Part shown: positions 1 through 64,000 of the stretch, in pieces
How positions within the stretch are numbered: position 1 is the stretch's first letter
Layout of the letters: each line of letters begins with the position of its first letter
Position numbers and translations under genes: made by a program
Origin: Halalkalicoccus sp. CG83
Lineage (GTDB): Archaea > Halobacteriota > Halobacteria > Halobacteriales > Halalkalicoccaceae
Length of the DNA stretch: 64,000 bases
Direction: 5' to 3'
Assembly (NCBI RefSeq): GCF_037081715.1
Contig: NZ_JAZDDH010000001.1
Location: forward strand, 1,240,001-1,304,000
Notes under the pieces: generated by a model
What the model was told of the DNA's origin: nothing
What the model saw: the letters and a program-made list of their open reading frames with translations, nothing else
Databases searched by the model: none

Positions 1-1
1 G

Positions 2-118
2 GCGTTCGCGGTGGGCTACGTCCTCGTGATGAGCATCCTCGGGACGACCCTGATGCGCTACTCCGGCGTGTTCGAGAAGCGCGTCGTCACCCGGCTGGTG
101 GACGAGTCCGGGGCGTGA
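2..118 (+). CDS. C-terminal end of an unidentified membrane protein (partial)
   Basis: The reading frame is open from base 2 to a TGA at 116-118 and gives 38 residues, starting inside the gene. It begins with a hydrophobic stretch (AFAVGYVLVMSILGTTLM) that looks like a last transmembrane helix, followed by a short basic and acidic cytoplasmic tail (RYSGVFEKRVV). It lies 60 bp upstream of a potassium-channel gene on the same strand, so a cation transporter is conceivable. The fragment is too short to name a family. Confidence 0.6.
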   Translation, partial: AFAVGYVLVMSILGTTLMRYSGVFEKRVVTRLVDESGA

Positions 119-177
119 GCCACGGGTTCTCCCGCTCGAACACGAGGGTCTATAACGTCGAGCGAGCGAGAGTGGGT

Positions 178-1347
178 ATGGAGTGGGGCGAACGCTGGGG
201 ATGGGTCGGCACGCGCCTGACGGTCGCGCTGACGGGGATCGTCGCCGTGCTCTCGATCGTCACCGGCATCGCCAACATCACCGCGACGGGGTTCATCGGG
301 CCGCTCGCGGAGTTCATCCCGCCCGCGGTCCAGCGCACTGCCGGCTTCACCGGCGCGATGACCGGCTTCCTGATGCTGCTCTCGGCGTACGGGCTGCGGC
401 GGGGGCTGGAGACGGCGTGGTGGTCGACGCTCGTGTTGCTGCCGCTGACGGCCGTTCAGGGGCTGGTCCAGTCGAGCCCGCTGTCGATTCCGCTGGTGGT
501 CGTCTCGCTGCTGGCGATGCCGAACCTGCTCGCGAACCGGAGTCGCTTCGACCGCGAGGTCGAACTCACGAACACGCAGATCGCCGCGGGACTCGCGCTC
601 GTGGGCGCACAGGCCTACGGCACGCTCGGGACCTACGCGCTGCGCGAGGAGTTCGGCGAGGTCGAGACGATCCTCGACGCCTTCTACTTCACGATCGTCA
701 CCGCGAGCACCGTCGGCTACGGCGACGCGACGCCGCTGACCCAGGAGGCCCGGCTGTTCGGCATCTCCGTGCTGCTGGTCGGCACCGCGAGCTTCGCGGT
801 CGCACTCGGTGCGCTTTTGAGCCCCCTCATCGAAGCCCGGTTCGCTGCGGCCCTCGGGAAGATGACCGAACGAGAACTCGAATCGCTCGAGGACCACGTG
901 CTGGTGCTCGGCTACGGCGAACTCACCGAACCGATACTCGGGGAACTCGACGGGCGCGCGCCGTTCGTCGTGGTGACCGACTCCGAGAAGCGCGCCGACC
1001 GGCTCGCGGACCGCGACGTGCTCGTCCTCCGGGCGGACCCGAGCGACGAGGAGTCGATCGAGCGCGCCGGCCTCGATCGGGCGCGCGCGGTCGTCGTCGC
1101 GACCAACACCGACGCCGAGGACGCGCTGACGGTGCTCACCGTCCGCCAGCTCCGCCCCGATATCCGCATCGTCTCCGCGGCGACCGACCGCGAGAACGTC
1201 GTCAAGCTCAGGCGGGCGGGGGCGGACGCGGTGATCAGTCCGGCGACGATCGGCGGCCGTCTCATGGTCCAGTCCGCGCTCGGACGCGAGGACACCGAGG
1301 ACGTCGCCGACCGGCTGCTCGGTGATCGTGATCGGAGCCGGGATTAG
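178..1347 (+). CDS. Two-TM potassium channel with C-terminal TrkA-N (RCK) domain
   Basis: This 389-residue protein has four to five hydrophobic segments over about residues 10-140. A pore loop follows near residue 180 with the potassium selectivity filter TVGYGD, then a last helix. From about residue 235 a Rossmann-like TrkA-N domain begins with HVLVLGYGELTEPIL, close to the dinucleotide motif GxGxxG, and ends with VISPATIGG. The family passes K+ through the membrane, with gating by NAD(H) or nucleotides bound to the RCK domain. The ATG at 178 is preferred over an upstream in-frame GTG at 115 because the extra residues are low-complexity and not membrane-like. The stop overlaps the convergent AI-2E gene by 4 nt. 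No TrkA-C domain is visible, so the regulatory part is short. Confidence 0.85.
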   Translation: MEWGERWGWVGTRLTVALTGIVAVLSIVTGIANITATGFIGPLAEFIPPAVQRTAGFTGAMTGFLMLLSAYGLRRGLETAWWSTLVLLPLTAVQGLVQSSPLSIPLVVVSLLAMPNLLANRSRFDREVELTNTQIAAGLALVGAQAYGTLGTYALREEFGEVETILDAFYFTIVTASTVGYGDATPLTQEARLFGISVLLVGTASFAVALGALLSPLIEARFAAALGKMTERELESLEDHVLVLGYGELTEPILGELDGRAPFVVVTDSEKRADRLADRDVLVLRADPSDEESIERAGLDRARAVVVATNTDAEDALTVLTVRQLRPDIRIVSAATDRENVVKLRRAGADAVISPATIGGRLMVQSALGREDTEDVADRLLGDRDRSRD

Positions 1348-2351
1348 AGCTCGGCGTAGTACTCGTCGAAGATCTCGAGGACGACCTTCAGCGCACCGAC
1401 GAGTATCGGGCCGATGAACAGCCCCATGAACCCGAGCAGGTAGACGCCGCCGATCACGCCGACGATGATGATGCTCGGGTTGAGCTCAGCGTGACGATCG
1501 ACGAGAATCGGTCGGAGGAAGTCGTCGGTGGCGCTCACCACGACCAGCCCCCAGATGGCCAGCGCGACCCCCGCGACCATCTGGCCGTTCGTGACGAGGT
1601 AGATCGCTGCGGGCCCCCAGATCAGGATGGAGCCGACGACCGGAATCAGCGACAGGACGATCATGATGAACGTCCAAAAAACGGCGTTGGGAATGCCGGT
1701 GACGATCAGGCCGAGCCCCGCGATGCCCCCCTGTACGATCGCGACAAGCACGTGGCCGAGTAGCACCGCCCACGTGATGTCGTTGAGGCTCGTATAGAGG
1801 TCGTCCTGGACCGTCGCCGGCAGCGGCGTGACGTTCCGAATCCACGCGTAGAGCTTCTCGCCGTCCTTCAGCAGGAAGAAGACGAGAAAGACCATGAGAC
1901 CGAGCCCCACGAGCAGGTGGGTGATCGTCGAGAACACGCCGGGCGCGCTCGAGGCGACGGTCTCGGCGGCCCCGCTCGCATAGGAGCTCAGCCGGGAGGC
2001 CAGATCGACCTGCTGTCCCGTGTACTGCTGGATCATCGACTCGACCTGCGAGAGCCCGAAGCCGCCGCCTCCGCCGCTCTGGAGCTGCTGTGCCAGCTGC
2101 ATCGCGTCGCCCGCGACGGTCGCGCCGATCACGATGAAGGGGATGAAGAACGCGATCACCGCGCCGACGACCAGGATTAAAGCGGCGAACCCCTGTCTCG
2201 TCCGGGACTCGAGACGCCGCTGCAGCGGGTAGAGGACGAACGCGAGCAACAGCGCGAGAAACACGTACTGGAGGAACGGCTGGATCAGCGCGAACGATAC
2301 CAGGAGCAACAGCGCGATGAGCGAGAGCAGAAACCCCCGTCGAACGTTCAT
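1344..2351 (-). CDS. AI-2E family transporter (copy 1)
   Basis: This 335-residue integral membrane protein has an N-terminal helix pair (RRGFLLSLIALLLLVSFAL), a soluble amphipathic middle region at about residues 95-155 containing QQYTGQQVDL, and a C-terminal bundle with the conserved VDRHAELNPSIIIVGVIGG stretch. These are hallmarks of the AI-2E transporter (TqsA/PerM-like) family, whose archaeal substrates are unknown; some bacterial members are Na+/H+ antiporters. A paralogue lies immediately downstream of its own promoter side, on the same strand, at 2394-3392. The two share the architecture and the ending EV/IFDEYY. The ATG at 2351 is the natural start because the hydrophobic helix begins within five residues of it. 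Confidence 0.88.
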   Translation of the reverse strand: MNVRRGFLLSLIALLLLVSFALIQPFLQYVFLALLLAFVLYPLQRRLESRTRQGFAALILVVGAVIAFFIPFIVIGATVAGDAMQLAQQLQSGGGGGFGLSQVESMIQQYTGQQVDLASRLSSYASGAAETVASSAPGVFSTITHLLVGLGLMVFLVFFLLKDGEKLYAWIRNVTPLPATVQDDLYTSLNDITWAVLLGHVLVAIVQGGIAGLGLIVTGIPNAVFWTFIMIVLSLIPVVGSILIWGPAAIYLVTNGQMVAGVALAIWGLVVVSATDDFLRPILVDRHAELNPSIIIVGVIGGVYLLGFMGLFIGPILVGALKVVLEIFDEYYAEL

Positions 2352-2393
2352 ACGGTCACCTGAGCCGCCGGACCGATAAACCGCGGGCTTGCG

Positions 2394-3392
2394 TCAGCGA
2401 TCGACGTAATACTCGTCGAAGACCTCGATCGTGACCTTCAGCCCGCCGACGATGACCGGCCCGAAGAACAGCCCCATCACGCCCAGCAGGTAGAGCCCGC
2501 CGACGACGCCGACCATGATCGTCGCGGGGCTGAGCCGGACGTGCCGATCGACGAGGATCGGTCGCAGGTAGTTGTCGGAGAAGCTCACGACGACGGCGCC
2601 GTAGACGAACAGCGCGGCGCCCGCGAACGAATCGCCCGTGAGGACGAGATACGCCGCGGCGGGCCCCCAGACCAGGAAGGCGCCGATCACCGGCAACAGC
2701 GCGAGCAGGATCATCACCACCGTCCAGAAGGCGGCGTTCGGCACCCCGGCGACGAGCAGCCCGATCCCCGCGAGGGTCCCCTGAACGGCCGAGACGAGCA
2801 CGTGGCCCGCGAGCACCGCCCACATGAGGTCGTCGACGCTGGCGGCGAGATCGCGCTGGACGACCGGGGGCAGCGGGGTGACCTCGAACAGCCACGCGCT
2901 GAGCCGTCGGCCGTCGCGCAGGAAGAAGAAGAGGAGGAACGCCGCCAGCCCGATGCCGATCAGCGCGTGGGTGAGCGCGCCGACGAGATCCGGCGCGCTG
3001 CCGACGAGCACGCCCGAGAGGTTCTCGGCGGCCGTCGCGAACGCGGCCGGCAGGTCCACCTCCTGGCCCGTGTAGGCGGCGACCACCCGCTCGAGAAACC
3101 CGAGATCGATCTCGCTCTCACCGAGGCGCTGGGCGAGTCGAAGCGCATCGCTCGCGACGAACGCGATCAGCCCTGCGAACGGCAGGATCACCGCACCCGT
3201 CGACCCGATCATCAGCACGAGCGCGGCGTTCGTCCCCCCGAGGCGGGGCTCGAGCTGGCGGTAGATCGGGGTCAACAGATACGCGATCAGCACCGCGAGC
3301 AGCACGTACTGGAGGAAGGGCCAGACGATCGCGAGCGACAGCACGGCGAGCGCGCCGATCACCGCGAGCAGGAACCCCTTGCTCACGTCCAT
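2394..3392 (-). CDS. AI-2E family transporter (copy 2)
   Basis: This 332-residue protein is a tandem paralogue of the gene at 1344-2351. It has the same N-terminal start (SKGFLLAVIGALAVLSLAI), a middle segment with AAYTGQEVDLPA, a Pro-rich loop FEVTPLPPVVQRDL and the signature VDRHVRLSPATIMVGVVGG. Seven or eight membrane helices are predicted by eye. It is encoded upstream of copy 1 with a 42-nt gap, so the two are probably co-transcribed and may form a hetero-oligomer, or they may be a simple duplication. The substrate is unknown; export of small molecules or ions is the family-level expectation. Confidence 0.88.
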   Translation of the reverse strand: MDVSKGFLLAVIGALAVLSLAIVWPFLQYVLLAVLIAYLLTPIYRQLEPRLGGTNAALVLMIGSTGAVILPFAGLIAFVASDALRLAQRLGESEIDLGFLERVVAAYTGQEVDLPAAFATAAENLSGVLVGSAPDLVGALTHALIGIGLAAFLLFFFLRDGRRLSAWLFEVTPLPPVVQRDLAASVDDLMWAVLAGHVLVSAVQGTLAGIGLLVAGVPNAAFWTVVMILLALLPVIGAFLVWGPAAAYLVLTGDSFAGAALFVYGAVVVSFSDNYLRPILVDRHVRLSPATIMVGVVGGLYLLGVMGLFFGPVIVGGLKVTIEVFDEYYVDR

Positions 3393-3455
3393 ACCGCATC
3401 GTCGATCCCGCGGCGGATAAACCGGCCGTCCCGGTTCGCCGTCCGCCCGCGACGA

Positions 3456-4184
3456 CTACGACAGTGCGACGACGGCGTCGAGCGAGATGCCGATCGCGCG
3501 TTCGACGTTGTTCCTCGCCTTCTCGGGCAGTTCGTCGTCGTCGGTCTCGCCCTTCTGGGTCCCCTCGACGAGGTTGCCGTCGACGGTACAGATCGCGCCC
3601 GCGGCCATCCCCTTTCGTCGCGCGAGCGAGAACACCGCCGCGGCCTCCATCTCCACCGAGAGGATGCCCGCAGTCTCCCACTCGTCGACGTACTCGTCGG
3701 TCTCGGCGTAGTAGGCGTCGTCGCTCGCGATCGGCCCGACGTGGACCTCCTCGCCGCGCTCCTCGGCGCCGTCGACCAGCGCCGAGAGCACGCCGTACTC
3801 CGGCACCGCGGGGTAGGTGACGGATTCGTAGCGCTTCGTGGTGCCCTCGTCCTTCGCCGCGCCGGTCGCGACGATCATGTCGCCGATCTCGATTCCTTGC
3901 TGAAGGGCCCCCGTCGTGCCGACGCGAATGACGGTCTCGCATCCCACGTTGTGGAGCTCCTCGATCGCGATCGCCGCGGAGGGACAGCCGATCCCCGTCG
4001 AGCAGATCGAAAGCTCCGTCCCCTCGTAGGTGGCGTTGACGAGCTTGTACTCGCGGTTCTCCGCGACCACCGTCGAGGAGTCACACAGCCCGGCGATCCG
4101 GTCGACGCGCCCGGGATCGCCCGGGATCAGCGCGATCTCGTTGACGTCGCCCTCCTCGACGAGCAGATGTGGCTGTTTGGCCAT
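3456..4184 (-). CDS. Nucleoside phosphorylase, uridine phosphorylase-like
   Basis: This 242-residue cytoplasmic enzyme belongs to the PNP/UDP family, which cleaves nucleosides with phosphate to base plus (deoxy)ribose-1-phosphate. Visible motifs are the phosphate-binding N-terminal IPGDPGRVDRI, the central STGIGCPSAAIAIEEL, the family signature VIRVGTTGALQ, and the ribose-binding ILSVEMEAAAVFSLA. The last carries the Glu-Met-Glu typical of uridine phosphorylases and hexameric PNPs. It lies within 2.3 kb of deoC and next to an IMPDH/GMP reductase-family gene, so this neighbourhood is probably a nucleoside salvage and degradation cluster. The exact base specificity cannot be read from the sequence. 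Confidence 0.88.
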   Translation of the reverse strand: MAKQPHLLVEEGDVNEIALIPGDPGRVDRIAGLCDSSTVVAENREYKLVNATYEGTELSICSTGIGCPSAAIAIEELHNVGCETVIRVGTTGALQQGIEIGDMIVATGAAKDEGTTKRYESVTYPAVPEYGVLSALVDGAEERGEEVHVGPIASDDAYYAETDEYVDEWETAGILSVEMEAAAVFSLARRKGMAAGAICTVDGNLVEGTQKGETDDDELPEKARNNVERAIGISLDAVVALS

Positions 4185-4273
4185 ACGCGGGCCTCTCGCG
4201 GCCCGGGCAAAAACCGACCGATCCGGCCCGGTTCGACTCGCCGGCCGTATCCCGACCCGGGCGGCGGGGGGAC

Positions 4274-5362
4274 TCAGTCGCCCCGTGCCGGTCGGGCGAC
4301 GCCGTTCTCGACGGTCACGCTCTCCCAGTCGTCGTCGGAGTGGGCGCCCTCGCGTTCGCGCGCGCTCGGTGCGACTCGAACGAACTCGGCGTTACTTCGG
4401 GCCTCGGGGATGGTGTGACCGCCGCAGTAGCTCAGCCCCGATCGGATACCCGCCGCGAACTCCGCGGTGATCTCCGCGACGGGACCTTTGTACTCGATGA
4501 GCCCCTCGACGCCCTCGTCGGCCGCCGGGGCGCCTTCGTCCTTGTCGGTACGTCGCTCGTTCGCCGCCGTAGTCGCCATCCCCCGCGATCGCTTGTACTG
4601 ACGGCCGTCGCGTTCGATCAGTTCGCCGGGCGCCTCTGCGGTGCCGGCGAACAGGCTTCCCATCATCACCGTGTCCGCGCCGGCCATCAGCGCCTTCACC
4701 GCGTCACCCGAGCAGCGGATGCCGCCGTCGGCGACGATCGGCACGCCGAGTTCGTGGGCCCGCTCCGCGCAGTCGTCAACCGCGGTCAGCTGTGGGACCC
4801 CCGCGCCGGCGACCTTCCTGGTGGTGCAGTGCGAGCCGGGGCCGATGCCGACCTTGACGCCGTCGGCGCCCGCGCCGTAGAGGTCCTCGACGCCCTCGGG
4901 CGTGGCAACGTTGCCGACGATGAGGTCCGGATCCGCGCCGAACTCGTCGCGGACCCGCTCGACGGCGGTTAGACACGACTCGAGGTGGCCGTGGGCGACG
5001 TCCATCATCACGCAGTCCGCACCCGCCTTACGGACCGCCTCGGTTCTATCGAGGTAGTCCTCGTTGATGCCGATCGCGGCGCCGACGGGCTCGTCGGCCC
5101 GCGAGACCGCCCGTACCTCTGCCGCCTGTTCGTCGACGCTCATGAACCGGTGAATCGTCCCGAACCCGCCCGCCCGCGCGAGGGAGATCGCCGTCTCCGA
5201 CTCGGTGACGGTGTCCATCGGCGCGCTCAACAGCGGCGTTTCGAGCTCGATCGAGTCCGTGAGCCGCGTCGAGAGGTCGACGTGACTCCGGCTCTCGACC
5301 GGCGATCGCTGCGGCACCAACAGCACGTCGCCGTACGAGAGTCCGGTTCTGAGGGCATCCAT
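4274..5362 (-). CDS. IMP dehydrogenase/GMP reductase family protein lacking CBS domains
   Basis: This 362-residue TIM-barrel enzyme starts [16 protein letters not shown]. It contains the substrate-binding [13 protein letters not shown], the flavodoxin-like loop [14 protein letters not shown] with the catalytic Cys, [18 protein letters not shown], and a mobile-flap-like segment [10 protein letters not shown]. Classical IMPDH carries two CBS domains inserted between the second and third strands. They are absent here, as in GMP reductases, so the reaction could be NADPH-dependent GMP to IMP or the reverse NAD+ oxidation. The ATG at 5362 is chosen over a GTG at 5374 because homologous proteins begin close to that Met. 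The salvage neighbours (phosphorylase, deoC) favour a catabolic GMP reductase. Confidence 0.82.
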
Positions 5363-5532
5363 ACCGCCACGCACCTATCGGCTTCGGCGAGTTAACGCTA
5401 CTGGTTACGCTCAGACCTCGGGTAGCGACCGACCCGTCAAGACGCCGCTGCGTGAGGCGGAGAGCGTGAGCGACGACGTCCTCATCGGCGGCGGCTGCGT
5501 CGGCCTCTCGACGGCCGAACGCTTCGTCGGGA

Positions 5533-6339
5533 TCAGCCTCCGACCGCGAACAGCAGCAGGTTGTGGACGCCCGGGCCGAGACCGACGGCGGCGATCGCCG
5601 CGAGGAGGAGGTAGCCCTCCCCGGGCGCGTCCTCGACGTACTCGGCCATGAGCCAGACGATCCCGCAGGCGAGTGTGACCTTCACGAGCACGAACAGCCA
5701 GCCGACCCCGATCGCCTCCGCCGTCGGCAGCGTCTCCGCGAACGCCATGATCGCCCGCGGCAGCGGCGAGCGTTCGGTCACCTCGAGGGCGTCGATCCCC
5801 ACCGCGGTCGAGATCCCGTCGAGGACGTGTCCGAGGACGACGAGCGCTCCCGCCGCGCCGGTCGTCCCCGCGGCCGCCGGGAACGCCCGTCGGAAGCCGG
5901 CCCACGTGCCCGCCGCGACGACGACCGAGAGGACGAGCGAGAGACCCGACCAGAAAAAGGAGATCGTCCCCCGGTCGGCGCCGACCGCGAGGACGGCGCC
6001 GACCGAGAGGAGCGCCGCGAGCGCGCCGACGCCCCCGAGGAGGCGATCGGGGGCGCCGGCGGAGTGGCCGCCGAGCCAGACCGCCCCGGCGAGGACGAAC
6101 GTGCTGACGTAGACGCTCGGGGTTCCCAGAAGCGGCGAGAGCACGGCCGGAGCGGCGTCGACCACCGAGAGGACGTGCAGCGCCGCGCCGGCGACCATCC
6201 AGAGCGCGAACGCGAGCACCGTCCGTTCGTGGATCGTCGGCCGGACTCGCGTCGCCAGCACGCCCACCGCGAGCGCCGCCGAGAGCAGGACGAGGAGGTA
6301 GGGAAGCGGCGGCAGGGCGAACCCGTCGGGCAGGACCAT
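5533..6339 (-). CDS. DUF63 family integral membrane protein
   Basis: This 268-residue protein is almost entirely hydrophobic with about eight transmembrane helices. The segment GHVLDGISTAVGID, followed shortly by ERSPLPRAIM, is the conserved polar signature of the archaeal DUF63 family. Function is unknown; the conserved His/Asp pair inside a membrane helix hints at ion or metal binding. It sits between the IMPDH/GMP reductase-like gene and deoC but on the opposite strand from deoC. Only about 110 nt separate the two divergent starts, so the promoters overlap. Confidence 0.75.
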   Translation of the reverse strand: MVLPDGFALPPLPYLLVLLSAALAVGVLATRVRPTIHERTVLAFALWMVAGAALHVLSVVDAAPAVLSPLLGTPSVYVSTFVLAGAVWLGGHSAGAPDRLLGGVGALAALLSVGAVLAVGADRGTISFFWSGLSLVLSVVVAAGTWAGFRRAFPAAAGTTGAAGALVVLGHVLDGISTAVGIDALEVTERSPLPRAIMAFAETLPTAEAIGVGWLFVLVKVTLACGIVWLMAEYVEDAPGEGYLLLAAIAAVGLGPGVHNLLLFAVGG

Positions 6340-6452
6340 ACCCCTGCCCGAACGCGCGTCGATAGAAAGCCTTCCGATCGGTCGTCTCCCGGCCGACCGG
6401 GGGCGGAGCGCTCGTCCGACAGGACTTCATCGGATGGGTGCGTTCGTCGGCC

Positions 6453-7094
6453 ATGGACAGAGCGGCGTTCGCGGCGCGGATCGATCACACGGTCCTCGGT
6501 CCCGGGACGACGGCCGAGGACGTCGAACGGACCATGGATGAAGCGGCGGAGTACGGAATGAACGCCTGCGTTCCGCCGTGCTACGTCGAGGAGGCGAACG
6601 AGCACCGGCCGGACGTGACGCTCGCGACGGTCGTCGGCTTCCCACACGGCCAGAACGACCCCGAGATCAAGCGCAGAGAGGGGGTGCGTGCCTGGCGGGC
6701 GGGCGCGAACGAGCTCGACGTGGTCTGTAACCGCGGACGGCTGCTCGGCGACGAGCCCGAACGGTTCCACGAGGAGCTCGCCGAACTCGTCGCCTCGGTG
6801 CCGATCCCGGTGAAGGTAATCGTCGAGACGAGCGAGCTCGGGGCGGAGGAGATCCGCCGGGCCGCCGAACTCGCCGTCGAGGCCGATGCCGCCATGCTCA
6901 AGACCTCGACGGGGTTCGCCTCGGGCGGGGCGACCGTCGAGGACGTCGAGCTGCTCGCGGAGTACCTGCCCGTGAAGGCAAGCGGCGGGATCGGCGACTA
7001 CGCGACGGCGAGAGCGATGCTCGACGCCGGCGCGGAACGAATCGGTGCCTCGAGCGGCGTCGCGCTCGTCGAGGGGTTCGAGTCCGAGGCGTGA
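6453..7094 (+). CDS. deoC: Deoxyribose-phosphate aldolase
   Basis: This 213-residue class I aldolase splits 2-deoxyribose-5-phosphate into glyceraldehyde-3-phosphate and acetaldehyde. The N-terminus [11 protein letters not shown], the substrate-binding [12 protein letters not shown], the strand [15 protein letters not shown] with the Schiff-base Lys region [18 protein letters not shown], and the proton-relay Lys in [17 protein letters not shown] all match DeoC. The ATG at 6453 gives the usual archaeal length; an upstream ATG at 6438 would add five residues. Together with the phosphorylase at 3456 it would complete the route from deoxynucleosides to central metabolism. Confidence 0.93.
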
Positions 7095-7210
7095 CGGAGA
7101 TCAGCAGGAGGTCGCGGACGTCCAAGGTCGGGGCTCGGTATCGGTGACCGTCGGAACGCGGCCGGCCGCTACGTCGAATAACGCTGAAATCGAGGTATCA
7201 ACGCAGGTCG

Positions 7211-7580
7211 TTATCGCCGCTTTTCACGCTCGCACGACCACGACCGCTTCCACTCGCCGTACTTGATCTCGTGGACCTCGCCGTTGCTCTGCCACTCGCG
7301 CGGCCGGAGTGCAAGTCCGATCGCGAACCCGTAGCACAGGATGACGCTTCCCAGCACGACCGATCCCGGGACCCGGGCGGCGACGCCGCCTGTGGCCACG
7401 TCTGATCGGGGTAGTACGCCACGATCCGAAACACCCAGCTGATCAGCATGATGACCAGTAGCGGGAGATAGACACGTCGAAGCCGTCGTCCGAGCGCCTC
7501 CTAGTAGGGATCTTCAGCGCCGGCGTACGATAGTCCTCGCTCAGCTCCGCGCGCCAGCGTGGGCGTTCGACGCCGGCTCC
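7211..7580 (-). pseudogene. Remnant of a DUF2270-like membrane protein gene
   Basis: Three reading frames on the minus strand together give the C-terminal half of a membrane protein. They read GAGVERPRWRAELSEDY near 7580, EALGRRLRRVYLPLLV then SWVFRIVAYYPDQ over about 7500-7400, and RVPGSVVLGSVILCYGFA followed by RPREWQSNGEV and a stop at 7211. Frame changes are needed near 7502 and near 7390, and no start codon is recoverable. The order of motifs (HPRW-like, SEDY, RRLRRVY plus a helix, VPG plus a helix, EW tail) matches haloarchaeal DUF2270 proteins as I remember them, so the family name is an inference. It is part of a run of decayed genes up to 8.8 kb. Confidence 0.6.
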
Positions 7581-7968
7581 GCTCCATCGATCGTTCGTTC
7601 GACTACCGAGCGAGGACGGACGCTGGCCGGGATCGACGGTATCCTACGGTCGTGATGCTCAGTCGACGTCCACCCTGGCCGGTTCTACTGCCGGAACCGC
7701 GTTCCATCCAGCGGCGAACACGCGGGCAGAGCCGACGCGCGAGGCGGTGGTTCTCTCGCCATCGGTTTCCGAGGCCGGAATCGGGACGATGCTCGTGATA
7801 CAGGGAGGTCCCGGAGGAGTTACCGCGATTCGATTCGATGCAGGTAACACGACGAAAACGGGATGAAGACGTCTCGCCGACACCGATTCCCGTCCTTGCA
7901 CGCCCGACCGCAGATGTAGCGACCGGACTCGTTCGTCAGGGGCTCTTTACGTCCATCGGGTACGGTTC
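7581..7968. other. Non-coding or decayed spacer
   Basis: This stretch between two gene remnants holds no convincing gene. One 80-codon minus-strand frame (7659-7901) has a protein-like beginning (HPVFVVLPASNRIAV), but it lacks recognisable motifs and ends in the low-complexity composition typical of G+C-rich shadows. It may be further debris of the same decayed locus. Confidence 0.4.
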
Positions 7969-8354
7969 TCACGTCGCTCCCTCCCGCACGCCGAGGAGCT
8001 TTCGTATTCGGGAACCCGCTCGAGGAAGGAACCCGATCGAGGTGGCTTCCTCTGAGCGAGCGACGTCGAAGACCGCCTCCCGAACGACGGGCCCGTATCG
8101 AATCTCAGTTCGAACGGGAACGGCGTACTCCTCGCTACATTCTTCGACGATCCCGAGCGCTCGTTCGCCGTACTCCTTCAGTGCGACCGGCGAGGCCTGT
8201 TCACGCCCCCGGGATTCGTCTCGACGACGTACACTGCGATGACCTCACCGTTGGCGTTCGCGACGTACGGCAGGGCCGCCTAGCAGGTGTCCCGCGCGTC
8301 GTCCCTACTGGCGATCGGATGAACGACACGGCACAGCAGGTCGGGTGAACTCAT
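7969..8354 (-). pseudogene. Universal stress protein remnant with internal stop and frameshift
   Basis: Translating from the ATG at 8354 gives SSPDLLCRVVHPIASRDDA, then an in-frame TAG, then AALPYVANANGEVIAVYVVE and TNPGGVN. A one-base frame change follows, and the frame then continues with ALKEYGERALGIVEEC, VPVRTEIRYGPVVREAVFDV and LPRAGSRIRKLLGV to a TGA at 7969. This is the same class of single-domain Usp as the intact genes at 18989-19426 and 23078-23518, which share the pattern of a GG-rich loop, an ERAxExxEIV helix and ETRxLYG. The protein cannot be made as one piece. It is one of several Usp genes lost in this window. Confidence 0.75.
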
Positions 8355-8514
8355 GAGGGAGTAGAGATCGGGAACCTCGATAAATCGACCGGTGGTGTTC
8401 AGCAATCAAAGAAAATAATAGGGTATAATTCAGTGAAAATGAAATAGTTTTGTACTAGACCAGCATATGCTGAGAGAGTGAACGACAGCGAGTGGACGAA
8501 GAGCGGCGTCCGAG

Positions 8515-8715
8515 TACCGACTCGACGAGATCGATCGACGGATCACCTACGAGTTCGTGACGATGCACGCGCTGCGCGCCGGAGGTCGCCGAGGTCGTGG
8601 GTATCTCGTCGGGAACGATCCGCGATCGCATCCACCGGCTCGAACGGGAGGAGGTCGTCACGGAAGACTACGCCCACGTCGATCTCGAGCGGATCGACGT
8701 CGTGTCGGCGAACTC
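8515..8715 (+). pseudogene. Lrp/AsnC-type regulator remnant (HTH part only)
   Basis: The plus strand reads YRLDEIDRRITYEF, then after a one-base frame change APEVAEVVGISSGTIRDRIHR and LEREEVVTEDYAHVDLERID before homology is lost. The intact paralogue at 22046-22816 reads YRLDEIDRRIIYEL, SVSPGTIRNRIERLEEEEIL and TGYHAHVDFER at the same spacing. The ligand-binding and C-terminal domains are missing. It lies just upstream of the Kef-Usp antiporter and divergent from the Usp remnant. The original arrangement may therefore have been a regulator controlling a Usp/transporter pair, as seen again at 22-25 kb. Confidence 0.75.
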
Positions 8716-8861
8716 TCCTCCGGCGGGGTCGACGACCGGACGGGGCGTGCATCCATCGGCTGGGACCCGAACGACGGCCGTCCGCGCTCCGGGCGCGATA
8801 CGAGCATCGAACGCGTGGAGAGCCCCTGAGGCGACCCCTACCACCGTAATTAGTGTCCCGT

Positions 8862-10916
8862 ATGTATCCCGCCGTTCCCCTGATCTCGTCCCGCTTGCCG
8901 GTCGAGGAGCCCGTGCTCGTCTTCGCCCTCGCGCTCGCGGTCTTCCTGGTCGCGCCGCTCACCGTCAGACGGTTCGGGCTCCCCGGCATCGTCGGCATCG
9001 TCCTGGTCGGCATGCTCATCGGCCCGAACGCCCTCGGACTGCTGGCGCTGACCGACGCGATCGAGCTGCTCGGTAGCGTCGGGCTCGTCTATCTACTGTT
9101 CACCGTCGGGCTCGAACTCGACCTGCGCGGGTTCGCGAGAGCGCCCGAGAACGCGGCGCTCTTCGGGTTGACCAGCTTCGGGCTGCCCTTCGTCGTCGGG
9201 ACGGCCGTGGGCGTGGCGCTGTTGGGCCTCTCCGTGCCGGCGGCGGCGCTGCTCGCGGCGGTGTTCGCCTCGCACACGCTGCTCGCCTACCCGGTGGTCA
9301 ATCAGCTCGACGTCACGAAGAACCGTGCCGTGACCGCGGTGTTCGGCGGGATCCTCTTCACCGACACGCTCGCGCTCGTCGTGCTCGCGGTCGTGATGGG
9401 AGCGCTCGACGGCGGGCTGACCGCGCTGCTGTTCGTTCAGGTGTTCGGCTCGCTGGTCGTCCTCTTCGCCGGAGTCTGGTTCGCCGTCCCGCCGACCGCA
9501 CGGTGGTTCTTCCGGAACCTGAGCGAGGAGAGCTACTTCGAGTTCCTCTTCGTCGCGGTCGCCCTGTTCGCGGCGGCGAGCCTCGCCGAGCTGCTCGGCC
9601 TGTCGGCGATCCTCGGCGCGTTCGTCGCCGGGATCGCGCTGAACCGGCTGATTCCGCGCGGCGGGACGCTGATGAACCGCATCGAGTTCCTCGGGAACGC
9701 CTTCTTCATCCCCTTCTTCCTGCTCTACGTCGGGATGCTCGTCGATGTGGGCGTGATCCTCGACGGATGGCGCACCCTCGAGGTCGCGGCCGTCATCCTC
9801 GGGACGATGTTCGCCACGAAGTGGGCCGCCGCCCGGATCGTCAGCCGAGTCCAGGGTTACGACGCGAACGAGCGCGGCGTGATCTACGGGCTGTCGGTGG
9901 GACAGGCCGCCGCCGCGCTCGCGATCACGCTGATCGGGTTCGAGGCGGGGCTGCTCGGCGCCGACGTGCTCAACGCGGTCGTGTTGATGATGCTCGTCGC
10001 GACGGTCGTCAGCCCCTGGTGGACCGAGCGCGCGGGTAGGCGCCTCGCCCAGTCCGACGAGATCGAACCCGGCGAGGAGGAGGAACTCGATCCGCGCATC
10101 CTGCTGCCGCTGTCGACCGATGCAGAGCGACAGCGTCGGCTCCTCGAGTTCGCGTTCGTCCTCAAGGACGAGGACGCGGTCGAGCCGGTCCACCTGCTGA
10201 CGGTCGTCCAGCCCGGGTCGGATCGAACCGAGGAGCGCGTCGCGCTCGTCGAACGCGACCTCGAACGCGCGGCATCGTTCGGCGGGGCCGCGGAGGTGCC
10301 CGTCGACGTGGAGACTCGCGTGAACCACAACGTCGCCTCGGGGATCGTCCGCGGCAGCGTCGAGACGCGCGCCGACGCGATCCTCATGGGCTGGGACGCC
10401 CACGGCTCGTTCGGCCGCCGCGTCTTCGGCGACGTCATCGATCGGGTGCTCCGGCGGACGACGCTACCGGTGATCGTCTCGCGGCTCGGCCACCCGATCA
10501 ACACGACCGAGCGCCTCTTCGTCGTCCTCCCGGACGGGATCGATCACCACGAGGGGTTCTACGAAGCGGTCCACGTCGTGAAGCGCCTCGCAGCGAAGCT
10601 CGGCGCGCCGATGGTCGTCCTCGTGATGGAGGGCACGACCCACCAGTACGAACGGCTGTTCGGCATGGTGGAACTCGACGTCGACGCGACGTTCGAGGAG
10701 GCTCTGTGGGGAGACCTCCTCGAGACGCTCTCCGAACGTGCCGAGCCCGACGACCTCGTGGTGGCGCTCTCGCCGCGCGAGGGCGAGGTCGGCTGGCACT
10801 CGGAACTGGCCGAACTGCCGAGCCGACTGGTCGAACTGCCGCCCCACTCGTTCGTGACGATCCACCCGCGCCACGGCGAGCCCGAGTACGACGCCCGATT
10901 CCTCCGGTTCGAGTAG
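8862..10916 (+). CDS. Kef-type cation:proton antiporter fused to C-terminal Usp-like domains
   Basis: The first roughly 390 residues form a CPA2-type membrane domain of about 12 helices, with GLPGIVGIVLVGMLIGP, LFTVGLELDLR, ILGAFVAGIALNRLIP and FIPFFLLYVGMLVD. No TrkA-N domain follows. After an acidic linker (EEEELDPR) come two Usp-like repeats at about residues 405-540 (ILLPLSTDAERQRR to LPVIVS) and 545-684. The last repeat is degenerate. The protein probably exchanges Na+ or K+ for H+, with the cytoplasmic tail as a nucleotide or stress sensor. The ATG at 8862 is preferred; a GTG at 8853 is possible. The last 92 bp of the gene are duplicated at 14188-14283. Confidence 0.85.
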   Translation: MYPAVPLISSRLPVEEPVLVFALALAVFLVAPLTVRRFGLPGIVGIVLVGMLIGPNALGLLALTDAIELLGSVGLVYLLFTVGLELDLRGFARAPENAALFGLTSFGLPFVVGTAVGVALLGLSVPAAALLAAVFASHTLLAYPVVNQLDVTKNRAVTAVFGGILFTDTLALVVLAVVMGALDGGLTALLFVQVFGSLVVLFAGVWFAVPPTARWFFRNLSEESYFEFLFVAVALFAAASLAELLGLSAILGAFVAGIALNRLIPRGGTLMNRIEFLGNAFFIPFFLLYVGMLVDVGVILDGWRTLEVAAVILGTMFATKWAAARIVSRVQGYDANERGVIYGLSVGQAAAALAITLIGFEAGLLGADVLNAVVLMMLVATVVSPWWTERAGRRLAQSDEIEPGEEEELDPRILLPLSTDAERQRRLLEFAFVLKDEDAVEPVHLLTVVQPGSDRTEERVALVERDLERAASFGGAAEVPVDVETRVNHNVASGIVRGSVETRADAILMGWDAHGSFGRRVFGDVIDRVLRRTTLPVIVSRLGHPINTTERLFVVLPDGIDHHEGFYEAVHVVKRLAAKLGAPMVVLVMEGTTHQYERLFGMVELDVDATFEEALWGDLLETLSERAEPDDLVVALSPREGEVGWHSELAELPSRLVELPPHSFVTIHPRHGEPEYDARFLRFE

Positions 10917-10920
10917 CGAG
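10825..10920 (+). repeat. 96-bp direct repeat, copy A (antiporter 3' end)
   Basis: This segment spans the last 30 codons of the antiporter, its TAG stop and four further bases. It matches 14188-14283 in the same orientation with 7 mismatches in 96 by my count. Copy A is the functional one because it encodes the natural end of the antiporter. Confidence 0.85.
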
Positions 10921-11374
10921 CGTCGAGGACGGCCGTCTCGGTCTCGACTGGCCCCTTCGGCGGGGAGACGACGGGTCGATCGACGCGCTTTACGATCGAG
11001 CCATCGGTACGCTCGTGAGGCGGTCGACCAGCCGAATCGACCGGTGCGGACGTACTCCGACGGGACGCTCGCTCCGCACCGTAACACCTCATGGGACTGC
11101 GAGCTCGACTCCGGGATCCGCTACGGGACGCGACCCCGACCCAGTAGACGATGACGGACCTCTTCTCGGGCGAGACGGTACGACGATCGGTAAAGAACAC
11201 GACGTGATCGGTGCTGGTTCTCCTCATCGGGGATCGACGAACCTCTCCGTCGCACTCGTCGACGGTTCGAGTCCCGATCTACCGCCGTACGACCGCCGAA
11301 CGCCGCTTTCGCCCATGTCGCGTTCTCGTTATATCCGGACGGGCCGCTCTCTCCTCGTAGATCCGTTTTCCTCG
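10921..11374. other. Intergenic region between antiporter and ZIP gene, no gene seen
   Basis: These 454 bp separate the antiporter stop from the convergent ZIP stop. I see no open frame with protein-like character on either strand. A T-arm-like string (GGTTCGAGTCCC, near 11262) was checked, but the flanks do not pair, so it is not a tRNA. The stretch may be debris tied to the event that placed the ZIP/oxidase operon between the direct repeats. Confidence 0.45.
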
Positions 11375-12625
11375 CTAGAGCGCGACGAACAGGTCGGTGA
11401 CGTACATCACCCCGAGGCCGACGAGGAACGCGAGCAAGTTCGTTGCACTCCCGACGCGGCCGCCCTGCGCGCGGATCATGCGTGCGATCTCCAGATCGAC
11501 CTGTAAGATCGCGCCGACCCCGATGGCGAGGAAGAACGCGCCGATCGTGGGCGAGTAGGCCAGGCCGCCGATCCAGCCGCCGAGGATGACCGGAGCGCCT
11601 GCGAGGAGTCCGAGTGCGACGAAGTGGTGCCAGCTAGGTCGCTCCTCCCGAGCGATGGGTGCCACCACGGCCGGCCCTTCGGTCACGTTGTGCAACATGA
11701 ATCCGATCACGAGAAACGCCCCGAGTGAGACGCGTCCGAGCGCGAACGAACTCCCGATGGCGAGCCCCTCGGCGAGGTTGTGCAGTCCGATGCCGAGCGC
11801 GACGAGGTAGGCGACCCACAGCCCGCTGCTCGCGCGCGAGTCGCCCGCGGTCGCACGTCCCTCACGCCACGCGCTCACCGACTGGACGAGCAGGAGTGCA
11901 CCCACGATTCCGAGGACTACGAGGGCGGTGCCTTCGTACGCCCCTGGGATCTCGTCGGCGAGTTCGAACGCTTCGAAGCCCGCGTCGACCGCGAGGTATG
12001 CGAGAACCCCCGCAGCGAACGTGAGGGCGGCGTGCAACCACCGGTCACTCATCGAGCGAATGTACGGGAACCAGAGCATGCCGAGCGCGACCGGGATCAC
12101 GCCGACGAACACGCCGATGAGCGCGAGCGACCAGAGGACGTCAGCGGTGAGCCCCGGCGTTTGACTGGGTGCCTCGATGGTGTGTTCGAACGTCGTCCCG
12201 TCGGAGATGACCAGCGCGGTGTGAACGTCCCAGCCAGGCTGCCAGTGATACGGCACGACGATTCGAGCGCTTTCCATCGGGTCGAGCGTCCGGTCACCGC
12301 CCGCGCCTTCGACTTCGAAGTTCCAGTACGCGTCGTTGACGAGGACCTGCGAGATCGTCACCTCCTTCGGGCCGTTGTTGGTTACGTGCAGGACGAGCGT
12401 GTCGTCGCTCGGAAGCGTCGCGTATGTGATCGTCACGTCGGGCAGCGGCTCCCCGCTCTGAACCCCCGCGAGCGGGGAGGTGAGCGCGAACGCACCGATG
12501 AGGAGAGCCAGCAAGACGAGCGGTAGTACGGCGGCGACCCTGACGGGGAGTCCGAACGGTCGAACCGACTTCTCGTCGGTGGTCGTCCCACCATCGGGTG
12601 ATCGGGGCGGAGTCTCGTCGTTCAT
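11375..12625 (-). CDS. ZIP family metal transporter with an extracytoplasmic N-terminal domain
   Basis: This 416-residue protein starts with a short tail, one membrane helix (PLVLLALLIGAFAL) and about 110 residues of soluble, beta-rich sequence. That part includes DVTITYATLPSDDTLVLHV and PYHWQPGWDVH, and probably lies outside the membrane. The ZIP core follows from about residue 165, with the two metal-site helices recognisable by GLHNLAEGLAIG and MLHNVTEGPAVV. ZIP proteins import Zn2+, Fe2+ or Mn2+. The gene begins directly after the stop of the multicopper oxidase gene with no gap, so oxidase and transporter are co-transcribed. The extra N-terminal domain is not part of ordinary ZIP proteins and could present oxidised or bound metal to the pore. 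Confidence 0.88.
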   Translation of the reverse strand: MNDETPPRSPDGGTTTDEKSVRPFGLPVRVAAVLPLVLLALLIGAFALTSPLAGVQSGEPLPDVTITYATLPSDDTLVLHVTNNGPKEVTISQVLVNDAYWNFEVEGAGGDRTLDPMESARIVVPYHWQPGWDVHTALVISDGTTFEHTIEAPSQTPGLTADVLWSLALIGVFVGVIPVALGMLWFPYIRSMSDRWLHAALTFAAGVLAYLAVDAGFEAFELADEIPGAYEGTALVVLGIVGALLLVQSVSAWREGRATAGDSRASSGLWVAYLVALGIGLHNLAEGLAIGSSFALGRVSLGAFLVIGFMLHNVTEGPAVVAPIAREERPSWHHFVALGLLAGAPVILGGWIGGLAYSPTIGAFFLAIGVGAILQVDLEIARMIRAQGGRVGSATNLLAFLVGLGVMYVTDLFVAL

Positions 12626-13873
12626 CTACACCACCTCGAAGAAACTCATCCAGCCGAGTTCGGCGAACTCGGACTGGTGGGCGTGGAACATGTACAGCCC
12701 CGGCCCGTGATCGGAGTAATCGAGTTCCAGGATCCCGCGCTGAGCCTGGCACTGCATGATCGTATCCACGTTCTTGAGCGTCGGTTGAAGCGTCGTACCG
12801 TGGTCGTAGTAGTCGAAGAACTGCGAGTGCGTGTGGAACGAGTTGATGGGATCGAACTCGACGACGTTCGAGAGGTACACGCGTTGGCGCTGGTTTCGAT
12901 CGATCTGAATCGGGCGCTTGGTCTCTCCGGCCTTCCAGTTGCCGTTCCCGTCAGTTTCCCCGACGCCGTAGGCGAACGCTCGCGTATTGGCCGCGTAGAC
13001 CTCGTTCTCGCCGTCGAAGTTCGTGTCGAAGCCGTTCATCATCATCACCATCTCGTTGACGTCGTCGTTCTCGGCGTACTCGTGATTGCGAGAACGCGCG
13101 ATGTCGATGAGTTCGTCCCTGTACTCGTCGGTGAGAGGCCCCTGATGGTTGACGTAGTCGCGTGGATTCTCGCGGACTCGGTCGGGGTCGGGATCGACGA
13201 TGAGCGTCCCGTAGAGGCCGCGATGAACGTGCTCCTTGAGCGGCATCGAGTGACAGTGGTAGAAGTGCGTTCCTGCGGGTTGGGCGATCCACTCGTACGT
13301 GAACGACTCACCCGGTCTGAGTACGCCGGGACCGTTCTGAGGGACGCCGTCCATCACCGGATCGAGGTTTCGAAGGTGGGGGTGGATCGTGTGGGCGTGG
13401 CGACTCCCGTTGGTGAACCTGATTCGAACGAGATCACCCTCGACTACTCGAAGCGTCGGTCCCGGGACCTGTCCATTGAACGCCCACGCGTCGAACTCGA
13501 CTCCCGGCGCAATGGTGATCGGAACGTCGACCGCCGAGAGTTCGAACTCCCGGACGGTCCGTCCGTCCTCCTCGTACCTGTTTTGTCGAACGTTCTCCTG
13601 GCCGTCTCGTCCGGTATTGAACGCCGTGAGGTACTCGTGTGGGTCGAAGTCGGCGTCCTCGAATTCGCCGATGACGCCGTGTCCATCGTGATCGTCGTGC
13701 CCGCCACTGCTCGCTCCGCCCCGACCGATGCCGAGTGCGGCACTGCCGGCGACACCGATACCTCCGAGTACGGAACGTCGCGTGACCGTTAGATCGGACT
13801 GAAGCCGGTCGATCAACCGCCGTTCGAGCGTTCGCGTCGTCTCTGCTGCGGTACTGTAGTCTATCGAGGCCAT
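12626..13873 (-). CDS. Tat-exported two-domain multicopper oxidase
   Basis: This 415-residue protein has a twin-arginine signal near residues 31-50 (TRRSVLGGIGVAGSAALG), followed by a His/Asp/Gly linker that may bind metal. Four copper motifs are visible: HTIHPH near residue 160, HFYHCHSMPLKEHVH near 208, FHTHSQFF near 358 and MFHAHQSEF near 398. The four HxH pairs fit a trinuclear centre between two cupredoxin domains, and the Cys of HCH in domain 1 fits a type 1 copper. The usual axial Met position (RGLYG) reads Leu, as in high-potential laccases. No Cys is present in the domain 2 motif. The substrate is unknown; Cu+, Fe2+ or Mn2+ oxidation is suggested by the co-transcribed ZIP transporter. 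A copper nitrite reductase is a less likely reading. Confidence 0.85.
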   Translation of the reverse strand: MASIDYSTAAETTRTLERRLIDRLQSDLTVTRRSVLGGIGVAGSAALGIGRGGASSGGHDDHDGHGVIGEFEDADFDPHEYLTAFNTGRDGQENVRQNRYEEDGRTVREFELSAVDVPITIAPGVEFDAWAFNGQVPGPTLRVVEGDLVRIRFTNGSRHAHTIHPHLRNLDPVMDGVPQNGPGVLRPGESFTYEWIAQPAGTHFYHCHSMPLKEHVHRGLYGTLIVDPDPDRVRENPRDYVNHQGPLTDEYRDELIDIARSRNHEYAENDDVNEMVMMMNGFDTNFDGENEVYAANTRAFAYGVGETDGNGNWKAGETKRPIQIDRNQRQRVYLSNVVEFDPINSFHTHSQFFDYYDHGTTLQPTLKNVDTIMQCQAQRGILELDYSDHGPGLYMFHAHQSEFAELGWMSFFEVV

Positions 13874-13933
13874 ACGGCTCTCCGCTTGCCCAACCGAAAT
13901 CGGGTCATTACCGTACGGTTATACCCTCACCGC

Positions 13934-13980
13934 CATAAATTTGACTCGTCTAATCCTACTATTTGTCTAGGCTAAGCTAG
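13934..13980 (-). promoter_or_regulatory. Putative promoter with DtxR-like metal-regulator box upstream of the oxidase/ZIP operon
   Basis: On the minus strand an A+T-rich TATA-like element (AAATTTATG, 13934-13942) lies about 60 nt before the oxidase start. Upstream, 13962-13980 reads CTAGCTTAGCCTAGACAAA on the minus strand. It matches the bacterial DtxR/IdeR consensus TTAGGTTAGCCTAACCTAA at 14 of 19 positions. Haloarchaea carry DtxR-family repressors, so metal-dependent control of this operon is plausible. The match is imperfect and was judged by eye. Confidence 0.4.
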
Positions 13981-14187
13981 GGGTGGGGGCGGGACGGACT
14001 CGGTTTTAGCCTTACGCACGGAGAGTTCCTCGAAACGGTCACTCGTGCCGTCGCTCGACGACGTCTCTGGCCTCGTCCGGACGCCGGAGGACCGGCTCGC
14101 TCCGGTAAACTACCCCACGGCGAAGCCAGAACCGGTCGAATCGTTGATAGGAAGAGCGAGGCGAGGTTCGGAGGAGGTCACAGGGAC

Positions 14188-14283
14188 GACTGATCGAACT
14201 TCGGCCCCACTCGTTCGTGACGATCCACCCGCCCCACGACGAGCCCGAGTACGACGCCCGGTTCCTCCGGTTCGAGTGGCGAG
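14188..14283 (+). repeat. 96-bp direct repeat, copy B (decayed antiporter 3' fragment)
   Basis: The frame LIELRPHSFVTIHPPHDEPEY followed by DARFLRFEW is the last part of the Kef-Usp antiporter (8862-10916), but its stop codon has become TGG. Upstream of 14188 there is no antiporter homology that I can see. It is therefore a fragment, not a second gene. With copy A it brackets the oxidase/ZIP operon in direct orientation. Confidence 0.85.
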
Positions 14284-14339
14284 TGGAGTCCGAATCCAGT
14301 CGACCGTTCGTCTTCGACAGGTCGGCGACGATCCGATCG

Positions 14340-15995
14340 CTACGATCCCGTCGTCTCCCCTTCGAACTCCCGGATCATCGCGTCCGTTCCCGCGATCAGG
14401 ACGTCGTCTTCCTCGTCGATCCGCGTCGTCTCGTCCGTCTGCAACGTTCCCTCGCGCTCGACGCCGACCACGACCCAACCGGTCTCGGCCCCTTCGTTGG
14501 CCTCCTCGATCGACTGGCCCGCGAACGGCGCCGCATCCGTCCGGACGAGTCGGATCTGGCTGAGCGGCGAGACGACGTCCTCCCCGTAGATCTCGCGTGC
14601 GAGCAGCCGCGCGGTGGCTCGCTGGACCGAGAGCACGTAATCGGCGTCGGCCTTGAACGCGGTCCGCACCTTCTCGTCGTCGGTCACGCGGGCGAGGATC
14701 TCGATCTCGCGCGATCGCTCTCGCGCGAGAGCGATCGTCAACAGCGCGGTCGCGTCGTCGTCGACGGTGACGATCAGGGCCGTCGCGTCCTCGATCCCCG
14801 CGGCGGTCAGCGTCTCCGGATCGCTGGTGTCGCCCACGACGTCGACGGCCTCGCCCTCCTCGAGGTCGATCGTCGTGATCGTGACGTCGTCAGGTAGTGC
14901 ATCGACGGCAGCCTGACCGCCCTCGCCCGCGCCGGCGACGATGACGTTCGTGTGCTCGCGGGCGGAACGAACCCCCGAGACCTCCTCGCGGACGTCGTCG
15001 ATCGCGTCCTCGGGCCCGGCGACGACCAGCACCGTGTTCCGCGTGAGACGGTCGGTCGGCGCCGGCGGGAGCCGGAGGTCACCCTCGAACCAGCCGGCCA
15101 CCAGCGTGAGGTTCGGACGCTCGAAGAACGGCGTCTCACGCACCTCAACGCCGTGAAACGGGCTTCCGTGGCGGATGAGCAGCTCCCTGATCTCGACGTC
15201 CTCGCCGACGGACGTGCCCTCGGGCACCGAGACCGCCGCCGTGGCCTTGTGAGCGAGCCGGCGCCCGATGAGGGTGTGGGGGGAGATGATGGTGTCGACG
15301 CCGATCTCCATGAGCGCCCGGCGCCGTTTCGTCGACTCCGTGAGGCTCACCACGCGGAGGTCCTCGTTCAGATCCAGCGTCGTTAGGACGATGCTGGCGT
15401 TGCGGTCGCCCGCGTCGGTGATCACCAGGCTCGCGTCGTCGATCATCGCCCGTTCGAGGGTCGCCGACTCCTCGGGATCGCCGCTGATCGCCTGGTAGCC
15501 GTCGTTGGAGAGCCGCGTGGCCTCCTCCTCGCCGGAGTCGATCAGGACGTAGTCGATCCCCAGCCGTTCGAGTTCGTCGAGCAAAATGTCGCTGTCCTGG
15601 CGGTACTCGCAGATCACGACGTGGTCGTCCTTCGAGGTCAGGCGATCCCCCAGGTCGAAGGTCGTCCGCTCGAACAGCGGGATGATGAGCAGCCGGAGCG
15701 TAAAGAAGCCGATCGCGATGCCTGAGAGCTGCATCGTGACGACGAGCAGGTTCATCCAGGGGGTCGACCACGGGGAGTCGGCACCGTAGCCGGTCGTCGT
15801 CATCGTTTCGACGACGGTCTGGAACGACCGGAAGATCGAGTGCGAATCGCCCTCGAGCGTCCGCATTCCCGTGTTGTAGACGACAGTGTAGAAGAGGATG
15901 ATGCCGACCAATCCCAGGGCGTAGAGGACGAGTAGTCGCTCGTGGCGCGAGAGATCGTCGAGCGAGCGGACGTCGATGAAGTCGTCGAGAACCAT
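14340..15995 (-). CDS. Potassium channel with duplicated TrkA-N/TrkA-C regulatory units
   Basis: This 551-residue protein has a short N-terminus, a helix (RLLVLYALGLVGIILFY), a pore loop with the filter TTTGYGAD near residue 90, and a second helix (GIAIGFFTLRLLIIPLF). Two RCK units follow, at about residues 125-330 (DHVVICEYRQDSDILL, SPHTLIGRRLA, then a TrkA-C part) and 340-545 (TNVIVAGAGEGGQAAVDAL with a clean GxGxxG, then TrkA-C). It should be a nucleotide-gated K+ channel. The ATG at 15995 is chosen because the frame upstream, open to 16211, is not protein-like. The adjacent upstream gene trkH on the same strand, 239 nt away, suggests joint K+ control. The first Rossmann motif lacks the third Gly (CEYRQD), so NAD binding may occur only in the second unit. 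Confidence 0.87.
   Translation of the reverse strand: MVLDDFIDVRSLDDLSRHERLLVLYALGLVGIILFYTVVYNTGMRTLEGDSHSIFRSFQTVVETMTTTGYGADSPWSTPWMNLLVVTMQLSGIAIGFFTLRLLIIPLFERTTFDLGDRLTSKDDHVVICEYRQDSDILLDELERLGIDYVLIDSGEEEATRLSNDGYQAISGDPEESATLERAMIDDASLVITDAGDRNASIVLTTLDLNEDLRVVSLTESTKRRRALMEIGVDTIISPHTLIGRRLAHKATAAVSVPEGTSVGEDVEIRELLIRHGSPFHGVEVRETPFFERPNLTLVAGWFEGDLRLPPAPTDRLTRNTVLVVAGPEDAIDDVREEVSGVRSAREHTNVIVAGAGEGGQAAVDALPDDVTITTIDLEEGEAVDVVGDTSDPETLTAAGIEDATALIVTVDDDATALLTIALARERSREIEILARVTDDEKVRTAFKADADYVLSVQRATARLLAREIYGEDVVSPLSQIRLVRTDAAPFAGQSIEEANEGAETGWVVVGVEREGTLQTDETTRIDEEDDVLIAGTDAMIREFEGETTGS
14712..14737. repeat. 26-bp perfect palindrome inside the K+ channel gene
   Basis: The 13-bp arm CGATCGCTCTCGC is followed directly by its exact reverse complement with no spacer. 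It lies in the codons for ARERSREI in the second RCK unit. Alternating Arg/Glu/Ser codons make self-complementarity easier, so it may be accidental. Confidence 0.7.
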
Positions 15996-16233
15996 TGTGA
16001 AGTTACTCCCACCGCTAGGTTCGGTGGTCGTCAGCGGTGTACTAGAAAGGGTGAAGCGTTCGGTTAGAGAGTTTTGGTACGTGCCAAGCAACCGTTCGAG
16101 AACCGCTCCGGTCGCTCGGATCACGTTGGAATGACCGACGGCCCGCGGGATCGGATCCGCATCGAGCGGAGAACCGGTCCTCGGGCTACGGTCGACGCAG
16201 TCGTCCCGCACCGACGGCTGACGCCGGTCCGTT

Positions 16234-17730
16234 CTACGACCTCCAGAACCCTCTCGTGAACAGGACGAGCACAGGGACGATCTCGATCCGACCGACCCAC
16301 ATGAGGACGATCATGAGGAGCTTCGTCGTCGTGGGAAAGCCCTCGTAGGTGCCGAACGGGCCGGCGATGCCGAAGCCGGGGCCGATGTTGAAGAAAGTCG
16401 CACCGGCCGCCCCCATCGCGTCGAACTCGCTGATCTCGAGGCCGACGCGCGCGCCGTCGACGACGACGAAGACCGTCGCCGCCGCGAACAGCAGCAGGTT
16501 TACGAGCGTGAACGCGTAGATGTCGCTGATCGTCTCCTCGTCGACCACCGTGCCGCTCAGACGAACCGGCCGGATCGCCTCGGGGTGTATCGCCGTGAAG
16601 AGGTCGCGGCGAAACCCCTTGATGACGACCAGCCAGCGAAGCGTCTTGATCGAACAGGTCGTGCTGCCGGCCATCCCGCCGATGAACATACAGGTCAGCA
16701 GGACGTGTTTCGCGCCGGCCTCCCACAGATCGAAGTCGGCGTTGGCGTAGCCCGTGGTCGTCATCATCGAGACGGTGTTGAACACCGCGTAGCGCACGGT
16801 CTGCTCCATGGAGCCGCCGTACGAGTCATCCAGAACGAGCAGGATCGCCGTCATCGCACTGAGCGCCGCGAGCAACCCGATGTAGAAGCGGAACTCCTCG
16901 CTGTCGATCAGTCTGCGTCGGTCGCCCTGTAGCGCGAAGTAGATGAGCACGAAGTTCGTCGCCCCGAGGATCATGAACAGCGTGATGACCCACTGCACCG
17001 CCGGTGAGAACGCCGCGATGCTGTCGGGTTCCGGCGAGAACCCCGACGTCGAGACCGCCGTCAGCGGGTGGGCGATCGCGTTGTACAGCCCCATGTTCGG
17101 GGCCATTCCCACGAGATGCAACCCGTAGAGGACGGCGACGAGAAGGAGGGTCAGCCCGACGTAGAGCTCGCCGAGCAATCGGGCGGTCTTGGCGATCCGC
17201 GGGGTGAGTTTGTTGACGTCGCGGGTCTGGGTTTCGGTCTCCATCAGCTGGGCGCCCCCGACCCCGAGCTGCGAGAGGATGGCCGTCGCGAGCACGAGGA
17301 TGCCGAGCCCGCCGAGCCACTGGCTGATCTGGCGCCACATCATGATCGAGCGGTCGTGGATCTCGAACTCCACCAGGACGGTCGCACCCGTCGTCGTGAC
17401 CCCACTCATCGACTCGAACAGCGCGTTGACGGGGTGGGCGACCGAGCCGGTCCCCGCGAGGACGAACGGTATCGCGCCGACGAGCGGCACGACGAACCAC
17501 GTCACCGCGACCATGAGAAACGCCTCCCGGGGGCCGAGACGGCCCCCGTTCCCGAGCCGCGCTAACGCCTCGCCGGCGCCGAGTGAGACGAGTATGGGGA
17601 CGAGAAACGGTAGAACCGGCTCGGCGTAGTAGATCGCGACCAGAATCGGGAAGCTGAGCGGGACGGCGAGCCACCGGAGAACGATTCCGATGAGGCCGAG
17701 ACTCACCCGCCAATCGACGTTCGTCCTCAT
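16234..17730 (-). CDS. trkH: TrkH family potassium uptake protein (copy 1)
   Basis: This 498-residue membrane protein has the four M1-P-M2 repeats of TrkH/KtrB. The P-loops read SMSGVTTTGATVL, AVSTSGFSPEPD, SMMTTTGYANADF and GGMAGSTTCSIKTLR. The first three keep the selectivity-filter Gly. The fourth has Thr-Cys-Ser where the usual TrkH motif is STGGG, which may change ion selectivity or conductance. The N-terminus RTNVDWRVSLGLIGIVLRWL resembles the second TrkH at 31562. It is encoded just upstream of the RCK channel protein at 14340, which may act as its gating partner or work in parallel. Confidence 0.9.
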   Translation of the reverse strand: MRTNVDWRVSLGLIGIVLRWLAVPLSFPILVAIYYAEPVLPFLVPILVSLGAGEALARLGNGGRLGPREAFLMVAVTWFVVPLVGAIPFVLAGTGSVAHPVNALFESMSGVTTTGATVLVEFEIHDRSIMMWRQISQWLGGLGILVLATAILSQLGVGGAQLMETETQTRDVNKLTPRIAKTARLLGELYVGLTLLLVAVLYGLHLVGMAPNMGLYNAIAHPLTAVSTSGFSPEPDSIAAFSPAVQWVITLFMILGATNFVLIYFALQGDRRRLIDSEEFRFYIGLLAALSAMTAILLVLDDSYGGSMEQTVRYAVFNTVSMMTTTGYANADFDLWEAGAKHVLLTCMFIGGMAGSTTCSIKTLRWLVVIKGFRRDLFTAIHPEAIRPVRLSGTVVDEETISDIYAFTLVNLLLFAAATVFVVVDGARVGLEISEFDAMGAAGATFFNIGPGFGIAGPFGTYEGFPTTTKLLMIVLMWVGRIEIVPVLVLFTRGFWRS

Positions 17731-17847
17731 GGTCTTCGTCGGTTGAGACGGTCACCAGTTCCGTACACGGTAGTGCTAGCCGAGCATTCTCGCATAAGGA
17801 GTTCGTTCCGCCTCGCGGGATTCCTCCACGACCCTTCTAGCGCCGTG

Positions 17848-18730
17848 TCACGGCCCCGGCCCGAAAACGCGCTCTTTCAGCGTCCGTTCCCGCGATCGTT
17901 CGGCGAGAAGAACGGGCAGATCGAGCGATTCGACGATATCGAACGCCAGTGATCCGTGAAGTAACCTGCTCAACAGTCCCCGTTCCGTCGCACCGATGAT
18001 GACCATCGTGTGCTCCGAAGCAGCGGTCCTGACGGCGTCTTCAATGTCGCCGGACGTCTCGATTCTGGTTTCGGCGGAGTTGAGCCGTTGCTCTGCGGCC
18101 CAGCTAGCGAGGAACTGGCGGGCCTGCTCTTTCTCCCCGTCGCCAGTAGTGACGTGCAGTGGCGTTATCTCGGAGCCGTACTCCGCTCTCAGCAACCGTG
18201 CGATCTCGGCGCTGAGTGTCGGAGTCCGGACCGCCCGCGGTCGGAACCAGGATCCGTGAAGCGTCGAACTCGCCGTCCTTCAGAACGAGGAAATCACAGG
18301 GGAGATCGCGTGTCAGGTCGTCGATCCCTCTTTCCGCTCGTCCCGGCGAGAGATGTGTCTCCTCGCTCCAGCCCATGACGACGAGATCCACGTCGTGTGT
18401 TCGGGCCGTGTTGAAAACGGATCTGAACGAGTGACGGGAGAGCACGTTGCGGGTCGTAACCGGGACGCCGTACGTCTCGGCGTCAGCTCGTGCAGCAGCG
18501 AGCAACTCTTCGGACTCCGCGTCGATCCTATCGAGATACGCGGCTCCCGCCTCGAGCGGCGTCTGATCCGGGACTCGAACGATGTGGATCGCGAGAACGG
18601 AACCCTGCTTCTGATGAGCGATAGCGCTGGCCAACGTTATCAGATCCTTCTCGTGTGCTGGGTTCGCGAGTGGGACCAGTATCGTCGGTGCAGATTGCTG
18701 CGTCTCTCCCGTCGACATCGGTATACGCAT
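17848..18730 (-). pseudogene. Tandem-Usp protein gene broken by a one-base insertion
   Basis: The first frame, from 18730, encodes a Usp domain of the same tandem type as the transporter tails: PTILVPLANPAHEKDLI, VRVPDQTPLEAGAAYLDRID, LPCDFLVLKD, then ILVPTAGGPDSD. Directly after that Asp the homologous continuation LSAE-IARLLRAEYG lies in another frame, which runs through IIGATERGLLSRLLHGSL and LLAERSRERTLKERVFG to a stop at 17848. Compared with the intact paralogues, a single extra base near 18217 (a T on the plus strand, an A in the gene) explains the break. No transporter domain is attached. A TATA-like ATTATTG lies about 25 nt upstream of the ATG at 18730, fitting a leaderless mRNA; ATGs at 18718 and 18751 are alternatives. 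Confidence 0.85.
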
Positions 18731-18988
18731 GTTTTGGACGTTGTCGATCAATAATGCGTTGGTGAGTCGAGAGGTTCCAGACCCTCTCTCCGTTCTTCGG
18801 CTATCTGCTTCTCAGCAGCACCCTACGAGCGGGTGGTTCCCCTGGGGATTTCAGCAGAAGAACGCGTGTCTAGTGGGTGCAATCGGTTCGATTCGTGATC
18901 CGGTGTCCTCTATCCCGTGGGGGAGCCCTTCGAGGGGTCGAGACGGGACCGTCTCGTTCGTGAGCCTCGTCGAGGTCCCGTTCGACCC

Positions 18989-19426
18989 TCAGTCGTTCGA
19001 CCTTGACGGGAAGACGACGACGGGTCGGTTGGCGCGCTTCATGATCGAGTAGCCGGGCGAGCCCGAGAGGATATCGACCAGTCGGTTCGACTCGCGGGGA
19101 GTGAAGGCGATCGCGGTGACGTCCTCCTCCTCGGCGGCCTCGAAGATCGTCTCGGCGACGTCCGTCCCGTAGAGGATCCGCGTCTCGAGCGGGATCCCCT
19201 TCGCCTCGCACTCCTCGGCGACGATCTCGAAGACCTCCTCTGCGCGCTCCTCCTGCTGGGTCGGCGAGGTCGGATCGAGCGAGCCGCCGCCCTTCTCGAC
19301 GACGTTGACGCAGATCACCGATCCGTTCGCGCCGGCGATCCGTGGGAGCGCCAGTTCGCAGGTCGTCCGGGCGTCCTTGGGGCCCACGATCGGCAGCAGG
19401 ACCCGCTCGAGAATGTTCTCGGACAT
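18989..19426 (-). CDS. Universal stress protein, single domain
   Basis: This 145-residue protein starts SENILERVLLPIVGPKDAR. It has the Usp alpha/beta fold pattern: VLLPI, ICVNVVEKGGG, an ERAEEVFEIVAEEC helix, ETRILYGTDVAETIFEAA and ITAIAFTPR-type core strands. The C-terminal loop reads FTPRESNRLVDILSGSPGYS, which lacks the Gly-2x-Gly-9x-Gly ATP motif of UspFG-type proteins, so nucleotide binding is doubtful. It is divergent from the APC-Usp gene starting at 19649. The Usp at 23078 is its closest relative in the window and also precedes an APC-Usp gene. The ATG at 19426 is preferred because the upstream frame is not protein-like. Confidence 0.88.
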   Translation of the reverse strand: MSENILERVLLPIVGPKDARTTCELALPRIAGANGSVICVNVVEKGGGSLDPTSPTQQEERAEEVFEIVAEECEAKGIPLETRILYGTDVAETIFEAAEEEDVTAIAFTPRESNRLVDILSGSPGYSIMKRANRPVVVFPSRSND

Positions 19427-19648
19427 GTGATCAAGCGTACGCCGTCGGCGGTTGTTAACCCCGGGGTCGGAGTTGTAATGGACGGAGCGATCCGCACTTT
19501 CCAAGCGGGAGTTCGTTTCGGGTCCGCGACGCTTCGGATCAGTTAAGGAACCTGGGACGGAACCAGGTGGCATGACGGTTCTCGATGCCGACGAATCCTG
19601 TCTCGGGTATGGGGAACGGGTCGAATCTTCGGCAGCTCGACGGTAACC

Positions 19649-21935
19649 ATGTCGGGCGACGAGGAACTCGCGAAGGACCTCGGGTTGCTCTCGGCGCTAA
19701 CTATCGGCATCGGGACGATGATCGGCGCGGGGATCTTCGTTCTGCCAGGCGCGGCGGTCGAGATGGCCGGTCCGCTCGCGGCGGCGTCGTTCGTCCTCGG
19801 CGGGGTGATCGCGCTGTTCACCGCGCTGTCGGCGAGCGAACTCGGCACCGCGATGCCCAAATCCGGCGGTGCCTACTACTACATCAACCGCGCGCTCGGA
19901 CCGTTGTTCGGCTCGATCGCCGGCTGGGGCAACTGGATCGGCCTCACCTTCGCCTCGGCGTTCTACATGTTCGGCTTCGGCCAGTACATCGCCGAGTTCG
20001 TCTCGGTGCCCGGCATCGCCCTGGGTCCGCTGGCGTTCACTGGCCCGGAGATCATCGCGCTGTGTGGCGCCGTGTTCTTCACCGTCGTCAACTACGTCGG
20101 CGCGAAGGAGACCGGTCGACTCCAGAACGTCATCGTCATCACGCTCGTGGGGATCCTAACGGTGTTCACGCTGTTCGGCGTGATGAACGCCGACCTCGAG
20201 ACGCTTCGCCCGATCGCGCCCGACGGGTTCTCGGCGCTGTTGCCCGTCACGGGGCTGGTGTTCGTCTCGTATCTCGGCTTCGTCCAGATCACGTCGGTCG
20301 CAGAGGAGATCAAGAACCCCGGCCGGAACCTCCCGATCGCGATCGTCGGGAGCGTCGTCATCGTGACGACGATCTACGCGCTCGTCCTGCTCGCCGTCCT
20401 CGCCGCCGTACCGAACGAGGTCGTCGCCGGCAACGACACCGCGGTCGTTCAGGTGGCCGAACTGCTCATCGGCCCCATCGGGGCAATCGCGCTGCTGATC
20501 GGCGGCCTGCTCGCGACGGCCTCCTCGGCGAACGCCTCGATCCTCTCCTCGTCGCGGATCAACTTCGCGATGGGTCGCGATAAGCTGATCAGCCCGGCGC
20601 TGAACGAGATCCACGAGCAGTTCGGGACGCCGTACCGCTCGATCGCCGTGACCGGCGCGCTGATCGTGGTGTTCATCGTCTTCGGCGACCTCGAACTGCT
20701 CGCGACCGCGAGCAGCGTGCTCCACCTCGTCGTCTACGGGCTGTTGAACGTCGCGCTGATCGTCATGCGCGAGGCCGAACCCAGCGGCTATAACCCCGAT
20801 TTCACCGTTCCGCTGTATCCGATCACGCCGATCCTCGGCGCGATCCTGTCGTTCGCGCTGAATCGGCTTCATCGAGCCGTTCGTGATCGCGCTCTCGGGG
20901 CTGTTCGTCGTCCTCGCGGCGCTCTGGTACCTGCTCTACGCGCGGTCGAAGACCGATCGCGAGGGCGTGCTGAGCGAGTACGTCCTCTCGCGATCGGATG
21001 AGATGCCCGACGCCGCGGTGAACGCGGCCGAATCGGTCCAACCCGAGAGCTCCGACTATCGGGTGATGGTCTCGCTCGCGAACCCCCGCACCGAACAGCA
21101 CCTCATCACGCTGGCGAGCACGATCGCCAAACAGCACGGCGGTACCGTGCACGCGACGCACATCGTCCAGGTGCCCGATCAGACGCCGCTGCGCGCCGCC
21201 TCCGAACACGTCGACCGGCTCGACAGCGAGTCCGAGACGCTGCTCGAACGCGCCGAGCGCGACGCCGAGACGTTCGGCGTCCCCGTCGAGACCCACACCA
21301 TCGCCTCGCATCGTTCGTTCGAGGAGGTGTTCGACGCCGCCCGGACCCTCGAGGCGGACGTCGCGATCGTGGGTTGGGGCGGCGGCGACGACTGGGTGAC
21401 CGGCCGCGTCGAGAGCACGTTCGACGAACTCGCCCACGACCTGCCGTGTGACTTCCTCGTGCTCAAGGACCGCGGACTCGACGCCGACCGGGTGCTCGTT
21501 CCCACCGCGGGCGGCCCCGACTCCGATCTCAGCGCTGAGGTCGCCCGGAACCTGCGCGACGGGGAGGGAGCGGAGGTCTCGCTGCTGTACGTCGTCGATA
21601 GCGAGGACGAACGCGAGGAAGGCGAGGCGTTCCTCGCCGAGTGGGCCGCGAGCCACGACCTCGAGGACGCTGAGGTACTGATCGACGAGTCGGGCGACGT
21701 CGAGGGGGCGATCGAGCGGGGCGCCGAGGATCACACGCTGGTGATCATCGGGGCGACCGAGCGGGGCCTGTTCTCGCGGCTGGTGCGCGGATCGCTCGCC
21801 TACGACGTGGTCGACGAGGTCGAGTGTTCCGTGCTGCTCGCCGAGCGGCCCTCCGAGCGCTCGATCCGCGAGCGGCTGTTCGGTAGTGGACGCCGAGACG
21901 AGGATCCGGACGAGTTCCAGGAAGCCGTCGACTGA
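19649..21935 (+). pseudogene. APC permease-tandem Usp fusion broken by a one-base insertion
   Basis: The first frame, from 19649, encodes an APC-superfamily amino acid permease: ELAKDLGLLSALTIGIGTMI, GAGIFVLPG, AMPKSGGAYYYINRALGPLF and NPGRNLPIAI. It is cut at SFALNRLHRAV near 20860. The expected continuation (IGFIEPFVIALSGLFVVLAALW, then YLLYARSK) lies in another frame, joined if one A at 20861 or 20862 is removed. That second frame continues through two Usp domains (SDYRVMVSLANPRTEQ, LPCDFLVLKD, VLVPTAGGPDSDL, IIGATERGLFSRLV) to the stop at 21935. The intact paralogue at 23520-25805 has the same architecture. Unless it is a sequencing error or is recoded, the product is a permease missing its last helices and tail. 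Confidence 0.88.
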
Positions 21936-22045
21936 GACGCGACGAGCGGGACCGTCGCGGTCGGGCCGCGGTCACCCCCGTAGCGCCGCTTCGTTCGATC
22001 GGTGCTGGTACGAACGCCGAAACCCCTCGTTTCGAAGCCATCCGT

Positions 22046-22816
22046 CTACTCGGACGAGCCGATGAACGCGTTCACGGTTCGGTCGTCGGCACCGCCCCGG
22101 GAGAACACCGTCACGACGTCGTCCGGTCGAACGTGCGTATCACCGTGAGGCGTAAGGACGTCTCCCTCCCGTTCGATGGCGATGATCAACGGGTCGTCGC
22201 TGATGACGCCCCGCTCGACCGCCTCCGAGATCGTCACGTCCGCGATCGGAGCGTCGGTCCGCACCGTCAGTTCCATGACCTCCGAATCGCCCGAGAGGCT
22301 GACGAAGTCGGTCGGCGGTTTCCGGCGTTCGTCCTCGTCGGGACCGAAGGGAGCGTACGGCTGGACCGCCTCGTGTTCGACGAGCATCTCGTCCTCGATC
22401 TCGACGCCGATCTCGGAGAGGGCGGTGCCGATCCGTCGGAGATCGGTGGTGTCCTCCCCGACGGCGAGGACGTGGAAGTTCCGTCGGCCGCCCATCAGCA
22501 GCCGGATGTTGACGACGCCCGGAATCGCGTACGCGGCGCGAGCGACCGATTCTCGCTCGGCGAACGGAACGCTACACATGAACAGGGCAGTGAGCCGTCC
22601 GCTGGTTCGTTCGAAATCGACGTGTGCGTGATACCCCGTCAGGATCTCCTCCTCCTCGAGCCGTTCGATCCGATTGCGGATCGTCCCCGGCGAGACGCTT
22701 ACGGCTTCGGCGATCTTCGGCGCGGAACTGGCGCGGGCGTCGGCCATGAGTTCGTAGATGATCCGTCGGTCGATCTCGTCGAGCCGGTACCCCGACTCCG
22801 CGTCTTGCCTGCGCAC
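22046..22816 (-). CDS. Lrp/AsnC-type regulator with a C-terminal RCK_C (TrkA-C) domain
   Basis: This 256-residue protein has an AsnC-type winged helix at about residues 10-60 (YRLDEIDRRIIYEL, VSPGTIRNRIERLEEEEIL). An Lrp-like ligand-binding (RAM) domain follows at about 65-145 (TALFMCSVPFAER, PGVVNIRLLMGGRRNFHVLA). After a linker comes a TrkA-C domain at about 175-250 (VMELTVRTDAPIADVTISE, VLTPHGDTHVRPDDVVTVFS). TrkA-C domains bind small ligands such as c-di-AMP in other systems, so this regulator could link DNA binding to a K+-homeostasis signal. The GTG at 22816 is chosen because a GGAGG site lies about 11 nt upstream and a TATA element a little further out. It is divergent from the Usp/APC-Usp operon, its likely target. 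A decayed copy lies at 8515. Confidence 0.87.
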   Translation of the reverse strand: MRRQDAESGYRLDEIDRRIIYELMADARASSAPKIAEAVSVSPGTIRNRIERLEEEEILTGYHAHVDFERTSGRLTALFMCSVPFAERESVARAAYAIPGVVNIRLLMGGRRNFHVLAVGEDTTDLRRIGTALSEIGVEIEDEMLVEHEAVQPYAPFGPDEDERRKPPTDFVSLSGDSEVMELTVRTDAPIADVTISEAVERGVISDDPLIIAIEREGDVLTPHGDTHVRPDDVVTVFSRGGADDRTVNAFIGSSE

Positions 22817-22827
22817 GGCTGGTCTTC

Positions 22828-22854
22828 CCTCCGTACGACCCGCTCGCTTAAAAA
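22828..22854 (-). promoter_or_regulatory. Promoter and ribosome-binding site of the Lrp-RCK_C regulator
   Basis: On the minus strand the TATA-like TTTTTAAG occupies 22847-22854 and a GGAGG ribosome-binding site lies at 22828-22832. The GTG start is at 22816. This pairing decides the start codon, since the frame itself is open much further upstream. Confidence 0.6.
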
Positions 22855-22982
22855 CCACGCCCCTCCGGATCGGCGTCGCACGTCCGAGATGATTCACTTT
22901 CCAAGGGATTTCAACCGAGTATTCTCTCTTAATGCTGAATGACACCGGGCCCTTTATCTCTATCGGGGCGATGGGACCGAAC

Positions 22983-23081
22983 ATGAACCCGTCCGACATC
23001 CTCCGTCGAGCCGTCCGTTCACGCGAACGGAACCGAACTCGGGGACAGACGCCGCTCGAACCGCCGCGGGTGCCCCTATGA
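22983..23081 (+). CDS. Possible 32-residue leader ORF overlapping the Usp start
   Basis: A TATA-like TTTATCTC at 22952-22959 would place a transcription start close to the ATG at 22983. That frame encodes NPSDILRRAVRSRERNRTR and ends in a TGA at 23079-23081, overlapping the ATG of the Usp gene (23078) as ATGA. The peptide is Arg-rich and unlike the acidic haloarchaeal norm. Its role could be translational coupling of the Usp gene. Nothing but position supports it, so it could also be chance. Confidence 0.3.
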   Translation: MNPSDILRRAVRSRERNRTRGQTPLEPPRVPL

Positions 23082-23518
23082 CGCGAACGTTCACCGAGAC
23101 GGTCGTCATCCCGCTGGCGAGCCCGAAGGACGCGAAGCGGACGGCCGCGGCCGTCGTCCCGTATCTCGATCCGCCGCCGGATCACGTGCTCGCCGTCACC
23201 GTCGTCGAGAAGACGCCGGGTGGTATAGACAAGGCGCCGCTCGAACAGATGACCGAACGCGCCGAGGAGACACTCGAGATCGTCGCCGAACGGTTCGATG
23301 AGGCCGGCGTCCCGATCGAGACGCGCGTCCTCTACGGGGGGAACGTGATCGAGGCGATCCTCGACGCCGCCCGGGAGGCGGACGCGAGCTCGATCGTGAT
23401 GACGCCCCGGAACGCGAGCCGGTGGGTGAAGCTTCTCAGCGGCGACACGGCGCTCTCACTGATGATGAACACGGATCGACCGCTGATCGTCGTGCCCGAT
23501 CCCGAGGAGGCCGACTGA
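23078..23518 (+). CDS. Universal stress protein, single domain
   Basis: This 146-residue Usp reads TRTFTETVVIPLASPKDAKR, VLAVTVVEKTPGGID, ERAEETLEIVAERF, ETRVLYGGNVIEAIL and IVMTPRNASRWVKLL. The ATP-binding glycines of the Usp family are replaced in this last loop, as in the relative at 18989. The stop is separated by one base from the start of the APC-Usp gene, so the two form an operon. A free Usp of this class beside an APC-Usp fusion occurs twice in the window, which suggests a functional pair. Confidence 0.88.
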   Translation: MTRTFTETVVIPLASPKDAKRTAAAVVPYLDPPPDHVLAVTVVEKTPGGIDKAPLEQMTERAEETLEIVAERFDEAGVPIETRVLYGGNVIEAILDAAREADASSIVMTPRNASRWVKLLSGDTALSLMMNTDRPLIVVPDPEEAD

Positions 23519-23519
23519 G

Positions 23520-25805
23520 ATGGCGGACGACCAGGAGCTCGCGAAGGACCTCGGCTTGCTCTCGGCGCTGACCATCGGCATCGGGACGATGATCGGCGCG
23601 GGCATCTTCGTCCTACCGGGCGTCGCCGCCCAGGAGGCCGGCCCGATCGTCGTCGTCTCGTTCGTCGTCGGCGGACTGGTCGCGCTGGTCAACGCCTTCT
23701 CGGTCGCCGAACTCGGCACCGCGATGCCCAAAGCCGGCGGCGCCTACTACTGGATCAACCGCGCGCTCGGCCCCGCGTTCGGGAGCATCGCCGGCATGGG
23801 CGACTGGATGGGCCTCGCGTTCGCCTCGGCGTTCTACTGCATCGGCTTCGGCGGCTACCTCACAACGTTCGTCCCGCTGCCGAGCGTGCTCTTCCTGAGC
23901 GACGTCCAGCTCGGCGCGCTGCTCGCGGGGGCGACGTTCGTCGCCGTCAACTACATCGGCGCGAAGGAGACCGGCGGCGTCCAGAGCGTCATCGTCCTGA
24001 TCCTGCTGGGGATCCTCGGCGTCTTCTCGATCGGCGGCTTTCTCACCTTCGACTACGCCACGCTCGTCGGCGACGGCGGGCTGGCGCCGTTCGGCACGGA
24101 CGCGATCCTCCCCGCGACCGCGCTGGTGTTCGTCTCCTTCCTGGGGTACGCGAAGATCGCAACCGTCGCCGAGGAGATGAAGAACCCCGGGCGAAACCTC
24201 CCGATCGCGGTCATCGGCAGCGTCTCGCTCGTCACAGTGATCTACGCGGTACTCGTGACGGTGATGGTCGGCGTGGTGCCGTGGCCCGACCTCAGCCTCG
24301 AGACGCCGGTCGCCCAGGCCTCTGAGGTCGCGTTCGCCGACGTCGGCCTTCCGACGATCGCCATCGCTGGGATCGCCTCGATGATGACCCTCGGCGCATT
24401 GCTCGCGACGGCCTCCTCGGCGAACGCCTCGATCCTCGCGTCGGCCCGGATCAACTTCGCGATGGGGCGAGACAAGCTGATCAGCGACGCGCTCAACGAG
24501 ATCCACACGAAGTTCGCGACGCCCTACCGATCGATCCTCGTCACCGGTGCGATCATCATCGTCCTCATCATCGGGCTCGGAAACGACCTCGAGATCCTCG
24601 CGAAGGCCGCGAGCGTGCTCCACCTCATCGTCTACGCGCTGATGAACGTCGCGCTGATCGTCTTTCGGCGCTCGGACCTCCCCGAGTACGACCCCGACTT
24701 CACCGTCCCGCTGTACCCGATCACGCCGATCGCCGGGGCGGTGCTCTCGACCGCGCTGATCGGCTTCATGGCCCCCGTCGAGATCGCGCTCTCGGCGCTG
24801 TTCGTCGTGGTCGCGATCGCGTGGTACTTCATCTACGCCCGCGGAGAGACCGAACACCAGGGGCTGCTCGGTCAGTACATCCTCTCGCGATCGGACGAGA
24901 TGCCCGACGCCGCGGTGAGCGTGGCCGAGACGGTCCGGCCCGAGTCGGCCGACTACCGGGTGATGGTACCGCTCTCGAACCCCAGAACCGAGACCAACCT
25001 CATCTCGCTGGCGAGCACGCTCGCGAAGGCCAACGACGGCGTCGTTCACGCCGTTCACATCGTCCAGGTGCCCGATCAGACGCCGCTCCAGCAGGGTTCG
25101 GAGCACGTCGAACGGATCGACGCCGAGTCCGGGACGCTGCTCGAGGCCGCCCGAGAGGACGCCGAGACGTTCGGCGCGCCCGTCGAGACGACGACGGTCG
25201 TCTCCCACGAGTCGTTCGAGGAGGTCTTCAACTCCGCCCGGCGGACCGAGGCCGACGCCGTGGTGATGGGCTGGAGTGAGAACCGACCGTGGGCGGCCGG
25301 CCGCGCCGAGGGCGCGCTCGACGAGCTCACTCACGACCTGCCGTGTGACTTCCTCGTGCTGAAGGACCGCGGGCTGGACGTCGGTCGCGTACTCGTGCCG
25401 ACCGCGGGCGGCCCCGACTCGGATCTCAGCGCCGAGGTCGCGCGCACGCTTCGCGATCAGGTGGGGTCGGAGGTCTCGCTGCTGTACGTCGTCGATGGCG
25501 AGGACGAGCGTGCGGAGGGCGAACGGTTCCTCGCCGACTGGGCCACGAGCCACGACCTCGAGGACGCGGAGGCGCTGATCGACGAGTCGGGCGACGTCGA
25601 GGGAGCGATCGAGCGGGCGGCCGCCGACCGAGACCTCGTGATCATCGGGGCGACCGAGCGCGGTCTGCTCTCGCGGCTGCTCGGCTCCTCGCTCGTGTTC
25701 GACGTGGTCGACGAGGTCGAGTGCTCGGTGCTGCTCGCGGAACGGCCCTCGACGCGCTCGTTGCGCGACCGGCTCTTCGGCTCCGGATCGGACGCCGAGG
25801 ACTGA
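23520..25805 (+). CDS. APC superfamily permease fused to two Usp domains
   Basis: This 761-residue protein has about 12 membrane helices over residues 10-430. Typical APC signatures are IGIGTMIGAGIFVLPGVAA in helix 1, AMPKAGGAYYWINRALGP in helix 3 and MKNPGRNLPIAVIGS. The cytoplasmic tail has two Usp repeats, at about 465-605 (YRVMVPLSNPRTE, VQVPDQTPLQQGSEHVERID, LPCDFLVLKD) and 610-755 (VLVPTAGGPDSDLSAEVAR, IIGATERGLLSRLL, LLAERPSTRSL). The Gly-2x-Gly of ATP-binding Usp proteins reads Gly-2x-Glu (GATE) in the second repeat. An amino acid or amine is the likely substrate, with the tail as a regulatory module. It is the intact paralogue of the broken gene at 19649. Confidence 0.92.
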   Translation: MADDQELAKDLGLLSALTIGIGTMIGAGIFVLPGVAAQEAGPIVVVSFVVGGLVALVNAFSVAELGTAMPKAGGAYYWINRALGPAFGSIAGMGDWMGLAFASAFYCIGFGGYLTTFVPLPSVLFLSDVQLGALLAGATFVAVNYIGAKETGGVQSVIVLILLGILGVFSIGGFLTFDYATLVGDGGLAPFGTDAILPATALVFVSFLGYAKIATVAEEMKNPGRNLPIAVIGSVSLVTVIYAVLVTVMVGVVPWPDLSLETPVAQASEVAFADVGLPTIAIAGIASMMTLGALLATASSANASILASARINFAMGRDKLISDALNEIHTKFATPYRSILVTGAIIIVLIIGLGNDLEILAKAASVLHLIVYALMNVALIVFRRSDLPEYDPDFTVPLYPITPIAGAVLSTALIGFMAPVEIALSALFVVVAIAWYFIYARGETEHQGLLGQYILSRSDEMPDAAVSVAETVRPESADYRVMVPLSNPRTETNLISLASTLAKANDGVVHAVHIVQVPDQTPLQQGSEHVERIDAESGTLLEAAREDAETFGAPVETTTVVSHESFEEVFNSARRTEADAVVMGWSENRPWAAGRAEGALDELTHDLPCDFLVLKDRGLDVGRVLVPTAGGPDSDLSAEVARTLRDQVGSEVSLLYVVDGEDERAEGERFLADWATSHDLEDAEALIDESGDVEGAIERAAADRDLVIIGATERGLLSRLLGSSLVFDVVDEVECSVLLAERPSTRSLRDRLFGSGSDAED

Positions 25806-25922
25806 CGCTTCCGCCGCCTCCGTCGTCCGAACGACGGCCTATTCCGGAGGGATCATAACGGTCGATGACCGTCTCGGAGCGAAAAGCCAACTGCTTAGTC
25901 CCTCTGTGAGTTGCATCGACCA

Positions 25923-27725
25923 ATGGCTGACTCCGATCGTCCCGATCCAGCGGACGAGGTCCGGGACGCGGTCGAACGGTCGAGAAGCGGTGCTCCGGCG
26001 GCCGGAGCCGTCGTCCGCGATCGATTCTCCGCGGACGAGGTGTTCCAGCGGGTCGTCGCCGCCGCCGACGAGGAGATCACCTCGGGCAACCGCGAGCTGT
26101 TCTTCAGCGCGCTCGCCGCGGGGTTCGCGATCACGATAACGTTCCTGTTGTACTCCACGATGACGGCCGCGACGAACGAACACCCGGTACTGAGCGCCCT
26201 GCTGTACCCGCTCGGGTTCATCTACATCATCATCGGCGGCTACCAGCTCTACACCGAGAACACGCTCCCGCCGGTCGCGCTCACCCTCGAACGGCTGACC
26301 AGCATCCCGGAGCTGTTTCGCCACTGGCTGATCGTGCTCACCGGCAACTTCACTGGCGGCGCGATCGGCGCGGCCGTCCTGACGTGGGGCGGCGTGTTCG
26401 GTCCGGAGGCCACCACTGCGGCGGTCCATCACGCGGAGCACGGCCTCGAGACGAGCTTCGGGTCGCTCTTCTTCAAGGCCGCCTTCGCCGGCCTGATCGT
26501 CGCCGGCGTGGTCTGGATCGTCTACGCCTCGCGCGATACGATCTCCCGGCTCGTGGTCGTCTACATGGCCTTCCTCGCGATCCCACTGGGGGACCTGTTC
26601 CACGTCGTCGTCTCCTTCACCGAGATGGTCTTCATGGTCTTTCGCGGCGAACTCGCGCTCGTCGTCGGCCTCACCGAGTTCGTTCTACCGGTGTTGCTCG
26701 GGAACACCATCGGCGGAATCGCGCTGGTGACGGTCGTCAACTACTTCCAGACGACCGACCGGCGCATCGAAGCCGTCCGGTTCGAGGGGACGGACCGCCA
26801 ACTCACCCTCCGAGAGTGGGCGTTCGGCGGCCTCGTAGGTCGATCGTACATCCCGCCGGTCGACACCACGGAGGGGGTCGTCGACGACGACTCCTACCGG
26901 ATCGTGGTGCCGATCGCGAACCCCCGGACCGAGACGGCGATCGTCGAACTCGCCTGTGCGCTCGCGAGTCACAAGGAGAACGCGACCGTCCACACCGTCC
27001 ACATCATCCAGACGCCCGAGCACGGATCACAGGAGTACGGCGGTACCCAGCGACGGCGGGTCGTCAATCGTTCCGAGAACCTGATGGAGAACGTCCACGA
27101 GACCGTCGAGAGTCACGACGTCGCGTGCGAGACCTCGACGGTCGTCTCCAAGCGGTCGTTCGAGGAGATCTTCACCATCGCCAGACGCGAGAACGCCGAC
27201 CTCGTCCTGATGGAGGGCGAGGACAACCAGCTCTGGAACGCCGCCCGCGCCGAGCGCCCGATGAGCGAACTGACCCGCGGTCTCCCCTGTGACTTCCTCG
27301 TGCTCAAGGACCGCGGCCGGGACGCCTCGCGGATCCTCCTGCCGACCGCGGGCGGCCCCGACTCGGACCTGAGCGCCGAGGTCGCGTCCACGCTCCAGCG
27401 GACCGTCGGTTCGGAGGTCACGCTGCTGCACGTGGTCGACGACGAGGAGGGGCGCGAGGAGGGCGAGCAGTTCCTCACCGACTGGGCCGTCGAGCACGAC
27501 CTCCAGGACGCCGAGTTGGTCGTCGAGACCGGGAACGTCGAGCGGGCGATCGGGCGCGCCGCGGAGGATCACACGATGATCCTCATCGGGGCGACCGAGC
27601 GCGGCCTGATCTCGCGACTCGTGACCGGCTCGCTGCACCTCGACGTGCTCTACGAGGTCGACTGTTCGGTGCTGCTCGCGGAACGTCCCGGCGTTCGGAG
27701 CTTCCTCAAGCGGCTGTTCGGGTAG
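25923..27725 (+). CDS. Formate/nitrite transporter (FNT) family channel fused to two Usp domains
   Basis: This 600-residue protein has an acidic N-terminus, then six membrane helices at about residues 45-290: FFSALAAGFAITITFLLYS, YQLYTENTLPPVALTLERL, VLTGNFTGGAIGAAVL and FVLPVLLGNTIGGIALVTVV. This pattern matches the pentameric FNT channels for formate, nitrite or hydrosulfide. The tail at about 325-600 is the same tandem-Usp cassette as in the APC fusions: YRIVVPIANPRTETAIVELA, LPCDFLVLKD, ILLPTAGGPDSDLSAEVAS and LIGATERGLISRLVTGSL. The ATG at 25923 is preferred to an upstream ATG at 25911. The same tail on two unrelated transporter folds argues for cassette-like domain shuffling. Confidence 0.88.
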   Translation: MADSDRPDPADEVRDAVERSRSGAPAAGAVVRDRFSADEVFQRVVAAADEEITSGNRELFFSALAAGFAITITFLLYSTMTAATNEHPVLSALLYPLGFIYIIIGGYQLYTENTLPPVALTLERLTSIPELFRHWLIVLTGNFTGGAIGAAVLTWGGVFGPEATTAAVHHAEHGLETSFGSLFFKAAFAGLIVAGVVWIVYASRDTISRLVVVYMAFLAIPLGDLFHVVVSFTEMVFMVFRGELALVVGLTEFVLPVLLGNTIGGIALVTVVNYFQTTDRRIEAVRFEGTDRQLTLREWAFGGLVGRSYIPPVDTTEGVVDDDSYRIVVPIANPRTETAIVELACALASHKENATVHTVHIIQTPEHGSQEYGGTQRRRVVNRSENLMENVHETVESHDVACETSTVVSKRSFEEIFTIARRENADLVLMEGEDNQLWNAARAERPMSELTRGLPCDFLVLKDRGRDASRILLPTAGGPDSDLSAEVASTLQRTVGSEVTLLHVVDDEEGREEGEQFLTDWAVEHDLQDAELVVETGNVERAIGRAAEDHTMILIGATERGLISRLVTGSLHLDVLYEVDCSVLLAERPGVRSFLKRLFG

Positions 27726-27773
27726 CGCCGAACGATCCGTCGCGCTTTTCTCCCAGGAACCGCTCCCTCGAGT

Positions 27774-29072
27774 ATGGCCCGGTACCACATCGAGACCTAC
27801 GGCTGCACCTCGAACCGCGGCGAGAGCCGCGCGATCGAGAGCGCGCTGCGCGATGCGGGCCACTACCGGGCGGAGGGCCCCGACGAGGCGGACGTCGCCA
27901 TCCTGAACACCTGTACCGTCGTCGAGAAGACCGAGACGAACATGCTCCGGCGGGCTCGCGAGCTCGAGGAGGAGACCGCCGACCTGATCGTCACGGGCTG
28001 TATGGCGCTGGCCCAGGGCGAGGAGTTCGCCGACGTCGACGCCCGCGTTCTGCACTGGGACGACGTCCCCCAGGCGGCTCTCAACGGCGAGTGTCCCACG
28101 CCCGGACCCGGGACCGAACCCGTCCTCGACGGCGTCGTCGGGATCCTGCCGATCGCACGCGGCTGCATGTCGAACTGCTCGTACTGCATCACCAAGCACG
28201 CGACCGGTCGGGTGGACTCCCCGCCGGTCGAGGAGAACGTCGAGAAGGCCCGCGCGTTGGTCCACGCCGGCGCGAAGGAGCTCCGGATCACCGGCCAGGA
28301 CACCGGCGTCTACGGCTGGGACACGGACGAGCGGAAGCTCCCCGAACTCCTCGAGCGGATCTGTGCGATCGAGGGCGACTTCCGCGTCCGGCTCGGCATG
28401 GCCAACCCCGGCGGGATCCACGGCATTCACGACGAACTCGCCCGCGTGTTCGTCGAGAACGAGAAGCTCTACGACTTCATCCACGCGCCGGTCCAGTCGG
28501 GAAGCGATAGCGTCCTCGAGGAGATGCGCCGCCAGCATCGAGTGGGAAAGTTCCGCGAGGTCGTCGACGCCTTCGACGAGGCCCTGGAGTACTGGACGCT
28601 CAGCACCGACTTCATCGTCGGCTTCCCCACCGAGACCGAGGCCGACCACGAGCGAAGCATGGACCTCCTCCGTGAGGTCCGCCCCGAGAAGGTCAACGTC
28701 ACCCGCTTCTCGAAGCGCCCGAAGACCGACGCGGCGGCGATGAAGGGACTGGGCGGGCAGACCAAGAAGGACCGCTCGAAGGCGATGAGCGAACTGAAGA
28801 GGGAGATCGTCGGCGAGGCCTACGAGGCGATGGTCGGCGACGAACGCGAGGTACTCTGCGTCGAACCGGGCACCGGCGACTCGGTGAAGTGTCGCGACTC
28901 AGCGTACCGCCAGGTGATCGTGCAGAACGCCTCCGAACACGGGATCGAGCCCGGCGACTTCCTCGACGTCGAGATCACGGGCCACCAGACGATGTACGCG
29001 TTCGGGACGCCGATCGACGATCGCGGCTCCGGTGAGACTCACGGCGTTCGATCGGACCCGCCCGCCGAATAG
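27774..29072 (+). CDS. tRNA t6A37 methylthiotransferase (archaeal MtaB/CDKAL1 type)
   Basis: This 432-residue radical SAM enzyme adds a methylthio group to t6A at position 37 of ANN-decoding tRNAs. The N-terminal MTTase domain has the first cluster Cys residues in YGCTSNRGE, NTCTVVEKT and VTGCMALAQG. The radical SAM triad is CMSNCSYC near residue 138. The core is followed by MANPGGIHGI, IHAPVQSGSDSVLEEMRR and TDFIVGFPTET. A C-terminal TRAM domain begins near residue 355 (REVLCVEPGTGDSVKCRD). It is a housekeeping gene with no visible link to the stress island, starting about 50 nt after the FNT gene. Confidence 0.93.
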   Translation: MARYHIETYGCTSNRGESRAIESALRDAGHYRAEGPDEADVAILNTCTVVEKTETNMLRRARELEEETADLIVTGCMALAQGEEFADVDARVLHWDDVPQAALNGECPTPGPGTEPVLDGVVGILPIARGCMSNCSYCITKHATGRVDSPPVEENVEKARALVHAGAKELRITGQDTGVYGWDTDERKLPELLERICAIEGDFRVRLGMANPGGIHGIHDELARVFVENEKLYDFIHAPVQSGSDSVLEEMRRQHRVGKFREVVDAFDEALEYWTLSTDFIVGFPTETEADHERSMDLLREVRPEKVNVTRFSKRPKTDAAAMKGLGGQTKKDRSKAMSELKREIVGEAYEAMVGDEREVLCVEPGTGDSVKCRDSAYRQVIVQNASEHGIEPGDFLDVEITGHQTMYAFGTPIDDRGSGETHGVRSDPPAE

Positions 29073-29139
29073 TGTGAGCGTTCATCGTTCGCTCCGCGTT
29101 CTCCGGATCCCTTTAGCGGTCTCCGCGCGTTCTCCGTCC

Positions 29140-29613
29140 ATGTACGACGAGATCCTCGTCCCCACGGACGGTAGCGCCGGCATAAAACGCGTCGCTGACC
29201 ACGCGGTTGCCATCGCAGGGCTATGCGAGGCCACGGTCCACGTACTGTACGTCGTCGACGAAACGGCCTACGCGACGATCCCCGACGACACGCGCGAGCG
29301 GGTTCGAGAGGCGTTCGAGGGAGACGGGCATAGCGCCACGAAAACGATCGCCGAGCGGGCCTACGAGCGGGATATCGCGGTGAGGCGTGAACTCCGGTGG
29401 GGGGATCCCGCGGTCGCGATCATCGCCTACTCGATCGAGAACGAGATCGATCTGATCGTGATGGGGACGCGCGGTAAAACCGGATTCGAGCGCTACCTAC
29501 TGGGAAGCGTCGCCGAAAAGGTCGTGCGCGTCTCGCCGATCCCCGTTCTGACGATTCATACCGGCGACCGCGAAGCGTTGCTCGCGGAACTCGACGAACT
29601 GATCGGCGGATAG
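29140..29613 (+). CDS. Universal stress protein, ATP-binding type
   Basis: This 157-residue Usp starts MYDEILVPTDGSAGIKRVAD. The loop IVMGTRGKTGFERYLLGSVA matches the Gly-2x-Gly-9x-Gly-Ser ATP-binding motif exactly, unlike the other Usp genes of the window. It ends SPIPVLTIHTGDRE. The ATG at 29140 fits the family start; the longer upstream frame is not protein-like. It may be the only Usp here able to bind ATP in the canonical way, and so the best candidate for a genuine energy sensor. Confidence 0.9.
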   Translation: MYDEILVPTDGSAGIKRVADHAVAIAGLCEATVHVLYVVDETAYATIPDDTRERVREAFEGDGHSATKTIAERAYERDIAVRRELRWGDPAVAIIAYSIENEIDLIVMGTRGKTGFERYLLGSVAEKVVRVSPIPVLTIHTGDREALLAELDELIGG

Positions 29614-29765
29614 ACGATCCTCCGGCGGTTCTCGAGTAGTGCGCGTGAGCCGTTCGGATCGAGTTCGAGAGGAGATCCCGGTCCAGGGGTTCGACGCGGT
29701 TACGATCGAGTGCCAAGGGCGGACGCGACCGCGACCGACTTGTCCACGGAGCGCCGACGTCACGC

Positions 29766-29936
29766 ATGGTCGACTGTCCACACTGTGACGAGTCGCTCGA
29801 GCTCGTCGTCGAGACCGCTACCGTACCGATCCACCGCGAGGAGCGGACCGACGACATCGAACCGGACGTGTTTCGCTGTGCGGCGTGCGAGGCGGTGCTG
29901 TTCGCGACGGTCTCGCGCGAGCTCGAGCGACTGTAA
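29766..29936 (+). CDS. Small CxxC zinc-ribbon protein
   Basis: This 56-residue protein starts VDCPHCDESLELVVETA and continues with FRCAACEAVLFATVSRELE. The two CxxC pairs, about 35 residues apart, form a likely zinc ribbon. It ends one base before the convergent MscS stop. Small zinc-ribbon proteins of this size are common in haloarchaea and mostly of unknown function; protein-protein or nucleic-acid contacts are possible. Confidence 0.7.
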   Translation: MVDCPHCDESLELVVETATVPIHREERTDDIEPDVFRCAACEAVLFATVSRELERL

Positions 29937-30791
29937 CTACTCGGACGAGCCGCCCCGTTCGTCGATCGACAACTCTCCCGAGAGCTCGCGCCGCGGAGCG
30001 CCCCCGACCTCGACGCCGGCCTCCCGGAGCCGGTCGGTCGCCTCGCGCAGGTACTCCGATCGGATGCGCACGAAGTCGGTTCGCCGGGGACTGGCGATCC
30101 AGTAGCGCGCGTCGAGTACGAGCGCCCCGTCGCGCCGGTCGAGGCGGACGGTCGGCTCCGGAGCGTCGAGCACCTCGGGGTGATCGCGCGCGGCCGCGAG
30201 CAGCGCGTCCGTCGCGGCGTCGATCTCGTGGGGATCGACCTCGAACGAGGAGACGATCCGCAGCCGGTTCGAGACGACGTGGTTGGTCACGGCGGCCGTC
30301 ACCAGCTCCGAGTTCGGGACCGTGATGAGCTCGTCGTTGAACGTCCGAACCCGGGTCGAGCGGAACGTGATCGCGACGATGATTCCCTGTTTTCCGTCCC
30401 ACTCGATCCAGTCGCCGATGTTGAACGAGGGATCGGTGACGATGAAGACGCCGCTGACGAGGTTGCCGACGACGTCCTGGGCCGCGAAGCCGAGCGCGAC
30501 GGTCGCCGCGGCGACGATCACCGCCGACCCGCCGACGACGTGACCGAACCCGGCCGCGCCCGCGGCCGCCACGACCGCACCGACGACCACCGCGGCACGG
30601 AGCACCCGCCTGAGCGCCTGATCGAGCGTCGGCTCCAACCCCCGCGCGTCGAGCGCGTAGCGGATCGCCGGTTCGAGCAGGAACCGGCCGACTGCGTACA
30701 GGAGGGCGAACGCGACGACGAACTCGAGGAGCCCCTCGATCAGCGCGGCGTACCGGACGATCCGTCGCTCGACGGCCGCCGAGACCGTCAT
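29937..30791 (-). CDS. Small-conductance mechanosensitive channel (MscS family)
   Basis: This 284-residue protein has three N-terminal helices. The third is the Gly/Ala-rich pore helix AVIVAAATVALGFAAQDVVG, followed by NLVSGVFIVTDPSFNIGDWI and the beta domain TFRSTRVRTFNDELITVPNS, all typical of MscS. It opens under membrane tension to release solutes during hypo-osmotic shock. It fits the K+ and osmotic theme of the region. The C-terminus is acidic (LSIDERGGSSE). The HIT gene lies 51 nt upstream on the same strand, so the two may be co-transcribed. Confidence 0.92.
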   Translation of the reverse strand: MTVSAAVERRIVRYAALIEGLLEFVVAFALLYAVGRFLLEPAIRYALDARGLEPTLDQALRRVLRAAVVVGAVVAAAGAAGFGHVVGGSAVIVAAATVALGFAAQDVVGNLVSGVFIVTDPSFNIGDWIEWDGKQGIIVAITFRSTRVRTFNDELITVPNSELVTAAVTNHVVSNRLRIVSSFEVDPHEIDAATDALLAAARDHPEVLDAPEPTVRLDRRDGALVLDARYWIASPRRTDFVRIRSEYLREATDRLREAGVEVGGAPRRELSGELSIDERGGSSE

Positions 30792-30842
30792 CTCCCACCT
30801 CCTGGGCTCGACGATGCGTCCTCGTCGTCGGGCACGGGGACG

Positions 30843-31382
30843 CTACGCCTCCTCGACGACGACGGCCCGCTCCGGTCCACGGTCCTCGACGCCGTCCTGG
30901 TCGGCGAACGCCTCGTGGAGCCGGTCGTAGCTCTCGTCGAGCGCCTGGACGATCACCTGGGTGTCGCCGATCACCGGCATGAAGTTGGTGTCGCCCTCCC
31001 AGCGGGGGACGACGTGGGTGTGGAGGTGGTCGTCGATCGACCCGCCCGCGCCGTCGCCGAGGTTGAGCCCCGCGTTGAACCCGTCGGGCGAGAACGCCGC
31101 CTCGAGCGCGTCGAACGTCCGCCGTTTCAGCCGGGCGTGATCCAACAGTTCCTCGTCCGCGAGGTCGCCGTACTCGCCGGTGTGCCGATGGGGGATCACC
31201 ATCACGTGGCCCGGGCTGTAGGGGTAGTTGTTCAGCAGGACGAACGCGCGTTCGCTCCGCGCCACGAGTCGGTTCTCCCGGTCGGCGTCGTCCGCGACGA
31301 ACGAACAGAACACGCATTCCTCCGAGGGCTCGGACTCCCGCTCGACCCACTCGATCCGCCAGGGCGCGAACACCTGATCCAT
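30843..31382 (-). CDS. HIT family nucleotide hydrolase
   Basis: This 179-residue protein reads MDQVFAPWRIEWVERE and carries a CVFC pair near residue 25. The histidine triad is LHTHVVPRW, preceded by GAGGSIDDH. The upstream helix FNAGLNLGDG and YPYSPGHVMVIPHRH are also typical. The family hydrolyses dinucleoside polyphosphates or AMP-linked phosphoramidates. The ATG at 31382 is preferred because a TATA-like CTTAAAG lies about 30 nt upstream and the longer frame is not conserved-looking. The Cys pair suggests a zinc-bound N-terminus. Confidence 0.9.
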   Translation of the reverse strand: MDQVFAPWRIEWVERESEPSEECVFCSFVADDADRENRLVARSERAFVLLNNYPYSPGHVMVIPHRHTGEYGDLADEELLDHARLKRRTFDALEAAFSPDGFNAGLNLGDGAGGSIDDHLHTHVVPRWEGDTNFMPVIGDTQVIVQALDESYDRLHEAFADQDGVEDRGPERAVVVEEA

Positions 31383-31561
31383 CGTCCGTTGGTAATCCCT
31401 CCGTCCACCTTTAAGCTCGCGCATCCCCGGTCCGGTTCTCCTCCGTCCCGTTCCCGTCACCGTCGAACGAACGCCGGACGGATCGATCCGTCGACCTTCG
31501 GTGATTTCTTGGTCCGCGGCTCTCTGAAAACGACCATGCAGACCGTTTGGAGTCGATACCC

Positions 31562-33094
31562 GTGAGATGGCGAGTCGACTGGCGGGCTAGCTTCAGTCTG
31601 GTCGGAACGGTCGTGAAATACCTCGCTCTGACGATGCTGGTCCCGCTGTCCGTCGCCGTCCTCTACCGGGAGGACGTCTGGGCGTTCGTCGTCTCGATCG
31701 CGATCACGGCCGTGATCGGACTGGCGCTCGAGCGGCTGGACCCGGATCCGGACCTCGGGCCGGAGGAGGCGCTGTTGCTGGTCTCGATGGCGTGGTTCGC
31801 GGCCGCTCTCATCGGTACGATTCCGTACCTGCTCGCCGGCTACGGCACCGATTCGACGCTCGCCCACCCGGTGAACGCGCTGTTCGAGTCGACGAGCGGG
31901 TTCACGACGACCGGCGCGACCGTGATGGGCGAGATCAGCGTCGAGCAGCACTCCCACGCGCTGCTGATGTGGCGCCAGCTCACCCAGTGGCTCGGCGGTA
32001 TGGGGATCATCGTGCTGATGATCGCCATCCTTCCCGAACTCGCGGTCAACGGCGCGCAGCTGATGCAGTCGGAGGCGCCCGGTCCCACGCTTCAGAAGCT
32101 GACGCCGAAGATCGCGAACACGGCGCGGGCGCTCTGGATGGTCTACTTCGGGTTCACCGTCCTGCTGATCTGTCTCCTCTACGGCCTCCACCTGGTCGGA
32201 ATGGCGCCGAACATGAACCTCTACAACGCCATCGCCCACGGATTCTCGACCCTGCCGACGGGCGGGTTCTCGCCACAGGCCGACAGCATCGCCGCGTTCT
32301 CGGCCGCCGTCCAGTGGATCATCATTCCCTTCATGGTGATCGCCGGGGTGAACTTCGCGCTGTTCTGGCGCGTGCTCAGAGGGGAGGTCAGAGCGCTCCT
32401 CGAGGACGTCGAGTTCCGGGCGTACGCGGGCGCGATCGCGGTGTTCGTCGCCGTGCTCGCCGTGTTGCTCTACCAGGGAGCGGCTCCCGTCCTCGAGATC
32501 GGCGGGTCGACCGAGGGCGCAAGCGAGAACGCGCTACGCCAGGCCGCCTTCCAGATCGGGTCGCTGCTGAACTCGACCGGGTTCGCGACGAGCGACTTCG
32601 CCGAGTGGGACACCCACGGCCAGATGGTCGTCCTGTTCGCGATGTTCGTCGGGGGATCCGCCGGCTCGACCGGCGGCGGGGTGAAGGTCATCCGGTGGAT
32701 CGTGATCCTCAAGACGCTCCGACGCGAGCTGTTCGTCTCCGTTCACCCGAGTGCGGTCCGCCCGGTGAGGGTGGCCGATCGCGTCGTCGACGAGGACGTG
32801 ATACGGGGAATCTTCGCCTTTACGTTCCTGTATCTGCTCCTGTTCGCCCTCGCGTCCGTGTTCATCGCGCTCGACGCAGCCCGCGTCGGGGTCGAACTGA
32901 GCGCGCTCGAGGCCGTCAGCGCCTCGCTGGCCACCATCGGAAACATCGGCCCGGGGTTCGGGAGGCTCGGCCCGTTCGGGAGCTATCTGTTCTTCTCGGA
33001 CGCCTCGAAGCTCCTCATGATCTTCCTGATGTGGGTCGGACGCCTGGAGATCGTCCCCGTGCTCGCGCTGGTCGTCAGTTCGATCGAGGAGTGA
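31562..33094 (+). CDS. trkH: TrkH family potassium uptake protein (copy 2)
   Basis: This 510-residue protein has all four P-loops in canonical form: STSGFTTTGATVM, TLPTGGFSPQAD, LLNSTGFATSDF and GGSAGSTGGGVKVIR. The last keeps the Gly-rich filter that the first TrkH (16234) has lost. The GTG at 31562 is chosen because VRWRVDWRASFSLVG aligns with the start of copy 1; a TTG at 31547 is an alternative. No TrkA gene follows directly, so it may use RCK proteins encoded elsewhere in the window. Confidence 0.9.
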   Translation: MRWRVDWRASFSLVGTVVKYLALTMLVPLSVAVLYREDVWAFVVSIAITAVIGLALERLDPDPDLGPEEALLLVSMAWFAAALIGTIPYLLAGYGTDSTLAHPVNALFESTSGFTTTGATVMGEISVEQHSHALLMWRQLTQWLGGMGIIVLMIAILPELAVNGAQLMQSEAPGPTLQKLTPKIANTARALWMVYFGFTVLLICLLYGLHLVGMAPNMNLYNAIAHGFSTLPTGGFSPQADSIAAFSAAVQWIIIPFMVIAGVNFALFWRVLRGEVRALLEDVEFRAYAGAIAVFVAVLAVLLYQGAAPVLEIGGSTEGASENALRQAAFQIGSLLNSTGFATSDFAEWDTHGQMVVLFAMFVGGSAGSTGGGVKVIRWIVILKTLRRELFVSVHPSAVRPVRVADRVVDEDVIRGIFAFTFLYLLLFALASVFIALDAARVGVELSALEAVSASLATIGNIGPGFGRLGPFGSYLFFSDASKLLMIFLMWVGRLEIVPVLALVVSSIEE

Positions 33095-33125
33095 CTGAGA
33101 CGCGCGGGCGGGCGCCGGAAACCGC

Positions 33126-33323
33126 TCAACCGGCGCGTGAGAGGATGCGTAGAAACGCCCACGTCGTCCAGAGGACGACGACGATCGCGATGACGACGAG
33201 CTCCTGTCGGATGATCGACGATCCCGTCACCTGCAGTACGAGGTACTCGAGGAGGACGTACGAGAACAGAACGGCGAGGACGTCCCAGATCGACCGCGGA
33301 TCTCTGAGGCTGGGTGGTCTCAT
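33126..33323 (-). CDS. Small two-helix membrane protein
   Basis: This 65-residue protein starts RPPSLRDPRSIWDVLAVLF and has two hydrophobic segments (about residues 14-30 and 41-58) ending in RILSRAG. It is convergent with the TrkH gene, 31 nt from its stop. I do not recognise a family. The ATG at 33323 is chosen over a longer frame (to 33455) whose extra residues lack protein character. A regulatory membrane peptide is possible but not shown. Confidence 0.55.
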   Translation of the reverse strand: MRPPSLRDPRSIWDVLAVLFSYVLLEYLVLQVTGSSIIRQELVVIAIVVVLWTTWAFLRILSRAG

Positions 33324-33557
33324 AGGCGTCGTTCGCGCTTCTCCACCAACCCAGTTGGTCGTTGTGGGGTCCGCACTCGATCGGTTCGGGAGGGCGCGAT
33401 ACCGTCGACCGGCGTCGGTTCGATGACGGTGGCCGAGCCGACTCGTCCGTTCCATTCACGGCTCTGCCGTTCCCGCGACGTGTGATCCGACGTACACATA
33501 TTATAAACTATGTAAAATAGACAAATATTTATCCAATTAGACACAAGGCCAGAACTG

Positions 33558-33758
33558 ATGGCCGCCAAAGAGCCCTCCTCCCAGACGATGAACGAGCCCT
33601 GTCCGACCTGCGACAGGAACACCGATCACGTCGTCTCACTCGAGATCAGAACCGAAGGAACGAACCCCGAGACCGCCCGCTACTCCCGAGAACCCTACCG
33701 CATCACGCGCTGTCTCGGCTGTGGCGAACGCCGGAGCCAGCGAATGAACAACGCGTAG
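33558..33758 (+). CDS. Small zinc beta-ribbon protein (DUF7835-like)
   Basis: This 66-residue protein contains CPTCDRNTDHVVSLEI and ends CLGCGERRSQRMNNA, so two CxxC pairs hold one zinc. It resembles a haloarchaeal family of putative zinc beta-ribbons (DUF7835 by memory). The A+T-rich upstream stretch 33498-33535 includes TATTTATC, a likely TATA element. The role is unknown, perhaps as a ribosome- or transcription-associated factor. Confidence 0.75.
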   Translation: MAAKEPSSQTMNEPCPTCDRNTDHVVSLEIRTEGTNPETARYSREPYRITRCLGCGERRSQRMNNA

Positions 33759-33849
33759 TCCGCGCCGCGCCCGAACTGAGAACCCTCGCCGCCGGACGCA
33801 CGGAGTCCCCGCGACCGCCGGTCGATCGGGTCCGACGCGAACGGCCCGT

Positions 33850-34743
33850 TCAGCCGCGCGTCGTCACTTCACAGCCGTCCTCGGTGACGATCACCGTGTG
33901 TTCCTTCTGACTGACGAGTCGACCCGCGTCCTCCTTCAGGACGGGGTAGCCGTGGACCAGCCCCTGGGTCTTCAGCCGTCGTAGTGCCATCTCCGAGCGC
34001 GAGGAGTCGAGCCACCGGGCCGCGAACGGCAGGGTGCGAAACTCCTCGGTGATCTGCTCGAGCACCTGCTTGGCCTGGCGGTTGCGCACCGAGCCCTCGC
34101 GCTCGAGCGCGAAGATCTGTTCCGAACTCCCCTCGCCGACCCGTCCGCTGCCGTCGGTGGCGAACGGCTCGATGGCGACGACGTCGCCGACCTCGAACTC
34201 GACGCCCTGCGAGACCCCGCGGTTAGGGATGCTCGGGTCGGTGTGCTGGTCCCAGTGGCCCAGCCCGTGGCCCGAGAGATTTACTACCGGATTGTAGCCG
34301 TAGCCCTCGATCGCCTCCTCGATCGCGGCGCCGACCTCGCCGGTGTGGACGCCCGGCTCGACGGTCTCGAGTGCCGCCTCGAGCGCCTCGGCGCTGGCGT
34401 CGACGAGGTCCGCGTTACCCGAGTGGTCGACCGTGATCGCGGTGTCGGCGAGCCAGCCATCGACGTGGACCCCGATGTCGAGGTTGATCATCTCCTCGCC
34501 GAACGTCGACTCGTCGTCGCGGCTCGGCGTAGCGTGGGCGGCCTCCTCGTCGATCGAGATGTTCACCGGGAAGGCGGGCTCGCCGCCGAGTTCGCGGATG
34601 CGGTCCTCGGCGTATTCGGCCACCTCGAGGTGGCTCGTACCGACCTCGACCCGGTCGGCGGCTTCCTCGCGGACCTGCGCGAGGATCTTCCCCGCCTCCC
34701 GGTGTTTCTCGTACTGTTCGCTCTGGAGGTCCACGCTGCTCAT
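33850..34743 (-). CDS. map: Methionine aminopeptidase, type II
   Basis: This 297-residue metalloprotease removes the initiator Met from nascent proteins. Metal ligands appear in order: NLDIGVHVDGWLADTAITVD (two Asp), GHGLGHWDQHTDPSIPN (His), IEPFATDGSG (Glu) and VIVTEDGCEV (Glu). The substrate His is in HATPSRDDE. The helical insertion between the last sites identifies type II. The ATG at 34743 gives the standard archaeal N-terminus SVDLQSEQYEKHREAGKIL. It lies downstream of the asparaginase gene across a 220-nt spacer full of inverted repeats. Confidence 0.95.
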   Translation of the reverse strand: MSSVDLQSEQYEKHREAGKILAQVREEAADRVEVGTSHLEVAEYAEDRIRELGGEPAFPVNISIDEEAAHATPSRDDESTFGEEMINLDIGVHVDGWLADTAITVDHSGNADLVDASAEALEAALETVEPGVHTGEVGAAIEEAIEGYGYNPVVNLSGHGLGHWDQHTDPSIPNRGVSQGVEFEVGDVVAIEPFATDGSGRVGEGSSEQIFALEREGSVRNRQAKQVLEQITEEFRTLPFAARWLDSSRSEMALRRLKTQGLVHGYPVLKEDAGRLVSQKEHTVIVTEDGCEVTTRG

Positions 34744-34836
34744 GCGAGGCGGTTCGGCCGACCCGAGCAAAGGCCTTGCGTTGCGCCCTTGCCATCAGCG
34801 GTAGCGGCTGACTGCGGTGTGGTGGCCGGCGCGAGC

Positions 34837-34916
34837 GTGGCTGCCACTCTCGGCAGCCACGCGAGTGGAGTGGGGCAAGGCTGGCCTCGAGAGCAGCCGT
34901 CCGATCGGACGGCTGC
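34837..34916. repeat. Two perfect inverted repeats in the asparaginase-map spacer
   Basis: Positions 34837-34860 form a hairpin with 9-bp arms (GTGGCTGCC and GGCAGCCAC) and a 6-nt loop. Positions 34893-34916 are a perfect 24-bp palindrome with 12-bp arms (GCAGCCGTCCGA). Both lie between the asparaginase stop and the map start, so they would be transcribed in a read-through mRNA. Possible roles are RNA processing, termination or protein binding. Confidence 0.75.
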
Positions 34917-34947
34917 GATGCGGCCCTGGTGGGCATGAAAAGGGCGA

Positions 34948-34969
34948 GGCTGACCCGCCAGGGTCAGCC
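34948..34969 (-). terminator. Hairpin plus T-run overlapping the asparaginase stop codon
   Basis: Arms of 9 bp (GGCTGACCC and GGGTCAGCC on the minus strand) enclose a 4-nt loop. The TGA stop of the asparaginase gene is inside the first arm. On the minus strand the hairpin is followed by TCGCCCTTTTC, giving an intrinsic-terminator look. It may also affect translation termination. Confidence 0.6.
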
Positions 34970-35935
34970 GAGGGCTTTCGTTTGCATGAGTTCGCTGTTG
35001 TAGGCGCTTCCCGTCTCGCCCTCGCGATCACAGACGATGATCCCCGCGGTTGAGTCGGTGAGCTCCGCGAACTCCTCGATCGCCCGGTCGGCCGCCTCCT
35101 GTGCGCTCGCGCCCTCCTCGAGGTGGTCGACCGCGCACCGCGAGAGGGTGGTCCGGGCGATGTCCTCGCCCGCGCCGGTGGCGCTCGCGCCGCCCGCGGG
35201 AGCGCAGTAGAAGCCGCTCCCGATCTGGGGGACGTCGCCCACCCGGCCGGCGAGCGCAAGCCACCGCCCGCCCGTCGAGGTCGCCGCCGCGACCCGCTCG
35301 CCGTCGCTCGCGACGGCTCCCACCGTGTCGTGATCCGGAGGATCATTGCCCGCCGAGCTCTGCTCGGCGATGTCGTGATCCCTCTGCTCACGGCCAGTCG
35401 ACCCTCGTTCGACGCGGTCGTGATCCAGGTCGCGTCCCTCGGGATCGTCCGCCGTCTCGCCGAAGCGCTCGCGCACCCACGCGAGCTGGTCGAGCGGGCC
35501 GCCCCGGGGTGGATCCGCCTCCTCCCAGCGCTCGCGAGTGCTCGGGGACCGGAGGTCCTCCTCGACGTCGATTCCGCAGTCGGCGGCGAAGTCGACGGCG
35601 TGGACTCCCGAGAGCATGACGTGTGGCGTCTCCTCCATCACCGCGTGGGCGACGTCGACGGCGTGAGACACGCCGGGCATCGAGCAGGCCGCGCCCGCCG
35701 AGCGGTCAGACGTCATGATCCCGGCGTCGGTGCGAACGATCCCGTCGCTCTGGATCGCCCCGCCGACCCCGGCGTTGAACCGGGGGGAGCTCTCGAGGAC
35801 GCGGACGGCCGCACGGACCGCCTCCGTCGGCGTCGCCGTACTCGCTCCGTTCTCCGCGGCCTCGTCGAGCGTCTCCTGGCGGAGCTCGGGCTCCTCGTGA
35901 GCACTTCCGGCCCCACCGTGAACGATCACGTTCAT
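34964..35935 (-). CDS. Isoaspartyl peptidase/L-asparaginase, Ntn-hydrolase family
   Basis: This 323-residue precursor belongs to the plant-type asparaginase family (IaaA/EcAIII). Motifs include VIVHGGAGSAHEEPEL, FNAGVGGAIQSDG, DAGIMTSDRSAGA and the autocleavage site DHDTVGAVASDGERVAAATS with the catalytic Thr. GRVGDVPQIGSGFYCAPAGG and ATGAGEDIARTTL follow. Cleavage before that Thr gives alpha and beta subunits. The linker before the site is long, charged and His/Asp/Gln-rich, as usual. It hydrolyses isoaspartyl dipeptides and asparagine. Confidence 0.93.
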   Translation of the reverse strand: MNVIVHGGAGSAHEEPELRQETLDEAAENGASTATPTEAVRAAVRVLESSPRFNAGVGGAIQSDGIVRTDAGIMTSDRSAGAACSMPGVSHAVDVAHAVMEETPHVMLSGVHAVDFAADCGIDVEEDLRSPSTRERWEEADPPRGGPLDQLAWVRERFGETADDPEGRDLDHDRVERGSTGREQRDHDIAEQSSAGNDPPDHDTVGAVASDGERVAAATSTGGRWLALAGRVGDVPQIGSGFYCAPAGGASATGAGEDIARTTLSRCAVDHLEEGASAQEAADRAIEEFAELTDSTAGIIVCDREGETGSAYNSELMQTKALG

Positions 35936-36146
35936 ATCGCGCCGTCCGGGAGGAGCGGCTTAACGCTACCGACCGTGAATCACCGCGAGAGGGGTGACTC
36001 GTGCCCTCTGGAGTCGTCTACCCGGCGACGTCCGATCACAGAGGCCGGCGCCGGTTACCCGCTCGTAACGCGGGCCGGTGACCTCCACGTAAGATCAAGC
36101 ATATATATTCTCGTATCTCAGGTGTGAATAGATCCCGCCCCCTCCC

Positions 36147-36839
36147 ATGACCACCTCCAAACCCTTCGAATTCGCCCCAGTCAAGACGGCGTTCGGCACG
36201 CCCACCGACGCCGAAGGCTACGACATCGACGCCGACGCGTTCGGCGAGGCCGACGAGGACGCTCTGGCCGCGTTCATGGCCGAGCAGACCTGTCTCGGCT
36301 TCATCCACCACGACCGACGCGAACGCGCGGCCGCCGTCGAAGCGTTCTACAACGTCGACCGCCACCAGTTCGCCCACCTCTCGGACGCGGAGGCCCGCGA
36401 GGCCGCCAAGGCATTGACGGACGCGTTCTGGGCGAAGGACGACGTCGAGGAGCCGTACATCGACGGCACGACGGTCGATCCCGCCCTCGCGGAGGCCGAC
36501 TGGAGTCCCGTCGAGGACGCCCTGCGGCGGCGCGCCGAGATCGTCGGCATGAGCACGGAGTACGCCGAACAGACCGTCGTCGCCTGGCGCAACCACAAGG
36601 TCGGCGGCGACTACTGGACGCCGACGATGACCGCCCAGCACCACGAGATCGGCGCCGCGATGGGCGACCGCCCCGAGAAGCCCAAGTACGGCCAGTCGGG
36701 CTTCGGCCACCTCGCCACGCGGTATCTCGTCGGCCTCGAACTGCACGACATGCATAGCGAGCACCACTGGAAGGAGGCAGCCGGCGTGATGTGTGCGTAC
36801 TACGCCGAGATCCTCGCTGGCCAGGGGGCGGACCGATGA
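36147..36839 (+). CDS. Conserved-looking protein of unknown function, coupled to the next gene
   Basis: This 230-residue soluble protein is acidic and rich in His and aromatic residues. Notable stretches are CLGFIHHDRRERAAAVEAFY, WRNHKVGGDYWTPTMTAQHH and LELHDMHSEHHWKEAAGV. Several His pairs (HH, HDMHSEHH) could bind metal or heme, but no family is recognised. A TATA-like CATATATATTC lies about 45 nt upstream. Its TGA overlaps the ATG of the next gene, showing translational coupling. Together they precede icd. Confidence 0.75.
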   Translation: MTTSKPFEFAPVKTAFGTPTDAEGYDIDADAFGEADEDALAAFMAEQTCLGFIHHDRRERAAAVEAFYNVDRHQFAHLSDAEAREAAKALTDAFWAKDDVEEPYIDGTTVDPALAEADWSPVEDALRRRAEIVGMSTEYAEQTVVAWRNHKVGGDYWTPTMTAQHHEIGAAMGDRPEKPKYGQSGFGHLATRYLVGLELHDMHSEHHWKEAAGVMCAYYAEILAGQGADR

Positions 36840-37201
36840 GCGCGAGCGATCGCCGCCTCGCCGAGAAGATCATCGAGGCCGTCGAACTCCTCGAGGGACA
36901 CGACGATGCCGAGTACGAAGCGCTCGAACCGCAGGCGAAGGCGAACTACCAGGAGGCACTGGAGTTCCTTTCGCGGCTCGAGGCCAGCCTCGAGAACCCG
37001 CCCAAACGAACGGACGGCGGCGAGGAGACGGAGGAGCCCCTCGAGTACGACCTGGCCTCGACGCTCGGTCGCGACGAGGCGCTCGCCGGTCCGTTCGAGC
37101 CGGAGGACCTGGTGATCTACGACCCCGAGGAGCCGGTCGTCGCCGAGCGGTGGATCTCGATGGAGTACGGCGCGACGATCCCGTTCAGCGACGCCCGCTG
37201 A
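36836..37201 (+). CDS. Small acidic protein of unknown function, coupled to the previous gene
   Basis: This 121-residue protein begins SASDRRLAEKIIEAVELLEG and has two helical segments (to about residue 50) followed by a Glu-rich linker. It ends with WISMEYGATIPFSDAR. The ATGA overlap with the upstream gene indicates a two-gene operon, so the two products probably act together. I do not recognise the family. The 83-nt gap to icd, with its own TATA-like TTTTACC, argues for separate transcription of icd. Confidence 0.7.
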   Translation: MSASDRRLAEKIIEAVELLEGHDDAEYEALEPQAKANYQEALEFLSRLEASLENPPKRTDGGEETEEPLEYDLASTLGRDEALAGPFEPEDLVIYDPEEPVVAERWISMEYGATIPFSDAR

Positions 37202-37284
37202 TCGGCCCGCTCGACGGGGGTTCGCACGCCGATCGGACGGAGATAGTAGGTCTTTTACCATACATCGCCGAGGGTCTATGTGTT

Positions 37285-38520
<1,236 letters not shown>

Positions 38521-38544
<24 letters not shown>

Positions 38545-38661
38545 CGGCCAACCGTTCGGACTCTCGCGGCGATGCCGCGAGAACATCGAAGAACTCGCCT
38601 AAGGCGATTTTCGAGCAATCAGACGCCGGAGGCGTCTGATCACATCGAAGAGCTGGCTTAG
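38521..38661 (+). repeat. Triplicated icd 3' tail with interleaved hairpins
   Basis: Copy 1 (38521-38544) encodes ENIEQLA-stop, copy 2 (38579-38602) encodes ENIEELA-stop and copy 3 (38638-38661) encodes DHIEELA-stop. The spacing is 58 and 59 nt. Copies 1/2 match at 19 of 24 bases and copies 2/3 at 18. Between them lie perfect hairpins, at 38562-38582 (9-bp arms, loop GAT) and 38618-38640 (10-bp arms, loop GGA). In each copy the stop codon itself lies in the loop of a smaller hairpin, for example TTGGCC-TAAC-GGCCAA at 38536-38551, and copy 2 is followed by TTTT. The frame after the real stop stays open to the copy 3 stop, so readthrough would add 39 residues. Confidence 0.85.
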
Positions 38662-38853
38662 ACCAGTTCGTCAAGTGGTCGGATTCCGTCGGGATCCGGT
38701 GTTAGTGAACGGCCGTCGTAGACGACGATTCGGATTCCTTCGCAGCCGCGATGACGTCGGGACGGACGGCGTAGAGCGGCTTTCCGAGCAGTCGTCATCG
38801 TCAGCGAGAGCGTCGAGAAACCGACTACGGCGTGCGTTCGTCCCGAGTCGCCG

Positions 38854-39801
38854 TCACACCGCGTCCTGGATCTCCGAGCGCATCGAGTCGAGCTGTTCCT
38901 TCGACTCGGCCTTCGACCCCAACACGTCGGTACAGACGTCGACGAGCACCTCGTCGGCTCCGTCCTCGTCCTCCTCGTCCTCGAACGCGAGCAGTCCCTG
39001 GCCGATCATCACGGCCGCCCGCGTGCCGACGTGGACGTCGAGTCGATCGCGCAGCTCTCGGACGAGGTCGACGACCTGTTCGATCCGGTCCCCGCGGAGC
39101 GACTCGACGCGCGCGGCGACGATCTCGACCTCGGTCTCGCGCTCGTAGTAGCCCATGTGGACGCCGATCAGCCGATCGAGCAGCGCGTCCTGTGGGCGGT
39201 GGACGCCGGCGTACTCCGTCGAGTTCGACGTGAGGATCGCGCGGAACTCGGGATCGACGTCGATCGTTCGGTCCTCGCCGCGCTGGCCGGGTCGATCGAG
39301 GACCCCCTCCTCGAAGACCGACAGCAGGACGTTGTGTGCCGCCGGTTTCGTCCGGGAGAACTCGTTGTAGACCAGCGTCGCGCCGTTCCGGACCGCGACC
39401 GAGAGCGGATTGTCCACCCAGCGGTCCCGGATGATGGACTTCTTCTTCGTCACCCCCGAGACGAACGTATCCCGCTCCTTGTACTGGGCCTTCCCGGAGC
39501 GCTCGCCCACCAGCGACGCGGTGTCGAGCATCTCGTTGCCGTTGATCCAGACGACGGGCCGGTCGCGGGCGGCGGCGATCGACAGCGCGAGCGCGGTCTT
39601 CCCGCAGCCGGTCGGACCCACGAGGTGAACTGGGTGTGGTACGTCGAGCCAGCGCTCGACCCGGTCCTGGAGTGCGTTGATCTCGTCGGTCTCGATGAAG
39701 GCCCCCCCGATCGCCTCCTCGACCGTCGTCGGCGTGGTCTCGACTTCTCCCTCCCCCTGCTTCTGCATGAACCGTTCGAGTTGGCGTTCTTCCTTTTCCA
39801 T
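38854..39801 (-). CDS. GvpN-like AAA+ (MoxR-type) ATPase outside a gas-vesicle cluster
   Basis: This 315-residue protein has the Walker A motif GPTGCGKTALALS near residue 64, then INGNEMLDTASLVGERSG. The GvpN-typical stretch WVDNPLSVAVRNGATLVYNE and FSRTKPAAHNVLLSVFEEG follows, with a sensor-like ILTSNSTEYAG. Walker B reads LVYNEF, with Asn before the Glu instead of Asp. GvpN assists gas-vesicle growth in haloarchaea, but no other gvp gene is near. The end has an acidic stretch (FEDEEDEDGADE). It may have been recruited to another assembly task or belong to a split cluster. Confidence 0.8.
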   Translation of the reverse strand: MEKEERQLERFMQKQGEGEVETTPTTVEEAIGGAFIETDEINALQDRVERWLDVPHPVHLVGPTGCGKTALALSIAAARDRPVVWINGNEMLDTASLVGERSGKAQYKERDTFVSGVTKKKSIIRDRWVDNPLSVAVRNGATLVYNEFSRTKPAAHNVLLSVFEEGVLDRPGQRGEDRTIDVDPEFRAILTSNSTEYAGVHRPQDALLDRLIGVHMGYYERETEVEIVAARVESLRGDRIEQVVDLVRELRDRLDVHVGTRAAVMIGQGLLAFEDEEDEDGADEVLVDVCTDVLGSKAESKEQLDSMRSEIQDAV

Positions 39802-39898
39802 GGCTGTTGAGTCGGTTTCCCCACTGATGAAGGCGCGGATCCTTGAGGCCGTTGTCCACCTCCAGACAAAAGGGGCGTGCTTGCGACTGCTCGTCGGG

Positions 39899-40234
39899 TT
39901 ACTCGCTCCAGTCGGGGTTCGGTCGCGGCGGGCTGAAGACGTCGACGCCCCGGACGGGCGTCTCGCCGCGGTTCTCCGCGCCGTGGACCTCGCCGCCCGC
40001 GAGGACGTACGAGTCGCCGGCCTCCACGACGAACTCCTCGCCGTCCTCGAGCAGGAAGGTCAGTTCCCCCTCGTAGATGAACCCCGACTGCTCGTGGTGG
40101 TGATCGTGGATCGGGACGCTCGCGTCCGGTTCGAACTCGAAGTGCTGGACGCTCATCTCCTCGCCCGCGGCGAGCTGGGCGAGGTGGACGTCCTCGACCG
40201 CCTCCGTCGTCTCGGTCAGCGAAACGCGCTCCAT
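39899..40234 (-). CDS. Small cupin-domain protein
   Basis: This 111-residue single-domain cupin has the metal-binding motifs PIHDHHHEQSGFIYEGELTF (His, His, Glu) and GGEVHGAENRG (His). The metal is likely Fe, Mn or Zn. The substrate is unknown; small archaeal cupins of this type are often sugar isomerase-like or ligand sensors. The gene lies between a GvpN-like gene on the same strand and a divergent DUF5817 gene, with no operon signal. Confidence 0.85.
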   Translation of the reverse strand: MERVSLTETTEAVEDVHLAQLAAGEEMSVQHFEFEPDASVPIHDHHHEQSGFIYEGELTFLLEDGEEFVVEAGDSYVLAGGEVHGAENRGETPVRGVDVFSPPRPNPDWSE

Positions 40235-40305
40235 ACCCCCTCTCGGACGGCCTACGGCTTATACCCTACCGAGGAGTTCAACACCGTTCGGGTCCAACCC
40301 CGGAC

Positions 40306-40818
40306 ATGTACGTCGTCGTCGGCTGTTCGTCCTGTAGCGCGCTCTGGATCCTCGAGGGCCGCCAGGAGACCGCTCGATGCCCCCAATGCGGGAAGACACA
40401 TCGGTACGCGAAGCTGAAGACGTTCGTCGAGACCGACGACGCGGATCACGCCCGCGAGGTTCGCGCCTCGATGCTCGCGAGCCGCGGTGGCCACGCCGAC
40501 GCGTTCGCGGCGGTCGACTCCTTCGCCGACCTCGAGTCGCAGGTGGAGGCGCCGGTCGTCGACGACGAGCAGTACCTCGAGGGGTCGGGCCTCGACAGCG
40601 AGGAGATCGCCGCCGCGGGCGGATCCGAGGAGCGTTCGAAGAACAGGCGTGAGATCGTCCTCGAGGCCGTCGAGCGCTGTGACGAGCCGACCCACGAGTC
40701 GATCGTAGCCTACGCGACCGATCGCGGCGTACCCACCGAGTACGTCGATGGGGCGCTCGAAAAACTGGTACGCGGTGGCGAACTCACCGAATCCGGCGGT
40801 CGGTATCGTCGGCTCTAG
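40306..40818 (+). CDS. DUF5817-type protein: zinc ribbon plus winged helix
   Basis: This 170-residue protein starts YVVVGCSSCSALWILEGRQE and has a second pair CPQCGKTHRY, forming an N-terminal zinc ribbon followed by a helical middle part. The C-terminal 55 residues (REIVLEAVERCDEPTHESIV to GGRYRRL) look like a winged helix, so a DNA- or RNA-binding role is likely. DUF5817 proteins are widespread in haloarchaea and uncharacterised. The stop overlaps a small membrane-protein gene on the other strand by 4 nt. Confidence 0.8.
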   Translation: MYVVVGCSSCSALWILEGRQETARCPQCGKTHRYAKLKTFVETDDADHAREVRASMLASRGGHADAFAAVDSFADLESQVEAPVVDDEQYLEGSGLDSEEIAAAGGSEERSKNRREIVLEAVERCDEPTHESIVAYATDRGVPTEYVDGALEKLVRGGELTESGGRYRRL

Positions 40819-40940
40819 AGAGCCTGCCAGATCGCGAGCAGCGTCGCGAGGATCGACAGGACCAGTTTGACGATTCGCAACTGCAGGACGGTGAGCTCCG
40901 GACGGTACCGCCGCTTCGCGTCGTTCGATCGTTCTCTCAT
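40815..40940 (-). CDS. Very small single-helix membrane protein
   Basis: This 41-residue frame (RERSNDAKRRYRPELTVLQL, then a hydrophobic helix LVLSILATLLAIWQAL) starts at the ATG at 40940. A basic N-terminus followed by one transmembrane helix fits a tail-anchored or inner-face peptide. It overlaps the DUF5817 stop by 4 nt in convergent orientation. No family is recognised, and the short length makes chance possible. Confidence 0.5.
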   Translation of the reverse strand: MRERSNDAKRRYRPELTVLQLRIVKLVLSILATLLAIWQAL

Positions 40941-41058
40941 GGGGTGGAGTACCCGCGGGTGCTCGCCCGACGGGTACGTTCTCCCGGTTTCGGCGGCCGA
41001 GGGATAATTCCGATCCGCGCGCGGCGGAAGTGAAACTTGTCGCGTTCAACACGTGCGC

Positions 41059-41076
41059 GGTCCTCTTACGAGGACC
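41059..41076. repeat. Hairpin in the spacer before the OsmC gene
   Basis: The arms GGTCCTC (41059-41065) and GAGGACC (41070-41076) enclose a TTAC loop. The hairpin lies in the 274-nt spacer before the OsmC start, which otherwise shows no gene. Confidence 0.5.
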
Positions 41077-41214
41077 GGTACCGGTTGTGTGCGGGGATCG
41101 ACGGTCCGCTCGAACGAAGGCGGACGGCACCGGAGACGTCTCCGGACGAGCTCTTGACGCGTCCCCTACAAGACCCGCCAGATCCTTGTCACTCGATCGT
41201 TAACGTCCTCGCGT

Positions 41215-41667
41215 ATGAGCGATACGAGCGAGCTTCCGAGCATGCGCGTCGAGGCCGAGAGCGAGAGCGCGACCAAGACCAGCGTTACCGCGCGGGACTT
41301 CCAACTGACCGTCGATGAGCCCGAGTCGATGGGTGGAAGCGACGACGGGCCCAACCCGCTCGAGTACCTCATCGCCGGGCAGGCCGGTTGTCTCAACGTC
41401 ACCGGTCACCAGGTGGCCGAGGAGATGGGGATCGAGCTGGACGACCTCGCAATCACGATCGAGGGCGAGTTCGATCCCGCGAAGTTCCAGGGCGAGGACA
41501 TGGACGAGCGCGCGGGCTACCAGGGGCTTCGCGTGACGATCGAGGCCGACACCGATGCCGACCGAGAGCCCCTCGAACGGTGGATCGAACAGGTCGAGGA
41601 ACGCTGTCCGGTCACCGACAACGTCGAGAACGCGACCCCGATCGACGTCTCCATCTCGGCGAAGTAG
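41215..41667 (+). CDS. OsmC family peroxide-protection protein
   Basis: This 150-residue protein has the OsmC/Ohr fold with its two redox Cys residues, in GQAGCLNVTGHQVAEEMG and in EERCPVTDNVENATP. MGGSDDGPNPLEYLIA is the typical N-terminal loop. It probably reduces organic or inorganic peroxides with a thiol partner. The ATG at 41215 gives the usual length. It fits the stress-response colour of the region but stands alone as a gene, convergent with hmgA. Confidence 0.9.
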   Translation: MSDTSELPSMRVEAESESATKTSVTARDFQLTVDEPESMGGSDDGPNPLEYLIAGQAGCLNVTGHQVAEEMGIELDDLAITIEGEFDPAKFQGEDMDERAGYQGLRVTIEADTDADREPLERWIEQVEERCPVTDNVENATPIDVSISAK

Positions 41668-41709
41668 GTCCGTTTCGAGCCCCGTTACGGCGACGAAATT
41701 CCTCCGCCG

Positions 41710-42930
41710 TTAGCGTCCGAGATCCGCGTGGGCGCTCGAGAGGTGACGCGAGCCGAGCGCCGCCAGAAGGGAGAGTTCACCGGCAAGCGCACAGACGGCG
41801 ATGCACTCCGCGAGCGCGTCGGCGTTCGCTCCCGGAGGATCGCCCCCGCCGCGGAGTCCGAGGACGTCGAGCGCCTCGGACTGGGTGGGGAGTTTGGTGC
41901 CGCCGCCGACGGTGCCGACCTCGAGGCTCGCGATCGAGACCGAGACGTAGAGCCCTTCTTCCCTGACCTCGGCAGTCGTGATCGCGTTCGATCCCTCGAC
42001 GACCTGCGCGGCGTCCTGGCCGGTTGCGAGGAACATCCCCGCCACGGCGTTGGCGACGTGGGCGTTGAAGCCCAGGCTGCCGGCCTTCGCGCTGCCGACG
42101 TGGTTCTTGCGAGTGTTGATCTCCGCCATCGCCTCCGGCGTGGTGTGGAGTCGTTCCTCGACGAGCTCGCGCGGGAGGGTCACGTCCGCCGTGACCGACC
42201 GCCCGCGGCCCTCGACGGCGTTGACCGCGGCGGGCTTCTTGTCCGTACAGAGGTTGCCCGAGAGCGCCACCAGCGAGGCCGAGGTCTCCTCCTCGACCAG
42301 GTCGCAGGCCTCGCCGGTCGCGATGGTGGCCATGTTCATCCCCATCGCGTCCTTCGTGTCGTAGCGAAAGCGGAGGAAGACGGAGTCGCCGACGACGTAC
42401 GGCGTCACCTCGAGCAGTTCGCCGTGGCTCGTCGTCGTCTCGGCACGCTCGGCCAGGCGGCCCTCGTTCTCGCGGACCCACTCGACCAGCGCCGCGGCCT
42501 CGGCGACGTCCTCGACCCTGAAGACGGGTGCGCGGGTCATCCCCGATTTGGTGACCCTGGCGGTCGCGCCGCCTGCGCTGTTGAGGGTCGAGCAGCCGCG
42601 GTTGATCGAGGCGATGAGCGCCCCCTCGGTGGTCGCGATCGGGAGGTGGAACTCGCCGGCGGCGGCGCCCCCTCCAGTAGGATTGATCTCGACGGGCCCG
42701 GCGATCCCCATGGGAATCTGCGCCGCGCCGATCATGTTCTCGACGTTCGGGTCCGCCCGTTCCGCGGGAAAGCCGTACTCACCGATCGACTCGAGTCCGG
42801 CGTCGGTCTCGTCCTCGAGCAGCCGGCGCCGCGCGGCGGTCGCCGTGTCGGGATCGGCGTGCTCCTCGAGCTCGTGCAGTCGCAGTTCGCCCTCGCGGAC
42901 GCGTTCGGCGAGCTCCATGGGGTCGGTCAT
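41710..42930 (-). CDS. hmgA: 3-hydroxy-3-methylglutaryl-CoA reductase (NADPH), class I
   Basis: This 406-residue enzyme makes mevalonate for archaeal isoprenoid lipids. Motifs are ENMIGAAQIPMGIAGP at the CoA site, EGALIASINRGCSTLNSAGG with the catalytic Glu, the cofactor motif DAMGMNMATIATG with the catalytic Asp region, NLCTDKKPAAVNAVEGRG with the catalytic Lys, GHN-like NAHVANAVAG and VGTVGGGTKLPTQ. It ends GSRHLSSAHADLGR with the catalytic His region. The ATG at 42930 is the natural start. It is the classic target of mevinolin and pravastatin in haloarchaea. Confidence 0.95.
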   Translation of the reverse strand: MTDPMELAERVREGELRLHELEEHADPDTATAARRRLLEDETDAGLESIGEYGFPAERADPNVENMIGAAQIPMGIAGPVEINPTGGGAAAGEFHLPIATTEGALIASINRGCSTLNSAGGATARVTKSGMTRAPVFRVEDVAEAAALVEWVRENEGRLAERAETTTSHGELLEVTPYVVGDSVFLRFRYDTKDAMGMNMATIATGEACDLVEEETSASLVALSGNLCTDKKPAAVNAVEGRGRSVTADVTLPRELVEERLHTTPEAMAEINTRKNHVGSAKAGSLGFNAHVANAVAGMFLATGQDAAQVVEGSNAITTAEVREEGLYVSVSIASLEVGTVGGGTKLPTQSEALDVLGLRGGGDPPGANADALAECIAVCALAGELSLLAALGSRHLSSAHADLGR

Positions 42931-43079
42931 ACCGGCCTCTCGTAACCGCGGGGCCTAAGGGTTGCTCTTCGAGGGACCCGCTGGTCCACTTCGAGCCGAC
43001 CCGCGCTCGATCGCCCGTTCGATGAACTCCCGTGGGCGTTCGTCGATCTCGCCGGCCTGCACCCGTCAGAAGGTCGCGG

Positions 43080-43169
43080 CCCGAACAGCCGCGCGGCGAT
43101 CGTACCGATCACGCCGACCGCACCCCGGAGGACGGTGGCTCTGCCGTACTCGGCGTAGAAGCGCCACAT
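43080..43169 (-). pseudogene. Possible N-terminal fragment of an ABC exporter
   Basis: From an ATG at 43169 the minus strand encodes WRFYAEYGRATVLRGAVGV followed by IGTIAARLFG, which resembles the first helix of haloarchaeal multidrug-type ABC half-transporters. After about 30 codons the sequence turns into unrelated low-complexity text. The rest of the gene is absent, so this is a fragment at best. The family assignment rests on memory of similar N-termini. Confidence 0.35.
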
Positions 43170-43699
43170 CGGGTTTCCGGTGACTTCGTGCAGGCGTCGC
43201 TACGAGTCGTCGGTCCGTCACTGTGAGAAGACGGGTGTGATGTCAGAGGCTACCCGTCCGACGCCCATTCGCCGTGGTCAGGAGCTCATCCAAGCTTTCA
43301 CGGATCGAGGCGCCCATTCGAACGCAGACGGCTCATCGACAAAAGCGATGCCTCTACACGCTTAGCCGACCGGCGAGGTCCGTTCCGAAAAGGGGGTCTC
43401 TGACGGAATTTCAGTCTCGAGCTAGAATCATAAAATCATGAGATAAGATCCATGGACGTATCATCTACTAGTGTGGTTGACACTCGCTGACGCTGCCCCG
43501 TTCGAACCCTTGCGACCGAACTATCGGAACGACATCACGTCGGATCGTGGAATGGTCTCGAGACCAATCCTCCCCGAGGCCGTGGCCACATCCGACCGAG
43601 CGGTCAGATCGCTTGGAAAAGCCTCATCAGCGGGGCCGACGTACGGAGGACGATCGACTGCCGGGGCGTCCCGACGGCGACCCTGGCCCGCAAACCCGT
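43170..43699. other. Spacer upstream of the Bat-type regulator, no intact gene
   Basis: These 530 bp contain an A+T-rich patch at 43425-43475 with the near-repeat AATCATAAAATCATGAG, a likely promoter region. No frame has protein-like character. Short pieces on both strands around 43230-43360 could be old transposase debris, but I could not match them to any family. Confidence 0.4.
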
Positions 43700-45679
43700 A
43701 TGTCTCGAACCGACCGCTCGGATACCCACGACGAATCAGTGCTCCTCGCCACCGTAGCGACGGACGAACCGACCGAGGGCGGGCCGACCCACGAGCGACT
43801 CGCCGGCGGGATGGAGCTGCTCGCGTTTTCCGACGTCGAGTCACTCACTCGAACGCTCACCCACAAGCGCCTCGAACTGCTCGACGCCGTCCGCCGTGAA
43901 CGTCCCGAGAGCATCGCCGAGGCCGCTCGCGTCGTCGATCGCGACGTCAAGAACGTCCACACGGAGCTCCGACAATTCGAGGAGCTGAACGTGGTCTCGT
44001 TCGTCGACGAGGGGCGCGCGAAACGCCCCGTCGTACGGTTCGATGAGATACGCGTCCGCGTCCGGTTCGACGACCGCACCGGCGACCCGGTCGACCGATC
44101 GTACGCTCGCGGGTCAGAGACGCCCGAGCAGGTCTACAGTCGGATCACGGACGCGTTCATCGCGCTCGATACCGCCGCGCGCGTTACCTACGTCAACGAA
44201 CGGGCCGAGAAACTGCTCGAACGGTCCGCCGAGGAGCTGATCGGGTCGGTGATCTGGAAGGCGTTCCCCGACGCGCTCGGCACGGCGTTCGAGAAGGAAT
44301 ACCGGCGGGCGGTTCGGACCGGAGAGCCGATCGACCACGAGACGTACTACCCGCCGCTCGACACGTGGTTTGCCGTGCGGGCGTACCCCTCGGAGACCGG
44401 CCTGACCGCGTACTTCCGCGACGTCACCGAGCGAAAGCGCCGCGAGCGACAGCTCGAACGACAGCGCGACGAGCTGGCGGCCGTCAACCACCTCAACCGG
44501 GTCGTTCAGGGGATCGTCCGTTCGATCGTCGAGTCCTCTTCGCGAGAGCGGGTGGAACGGGAGGTCTGCGAGCGACTGGTGGGCTCGGACTCGTACGCGT
44601 TCGCCTGGATGGGACGCGTCGAGCGCGACGACGACGAGGTGACGCCGAGCCGGTCGGCCGGAGACGAGGCGTCGTATCTCGCGCAGATCCGGACCTCGAT
44701 CGACGACGGGGACCCACGTGGTCAGGGGCCGACGGGCACGGCGATTCGAACGCACCAACCACAGTTCGTCCAGGACCTGCGGACGGACGTCGACTACGAA
44801 CCCTGGCGCGACGAGGCGACGAAACGGGGGTTCCGGTCGTCGGCGGCGATTCCCCTCGCGTGCGACGACCGTCTCTACGGCGTCCTGAACCTCTACTCGA
44901 CGCGGTCGAACGCCTTCACGAAGCCGGTCCGCGAGGCGATCGGTCTGCTCGGGTCGGTGATCGGCCACGCGATCCACGCCATCGAGCAGCGCAAGGCGAT
45001 CGTGAGCAACTCCGTGATGGAGCTCGAACTGCGAAACGAAGCGCTGGGTCGGCGGCTGGTCGGCGAGACCGCCGACGTCTCCCTCATCGTCGAACGGACG
45101 GTTCCCAGCGGGGACGGCAGGGCCTTCCATTTCGTAACGGTGACGGGACTGTCGACCGAGGAGTTCGTCGACAGGATGGCGGGGTTCTCGGTGGTCGAGG
45201 AGGTCACGCTGCTCGACGATGGCGACGACGGCGAGCGACTGTTCAGGCTGACGATATCGGACCGCTCGATGATCGAGACGCTCGCGTCGTACGGCGGCCG
45301 ATTGCGACGCTTTCGGGCGACCGCCGACGGGTCGCGCATGGTCGTGGAGCTCCCACCGAGCGCCCACGTGCGGGAGGTGCTCGAGGACGTAAACGAGATC
45401 TATCCGGGAACGGCGCTCGTCGGCCAGCGGACCCTCGAACGCGAGCCGAGAACGGTAGGGGAGGTCTACGGCGCGCTGCTGGATCGACTCACGAAGAAGC
45501 AGCGCGCCGCCCTCGAGACGGCGTACTTCGCGGGCTACTTCGACTGGCCGCGGACGGCGACGGGAGAGGAGGTCGCCGACATGCTCGGGATCGCCGCGCC
45601 GACGTTCGCGAACCACCTACGCGTCGCCGAGCGGACGATCCTCGATGCGTTCCTCGAGGACGACTCCGTGGGACGGTAG
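43700..45679 (+). CDS. Bat-type regulator (PAS-GAF-Bat-HTH_10) with an extra N-terminal winged helix
   Basis: This 659-residue protein has four parts. Residues about 35-125 (LTRTLTHKRLELLDAVRRE, VVDRDVKNVHTELRQFEEL, GRAKRPVVRFDEI) match the HVO_A0114-type winged-helix family. A PAS domain follows at about 140-255 (ITDAFIALDTAARVTYVNER). A GAF domain lies at about 280-435 (AFAWMGRVERDD, GVLNLYSTRSNAF). A Bat domain (about 440-590) and a C-terminal HTH_10 (RLTKKQRAALETAYFAGYF, ADMLGIAAPTFANHLRVAE) complete it. Bat proteins respond to oxygen or light. A winged helix at each end is unusual and would give two DNA-binding heads. The ATG at 43700 is preferred to longer options. Confidence 0.87.
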   Translation: MSRTDRSDTHDESVLLATVATDEPTEGGPTHERLAGGMELLAFSDVESLTRTLTHKRLELLDAVRRERPESIAEAARVVDRDVKNVHTELRQFEELNVVSFVDEGRAKRPVVRFDEIRVRVRFDDRTGDPVDRSYARGSETPEQVYSRITDAFIALDTAARVTYVNERAEKLLERSAEELIGSVIWKAFPDALGTAFEKEYRRAVRTGEPIDHETYYPPLDTWFAVRAYPSETGLTAYFRDVTERKRRERQLERQRDELAAVNHLNRVVQGIVRSIVESSSRERVEREVCERLVGSDSYAFAWMGRVERDDDEVTPSRSAGDEASYLAQIRTSIDDGDPRGQGPTGTAIRTHQPQFVQDLRTDVDYEPWRDEATKRGFRSSAAIPLACDDRLYGVLNLYSTRSNAFTKPVREAIGLLGSVIGHAIHAIEQRKAIVSNSVMELELRNEALGRRLVGETADVSLIVERTVPSGDGRAFHFVTVTGLSTEEFVDRMAGFSVVEEVTLLDDGDDGERLFRLTISDRSMIETLASYGGRLRRFRATADGSRMVVELPPSAHVREVLEDVNEIYPGTALVGQRTLEREPRTVGEVYGALLDRLTKKQRAALETAYFAGYFDWPRTATGEEVADMLGIAAPTFANHLRVAERTILDAFLEDDSVGR

Positions 45680-45767
45680 CCGCGGGACGAACGACGGCCA
45701 CACGGCTTCCGCCCGACCCGGTCGGCGATCCCAAACGTTTACCGCGTTCGACCGGATCCTCGCGGGT

Positions 45768-47306
45768 ATGACCCAGGCCGCGGATCTGATCCTCACGAAC
45801 TGCGAGGTCCACACCCTCGCGGAGCCCGACGAGACCCACGAGGCTGTCGCCGTCCGTGACGGGCGGATCGTCCGGGTCGAGAGCGCCTACGAGGTCGACT
45901 TCCTGAACGGCGTCGATACCGAGAGAATCGACTGCGGAGGGCGGGTCGTGCTGCCGGGGTTCGTCGACGCCCACACCCACCTGCCGATGCTCGGCAGGTA
46001 CCTCGTTCACGCCGATCTCTCCGGCGCGGAGGGTCCCGCCGAGTGCGTCGAACGGCTCCGCGGGGTCGCCGACGGGGCCGAGGACGGGTGGATCCTCGGC
46101 TTCGGCTACGACGAGAGCGCCTGGGAGGACTCGCGCTATCTCACCCGCGCCGACCTCGATGGGGTGAGCGACGACCGACCGGTGGCGGCGTTTCGCGAGG
46201 ACATGCACGTCGCGAGCGTCAACGGCGTCGCCCTCTCGCGTCACCGCGAGGCGATGCCCGGCGAGGACGTCGAACGGGAGAACGGCGAGCCGACGGGCGT
46301 GCTCGTCGAGGAGGCCGTCGACGCCATCTACGGGGCGATCGAGCCCGACGCCGAGGAGATGCGCGAACTGATCGAGGCCGCCCAGGAGCGCGCCGTCGCC
46401 CGCGGCGTGACGGGGGTCCACGACATGGTGCGAAACTCACAGGCGCCGCGCGTCTACCGCGAACTCGACTCGCGAGGGGAGCTCTCGATCAGGGTGCGGC
46501 TGAACTACTGGAGCGACCACCTCGAGTCGATGGAGGAGCTCGGCCTTCGAACCGATCACGGCAGCGGGTTCGTCCGGACGGGCGCGATCAAGAGCTACAC
46601 CGACGGCAGCTTCGGCGGCAGGACGGCCAAACTCTCCGAACCCTACGAGGGCGAGGACGGCGGGAGCGGCCAGTGGGTCGTCCCGCCCGAGGAGCTCCGC
46701 GAACTGGTCGAGCGCGCCGACGGCGAGGGGTTCCAGGTCTCCGCGCACGCCATCGGCGACCGGGCGATCGAGGCGGTCGTGGAGGCGTTCGAGCGGACGG
46801 GGCACGCGGCCGAGGCGCGCCACCGGGTCGAGCACGCCGAACTCCTCTCCGAGGAGCTGATCGAGCGGATCGCGGAGGCGGGGATCGTCGCGAGCGTCCA
46901 GCCGAACTTCCTCAAGTGGGCCGGCGAGGACGGGCTCTATGGCGACCGGTTGGGAGACGAGCGCCGCCGCCGCACCAACCGCTACGCCGACCTGCTCGAG
47001 GCGGGCGCGCACCTCGCCTTCGGCAGCGACTGCATGCCGCTCGATCCCCTCCTCGGGATCCACCACGCGGTCAACGCGCCCGAGGCGAGCCAGCGGCTCT
47101 CGGTAACGCAAGCGCTTCGCGCCTACACGTCGGGAGCGGCGTACGCCGGCTTCGACGAACGCAGGCTAGGGACGGTCGAGCCCGGAAAGCGTGCGGATCT
47201 CGTGGTGCTGGAGGAGTCGCCGTGGGAGCGCCCGGGGAGCATCGACGGGATCGACGTCACGACGACGATCGTCGACGGCGAGACGGTGTACGACGCCACG
47301 AGCTGA
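45768..47306 (+). CDS. Amidohydrolase family protein (YtcJ/Amidohydro_3 type)
   Basis: This 512-residue metal-dependent hydrolase has the N-terminal VVLPGFVDAHTHLPMLG metal motif, GWILGFGYDESAWED, the Lys-region GAIKSYTDGSFGGRTAKLSEP, VSAHAIGDRAIEAVVEAFER, the His motif RHRVEHAELLSEE, FGSDCMPLDPLLGIHHAVN with the catalytic Asp, and a C-terminal GTVEPGKRADLVVLEESP. YtcJ-like enzymes act on N-acyl or formamide-type substrates, but specificity cannot be told here. It is convergent with gfo6, with adjoining stops. Confidence 0.88.
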   Translation: MTQAADLILTNCEVHTLAEPDETHEAVAVRDGRIVRVESAYEVDFLNGVDTERIDCGGRVVLPGFVDAHTHLPMLGRYLVHADLSGAEGPAECVERLRGVADGAEDGWILGFGYDESAWEDSRYLTRADLDGVSDDRPVAAFREDMHVASVNGVALSRHREAMPGEDVERENGEPTGVLVEEAVDAIYGAIEPDAEEMRELIEAAQERAVARGVTGVHDMVRNSQAPRVYRELDSRGELSIRVRLNYWSDHLESMEELGLRTDHGSGFVRTGAIKSYTDGSFGGRTAKLSEPYEGEDGGSGQWVVPPEELRELVERADGEGFQVSAHAIGDRAIEAVVEAFERTGHAAEARHRVEHAELLSEELIERIAEAGIVASVQPNFLKWAGEDGLYGDRLGDERRRRTNRYADLLEAGAHLAFGSDCMPLDPLLGIHHAVNAPEASQRLSVTQALRAYTSGAAYAGFDERRLGTVEPGKRADLVVLEESPWERPGSIDGIDVTTTIVDGETVYDATS

Positions 47307-48371
47307 CTACAGGTCGATCCGTTCGCCGGTCTCGGCCGACTCGTAGGCCGCCTCGACCGTCCGCAGGTCGGCCAGTCCGTCCTCACCGTCGGTCTCGCAG
47401 TCGCCGCCGGCGAGGATACAGTGAGCGAAGTAGTCGAACTCCTCGCGGACCTCGTCGACGGGTGCGCCGGTGTACTCGGTGTGGGTCTCCCCGCGCTCGA
47501 CGACGAGCTCCTGGGAGACGTCGCCGCCGAACGGTGCACGGATCAACAGCTGTCCCTCGGTGCCGAGTACCTGTAGGCGGCTGTCGGGGTGAGCGTCGAA
47601 GCTCGCGGTACAGGAGGCGGTCGCGCCGCCGGGGAAGGTCAGCTGGAAGGCGACGTCTTTCTCGACGCGGTCGAACGGCACGGCTCCCGAACTCGTCGTC
47701 GCCTGGACCGCCAGGGGATCGATCCCGAGCAGGAATCGGGCGGTGTTGAGCGGATAGACCCCGAGATCCATCAGCGCGCCCCCGCCCGCGATCTCGGGAT
47801 CGAGCCGCCAGGTGTCGGGGCCGGCGTGTTCGAGCAGCCGAGAGGAGAAGCCGCCGTGGACCTGGACGGGCTCGCCGATCACGCCGTCGGCGATCATCTC
47901 GCGCATCCGCCGAATCGAGGGCTCCGTCCGGAGCCGGTAGGCGGTCATCAGTACGACGCCCGCCTCGGCGCAGGCTTCGACCATCCGTTCGGCCCCCGAA
48001 ACGTCGGTCGCGAGCGGCTTCTCACAGAGGACGTGCTTCCCCAACCGGGCGGCGGTTTCCGCGTACTCCTCGTGGAACGCAGGCGGGGTGGCGACGTAGA
48101 CGGCGTCGTACGCCTCGCTCGCGTCGCCGGCGTGGAACTCCTCGTAGCCGATCACCCGTTCGACGTCGAACTCGTTCGCTACCCCCTCCGCCTTCTCGGG
48201 CGAGCCGCTCACGAGCACCGTCGTCTCGCAGAACCGACCGTCACGAATCGCCGGTAGCGCCCGGTTGCGGGCGAACCCCCCCAGACCGATCACGGCGACC
48301 CGGATCCGGCCCTCCTCGATCGTCTGCCAGTCCCGGCGCGTGAACGCGTCGAAGTAGCCGTCGAGGTCCAT
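47307..48371 (-). CDS. gfo6: D-xylose 1-dehydrogenase (NADP+), Gfo/Idh/MocA family
   Basis: This 354-residue oxidoreductase starts DLDGYFDAFTRRDWQTIEEG, which is characteristic of the haloarchaeal Gfo6 xylose dehydrogenases. The Rossmann motif is VIGLGGFARNRALPAI, followed by VYVATPPAFHEEYAETAAR, the catalytic CEKPLATDVSGAERMV and GALMDLGVYPLNTARFLLG. In Haloferax the enzyme starts oxidative xylose and arabinose-type pentose degradation. The remaining pathway genes (lactonase, dehydratase) are not in the window, so the gene may be displaced or act on another sugar. Confidence 0.85.
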   Translation of the reverse strand: MDLDGYFDAFTRRDWQTIEEGRIRVAVIGLGGFARNRALPAIRDGRFCETTVLVSGSPEKAEGVANEFDVERVIGYEEFHAGDASEAYDAVYVATPPAFHEEYAETAARLGKHVLCEKPLATDVSGAERMVEACAEAGVVLMTAYRLRTEPSIRRMREMIADGVIGEPVQVHGGFSSRLLEHAGPDTWRLDPEIAGGGALMDLGVYPLNTARFLLGIDPLAVQATTSSGAVPFDRVEKDVAFQLTFPGGATASCTASFDAHPDSRLQVLGTEGQLLIRAPFGGDVSQELVVERGETHTEYTGAPVDEVREEFDYFAHCILAGGDCETDGEDGLADLRTVEAAYESAETGERIDL

Positions 48372-48617
48372 GCGTGATACTACCTCCCGCAGTCGCTAAT
48401 GTGTTGTGCGCGTCTCGACGGGTCCAGGTACTGCGCGAGCCGGCATCACGGGGTCGGCGGACCGACGCGCTGCGTTTCCACGGAAGTCCGGGAGGTACCG
48501 AAGACGGTCTTGGATCCCGGATCGGCGCCGGCGCGAGACGGTCGACTCTCGAGCGCTTCGCCGAAAGCCTGCTGCCGTAGGCAGTAGAGTCAACTTCCCG
48601 GCGGTGATACTCGAACC
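48372..48617. other. Spacer between gfo6 and the HMA-like gene, nothing seen
   Basis: These 246 bp lie between the divergent gfo6 and HMA-like genes. No frame shows protein character and no strong hairpin is visible. Confidence 0.5.
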
Positions 48618-48827
48618 ATGGCCGAGAGCAACGCGGAGTTCACCGTCCAGGGAGTCGAATCCGAGGAAGACGTACGAGAGATCGAGGACGAACTCGCGGA
48701 GCTAAAGGGGGTCATGGGCACCGACATCGACGCCGACGGCGAGGCGGCGGTCAAGTTCGACCACGATATCCTCTCGGAGGAGCGGGTCAAGATCACCGTC
48801 CGGGAGATGGGCTACGAGGTCGAGTAA
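48618..48827 (+). CDS. Heavy-metal-associated-like small protein without the CxxC motif
   Basis: This 69-residue protein (AESNAEFTVQGVESEEDVRE, MGTDIDADGEAAVKFDHD, VKITVREMGYEVE) has the beta-alpha-beta-beta-alpha-beta spacing of an HMA/CopZ copper chaperone, including the typical ending G-Y-E-V. The GMTCxxC loop is replaced by GVESEED, so no Cys is available for copper. It is probably a structural derivative with another ligand or a regulatory role. It is convergent with gpmI. Confidence 0.75.
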   Translation: MAESNAEFTVQGVESEEDVREIEDELAELKGVMGTDIDADGEAAVKFDHDILSEERVKITVREMGYEVE

Positions 48828-48849
48828 CGCGCCGGCGGGTCCGAACGTA

Positions 48850-50376
48850 TCAGCGCTCGAGCAGCACTTCGCCGGTCATCGACGGCGGCTGCTCGATCCC
48901 GATCAGCGAGAGCAGCGTCGGCGCCAGATCACAGAGCGAGCCCCCCTCGCGAACCCGATAGCCGCCGTCGCTCCCGTCGGGCGAGAGGTAGATCAGCGGC
49001 ACGAGGTTGTACGTGTGGGCGGTGTGGGGGTTCTCCTCGGTACCCATGTCGTCGGCGTTGCCGTGGTCGGCGGTCACGAGGACGTGCGCGCCGTGTTCCT
49101 CAAGGATCTCGACGAGCCGTCCCAGTTCGGTGTCGACGGCCTCGACGGCGCGGACGGCGGCGTCGAAGTCGCCGGTGTGGCCGACCATGTCGGGGTTGGC
49201 GTAGTTGAGCACGAGCACGTTCGGCTCCTCGCGCTCGATGATCGAGATCGCCGTGCCCGTCACCTCGGGTGCGCTCATCTCGGGCTTGCGATCGTAGGTC
49301 GGCACGTCCGGGCTGGGGACGATCTCGCGGATCTCGCCGTCGAACTCCACCTCGCGGCCGCCGTTGAGGAAGTAGGTGACGTGGGCGTACTTCTCGGACT
49401 CGGCGATCCGAAGCTGTGTCAGTCCGCGATCGGCGAGCACCTCCCCGAGCGTGTCGACCGGCTCGACCGGCGGGAACGCCACCTCGACGTCGAACGTCTC
49501 GTCGTACTGGGTCATCGTCACGAGTTCGACCTCGGGGGGGTGGGTCTCGACGTCCCACTCGGGGCGGACGTCGCCCAGCATTCGGGTGAGTTGGCGGGCG
49601 CGATCTCCGCGGAAGTTGAAGAAGACGACCGCGTCGCCGTCCTCGAGGGGGACGCCCCCGTCGACGAGCGTCGGGACGACGAACTCGTCGGTCTCGTCGC
49701 GCTCGTAGGCGGCCTCGACCGCCTCCGGGCCGGTGAGCGCGGTGTGTTCGGCCTCGCGTTCGACGATCGCGTCGTAGGCCAGCTTGGTCCGCTCCCAGTT
49801 CTGGTCGCGGTCCATCGCGTAGTAGCGCCCCGAGACGGTCGCGACGTGGCCCGTGCCGTGTGCGTCGACGACCTCCTCGAGTTCGCGGAGGAACCCCGCT
49901 CCGGCCGTCGGGGCGGTGTCGCGGCCGTCGGTGAACGCGTGGGTGACCGCCTCGACGCCGCGGTCGGCGGCCCACTCGATCAACGCGTGGAGGTGCTCCT
50001 GCTCGGAGTGGACGCCTCCGTCGCTGACCAGCCCCATGAAGTGGACGCGCCCTCCCGTTCGATCTACACGGTCGAACGCACCCGAGAGCGCCGCGTTCTC
50101 CCGAAACGAGCCGTCCGCGATCGCGTCGTCGATCCGGGTGTACGCCTGCTTGACGACCCGTCCCGCCCCGATGTTGAGGTGGCCGACCTCGCTGTTTCCC
50201 ATCTGGCCGTCGGGGAGACCGACGCGCCGGCCGGTCACATCGAGGGTGCCGAACGCGCCGGCCCCCCGAAGCCGATCGAACGTAGGGGTGTCGGCGGCGG
50301 CGACGGCGTCGCGCCCGCCGTCGTCGTCGGACGAGCGCAGCCCCCAGCCGTCGAGCACGATGAGTGCACCGTCCAT
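48850..50376 (-). CDS. gpmI: 2,3-bisphosphoglycerate-independent phosphoglycerate mutase
   Basis: This 508-residue di-manganese enzyme of the alkaline phosphatase superfamily interconverts 3- and 2-phosphoglycerate. Motifs are ALIVLDGWGLRSSDDDGG, GLPDGQMGNSEVGHLNIGAG with the catalytic Ser, the insert domain THAFTDGRDTAPTAG, GRYYAMDRDQNWERTKLAY, FFNFRGDRARQLTR, LVLNYANPDMVGHTGDFDAA and VLVTADHGNADDM. The ATG at 50376 is preferred to one at 50388 since DGALIVLDGWG is the family start. It is a standard glycolysis and gluconeogenesis gene. Confidence 0.95.
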   Translation of the reverse strand: MDGALIVLDGWGLRSSDDDGGRDAVAAADTPTFDRLRGAGAFGTLDVTGRRVGLPDGQMGNSEVGHLNIGAGRVVKQAYTRIDDAIADGSFRENAALSGAFDRVDRTGGRVHFMGLVSDGGVHSEQEHLHALIEWAADRGVEAVTHAFTDGRDTAPTAGAGFLRELEEVVDAHGTGHVATVSGRYYAMDRDQNWERTKLAYDAIVEREAEHTALTGPEAVEAAYERDETDEFVVPTLVDGGVPLEDGDAVVFFNFRGDRARQLTRMLGDVRPEWDVETHPPEVELVTMTQYDETFDVEVAFPPVEPVDTLGEVLADRGLTQLRIAESEKYAHVTYFLNGGREVEFDGEIREIVPSPDVPTYDRKPEMSAPEVTGTAISIIEREEPNVLVLNYANPDMVGHTGDFDAAVRAVEAVDTELGRLVEILEEHGAHVLVTADHGNADDMGTEENPHTAHTYNLVPLIYLSPDGSDGGYRVREGGSLCDLAPTLLSLIGIEQPPSMTGEVLLER

Positions 50377-50510
50377 GGCCGAACTCACTCGGGCGGATCG
50401 TAACTACCCTTCGCTTACGCCGCCGGCACGCGCCGCAAACAGGCCGTCCGCCCGTTGCGATCGACGACGCACCCGCACGGTTTTTCTCACGTCACGACCA
50501 GTGGAACGGT

Positions 50511-51752
50511 ATGACCCTGGATCCGGTCCACTTCGAGGGGATCGCCACGCTCGCCCGCCAGGTTGGAGACGAGGTCGACGACGGCGACCACCAGGGGTTC
50601 GCCGAGACCGTCTGGGAGGAGTTCCTCGACCCGCTGGTCGTGAACGGCCGACCCGTGCTCGAACCCGTCGGTCGGCGGTTCCGCGGGCGCGTTTCGGTCG
50701 AGGACGCCGCGCTCTGCGAGCGGCCTTACCCCGGGAGCCACGGCCTCGACTCGGGGACGATCAACCCCACGAGCTACAAGAACGGCGTCGTGATGGACGT
50801 CGCCCACGCCGCGATGGGTCGGGTGCCGACCGATCTCGACTGTCACCGCGCCCGGACGGTGATCATCGGCGTCCACGTCGACGACGACGCCCTCCGGTTC
50901 TCCACCGATTGGGTGATGTACGACGAGGGCTACAGCCGCCGGCGCGTCCTCCACCTCGGCGACATCGATCGGAAGCACTACACCGAGGGGGCCGTCCACG
51001 CGCTCTCGCTCTATCTCGCGGAGAGCGAACACGCGCTCGCGCACGCCGAGGGGATCGACGACCTGCTCGTGCTCGACGGTCCCCTCTACCCGAAGGAGCT
51101 GCTGAGCTGGCGCGACCGTGCCGACCTCGCCGGACAGCTCGACGAGCAGACCCCGAGACGGGTCGTCGAGAACTACGCCCGTCTCGTCGAGGGCTTTCTG
51201 GATCGGGGCGTACCGATCGTCGGCTTCGTGAAGAACCCCGCCTCGAGGCGGATCACGAACGCCGTCTCGAACGAGACGCGCGCGCCCTGGACCGACGACG
51301 CAGCGCTGTTCGTCCGGCTGCTCGAGCGCCACGAGGACGGCGAGCGGGTGCGCAACGAGCTGACCTACACCAACTGGTTCGTCTCCAGGGGTGGCGCCGA
51401 CCGCACGTTCGCCGCCGACGGCGACGCGCTGGGACTCGACCGGCGTCGCCCGCCCGAGGACTACGAGGTGACGTTCTTCCCCATCTACGATCCGCGCGAC
51501 GACGTGCTCTACACGGTGGAGGCGCCCTACGGACTGACGAGGGATCCCGAGGTCCGCGAGGCGCTCCGGACCCAGATGCTCGCGGAGGTCGCGAGCCAAC
51601 GCGGCCCGCCCGAGGCGGTCTCGAAGGCCGACGAACTCGCGCGCATCGGCGCCGAGGAGAAGGAGGCGCTCCGCCGGATGGTCGAACGGGAATGGGGCAC
51701 CGACCGCACGCGCCAGTACGACGACCTGCGGTGGGGCGAGGAGTTCTTCTGA
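50511..51752 (+). CDS. nurA: NurA family DNA end-processing nuclease
   Basis: This 413-residue protein matches the NurA domain: LDSGTINPTSYKNGVVMDVA with the first metal Asp region, GVHVDDDALRFSTD, LVLDGPLYPKELLSW with a second metal Asp, and VPIVGFVKNPASRRITNAVS. NurA is a 5'-3' nuclease that works with the HerA helicase in resecting DNA double-strand breaks. The herA gene lies 491 bp downstream on the same strand, separated by a small opposite-strand gene. The ATG at 50511 is preferred; the frame upstream is not protein-like. Confidence 0.87.
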   Translation: MTLDPVHFEGIATLARQVGDEVDDGDHQGFAETVWEEFLDPLVVNGRPVLEPVGRRFRGRVSVEDAALCERPYPGSHGLDSGTINPTSYKNGVVMDVAHAAMGRVPTDLDCHRARTVIIGVHVDDDALRFSTDWVMYDEGYSRRRVLHLGDIDRKHYTEGAVHALSLYLAESEHALAHAEGIDDLLVLDGPLYPKELLSWRDRADLAGQLDEQTPRRVVENYARLVEGFLDRGVPIVGFVKNPASRRITNAVSNETRAPWTDDAALFVRLLERHEDGERVRNELTYTNWFVSRGGADRTFAADGDALGLDRRRPPEDYEVTFFPIYDPRDDVLYTVEAPYGLTRDPEVREALRTQMLAEVASQRGPPEAVSKADELARIGAEEKEALRRMVEREWGTDRTRQYDDLRWGEEFF

Positions 51753-51822
51753 TCGACCGACGGAGACCGGTACGGTCGGCTCGGCCCCGCTCGACTCGGT
51801 TCGTTTCGGTACTGGTAGGCTT

Positions 51823-52167
51823 CTACACCTCAGCGCCGGGTTCGACCTTCTCCACCTCGACCTCGACGTCCGCGGGGGCGAGGCCGACCCGGGCGAACTG
51901 CGTTCGGACGTACTCCTCGGCGGCGGCCAGCGCCTGTTCGCGGGTGTCGAAACCCCGCGGCATCGGCGACTCGAAGGCGACGTGCACCGTCCGGCCGTCG
52001 ATCTCCATCTCGGAACCGCCGCTCTCGACCTCGTAGAACTCGTCGCAGACCCAGACGTAGGGCGCGTCCTCGTCGGGAGCGCCCCGAAAGGTGGGCGCGC
52101 GCTCGCCGCGCTCGTAGAGCGTCCCGGTCAGCGTCGTCCCCCCCGCGCTCCCCTGAACTAGAAGCAT
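51823..52167 (-). CDS. Conserved haloarchaeal protein of unknown function (DUF7113-like)
   Basis: This 114-residue protein reads LLVQGSAGGTTLTGTLYERG, YVWVCDEFYEVESGGSEMEI and FDTREQALAAAEEYVRTQFA. It is mainly beta strand with one helix near the C-terminus, where a DUF7113-like family is suspected from memory. It is inverted between nurA and herA, and its start is 77 bp from herA on a shared divergent promoter. That position suggests a link to DNA repair, not yet tested. Confidence 0.7.
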   Translation of the reverse strand: MLLVQGSAGGTTLTGTLYERGERAPTFRGAPDEDAPYVWVCDEFYEVESGGSEMEIDGRTVHVAFESPMPRGFDTREQALAAAEEYVRTQFARVGLAPADVEVEVEKVEPGAEV

Positions 52168-52243
52168 GAGCACCCTACCCCTCCGAGGGGCAAAAGGACG
52201 TTGGGCGACAAGGGTTTTGGTTCCCCCGTTCGATTGCGGAGCC

Positions 52244-54010
52244 ATGACCGACCTCGGCGACTTCGAACGCCCCTCCAACGCCGATTCGGGTTCGGGAACC
52301 GACGCGGCCGATCGCTTCGAGGAGAGCGACATCACCGCCATCGGCGCCGACTCCGGCATCGGGACGATCTCCGCGGCCTCGGGGCTCCGCATCGGCGAGG
52401 AGGAGGACGACACCCGACTGCGGGCGTACATCACCGCCCAGAACCGCTCGTCGATCCGGTTGGGGAGCTATCTGCTCGCACCGTACCCCGACGACGAGAC
52501 GCTGTTCTGTCGGATCACGGGCCTCGAGTACGCCCAGGAGTTCCACGCCGACGACGCCACCGAGATCCACGCCCGCCGCGCGATGCGAAACGGGGGGATC
52601 GAGGAACGCGACTACAAACTGCTCGCGACGCTCGAGCCGATCGCCGTCCTCTACTCGGAGGGAGACGAACTCAGACGTCGGATGGCCGACCGCGTCCCCA
52701 AACCCGAGACCACCGTCAGGGAGGCGACCGACGTCGAGGAGATCAAGACGGGGCTGAAGATGCCCGAGGACGGCGTCTTCCTCGGCCACCTCGCGGTCGG
52801 CGGCGAGAGGGTGCGCACCGCCGCCGAGCCCCCGACGATCGACTACCGCCTGAAGGACGACTACCGCGCGGGCGACCCGCTGGTCTTTCGCCACACGCTG
52901 ATCGCCGGCGGCACCGGCTCCGGGAAGACCCACGCCGCGAAGAACGTCCTCCGACAGTACCTCGACGACGACCGGGCGTACGAGATGGACGACGGGCGCA
53001 CCGCCTCGCCCGCGGTCGTGCAGTTCGACCCGCAGGACGAGTACGCACAGATGCACGACGACAACCCCGAGATCACCCCCGAGGACGAGCGGCTCTACGA
53101 CCGCGAGGGGATCGCCCACGGCGGCCACGCCGACACGAAGGCGTTCGTTCCGTGTGTAGGGGACGCCAGCTACGCCGCCGCCGACCACCGCGCCGAACAC
53201 GTCGAGTTCACGATCCCCTTCTCCATGGTGCGGGGGAACAAGTGGCTGGTCGCGAGCGGCGAGCTGAACGACAACCAGTACAACGCGCTGAGCTACCTCC
53301 TCCGGCGGTTCTTCGACCAGCACGGAAACGCCGGCACCTACGCGGAGTTCAAGGCGTTCCTCGACGACCCCGCGCTGCGCGAGGAACTCGACGAGGCCGG
53401 CCGGGTCCACGAGGCGACGTTCGACGCGGTGAAACGCCGCGCGTACGGCTTCGACGACGTCTTCGATCAGGACGCCCCGCCGATCACCGACCTCGTCCAC
53501 GAGTTCGTCCGCCCCGGCGGGCTCACGGTCGTCCCGACCTACCACATCAACGACTCGCGCGCTACCGAGGTGGTCGTGCTCGCGCTCGCGAGCCTGCTGG
53601 TCGACCAGAAGCTCTCGAACGATCCCCGGTTCGACCGGATCAAGGAGACGCCGCTGATCCTGGGGATGGACGAGGCGCACAACTTCCTCACCGACGCCGA
53701 GAGCGCGCAGGCGAAACGGGTGATCGGCAAGTTCCAGGACGCGGCGAAACAGGGCCGCAAGGAACGACTGGGGCTCTTTCTCATCACGCAGGACCCCCAG
53801 GACGTCGCGGACGCCGTGTTCAAGCAGATCAACACCAAGGTCGTGCTCAACCTCGGCGACGAGGACGCCATCAGCGCGGTGAACATCCCCTCGAACCTCC
53901 AGGGGAAGGTCCCGTACATGGAGAAGGGACAGATGGTGGTCTACTCGCCCGACAACTCCGAACCGGTCGAGCTCATCGGCCTCTCGAACTGCCTGACGAA
54001 CCACGGGTGA
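52244..54010 (+). CDS. herA: HerA-type hexameric ATPase/helicase
   Basis: This 588-residue protein has an N-terminal HAS-barrel-like part (IRLGSYLLAPYPDDETLFCR), then the RecA-like FtsK/HerA core. Walker A is IAGGTGSGKTHAAKN near residue 227. VVQFDPQDEYAQ follows, and Walker B is LILGMDEAHNFLTDAESA. QGRKERLGLFLITQDPQDV and NTKVVLNLGDEDAISAVNIP complete the core. HerA pumps DNA for NurA during end resection. The ATG at 52244 is preferred. A long acidic N-terminal tail (about 45 residues, Asp/Ser-rich) precedes the barrel. Confidence 0.9.
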   Translation: MTDLGDFERPSNADSGSGTDAADRFEESDITAIGADSGIGTISAASGLRIGEEEDDTRLRAYITAQNRSSIRLGSYLLAPYPDDETLFCRITGLEYAQEFHADDATEIHARRAMRNGGIEERDYKLLATLEPIAVLYSEGDELRRRMADRVPKPETTVREATDVEEIKTGLKMPEDGVFLGHLAVGGERVRTAAEPPTIDYRLKDDYRAGDPLVFRHTLIAGGTGSGKTHAAKNVLRQYLDDDRAYEMDDGRTASPAVVQFDPQDEYAQMHDDNPEITPEDERLYDREGIAHGGHADTKAFVPCVGDASYAAADHRAEHVEFTIPFSMVRGNKWLVASGELNDNQYNALSYLLRRFFDQHGNAGTYAEFKAFLDDPALREELDEAGRVHEATFDAVKRRAYGFDDVFDQDAPPITDLVHEFVRPGGLTVVPTYHINDSRATEVVVLALASLLVDQKLSNDPRFDRIKETPLILGMDEAHNFLTDAESAQAKRVIGKFQDAAKQGRKERLGLFLITQDPQDVADAVFKQINTKVVLNLGDEDAISAVNIPSNLQGKVPYMEKGQMVVYSPDNSEPVELIGLSNCLTNHG

Positions 54011-54043
54011 TCCGGCCCGGAGGCGATCGTTGGCGGGGCGGTG

Positions 54044-54557
54044 ATGGACGCACATACCACGGGAGATCCTCGTCCGGATCGACGGCTCGTCGCATGCGAG
54101 GCGTTCGAGTACGCCGTCCGGGAGTTCCCCGACGCGACACTCATCGCGCCGATCGTCTCCAACCCCGCCGACGTGGCCGCCGGTGGAACCGAGACGGGAA
54201 GGGCACCCGACACCGAGGAGTGGACGGAGATCGAAAACGGGACGTGGAGTAACGATTCGAGCGGGTCGGCGCGCTCGCCGAGGACACCGCGTGGCTCTCG
54301 AGACCGAGACCGTCGTCGGACGACCCGCCTGCTCGATCGTCGAGTTCGCGGAGGAACGCGACGTCGACGGAATCGTCACGGGAAGTCACGGCCGGGACGG
54401 CATCTCGCGGATCTCCTCGGCAGCGTTCGAGGATCCGTCCGGGTCTTCGAGCCGATCGAAACGCTACGCGCTCCGACGACGTTTAGAAGAGCTTTGCTCT
54501 TCTGATGACGTCGCCGAGACCGTCGCCAGACTCGTTGACGGATCCACGCCCGCGTGA
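54044..54557 (+). pseudogene. Universal stress protein remnant with an 82-bp insertion
   Basis: Pieces of an ATP-binding-type Usp are spread over three frames: PREILVRIDGSSHA, then ACEAFEYAVREFPDATLIAP, NPADVAAGGTETGRAPDTEE, and ETETVVGRPACSIVEFAEER with DVDGIVTGSHGRDGISRI. The family ending LLGSVAETVAR is split. The LGSV part lies at about 54416-54427 and the VAETVAR part at 54510-54530, separated by an extra 82 bp that carry a perfect hairpin at 54485-54503. Frame changes, the insert and a missing end make it non-functional. It is the fourth broken Usp gene in the window. Confidence 0.78.
54485..54503. repeat. Hairpin inside the Usp remnant insertion
   Basis: Arms AGAAGAGC and GCTCTTCT (8 bp, or 10 bp counting a G-T wobble) enclose a TTT loop. 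The bases after it (TCTGATGACGTCG) resemble those after the icd hairpin at 38618-38640 (TCTGATCACATCG). Confidence 0.6.
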
Positions 54558-54608
54558 CGCGTTCACGCCGGCACGCCGTTTTTCCCTCCCGCACCCGTTC
54601 GATCGGTC

Positions 54609-54857
54609 GTGCAGCTTCGCATCCACGCTACGACGACCGGTGCCGGTCTCATTTTGCTCGGACTCGCCCACCTCCTCGCACCGGGACCGTTGCTCGCCGC
54701 CGCCCGTACCGGCTACGAGCGGGTGCTGAACGTCGAGTTCGTCCCCGATGCGGCCGCGGTACGCCGGGTGCGGTTCGTCGGGCTGGTCATGCTCGCGGTC
54801 GGCACCGTGGTGAGCGCGACCGACGAGACGGTTTCCGTCGGCGTCGAGAGGACGTAA
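54609..54857 (+). CDS. Small membrane protein of unknown function
   Basis: This 82-residue protein from a GTG start reads QLRIHATTTGAGLILLGLAH and LLAPGPLLAAARTGYERVLN, then VRFVGLVMLAVGTVVSA. It has two probable helices with a polar middle containing FVPDAAAVRRVR. No family is recognised. It follows the Usp remnant and precedes a region of lower G+C. Confidence 0.6.
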   Translation: MQLRIHATTTGAGLILLGLAHLLAPGPLLAAARTGYERVLNVEFVPDAAAVRRVRFVGLVMLAVGTVVSATDETVSVGVERT

Positions 54858-54913
54858 CCGAACGAAGCGTTCTGCGGGAGTTATAAAACGTCTGACGTAT
54901 TTTACAGGCTTAT

Positions 54914-54960
54914 TGAAATGACATTAAATCCCTGATACTTACGATGAAATGACACGAAAT
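54914..54960. promoter_or_regulatory. Two 16-bp direct repeats in a promoter region
   Basis: TGAAATGACATTAAAT (54914-54929) and TGAAATGACACGAAAT (54945-54960) match at 14 of 16 positions. They start 31 bp apart, about three helical turns. They lie upstream of a TATA-like GTTATATG (54977-54984) and the small membrane gene at 55035, so they may be an activator or repressor site. Confidence 0.5.
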
Positions 54961-55034
54961 AGAACTGAAGCTCGTGTCGTTATATGTACAGATAATTCGT
55001 ATCGGTATTCAGACACGAGTCGTCGAGAACACCC

Positions 55035-55286
55035 ATGCCCTCCACACCCAACGACAACCTCGCGACGATCGGTGACCGCCTTCCCGAACACGCCGTCCCG
55101 CTGCTTGCCGCCATCGCACGCTCGCTCGAGGCCGTCGCCTTCTGGAGCGCGATCGCGCTCCCCTTCCTCTACGTGCCGCTGCTGGTGAACGGTCTCGGTA
55201 CGAGCGCGCAGCTGAGCGCCTTCCTCACGCTGTTAGCGCTCCACGCGCTCGCCATCATCGGTGGCTACCGCTACAACCGCGACTGA
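55035..55286 (+). CDS. Small membrane protein of unknown function
   Basis: This 83-residue protein begins PSTPNDNLATIGDRLPEHAV and has two transmembrane helices (VAFWSAIALPFLYVPLLVNG and AFLTLLALHALAIIGGY), ending RYNRD. Similar short two-helix proteins are common in haloarchaea, but I cannot name the family. A TATA-like element and two direct repeats (54914-54960) precede it. Confidence 0.7.
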   Translation: MPSTPNDNLATIGDRLPEHAVPLLAAIARSLEAVAFWSAIALPFLYVPLLVNGLGTSAQLSAFLTLLALHALAIIGGYRYNRD

Positions 55287-55743
55287 ACGGCGCCCCCGCG
55301 AACGTCGCCGCGGACCCTGATCCCCAACTGCTCCTCGAGGTCTCGATCACGCGGAGCACAGATATCGTCGGTCGTCCCCACTTTCGTCGTCTCGTTAAAC
55401 TGCCCGCCAACACGGTCGTGGAGACCGGTCCGTCATGCGTACTTGCCGCCGATATCGATTCGGACGGACCATTTTGCAGATCGGATCGATAGAGCGGCTC
55501 AAATCGAGGAACTAACCACCGAGATCGAGGAGGATGCTTGCCGATGTCTCGCCGGCGGTCGATACTCGAAGAACGGATCGGTCACACAACGGAACGATTC
55601 TGCACATCACGTTTGCCGAACCGACGATTTCGATGTGCAGTGTCGAAGGTCGGGATTTCTGGCTGTGCAACCGCATGGGTAGGCGCGCAGCCGATTCGTC
55701 ACGAAGTCCTCACTCGGTGTCGGCAACAGTAATGTCGGTGGTC
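55287..55743. other. 457-bp region without an intact gene
   Basis: Several short frames occur on both strands. One minus-strand stretch near 55300-55420 reads protein-like (VGTTDDICAPRDRDLEEQLG) but has no start codon. A plus-strand stretch near 55560-55690 (ILHITFAEPTISMCSVEGRD) is similar. They may be gene debris, but no family was recognised. Confidence 0.4.
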
Positions 55744-56394
55744 CTACTGGGGAGCGGTCTCAGCTATAGAAGCGGCGGTTGGTTGGGTCCAGAGATGGTA
55801 GCCGAGGATCGCCCAAGCAGCACCATAGACCGTCGTAATCACGACAAAGGGTGTCCCCCCGAACCCGATGGCAAGGAGTCCAGCGAATCCTGCGACACAC
55901 ACTGGCAGCGCCACAGCGAGGATCGTCGGCCCGAGCGCAGGGAGCTTCTTTGCCCGCCGCATGGCGAGACCGAAGGGGAAACCGCCACCGAGGACGAGGA
56001 CGAACAGGCTCACTACGAAGATCATGAACCAGCCTTCCTCAGCGTACGCGGCAGCCGAAGAAACCCCATAGAGCTCTGTCAAGATCATGACTACCAGTCC
56101 GATCGTGCTCATCCCATAGCCGATCGTTCCCATACGGCCGTACGCTCCCTTATGATACGCATGCACGCCGAGAACGCCCAAGAGCATGAGGACGAGAGGG
56201 ACGACGAGGAGGAAGCTATAAACACGGGCGAGTTGGCTCATTCCGCTGAAGGTCGCCTGATCGATCACGTCCGGTATCGCATAGAGGATGAACGAGGCCC
56301 CGCCGAGAAGCCCCGCTAATCCAGCCTGTCGAGTGCGATAGATAGGCCATGTTTTCGTCGGCTGTTCACCTGTTTGCTGGTCGTATTGAACCAT
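55744..56394 (-). CDS. Six-helix membrane protein of unknown function
   Basis: This 216-residue protein has six hydrophobic segments, among them GLAGLLGGASFILYAIP, YSFLLVVPLVLMLLGVLGV, FMIFVVSLFVLVLGGGFPFG and TILAVALPVCVAGFAGLLAI. The N-terminus (VQYDQQTGEQPTKTWPIYR) is polar. G+C is lower than in neighbouring genes, which points to a different origin. A TATA-like CATATATACGG near 56452-56462 and a GGGAGG upstream support the start at 56394. The function cannot be named. Confidence 0.7.
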   Translation of the reverse strand: MVQYDQQTGEQPTKTWPIYRTRQAGLAGLLGGASFILYAIPDVIDQATFSGMSQLARVYSFLLVVPLVLMLLGVLGVHAYHKGAYGRMGTIGYGMSTIGLVVMILTELYGVSSAAAYAEEGWFMIFVVSLFVLVLGGGFPFGLAMRRAKKLPALGPTILAVALPVCVAGFAGLLAIGFGGTPFVVITTVYGAAWAILGYHLWTQPTAASIAETAPQ

Positions 56395-56514
56395 GATGAT
56401 TCCTCTCGCGTCCTCCCTAGATCTGAAATATCGACGATTTGAGGATTACCGTATATATGGTGCGCAGGAGGCTTTAATGTCGCGATAACGGGGATAGCAG
56501 ACACCTCGATTAAG

Positions 56515-57063
56515 CTACTGTTCGATCGAGGTGATCTCGACTCGGTGTTCGGTGTTCAGCGGCGGACCGATGATCTCGAAACCATACTGCCCGGCGACCT
56601 CACCGACCTTCGCCATCTCCTCCTCGGTTGGTCCTTCGGTTGGGATCGTCCACGATTCGGCGGGACGGCCGACCGCAGCGAAGAACTGCTCGAACCCAGG
56701 TTTGAACACCTGGATAAGAGAGCGGGTCTCCTCCTCAGTCACGTAACTGTGGGGGATACCGTGCGGAGCGTACACTGTAGACCCGGGCGTCACGGTGATG
56801 CGCTCGTCGCCGATCTCGAAGGTGACCCGCCCACTGAGGACGTAGAACAGCTCGTCGTCCTCGGGGTGAACGTGCTTCGGAGGCGAGAATCCTGCCGGGG
56901 CGAGCTGTTCCGACAGGGAGAACGAACCGTCGGTCTCCTCGCCAGTCGCCTTGATGATCGTGAGGGTGCCAAGCATCCAGTACGCTTCGCCCTCCTCAGG
57001 ACCGATCACGAACGGTTCTGGCGTCGAATCTGCCGATACTACCGTTGAAATTCCACTGCTCAT
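56515..57063 (-). CDS. Cupin-domain protein, quercetinase-like
   Basis: This 182-residue protein has a cupin core with FSPPKHVHPEDDELFYVLSG (two His and Glu) and the second motif YAPHGIPHSYV (His). It ends with a helical tail (FEQFFAAVGRPAESW, EEEMAKVGEVAGQYGFEI) as in quercetin-2,3-dioxygenase-like and related proteins. The substrate is unknown. The short gap between the start and the inverted repeat at 57070 suggests an unusual leaderless promoter. Confidence 0.85.
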   Translation of the reverse strand: MSSGISTVVSADSTPEPFVIGPEEGEAYWMLGTLTIIKATGEETDGSFSLSEQLAPAGFSPPKHVHPEDDELFYVLSGRVTFEIGDERITVTPGSTVYAPHGIPHSYVTEEETRSLIQVFKPGFEQFFAAVGRPAESWTIPTEGPTEEEMAKVGEVAGQYGFEIIGPPLNTEHRVEITSIEQ

Positions 57064-57069
57064 TCTTCA

Positions 57070-57088
57070 CTATCTATTATTGAGATAG
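57070..57088 (-). promoter_or_regulatory. Inverted repeat next to the cupin start
   Basis: CTATCT and AGATAG (57070-57075 and 57083-57088) flank an A+T-rich 7-nt centre. The repeat begins 7 nt upstream of the cupin ATG and overlaps the expected TATA position, so it would fit a repressor operator. Confidence 0.45.
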
Positions 57089-57500
57089 GTCGGTAGTACA
57101 TAGACGCTCACGGAGCATAACGGTCGTGAGATACGAGCTATCACGGGCCACTAGTTATGGGAGTAGGCCTGAACGGAATATCGAGTCGGAGATGACGACG
57201 TGACTCGGCAGCTTCCCGGGGATGACGACCTCGAATCAGGTGCTCCTGAGCGAGTAATACACGGATACACGGGAGGCTGCGACTCACATACTGCGATCTG
57301 AGCGGCTGATGGCGATGTTAGGGACGGTGTTTTCTCGGCGCGCAACCGAAGCACTCGCTCGCCGCACGCTCTCGCACCTCGATCCGAGACGAGAGCCGAT
57401 ACCTGATCTCCGGGGCCGATTCGAGCGACGGCTCCGAGTCATCGAGGTTCCGTCGGCGAGTCGGACGGGGCGAGCAGTCGACGGCTCGGCCTGAGCGCGT
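57089..57500. other. Spacer between cupin and oppF, no gene seen
   Basis: These 412 bp contain no protein-like frame. One 61-codon plus-strand frame (57309-57494) is Arg-rich and lies in a G+C-rich stretch next to the oppF stop. I consider it chance. Confidence 0.45.
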
Positions 57501-58774
<1,274 letters not shown>

Positions 58775-58778
<4 letters not shown>

Positions 58779-59929
58779 TCGAAGTAGCCCTCCGGGAGCG
58801 CGCTCCCCTCGTCGTACTCCATCTCCGCGAGGACACAGCGCACGGAGTGGTCCTCGCTCTCCCCGGCGTCGAACTCGGGTGGGTGTTCGAGACAGTGCTC
58901 CATCGCCTTCGGACACCGATCCGCGAAGTAACACCGATCGCCCATCTCGTTCGCGAGCAGGCTGGGGACGTTGCCCGGAATGGGCTCGAGTCTGGTCTTC
59001 TCGCCCTCGATGTCCGGGATGCTCCCGAGCAGCCCTCGCGTGTAGGGGTGGACCGCGTTCTCGAAGACGTCCTCCAGAGTCCCTCGCTCGACGATCTCGC
59101 CGGCGTACATCACGCCGACGCGGTCGCACATCCGCGCGACGACGCCGAGGTTGTGTGTGATCAGAACGATGCTCATGTCGGTCTCCTCCTGGAGGTCGTC
59201 GAGCAGCGAGAGGATCTGGGCCTGGATGGTGACGTCGAGCGCGGTCGTCGGCTCGTCGGCGATCAGCACGTCGGGCTCGCCCGCGAGCGCCTGGGCGATC
59301 ATCGCGCGCTGGAGCATCCCCCCCGAGAACTGGTGGGGGTACTCGTCGGCTCGCTCGACGGGGTCGGGGATTCCCACGAGTTCGAGCAGCTCGACCGCCC
59401 GTTCGTGGCTCTCCTCGCTCACGTACCTCTGCGAGGGGACGACCGTGCTCACGACGAACTGGCCGAGCCCGAACTCACGGGTCCTCGCCCGCGTCGAGCG
59501 GGGGTTCGCGGCGGCGCGGCGTTGGACCTCGACGGCCTCGGCGATCTGCTCGCCGACCGTGATCGAGGGGTTGAAGCTGCTCATCGCGTCCTGGAAGATC
59601 ATGCTGAAGCCGCTGCCCCGGAGCGCGTGGCGCTCGGCCTCCGGGATCGCGCGCAGGTCGACGTAGTCGCCGTCAGTAGCGTCCGCCGAGGCGGCCGCCG
59701 CGAGGTCGGCGTCGCGAAACCAGATCCTCCCCTCCGTAATGCGCCCCGGCGAGTCGATCAGGTCGATCAGCGAGCGTGCCGTGACGCTCTTTCCGGAGCC
59801 CGACTCGCCGACGATGCCGAACACCTCGCCGTCCTCGACGGTGAAGTCGACGTCCTCGACGGCGTTGACCTGCCCCTCCTCGGTGAAGAAGCGCGTGTGA
59901 AGCCCCTCGACGCGAAGGATCGGCGCCAT
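58775..59929 (-). CDS. oppD: Dipeptide/oligopeptide ABC transporter, ATPase (OppD type)
   Basis: This 384-residue ATPase has Walker [19 protein letters not shown], the Q-loop [20 protein letters not shown], the signature [20 protein letters not shown], Walker [19 protein letters not shown] and the His switch [19 protein letters not shown]. The C-terminal Cys motif is [16 protein letters not shown]. There is an unusual insertion of about 45 residues after the Q-loop ([19 protein letters not shown]). The ATG at 59929 overlaps the oppC stop. Confidence 0.92.
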
Positions 59930-60930
59930 CAGACGCCCCCCTCCCCCTCGATGCTGGGGTCGAGCGCGTCGCGCAGCCAGTCGCCGAGCAGGTTCACCGA
60001 GACCACGGCCAGCACGATTGCGATCCCGGGGATCGTCGAGATCCACCACGCGGTCGCGAGGTAGCCCCGACCCTGCGCGATGTCGTAGCCCCACGACAGC
60101 GTCGTCCCCGAGAAACCGAGGAAGGAGAGCGCGCTCTCGAGCAGGATGATCGCCGCGACCTGGATGGTCGCGAGCACGATGATCGGCGTCAGGCTGTTGG
60201 GAAGCACGTGTTTGCGAAGGATCGTCAGGTCGCTCGCGCCCAAACTCCGGGCGGCCTTGACGTACTCCTCGTTGCGGATCGAGAGCGCCTCCCCGCGGGC
60301 GACGCGAGCGAACCACACCCAGTTGACGAGCGCGACGACGAGGGTGACGGTGCCCGGCAGCGCGAACGACTCGGGCATCCCGTCGACGAGGCCCGCCTGG
60401 ACCAGCGGATCGGGGATCCAGACGACGCTCGCGCCGAACAGCCCGATCAGCGCGATCGCCAGCACGAGCGACGGGAACGCGAGCATGACGTCCGCCCCCC
60501 GCATCAGCGCGTCGTCGGTTCGGCCGCCGAAGTAGCCCGCGGCGAGCCCGTAGGGGACGCCGATGCCGGCGGCGATCCCCGTGCCGATCAGCCCCACCAT
60601 CAGCGAGGTGCGCGCCCCGTAGATCAGCCGCGAGAGCATGTCCTGGCCGAACTGGTCGGTGCCAAGCGGATGCTCCCACGTCGGCTCGATCGTCGTCTCG
60701 ACGCGTTCGGTCTCGCCGTCGACCAGCTGGGTGGTGGTCTCGGTCTGGGTGAAGCCGATCGGCGGCGTCTGGCCGGACTCGAGCCCCTGTGCCGTGGGGT
60801 TGTGCGGCGCGAGCACGGGCGCGAACGTCGCCATCAGGAAGATCGCCACCAGGAGGACGAGCCCGAGCTTCGCGAGCAGGCTGGTCCGCAGCTCGGATTT
60901 GAGGCTTCGCTTGACGCGCGGCGAGATCAT
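59929..60930 (-). CDS. oppC: Dipeptide/oligopeptide ABC transporter, permease (OppC type)
   Basis: This 333-residue permease has an N-terminal helix (LAKLGLVLLVAIFLMATFAP), a large extracellular loop with HPLGTDQFGQDMLSRLIYG, five further helices and the EAA-like coupling motif EEYVKAARSLGASDLTILRK followed by HVLPNSLTPIIV. The extracellular loop carries about 40 extra residues (TTQLVDGETERVE), as in other haloarchaeal OppC. It pairs with OppB to form the pore. The start overlaps the oppB stop by 4 nt. Confidence 0.9.
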   Translation of the reverse strand: MISPRVKRSLKSELRTSLLAKLGLVLLVAIFLMATFAPVLAPHNPTAQGLESGQTPPIGFTQTETTTQLVDGETERVETTIEPTWEHPLGTDQFGQDMLSRLIYGARTSLMVGLIGTGIAAGIGVPYGLAAGYFGGRTDDALMRGADVMLAFPSLVLAIALIGLFGASVVWIPDPLVQAGLVDGMPESFALPGTVTLVVALVNWVWFARVARGEALSIRNEEYVKAARSLGASDLTILRKHVLPNSLTPIIVLATIQVAAIILLESALSFLGFSGTTLSWGYDIAQGRGYLATAWWISTIPGIAIVLAVVSVNLLGDWLRDALDPSIEGEGGV

Positions 60931-61916
60931 TCGTTCACCACACGCGGGTTCACGTAGGCGTACATCGAGTCGACGATCGCGTTGATCAACACGAAGCCGA
61001 TCCCGATGACGATGAGCGAGCCCTGGATGATGGGCCAGTCGCGCACCCGGATCGCGTCGATCAGCAGGGTACCGAGTCCGGGCCAGGAGAAGACCGCCTC
61101 GGTGATCACCGCGCCGCCGATCAGCGTCCCGAGCTGGAGGCCGAGCACCGTGATGATCGGGATGAGGGTGTTCCTGAGCACGTGTTTGTACCGGACGATC
61201 GTCTCGGGCAGTCCCTTCGCGCGGGTCGCGTCGACGTAGTCCCTCCCGAGCTCGTCGATCATGCCGCTTCGCGTGAGCCGGGTGATCAGCGCGGTGAAGT
61301 AGGTACCGAGGGCGATCGCCGGCAGGACCATGTGCTGGGCCCACACCCAGAGTCCCTCCGGTCGTAGCTCGAAGACCAACAGCTCGAACGCCGTCACGAG
61401 TCCGAGCGGCCGGTCGCTCGTGGGCAGCAGGCCGAACTGGACCGAGACGACGAGGATCAGCATGATCCCCAGCCAGAAGTTCGGCGTGCTGATACCCATG
61501 AGCGAGAACAGCGTCGCGCCGTAGTCGGCGGGCTGGTGGCGCCGGGTCGCGCTGATCACGCCCAGGGGGATGGCGATGACGACCGCGACGACCGTCGCCG
61601 CGACCGCCAGCTCGATCGTCGCGGGAAGCCGGGCGAACACGCGGACGCTGGCCTCGGTCCCGGAGATGTACGAGTAGCCCATGTCGCCCTGCAACAATCC
61701 GGTGACGTAGTCGATGTACTGTACGTGGATGGGGTCGTTCAGCCCCAGGTCCTCGGCGATCCGTTCGCGCAGGTCGGGATCGGCGCCGGGCGGGGCGACG
61801 AACGTGACCGCGCTGCCGGGGGTCATGAATCGCAGCAGGAAGACGACGGTGATGACTCCCCAGACGACGAACACGCCCTGGAGGGCTCGTTTCGCGATGA
61901 ATTTTCCGATTGCCAT
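60927..61916 (-). CDS. oppB: Dipeptide/oligopeptide ABC transporter, permease (OppB type)
   Basis: This 329-residue permease starts AIGKFIAKRALQGVFVVWGV. The loop after helix 1 contains LGLNDPIHVQYIDYVTGLLQ, and the EAA-like coupling motif is RDYVDATRAKGLPETIVRYK followed by HVLRNTLIPIITVLG. Six helices fit the OppB fold. It is co-transcribed with the substrate-binding gene upstream and the other opp genes downstream. Confidence 0.92.
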   Translation of the reverse strand: MAIGKFIAKRALQGVFVVWGVITVVFLLRFMTPGSAVTFVAPPGADPDLRERIAEDLGLNDPIHVQYIDYVTGLLQGDMGYSYISGTEASVRVFARLPATIELAVAATVVAVVIAIPLGVISATRRHQPADYGATLFSLMGISTPNFWLGIMLILVVSVQFGLLPTSDRPLGLVTAFELLVFELRPEGLWVWAQHMVLPAIALGTYFTALITRLTRSGMIDELGRDYVDATRAKGLPETIVRYKHVLRNTLIPIITVLGLQLGTLIGGAVITEAVFSWPGLGTLLIDAIRVRDWPIIQGSLIVIGIGFVLINAIVDSMYAYVNPRVVNE

Positions 61917-61949
61917 CAGTTGGTACCGTGGTCTCCGTTCCGCGTCGGC

Positions 61950-63533
61950 TTACGAGGCGGAGACGTCCTTCGCCAGGATGTCCTCGTCGCTTCGGGCCTC
62001 CCAGTCGAGCTCCTCGTTGACGCCGTAGATGCTGTACTGCTGGTGGAGGAACACCCACGGCGCCTGTTCGTTGAGCAGGGCGTTGGCCTCCTGGAGGTGC
62101 CCTTCGCGCGTGTCCTCGTCGAGTTCGGACTCGCTCTGCTCGAGGAGGTCGACCACCTCGTCGTTCTCGAAGTGCTGGCTCGCCTGGCCGGGCATGAACC
62201 ACGGCACGAGCGTGTAGTTGGCGTCGAAGGTGGGGTTGCCCCAGCCGATCAGGAAGAAGCCCGGCGAGGTCGACATGTCTCCGTCGAGCGCCTCGCCGGC
62301 GAGGTCGCCGAAGTCGCGGATCTCGAGGTCACACGAGACGTTCGGGAGCTCGTCGATCTGGCTCGCCGCGGCGCGTGCGATCTCCTCGTCGCCGAGATAC
62401 CGGCCCGTCGGCGTCTCGAGGACGATCTCCGTACCGGCGTAGCCGCTCTCCTCGACGAGCTGCTGGGCCTGCTCGGGATCGTACGGATAGGGATCGACGT
62501 CCGGGTTGTGGCCGTTGTGGCCCTCGAGCGTCGGTTGGCTCGCCGGGGAACCGAATCCCTCGAGCAGCTCGTCGATGATCCCCTCGACGTCGACCGCGTA
62601 GTTCATCGCCTGGCGGAACTCCTGGCTGTCGAAGGGCTCGCGGTCGTTGGTCATCACGAGGAAGATCACCCGCGTGCTGGGCACCGACTCGAAGGTCATC
62701 CCGTCCTCGTCCTCGATTCGCGGGGTCTCGCTCGGCGGGACGTTCGTGACGATGTCGGTCTCGCCGGCGAGCAGGCTGTTGACCCGCGTGCTCGACTCGG
62801 GTGCGCCCTCGAAGGTGACCTGGGTGACGTCGCCGACGTTGTCGGCGTCCCAGTACTCGTCGAACGCCGTGAACGTCGCCCGGACGTCCTCCTCGAACTC
62901 CTCGAGCTGGTAGGGGCCGGTGCCGTTGGCGTCGCGGATCGTCTCGTCCTCGTGCTCCTCGGCCCACTGCTGCTGGAGGATCCGGCCGAACGAGGCGAAG
63001 TTCTCGAAGACGACGGGGTTCGGGCCGGAGAGCGTCACCGCGACGGTGCCGTCGCCGCTCGCCTCGGCGCCCTCGATCCCCGAGAGGCCGTCCTGTTGGG
63101 GGCTGACGATCCCGACCTCGTCGTCGACGGTCCGGTTGATGCTGTAGGCGACGTCCTCGGCGGTCATCTCGTCGCCGCTGTGGAACTGGACGCCCTCACG
63201 GAGGGTGAACTCGACCTCCTGCTCGCCGAGGCGCTCGTAGTCGGTCGCGAGGTACTCGACGATCTCGCCCTCGGCGTCGCGATACAGCAACGGCTCGTAC
63301 GCCTGGTCCAGGACGTTGTAGGTGGGCGTGTCGTTGTGGTCCTGGGGGTCGAGCGTGCTCGCGAACTGTCCCTGGGTGACCGTGATCTCGAGGTCCTGAT
63401 CCTCCTCGCCGAGCGGGTCCTCGCCGTCGTCCTCGCCGCCGGTACAGCCGGCCAGCGAGGTCGTCGCGGCCGCTGCGGAGACGCCGGCGAACTTCAGAAA
63501 TCCGCGCCTGTCCATCTCCTTATCGTATGGCAT
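61950..63533 (-). CDS. oppA: Peptide/nickel-type ABC transporter substrate-binding lipoprotein
   Basis: This 527-residue extracellular binding protein has a Tat/lipoprotein signal: DRRGFLKFAGVSAAAA followed by the lipobox LAGC near residue 29, so it is anchored by a lipid outside the membrane. An acidic linker (GGEDDGEDPLGEEDQDLE) follows, then the SBP_5 fold: FASTLDPQDHNDTPTYNVLD, DEMTAEDVAYSINRTVDDE, DANGTGPYQLEEF and FRQAMNYAVDVEGIIDELLE. The ligand is probably a peptide. The ATG at 63533 or the one at 63515 (MDRRGF) could be used. It is the first gene of the operon. Confidence 0.9.
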   Translation of the reverse strand: MPYDKEMDRRGFLKFAGVSAAAATTSLAGCTGGEDDGEDPLGEEDQDLEITVTQGQFASTLDPQDHNDTPTYNVLDQAYEPLLYRDAEGEIVEYLATDYERLGEQEVEFTLREGVQFHSGDEMTAEDVAYSINRTVDDEVGIVSPQQDGLSGIEGAEASGDGTVAVTLSGPNPVVFENFASFGRILQQQWAEEHEDETIRDANGTGPYQLEEFEEDVRATFTAFDEYWDADNVGDVTQVTFEGAPESSTRVNSLLAGETDIVTNVPPSETPRIEDEDGMTFESVPSTRVIFLVMTNDREPFDSQEFRQAMNYAVDVEGIIDELLEGFGSPASQPTLEGHNGHNPDVDPYPYDPEQAQQLVEESGYAGTEIVLETPTGRYLGDEEIARAAASQIDELPNVSCDLEIRDFGDLAGEALDGDMSTSPGFFLIGWGNPTFDANYTLVPWFMPGQASQHFENDEVVDLLEQSESELDEDTREGHLQEANALLNEQAPWVFLHQQYSIYGVNEELDWEARSDEDILAKDVSAS

Positions 63534-63603
63534 ATCCCCACATAGTAGATCCAGACTATATATGCTACGATAGGGCAGAAAGGGAACCCGGCGGGGACAC
63601 GCT

Positions 63604-64000
63604 CTATTCGCTGCTCTCCCCGTACGGCCGGAGTCGAGTGAACTCGTCTCTGAGCGCGTTCCGTTTCAGCAGGACGAACCCCACCAGAATGAACGCGAAC
63701 CCGATCACGGTGAGGGCGGTCGGCGTTTCGTCGAGGAACAACAACCCGGTTACGGCCGCTACGACGGGCGTGGCGTACGACACCAGGTTGATCTCTATCG
63801 GACCGAGCCGATCCAGGAGGTCGAAGTAGATCAGGAACCCGAGGGCGCTCGAGACGACGACGAGGTAGAGCAGCGACAGGACGGCGCCGGTCGTCCATCG
63901 GATCCCGCTTGCGGGTTCGGCGAGGGCGAGGCTCGCTGCGTGCATCACCACTGCTCCGATGAGCATGGACCACGCCTCCATCGTCTCGATGGGGAGCCGT
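63604..64000 (-). CDS. EamA/DMT family transporter, C-terminal part (cut by window end)
   Basis: The frame is open into the window edge on the minus strand, reading IETMEAWSMLIGAVVMHAA and ending RPYGESSE. Four helices are visible, among them VLSLLYLVVVSSALGFLIYF, VSYATPVVAAVTGLLFLDE and LTVIGFAFILVGFVLLKRN. They match the second EamA repeat of drug/metabolite exporters. The N-terminal half lies outside the window. Confidence 0.85.
   Translation of the reverse strand, partial: RLPIETMEAWSMLIGAVVMHAASLALAEPASGIRWTTGAVLSLLYLVVVSSALGFLIYFDLLDRLGPIEINLVSYATPVVAAVTGLLFLDETPTALTVIGFAFILVGFVLLKRNALRDEFTRLRPYGESSE

Follow-up and report, generated by a model that had tools for sequence, protein, structure and literature searches.

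Tandem hairpin repeats at the 3' end of icd in Halalkalicoccus sp. CG83: probably a local accumulation of units of a dispersed palindromic mini-element

In Haloquadratum walsbyi, terminal-only elements of 52 bp (PATEs), which are derivatives of IS605-type elements, consist of palindromic ends with no gene between them and are possibly mobilisable (PMC3119063). The element described in this study resembles PATEs in its haloarchaeal host, its length of about 52 bp, its near-terminal palindromes and a size too short for a transposase. By their description, PATEs have no target duplication and their palindromes are related to IS605 ends; the present element shows a direct repeat of at least 6 nt (possibly a target duplication), variable stems, in-frame insertion and an apparent copy of host coding sequence. 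The Rickettsia palindromic elements (RPE; Ogata et al. 2000; reviewed in PMC10969869) are palindromic mini-elements lying in frame in many unrelated protein genes, where they encode a recurring peptide, and the same was found here. RPE are bacterial and about 150 bp long, whereas the archaeal unit has 45–61 nt and two hairpins; unlike RPE, it also forms tandem arrays which regenerate the interrupted sequence. REP sequences and BIMEs with their RAYT transposases (PMC3733652) likewise combine short palindromes with constant tags that are short; they frequently lie 3' of genes and in clusters, but their GTAG or CGTC tag is not conserved in the present element, which has the constant linkers GAGCAR and RACAYC and is mostly intragenic. 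Perfect inverted repeats within coding genes occur also in mitochondria of Nematomorpha, in another domain of life and with lengths of up to 284 bp (PMC6649704).

MITEs possess terminal inverted repeats, which are absent here, where the ends are direct RACAYC repeats. In the mitochondria of Allomyces, a mobile element in atp6 carries a replacement 3' end of the gene and encodes an endonuclease. As proposed below for icd, the protein receives a new C-terminus from the inserted element, and the former one is shifted downstream; the haloarchaeal element, in contrast, has no gene. No description of the family was found in the open-access literature on haloarchaeal coding palindromes, and an earlier description is possible.

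The window analysed here is a stretch of 64,000 nt from Halalkalicoccus sp. CG83 and contains the icd gene (Table 1), whose full-length relatives within the genus are 78–91% identical. The original prediction, that the last eight codons of icd including the stop occur three times in degenerate form at steps of 58 and 59 nt (repeat positions 38525, 38583 and 38642) and that perfect hairpins of 9 and 10 bp with 3-nt loops separate the copies, was confirmed. A stop codon lies in a hairpin loop at all three copies, as had also been claimed, with imperfect helices at copies 2 and 3; the quality of these stop hairpins declines with the distance from icd (copy 1 > copy 2 > copy 3). Beyond copy 3 comes a fourth, decayed unit, which the original prediction had overlooked. 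Hairpin-separated tail repeats were found only at icd in 464 kb of the own genome, and in the 864 kb searched for gene-tail repeats with an intervening hairpin, icd was accompanied by one weak coincidence in genome G127. As the array is the only one of its kind in these 464 kb and recurs at icd in many relatives, it is not due to chance. Comparison of positions 38000-39200 with Rfam 15 gave no family match up to E 1, and a search of a plasmid collection yielded an icd coding match and nothing else.

Table 1. Features of the icd 3' end, the dispersed copy in the window and the classes of hairpin 2 at icd
Feature	Position	Strand	Sequence	Remarks
icd, NADP-type isocitrate dehydrogenase, 419 aa	37285..38544	+		ORF; final codons are tail copy 1
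Tail copy 1	38521..38544	+	ENIEQLA-stop	functional end of icd
Tail copy 2	38579..38602	+	ENIEELA-stop	
Tail copy 3	38638..38661	+	DHIEELA-stop	
Unit 1, hairpin 1	38535..38552	+	GTTGGCC-TAAC-GGCCAAC	icd stop in loop; 7 bp, perfect
Unit 1, hairpin 2 (alpha class)	38562..38582	+	TCTCGCGGC-GAT-GCCGCGAGA	9 bp, perfect; 3-nt loop
Unit 2, hairpin 1	38586..38614	+		stop TAA in loop; 5 bp and imperfect outer helix
Unit 2, hairpin 2 (beta class)	38618..38640	+	ATCAGACGCC-GGA-GGCGTCTGAT	10 bp, perfect; 3-nt loop; preceded by linker GAGCA, followed by CACATC
Unit 3, hairpin 1	38650..38669	+	GAGCTGG-CTTAGA-CCAGTTC	decayed; imperfect 7-bp helix
Decayed fourth unit	about 38671..38728	+	GGTCGGATTCCGTCGGGATCCGGT ... 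GAACGGCCGTCGTAGACGACG	matches by eye the unit that closes a relative's icd array (L009)
Dispersed-element copy in asparaginase gene (34964-35935)	35324..35375	-		in frame; found by linker-plus-hairpin scan
Hairpin 2, alpha class			CTnnCGGC type	8 bp
Hairpin 2, beta class			GTCAGAACGC type	10 bp
Hairpin 2, gamma class			CCCGGAAATC type	10 bp

For the comparison of relatives, which the original prediction had proposed together with a genome-wide search for the unit, 120 icd 3' ends of the order were gathered and tail copies were chained in 119 of them (one duplicate record was omitted). At least one tail copy 52–64 nt further on was present in 46 of the 119 loci and in 8 of the 12 labelled families, with frequencies ranging between 9/9 loci, in the family to which the window belongs, and 1/15 in another; the longest arrays have five units. 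Carriers include Natronococcus amylolyticus, Halorubrum species and Haloarcula vallismortis, the last of which was not counted because it duplicates a survey genome. The copies share residues peculiar to the icd tail of their own host (NINELA in G125, IHELA in G055 and G122, IHDLA in G089). Between 65 tail copies and the respective icd tails, 151 synonymous and 117 non-synonymous codon differences were counted, while random placement of the same number of changes (2000 runs) gave 41.3±6.0 synonymous (maximum 61) and 234 non-synonymous ones. Codon positions 1, 2 and 3 account for 110, 53 and 199 differences, and the stops swap among TAA, TAG and TGA. As the differences are mainly synonymous or concern the choice of the stop codon, the displaced copies look like former coding tails.

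The share of intact tails decreases with rank in the array (45/46, 33/46, 6/10, 2/3, 1/2 and 0/1). The simplest reading is that the array extends at the gene side, where each new unit supplies a functional tail and moves the previous one away from the gene. Within genus g20, the tail and flank of species without a unit match the second, displaced copy of the unit-bearing species. The tail of one species, G166, seems to be a hybrid, as expected of a deletion between repeats, and therefore loss of units at icd probably happens as well.

Several icd-related loci are unusual in other respects. In G002, a second icd copy (L331, C13:175422-175692, minus strand) has an in-frame internal deletion, by which about 58 N-terminal residues are joined to the C-terminal tail FADAIVENIEELS-stop. 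Two icd copies per genome occur in G006 (L006, L009) and G004 (L007, L010); L009 carries a long, partly inverted hairpin array, and both icd-bearing contigs of G004 terminate inside icd. In G003 (L317, C268:3330-3501), Icd-type hairpin units lie between the ends of MoxR-like genes on a contig which shows no icd gene.

Each icd unit consists of two hairpins. Hairpin 1 is formed by the tail and its inverted copy, and its loop contains the stop; hairpin 2 belongs to one of three recurring classes that are mixed within single arrays. Both hairpins covary strongly (94.8% of the cells paired vs 72.5% in shuffles; 105 double-sided changes vs 33), and one-sided changes are few. The typical unit of the whole family, about 45–61 nt long, runs from a RACAYC or RACRYC hexamer through hairpin 1, a short linker (typically GAGCAR) and hairpin 2 to the hexamer again (CGACAYC). 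The stems vary between copies even inside one genome, unlike those of a recently spread element.

A first covariance model, built from icd units, had all its strong matches at icd ends or related places, and the tail-repeat search had likewise suggested an icd-specific feature. This was overturned by a comparison of linkers, as weaker matches of the model, located in valS, folD and further genes, shared the linkers RACAYC, GAGCAR and CGACAYC. With one mismatch allowed, the pattern GACGAGCnnnGCTCGTCGAGCAR matched 15 times in 142 genomes (reversed control: 0), mostly in frame within unrelated proteins; a pattern scan of viral contigs gave no match. A second covariance model (R2) was then trained on 16 elements, none of them from icd (95.8% of the cells paired; 43 double-sided and 2 one-sided changes). 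Applied to 47 kb of icd loci, R2 gave eight best matches which were all icd beta units (E 1.8e-7 to 1e-3), and the beta unit of the window was matched at 38581-38646 (E 0.007 in 864 kb). Judged by this independent test, the icd beta units are members of a dispersed double-hairpin family. The alpha units, unit 1 of the window included, have two hairpins and RACATC, lack the GAGCAR linker and were not retrieved by R2, so that they may be assigned to the family by architecture only. In addition, 20 of 23 bases of hairpin 2 are identical between icd of G066 and folD of G086.

Over whole genomes, R2 yielded 400 matches with E values no higher than 0.001. These are spread over 99 of the 142 haloarchaeal genomes, and the own assembly accounts for 13. 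Of 50 inspected matches, 49 lie within an open frame of 150 or more codons; since long frames also arise by chance in GC-rich DNA, the gene contexts weigh more than this count. Element-bearing genes, named by eye from their translations, include folD, valS, mutS, hemC, hisC, histidine kinases and icd. The in-frame units encode a recurring Ser/Asn/Asp-rich peptide, e.g. DTDEQSSSSNRTQSDD, of the type D-x-x-E-[QR]-S-S-x-x-[SN]-R-T-x-S-D-D. In 138 of 149 cases the match length equalled 1 modulo 3. This was not taken as evidence, since the model's own length favours 52 and 58; the reading frames themselves were inspected.

Some of the dispersed copies lie outside genes. An intergenic array in the own genome (L230:7900-8030; C1:1087900-1088030) contains at least two element hairpins, and a longer array of this intergenic type is found at and around C5:376816-376879 of G002. 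Tandem hairpins in G127 (3142985 and 2852130) were set aside, the linkers being absent. Particularly rich in elements are G087 (L445-L449, 26 matches) and G131 (L440-L444, 17 matches), which are good places for seeking the responsible enzyme.

Empty and filled sites among relatives were observed at three loci, namely folD, the asparaginase gene and icd in genus g20. In folD of G075, a 51-nt in-frame insert (GACGAGC-AGA-GCTCGTC GAGCAG CCAGAACTC-TTC-GAGTTCCGG C GACACC) is placed after GACACT and before GAGAAGGGC, while its congeners G082 and G095 have the empty site GACACC-GAGAAGGGC. G086, a member of another family, has an insert of the same kind, and G085 and G063 carry a different version at the same spot. 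The GACAYC direct repeats flanking the insert may have arisen as a target duplication or may belong to the end of the element itself. The surroundings of the site (RACAYC-GAGAAG) correspond to the icd tail sequence (AACATC-GAGAAGCTC). The asparaginase copy of the window, which belongs to the R2 training set, was matched by R2 with E 4e-14; G004 and G015 each have one unit at this site, and G001, G002 and G005 lack it. The insert in this asparaginase-family gene (about 35324-35420) contains two in-frame units, of which one is clear and the other decayed. They immediately precede the presumed catalytic Thr (DHDRVERGSTGREQR-DHDIAEQSSAGNDPP-DHDTVGAVA), in a loop whose length is highly variable among haloarchaea. 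In histidine kinases, in-frame units are located at the ATP-binding N-box, and AVEHG is repeated with each unit in alternating synonymous codons (at least two such units in L451 and L452 on C10 of G125 and in L428 of G114; one in L430 of G136). The AVEHG repeats of the tandem array in G125 parallel the EKLA-stop repeats at icd.

Units thus recur in many unrelated genes, in frame and with empty and filled sites; they form tandem arrays at icd and at other loci, hairpin 1 repeats host sequence at several sites, and the copies decay with distance. With a probability of about 0.68, the icd array is a local pile-up of this dispersed, probably mobile family of palindromic mini-elements, for which the icd tail is a hot spot, and hairpin 1 at icd is best read as the carrier of a replacement tail. 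Among the explanations offered by the original prediction, the one that regards the array as the footprint of a tail-carrying palindromic mini-element inserted repeatedly fits best, given the dispersal of the double-hairpin unit in haloarchaeal genes and the empty and filled folD sites. The target of insertion would be RACAYC or RACRYC followed by GAG or a GTCGAG-like sequence, and AACATC-GAGAAGCTC in the icd tail would offer such a target, AACATCGAGAAGCTCGCGTAA. The left arm of hairpin 1 would copy the host coding sequence just downstream of the target, and it is proposed that genes mostly survive insertion, probably because this arm re-supplies the coding sequence that is interrupted. At icd, each insertion would bring a fresh tail and stop and push the old coding tail downstream, where it would decay. 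The hairpin-rich 3' ends would be a by-product, perhaps tolerated for their additional help in defining the mRNA end. Candidate routes might be single-strand hairpin transposition of the IS200/IS605 type, as PATEs, the nearest described haloarchaeal elements, suggest, or fold-back copying.

More tentatively, it is quite possible, though somewhat less likely than not, that such tiny elements enter genes class-wide in haloarchaea without breaking them, in that insertion folds the adjacent host coding sequence into hairpin 1 and rebuilds it, and that the C-terminus of icd has been replaced repeatedly in this way. Mobility itself is deduced from the distribution of the units; against it stands that neither a transposase nor movement was seen in the analysis, and the pattern of presence and absence could also be explained by deletion through direct repeats, as the hybrid-like tail of G166 illustrates. 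Further points against the pile-up reading are the stem differences within single genomes, the deviating linker of the alpha units, the modest R2 score of the window's beta unit and the copies outside genes.

Alternatively, the end of the gene might have been duplicated locally in tandem and kept as a structured 3' UTR, serving as a serial terminator or as mRNA-stabilising hairpins. Recombination between the 21-nt repeats would then amplify and remove units, and the tail of G166 again suggests repeat-mediated deletion. The region 38520-38670, folded as RNA, is indeed very stable (z = -8.35; 0 of 200 shuffles equally stable), a T tract follows right after the array in many relatives, and hairpin-dependent termination exists in Haloferax, where a hairpin terminated 59% of the transcripts in reporter tests with H. 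volcanii (PMC7237163). Nevertheless, this explanation is unlikely, as many icd genes have no array, the synonymous divergence of the copies presupposes that they were once under selection as coding sequence and the double-hairpin unit also occurs inside open frames of unrelated genes. Termination cannot be the reason for the latter units, since they lie inside genes. Moreover, G-U is not clearly above A-C among the imperfect pairs (GT:AC 7:4 and 12:13), an argument, as far as such small numbers allow, that selection does not act on the strand transcribed into RNA. The multi-step terminator of the original prediction is therefore less likely as the reason for the structure; an effect of the array on the end of the icd mRNA is possible as a side effect.

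The 3' ends of icd genes are known integration targets; the element e14 and phage 21 use the icd gene of E. coli as attachment site. As every tail copy restores the gene end, the array might also be regarded as the relic of a site-specific integrative element, i.e. a virus or plasmid, with the copies as leftover attachment sites. Up to five regular units, a hairpin in nearly all of them, the absence of an element interior and the occurrence of the double-hairpin unit elsewhere in the genomes make such an origin very improbable. Even less credence can be given to a programmed readthrough of the stop codon yielding an extended Icd. In the own genome the frame is open from stop 1 to stop 3, in agreement with the claimed 39 extra residues, but the stop-to-stop spacing takes all values modulo 3 among species, and a readthrough product is consequently unlikely; the extension is, besides, derived from palindromes and not conserved. 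The translation-end buffer and the extended enzyme considered at the outset are thus unsupported.

If the icd array is indeed a pile-up of mobile mini-elements, hairpin arrays of this kind should not by default be read as terminators or regulatory RNAs, and the element family would account for odd Ser/Asp-rich insertions in haloarchaeal proteins. Should gene-rebuilding insertion prove true, it would represent a mode of DNA insertion or copying that is new to description. Short palindromic elements which add peptides to working proteins are best known from Rickettsia; a similar but distinct family in most of the sampled haloarchaeal genomes would make movement and frame retention testable in archaea that are easily grown and genetically tractable.
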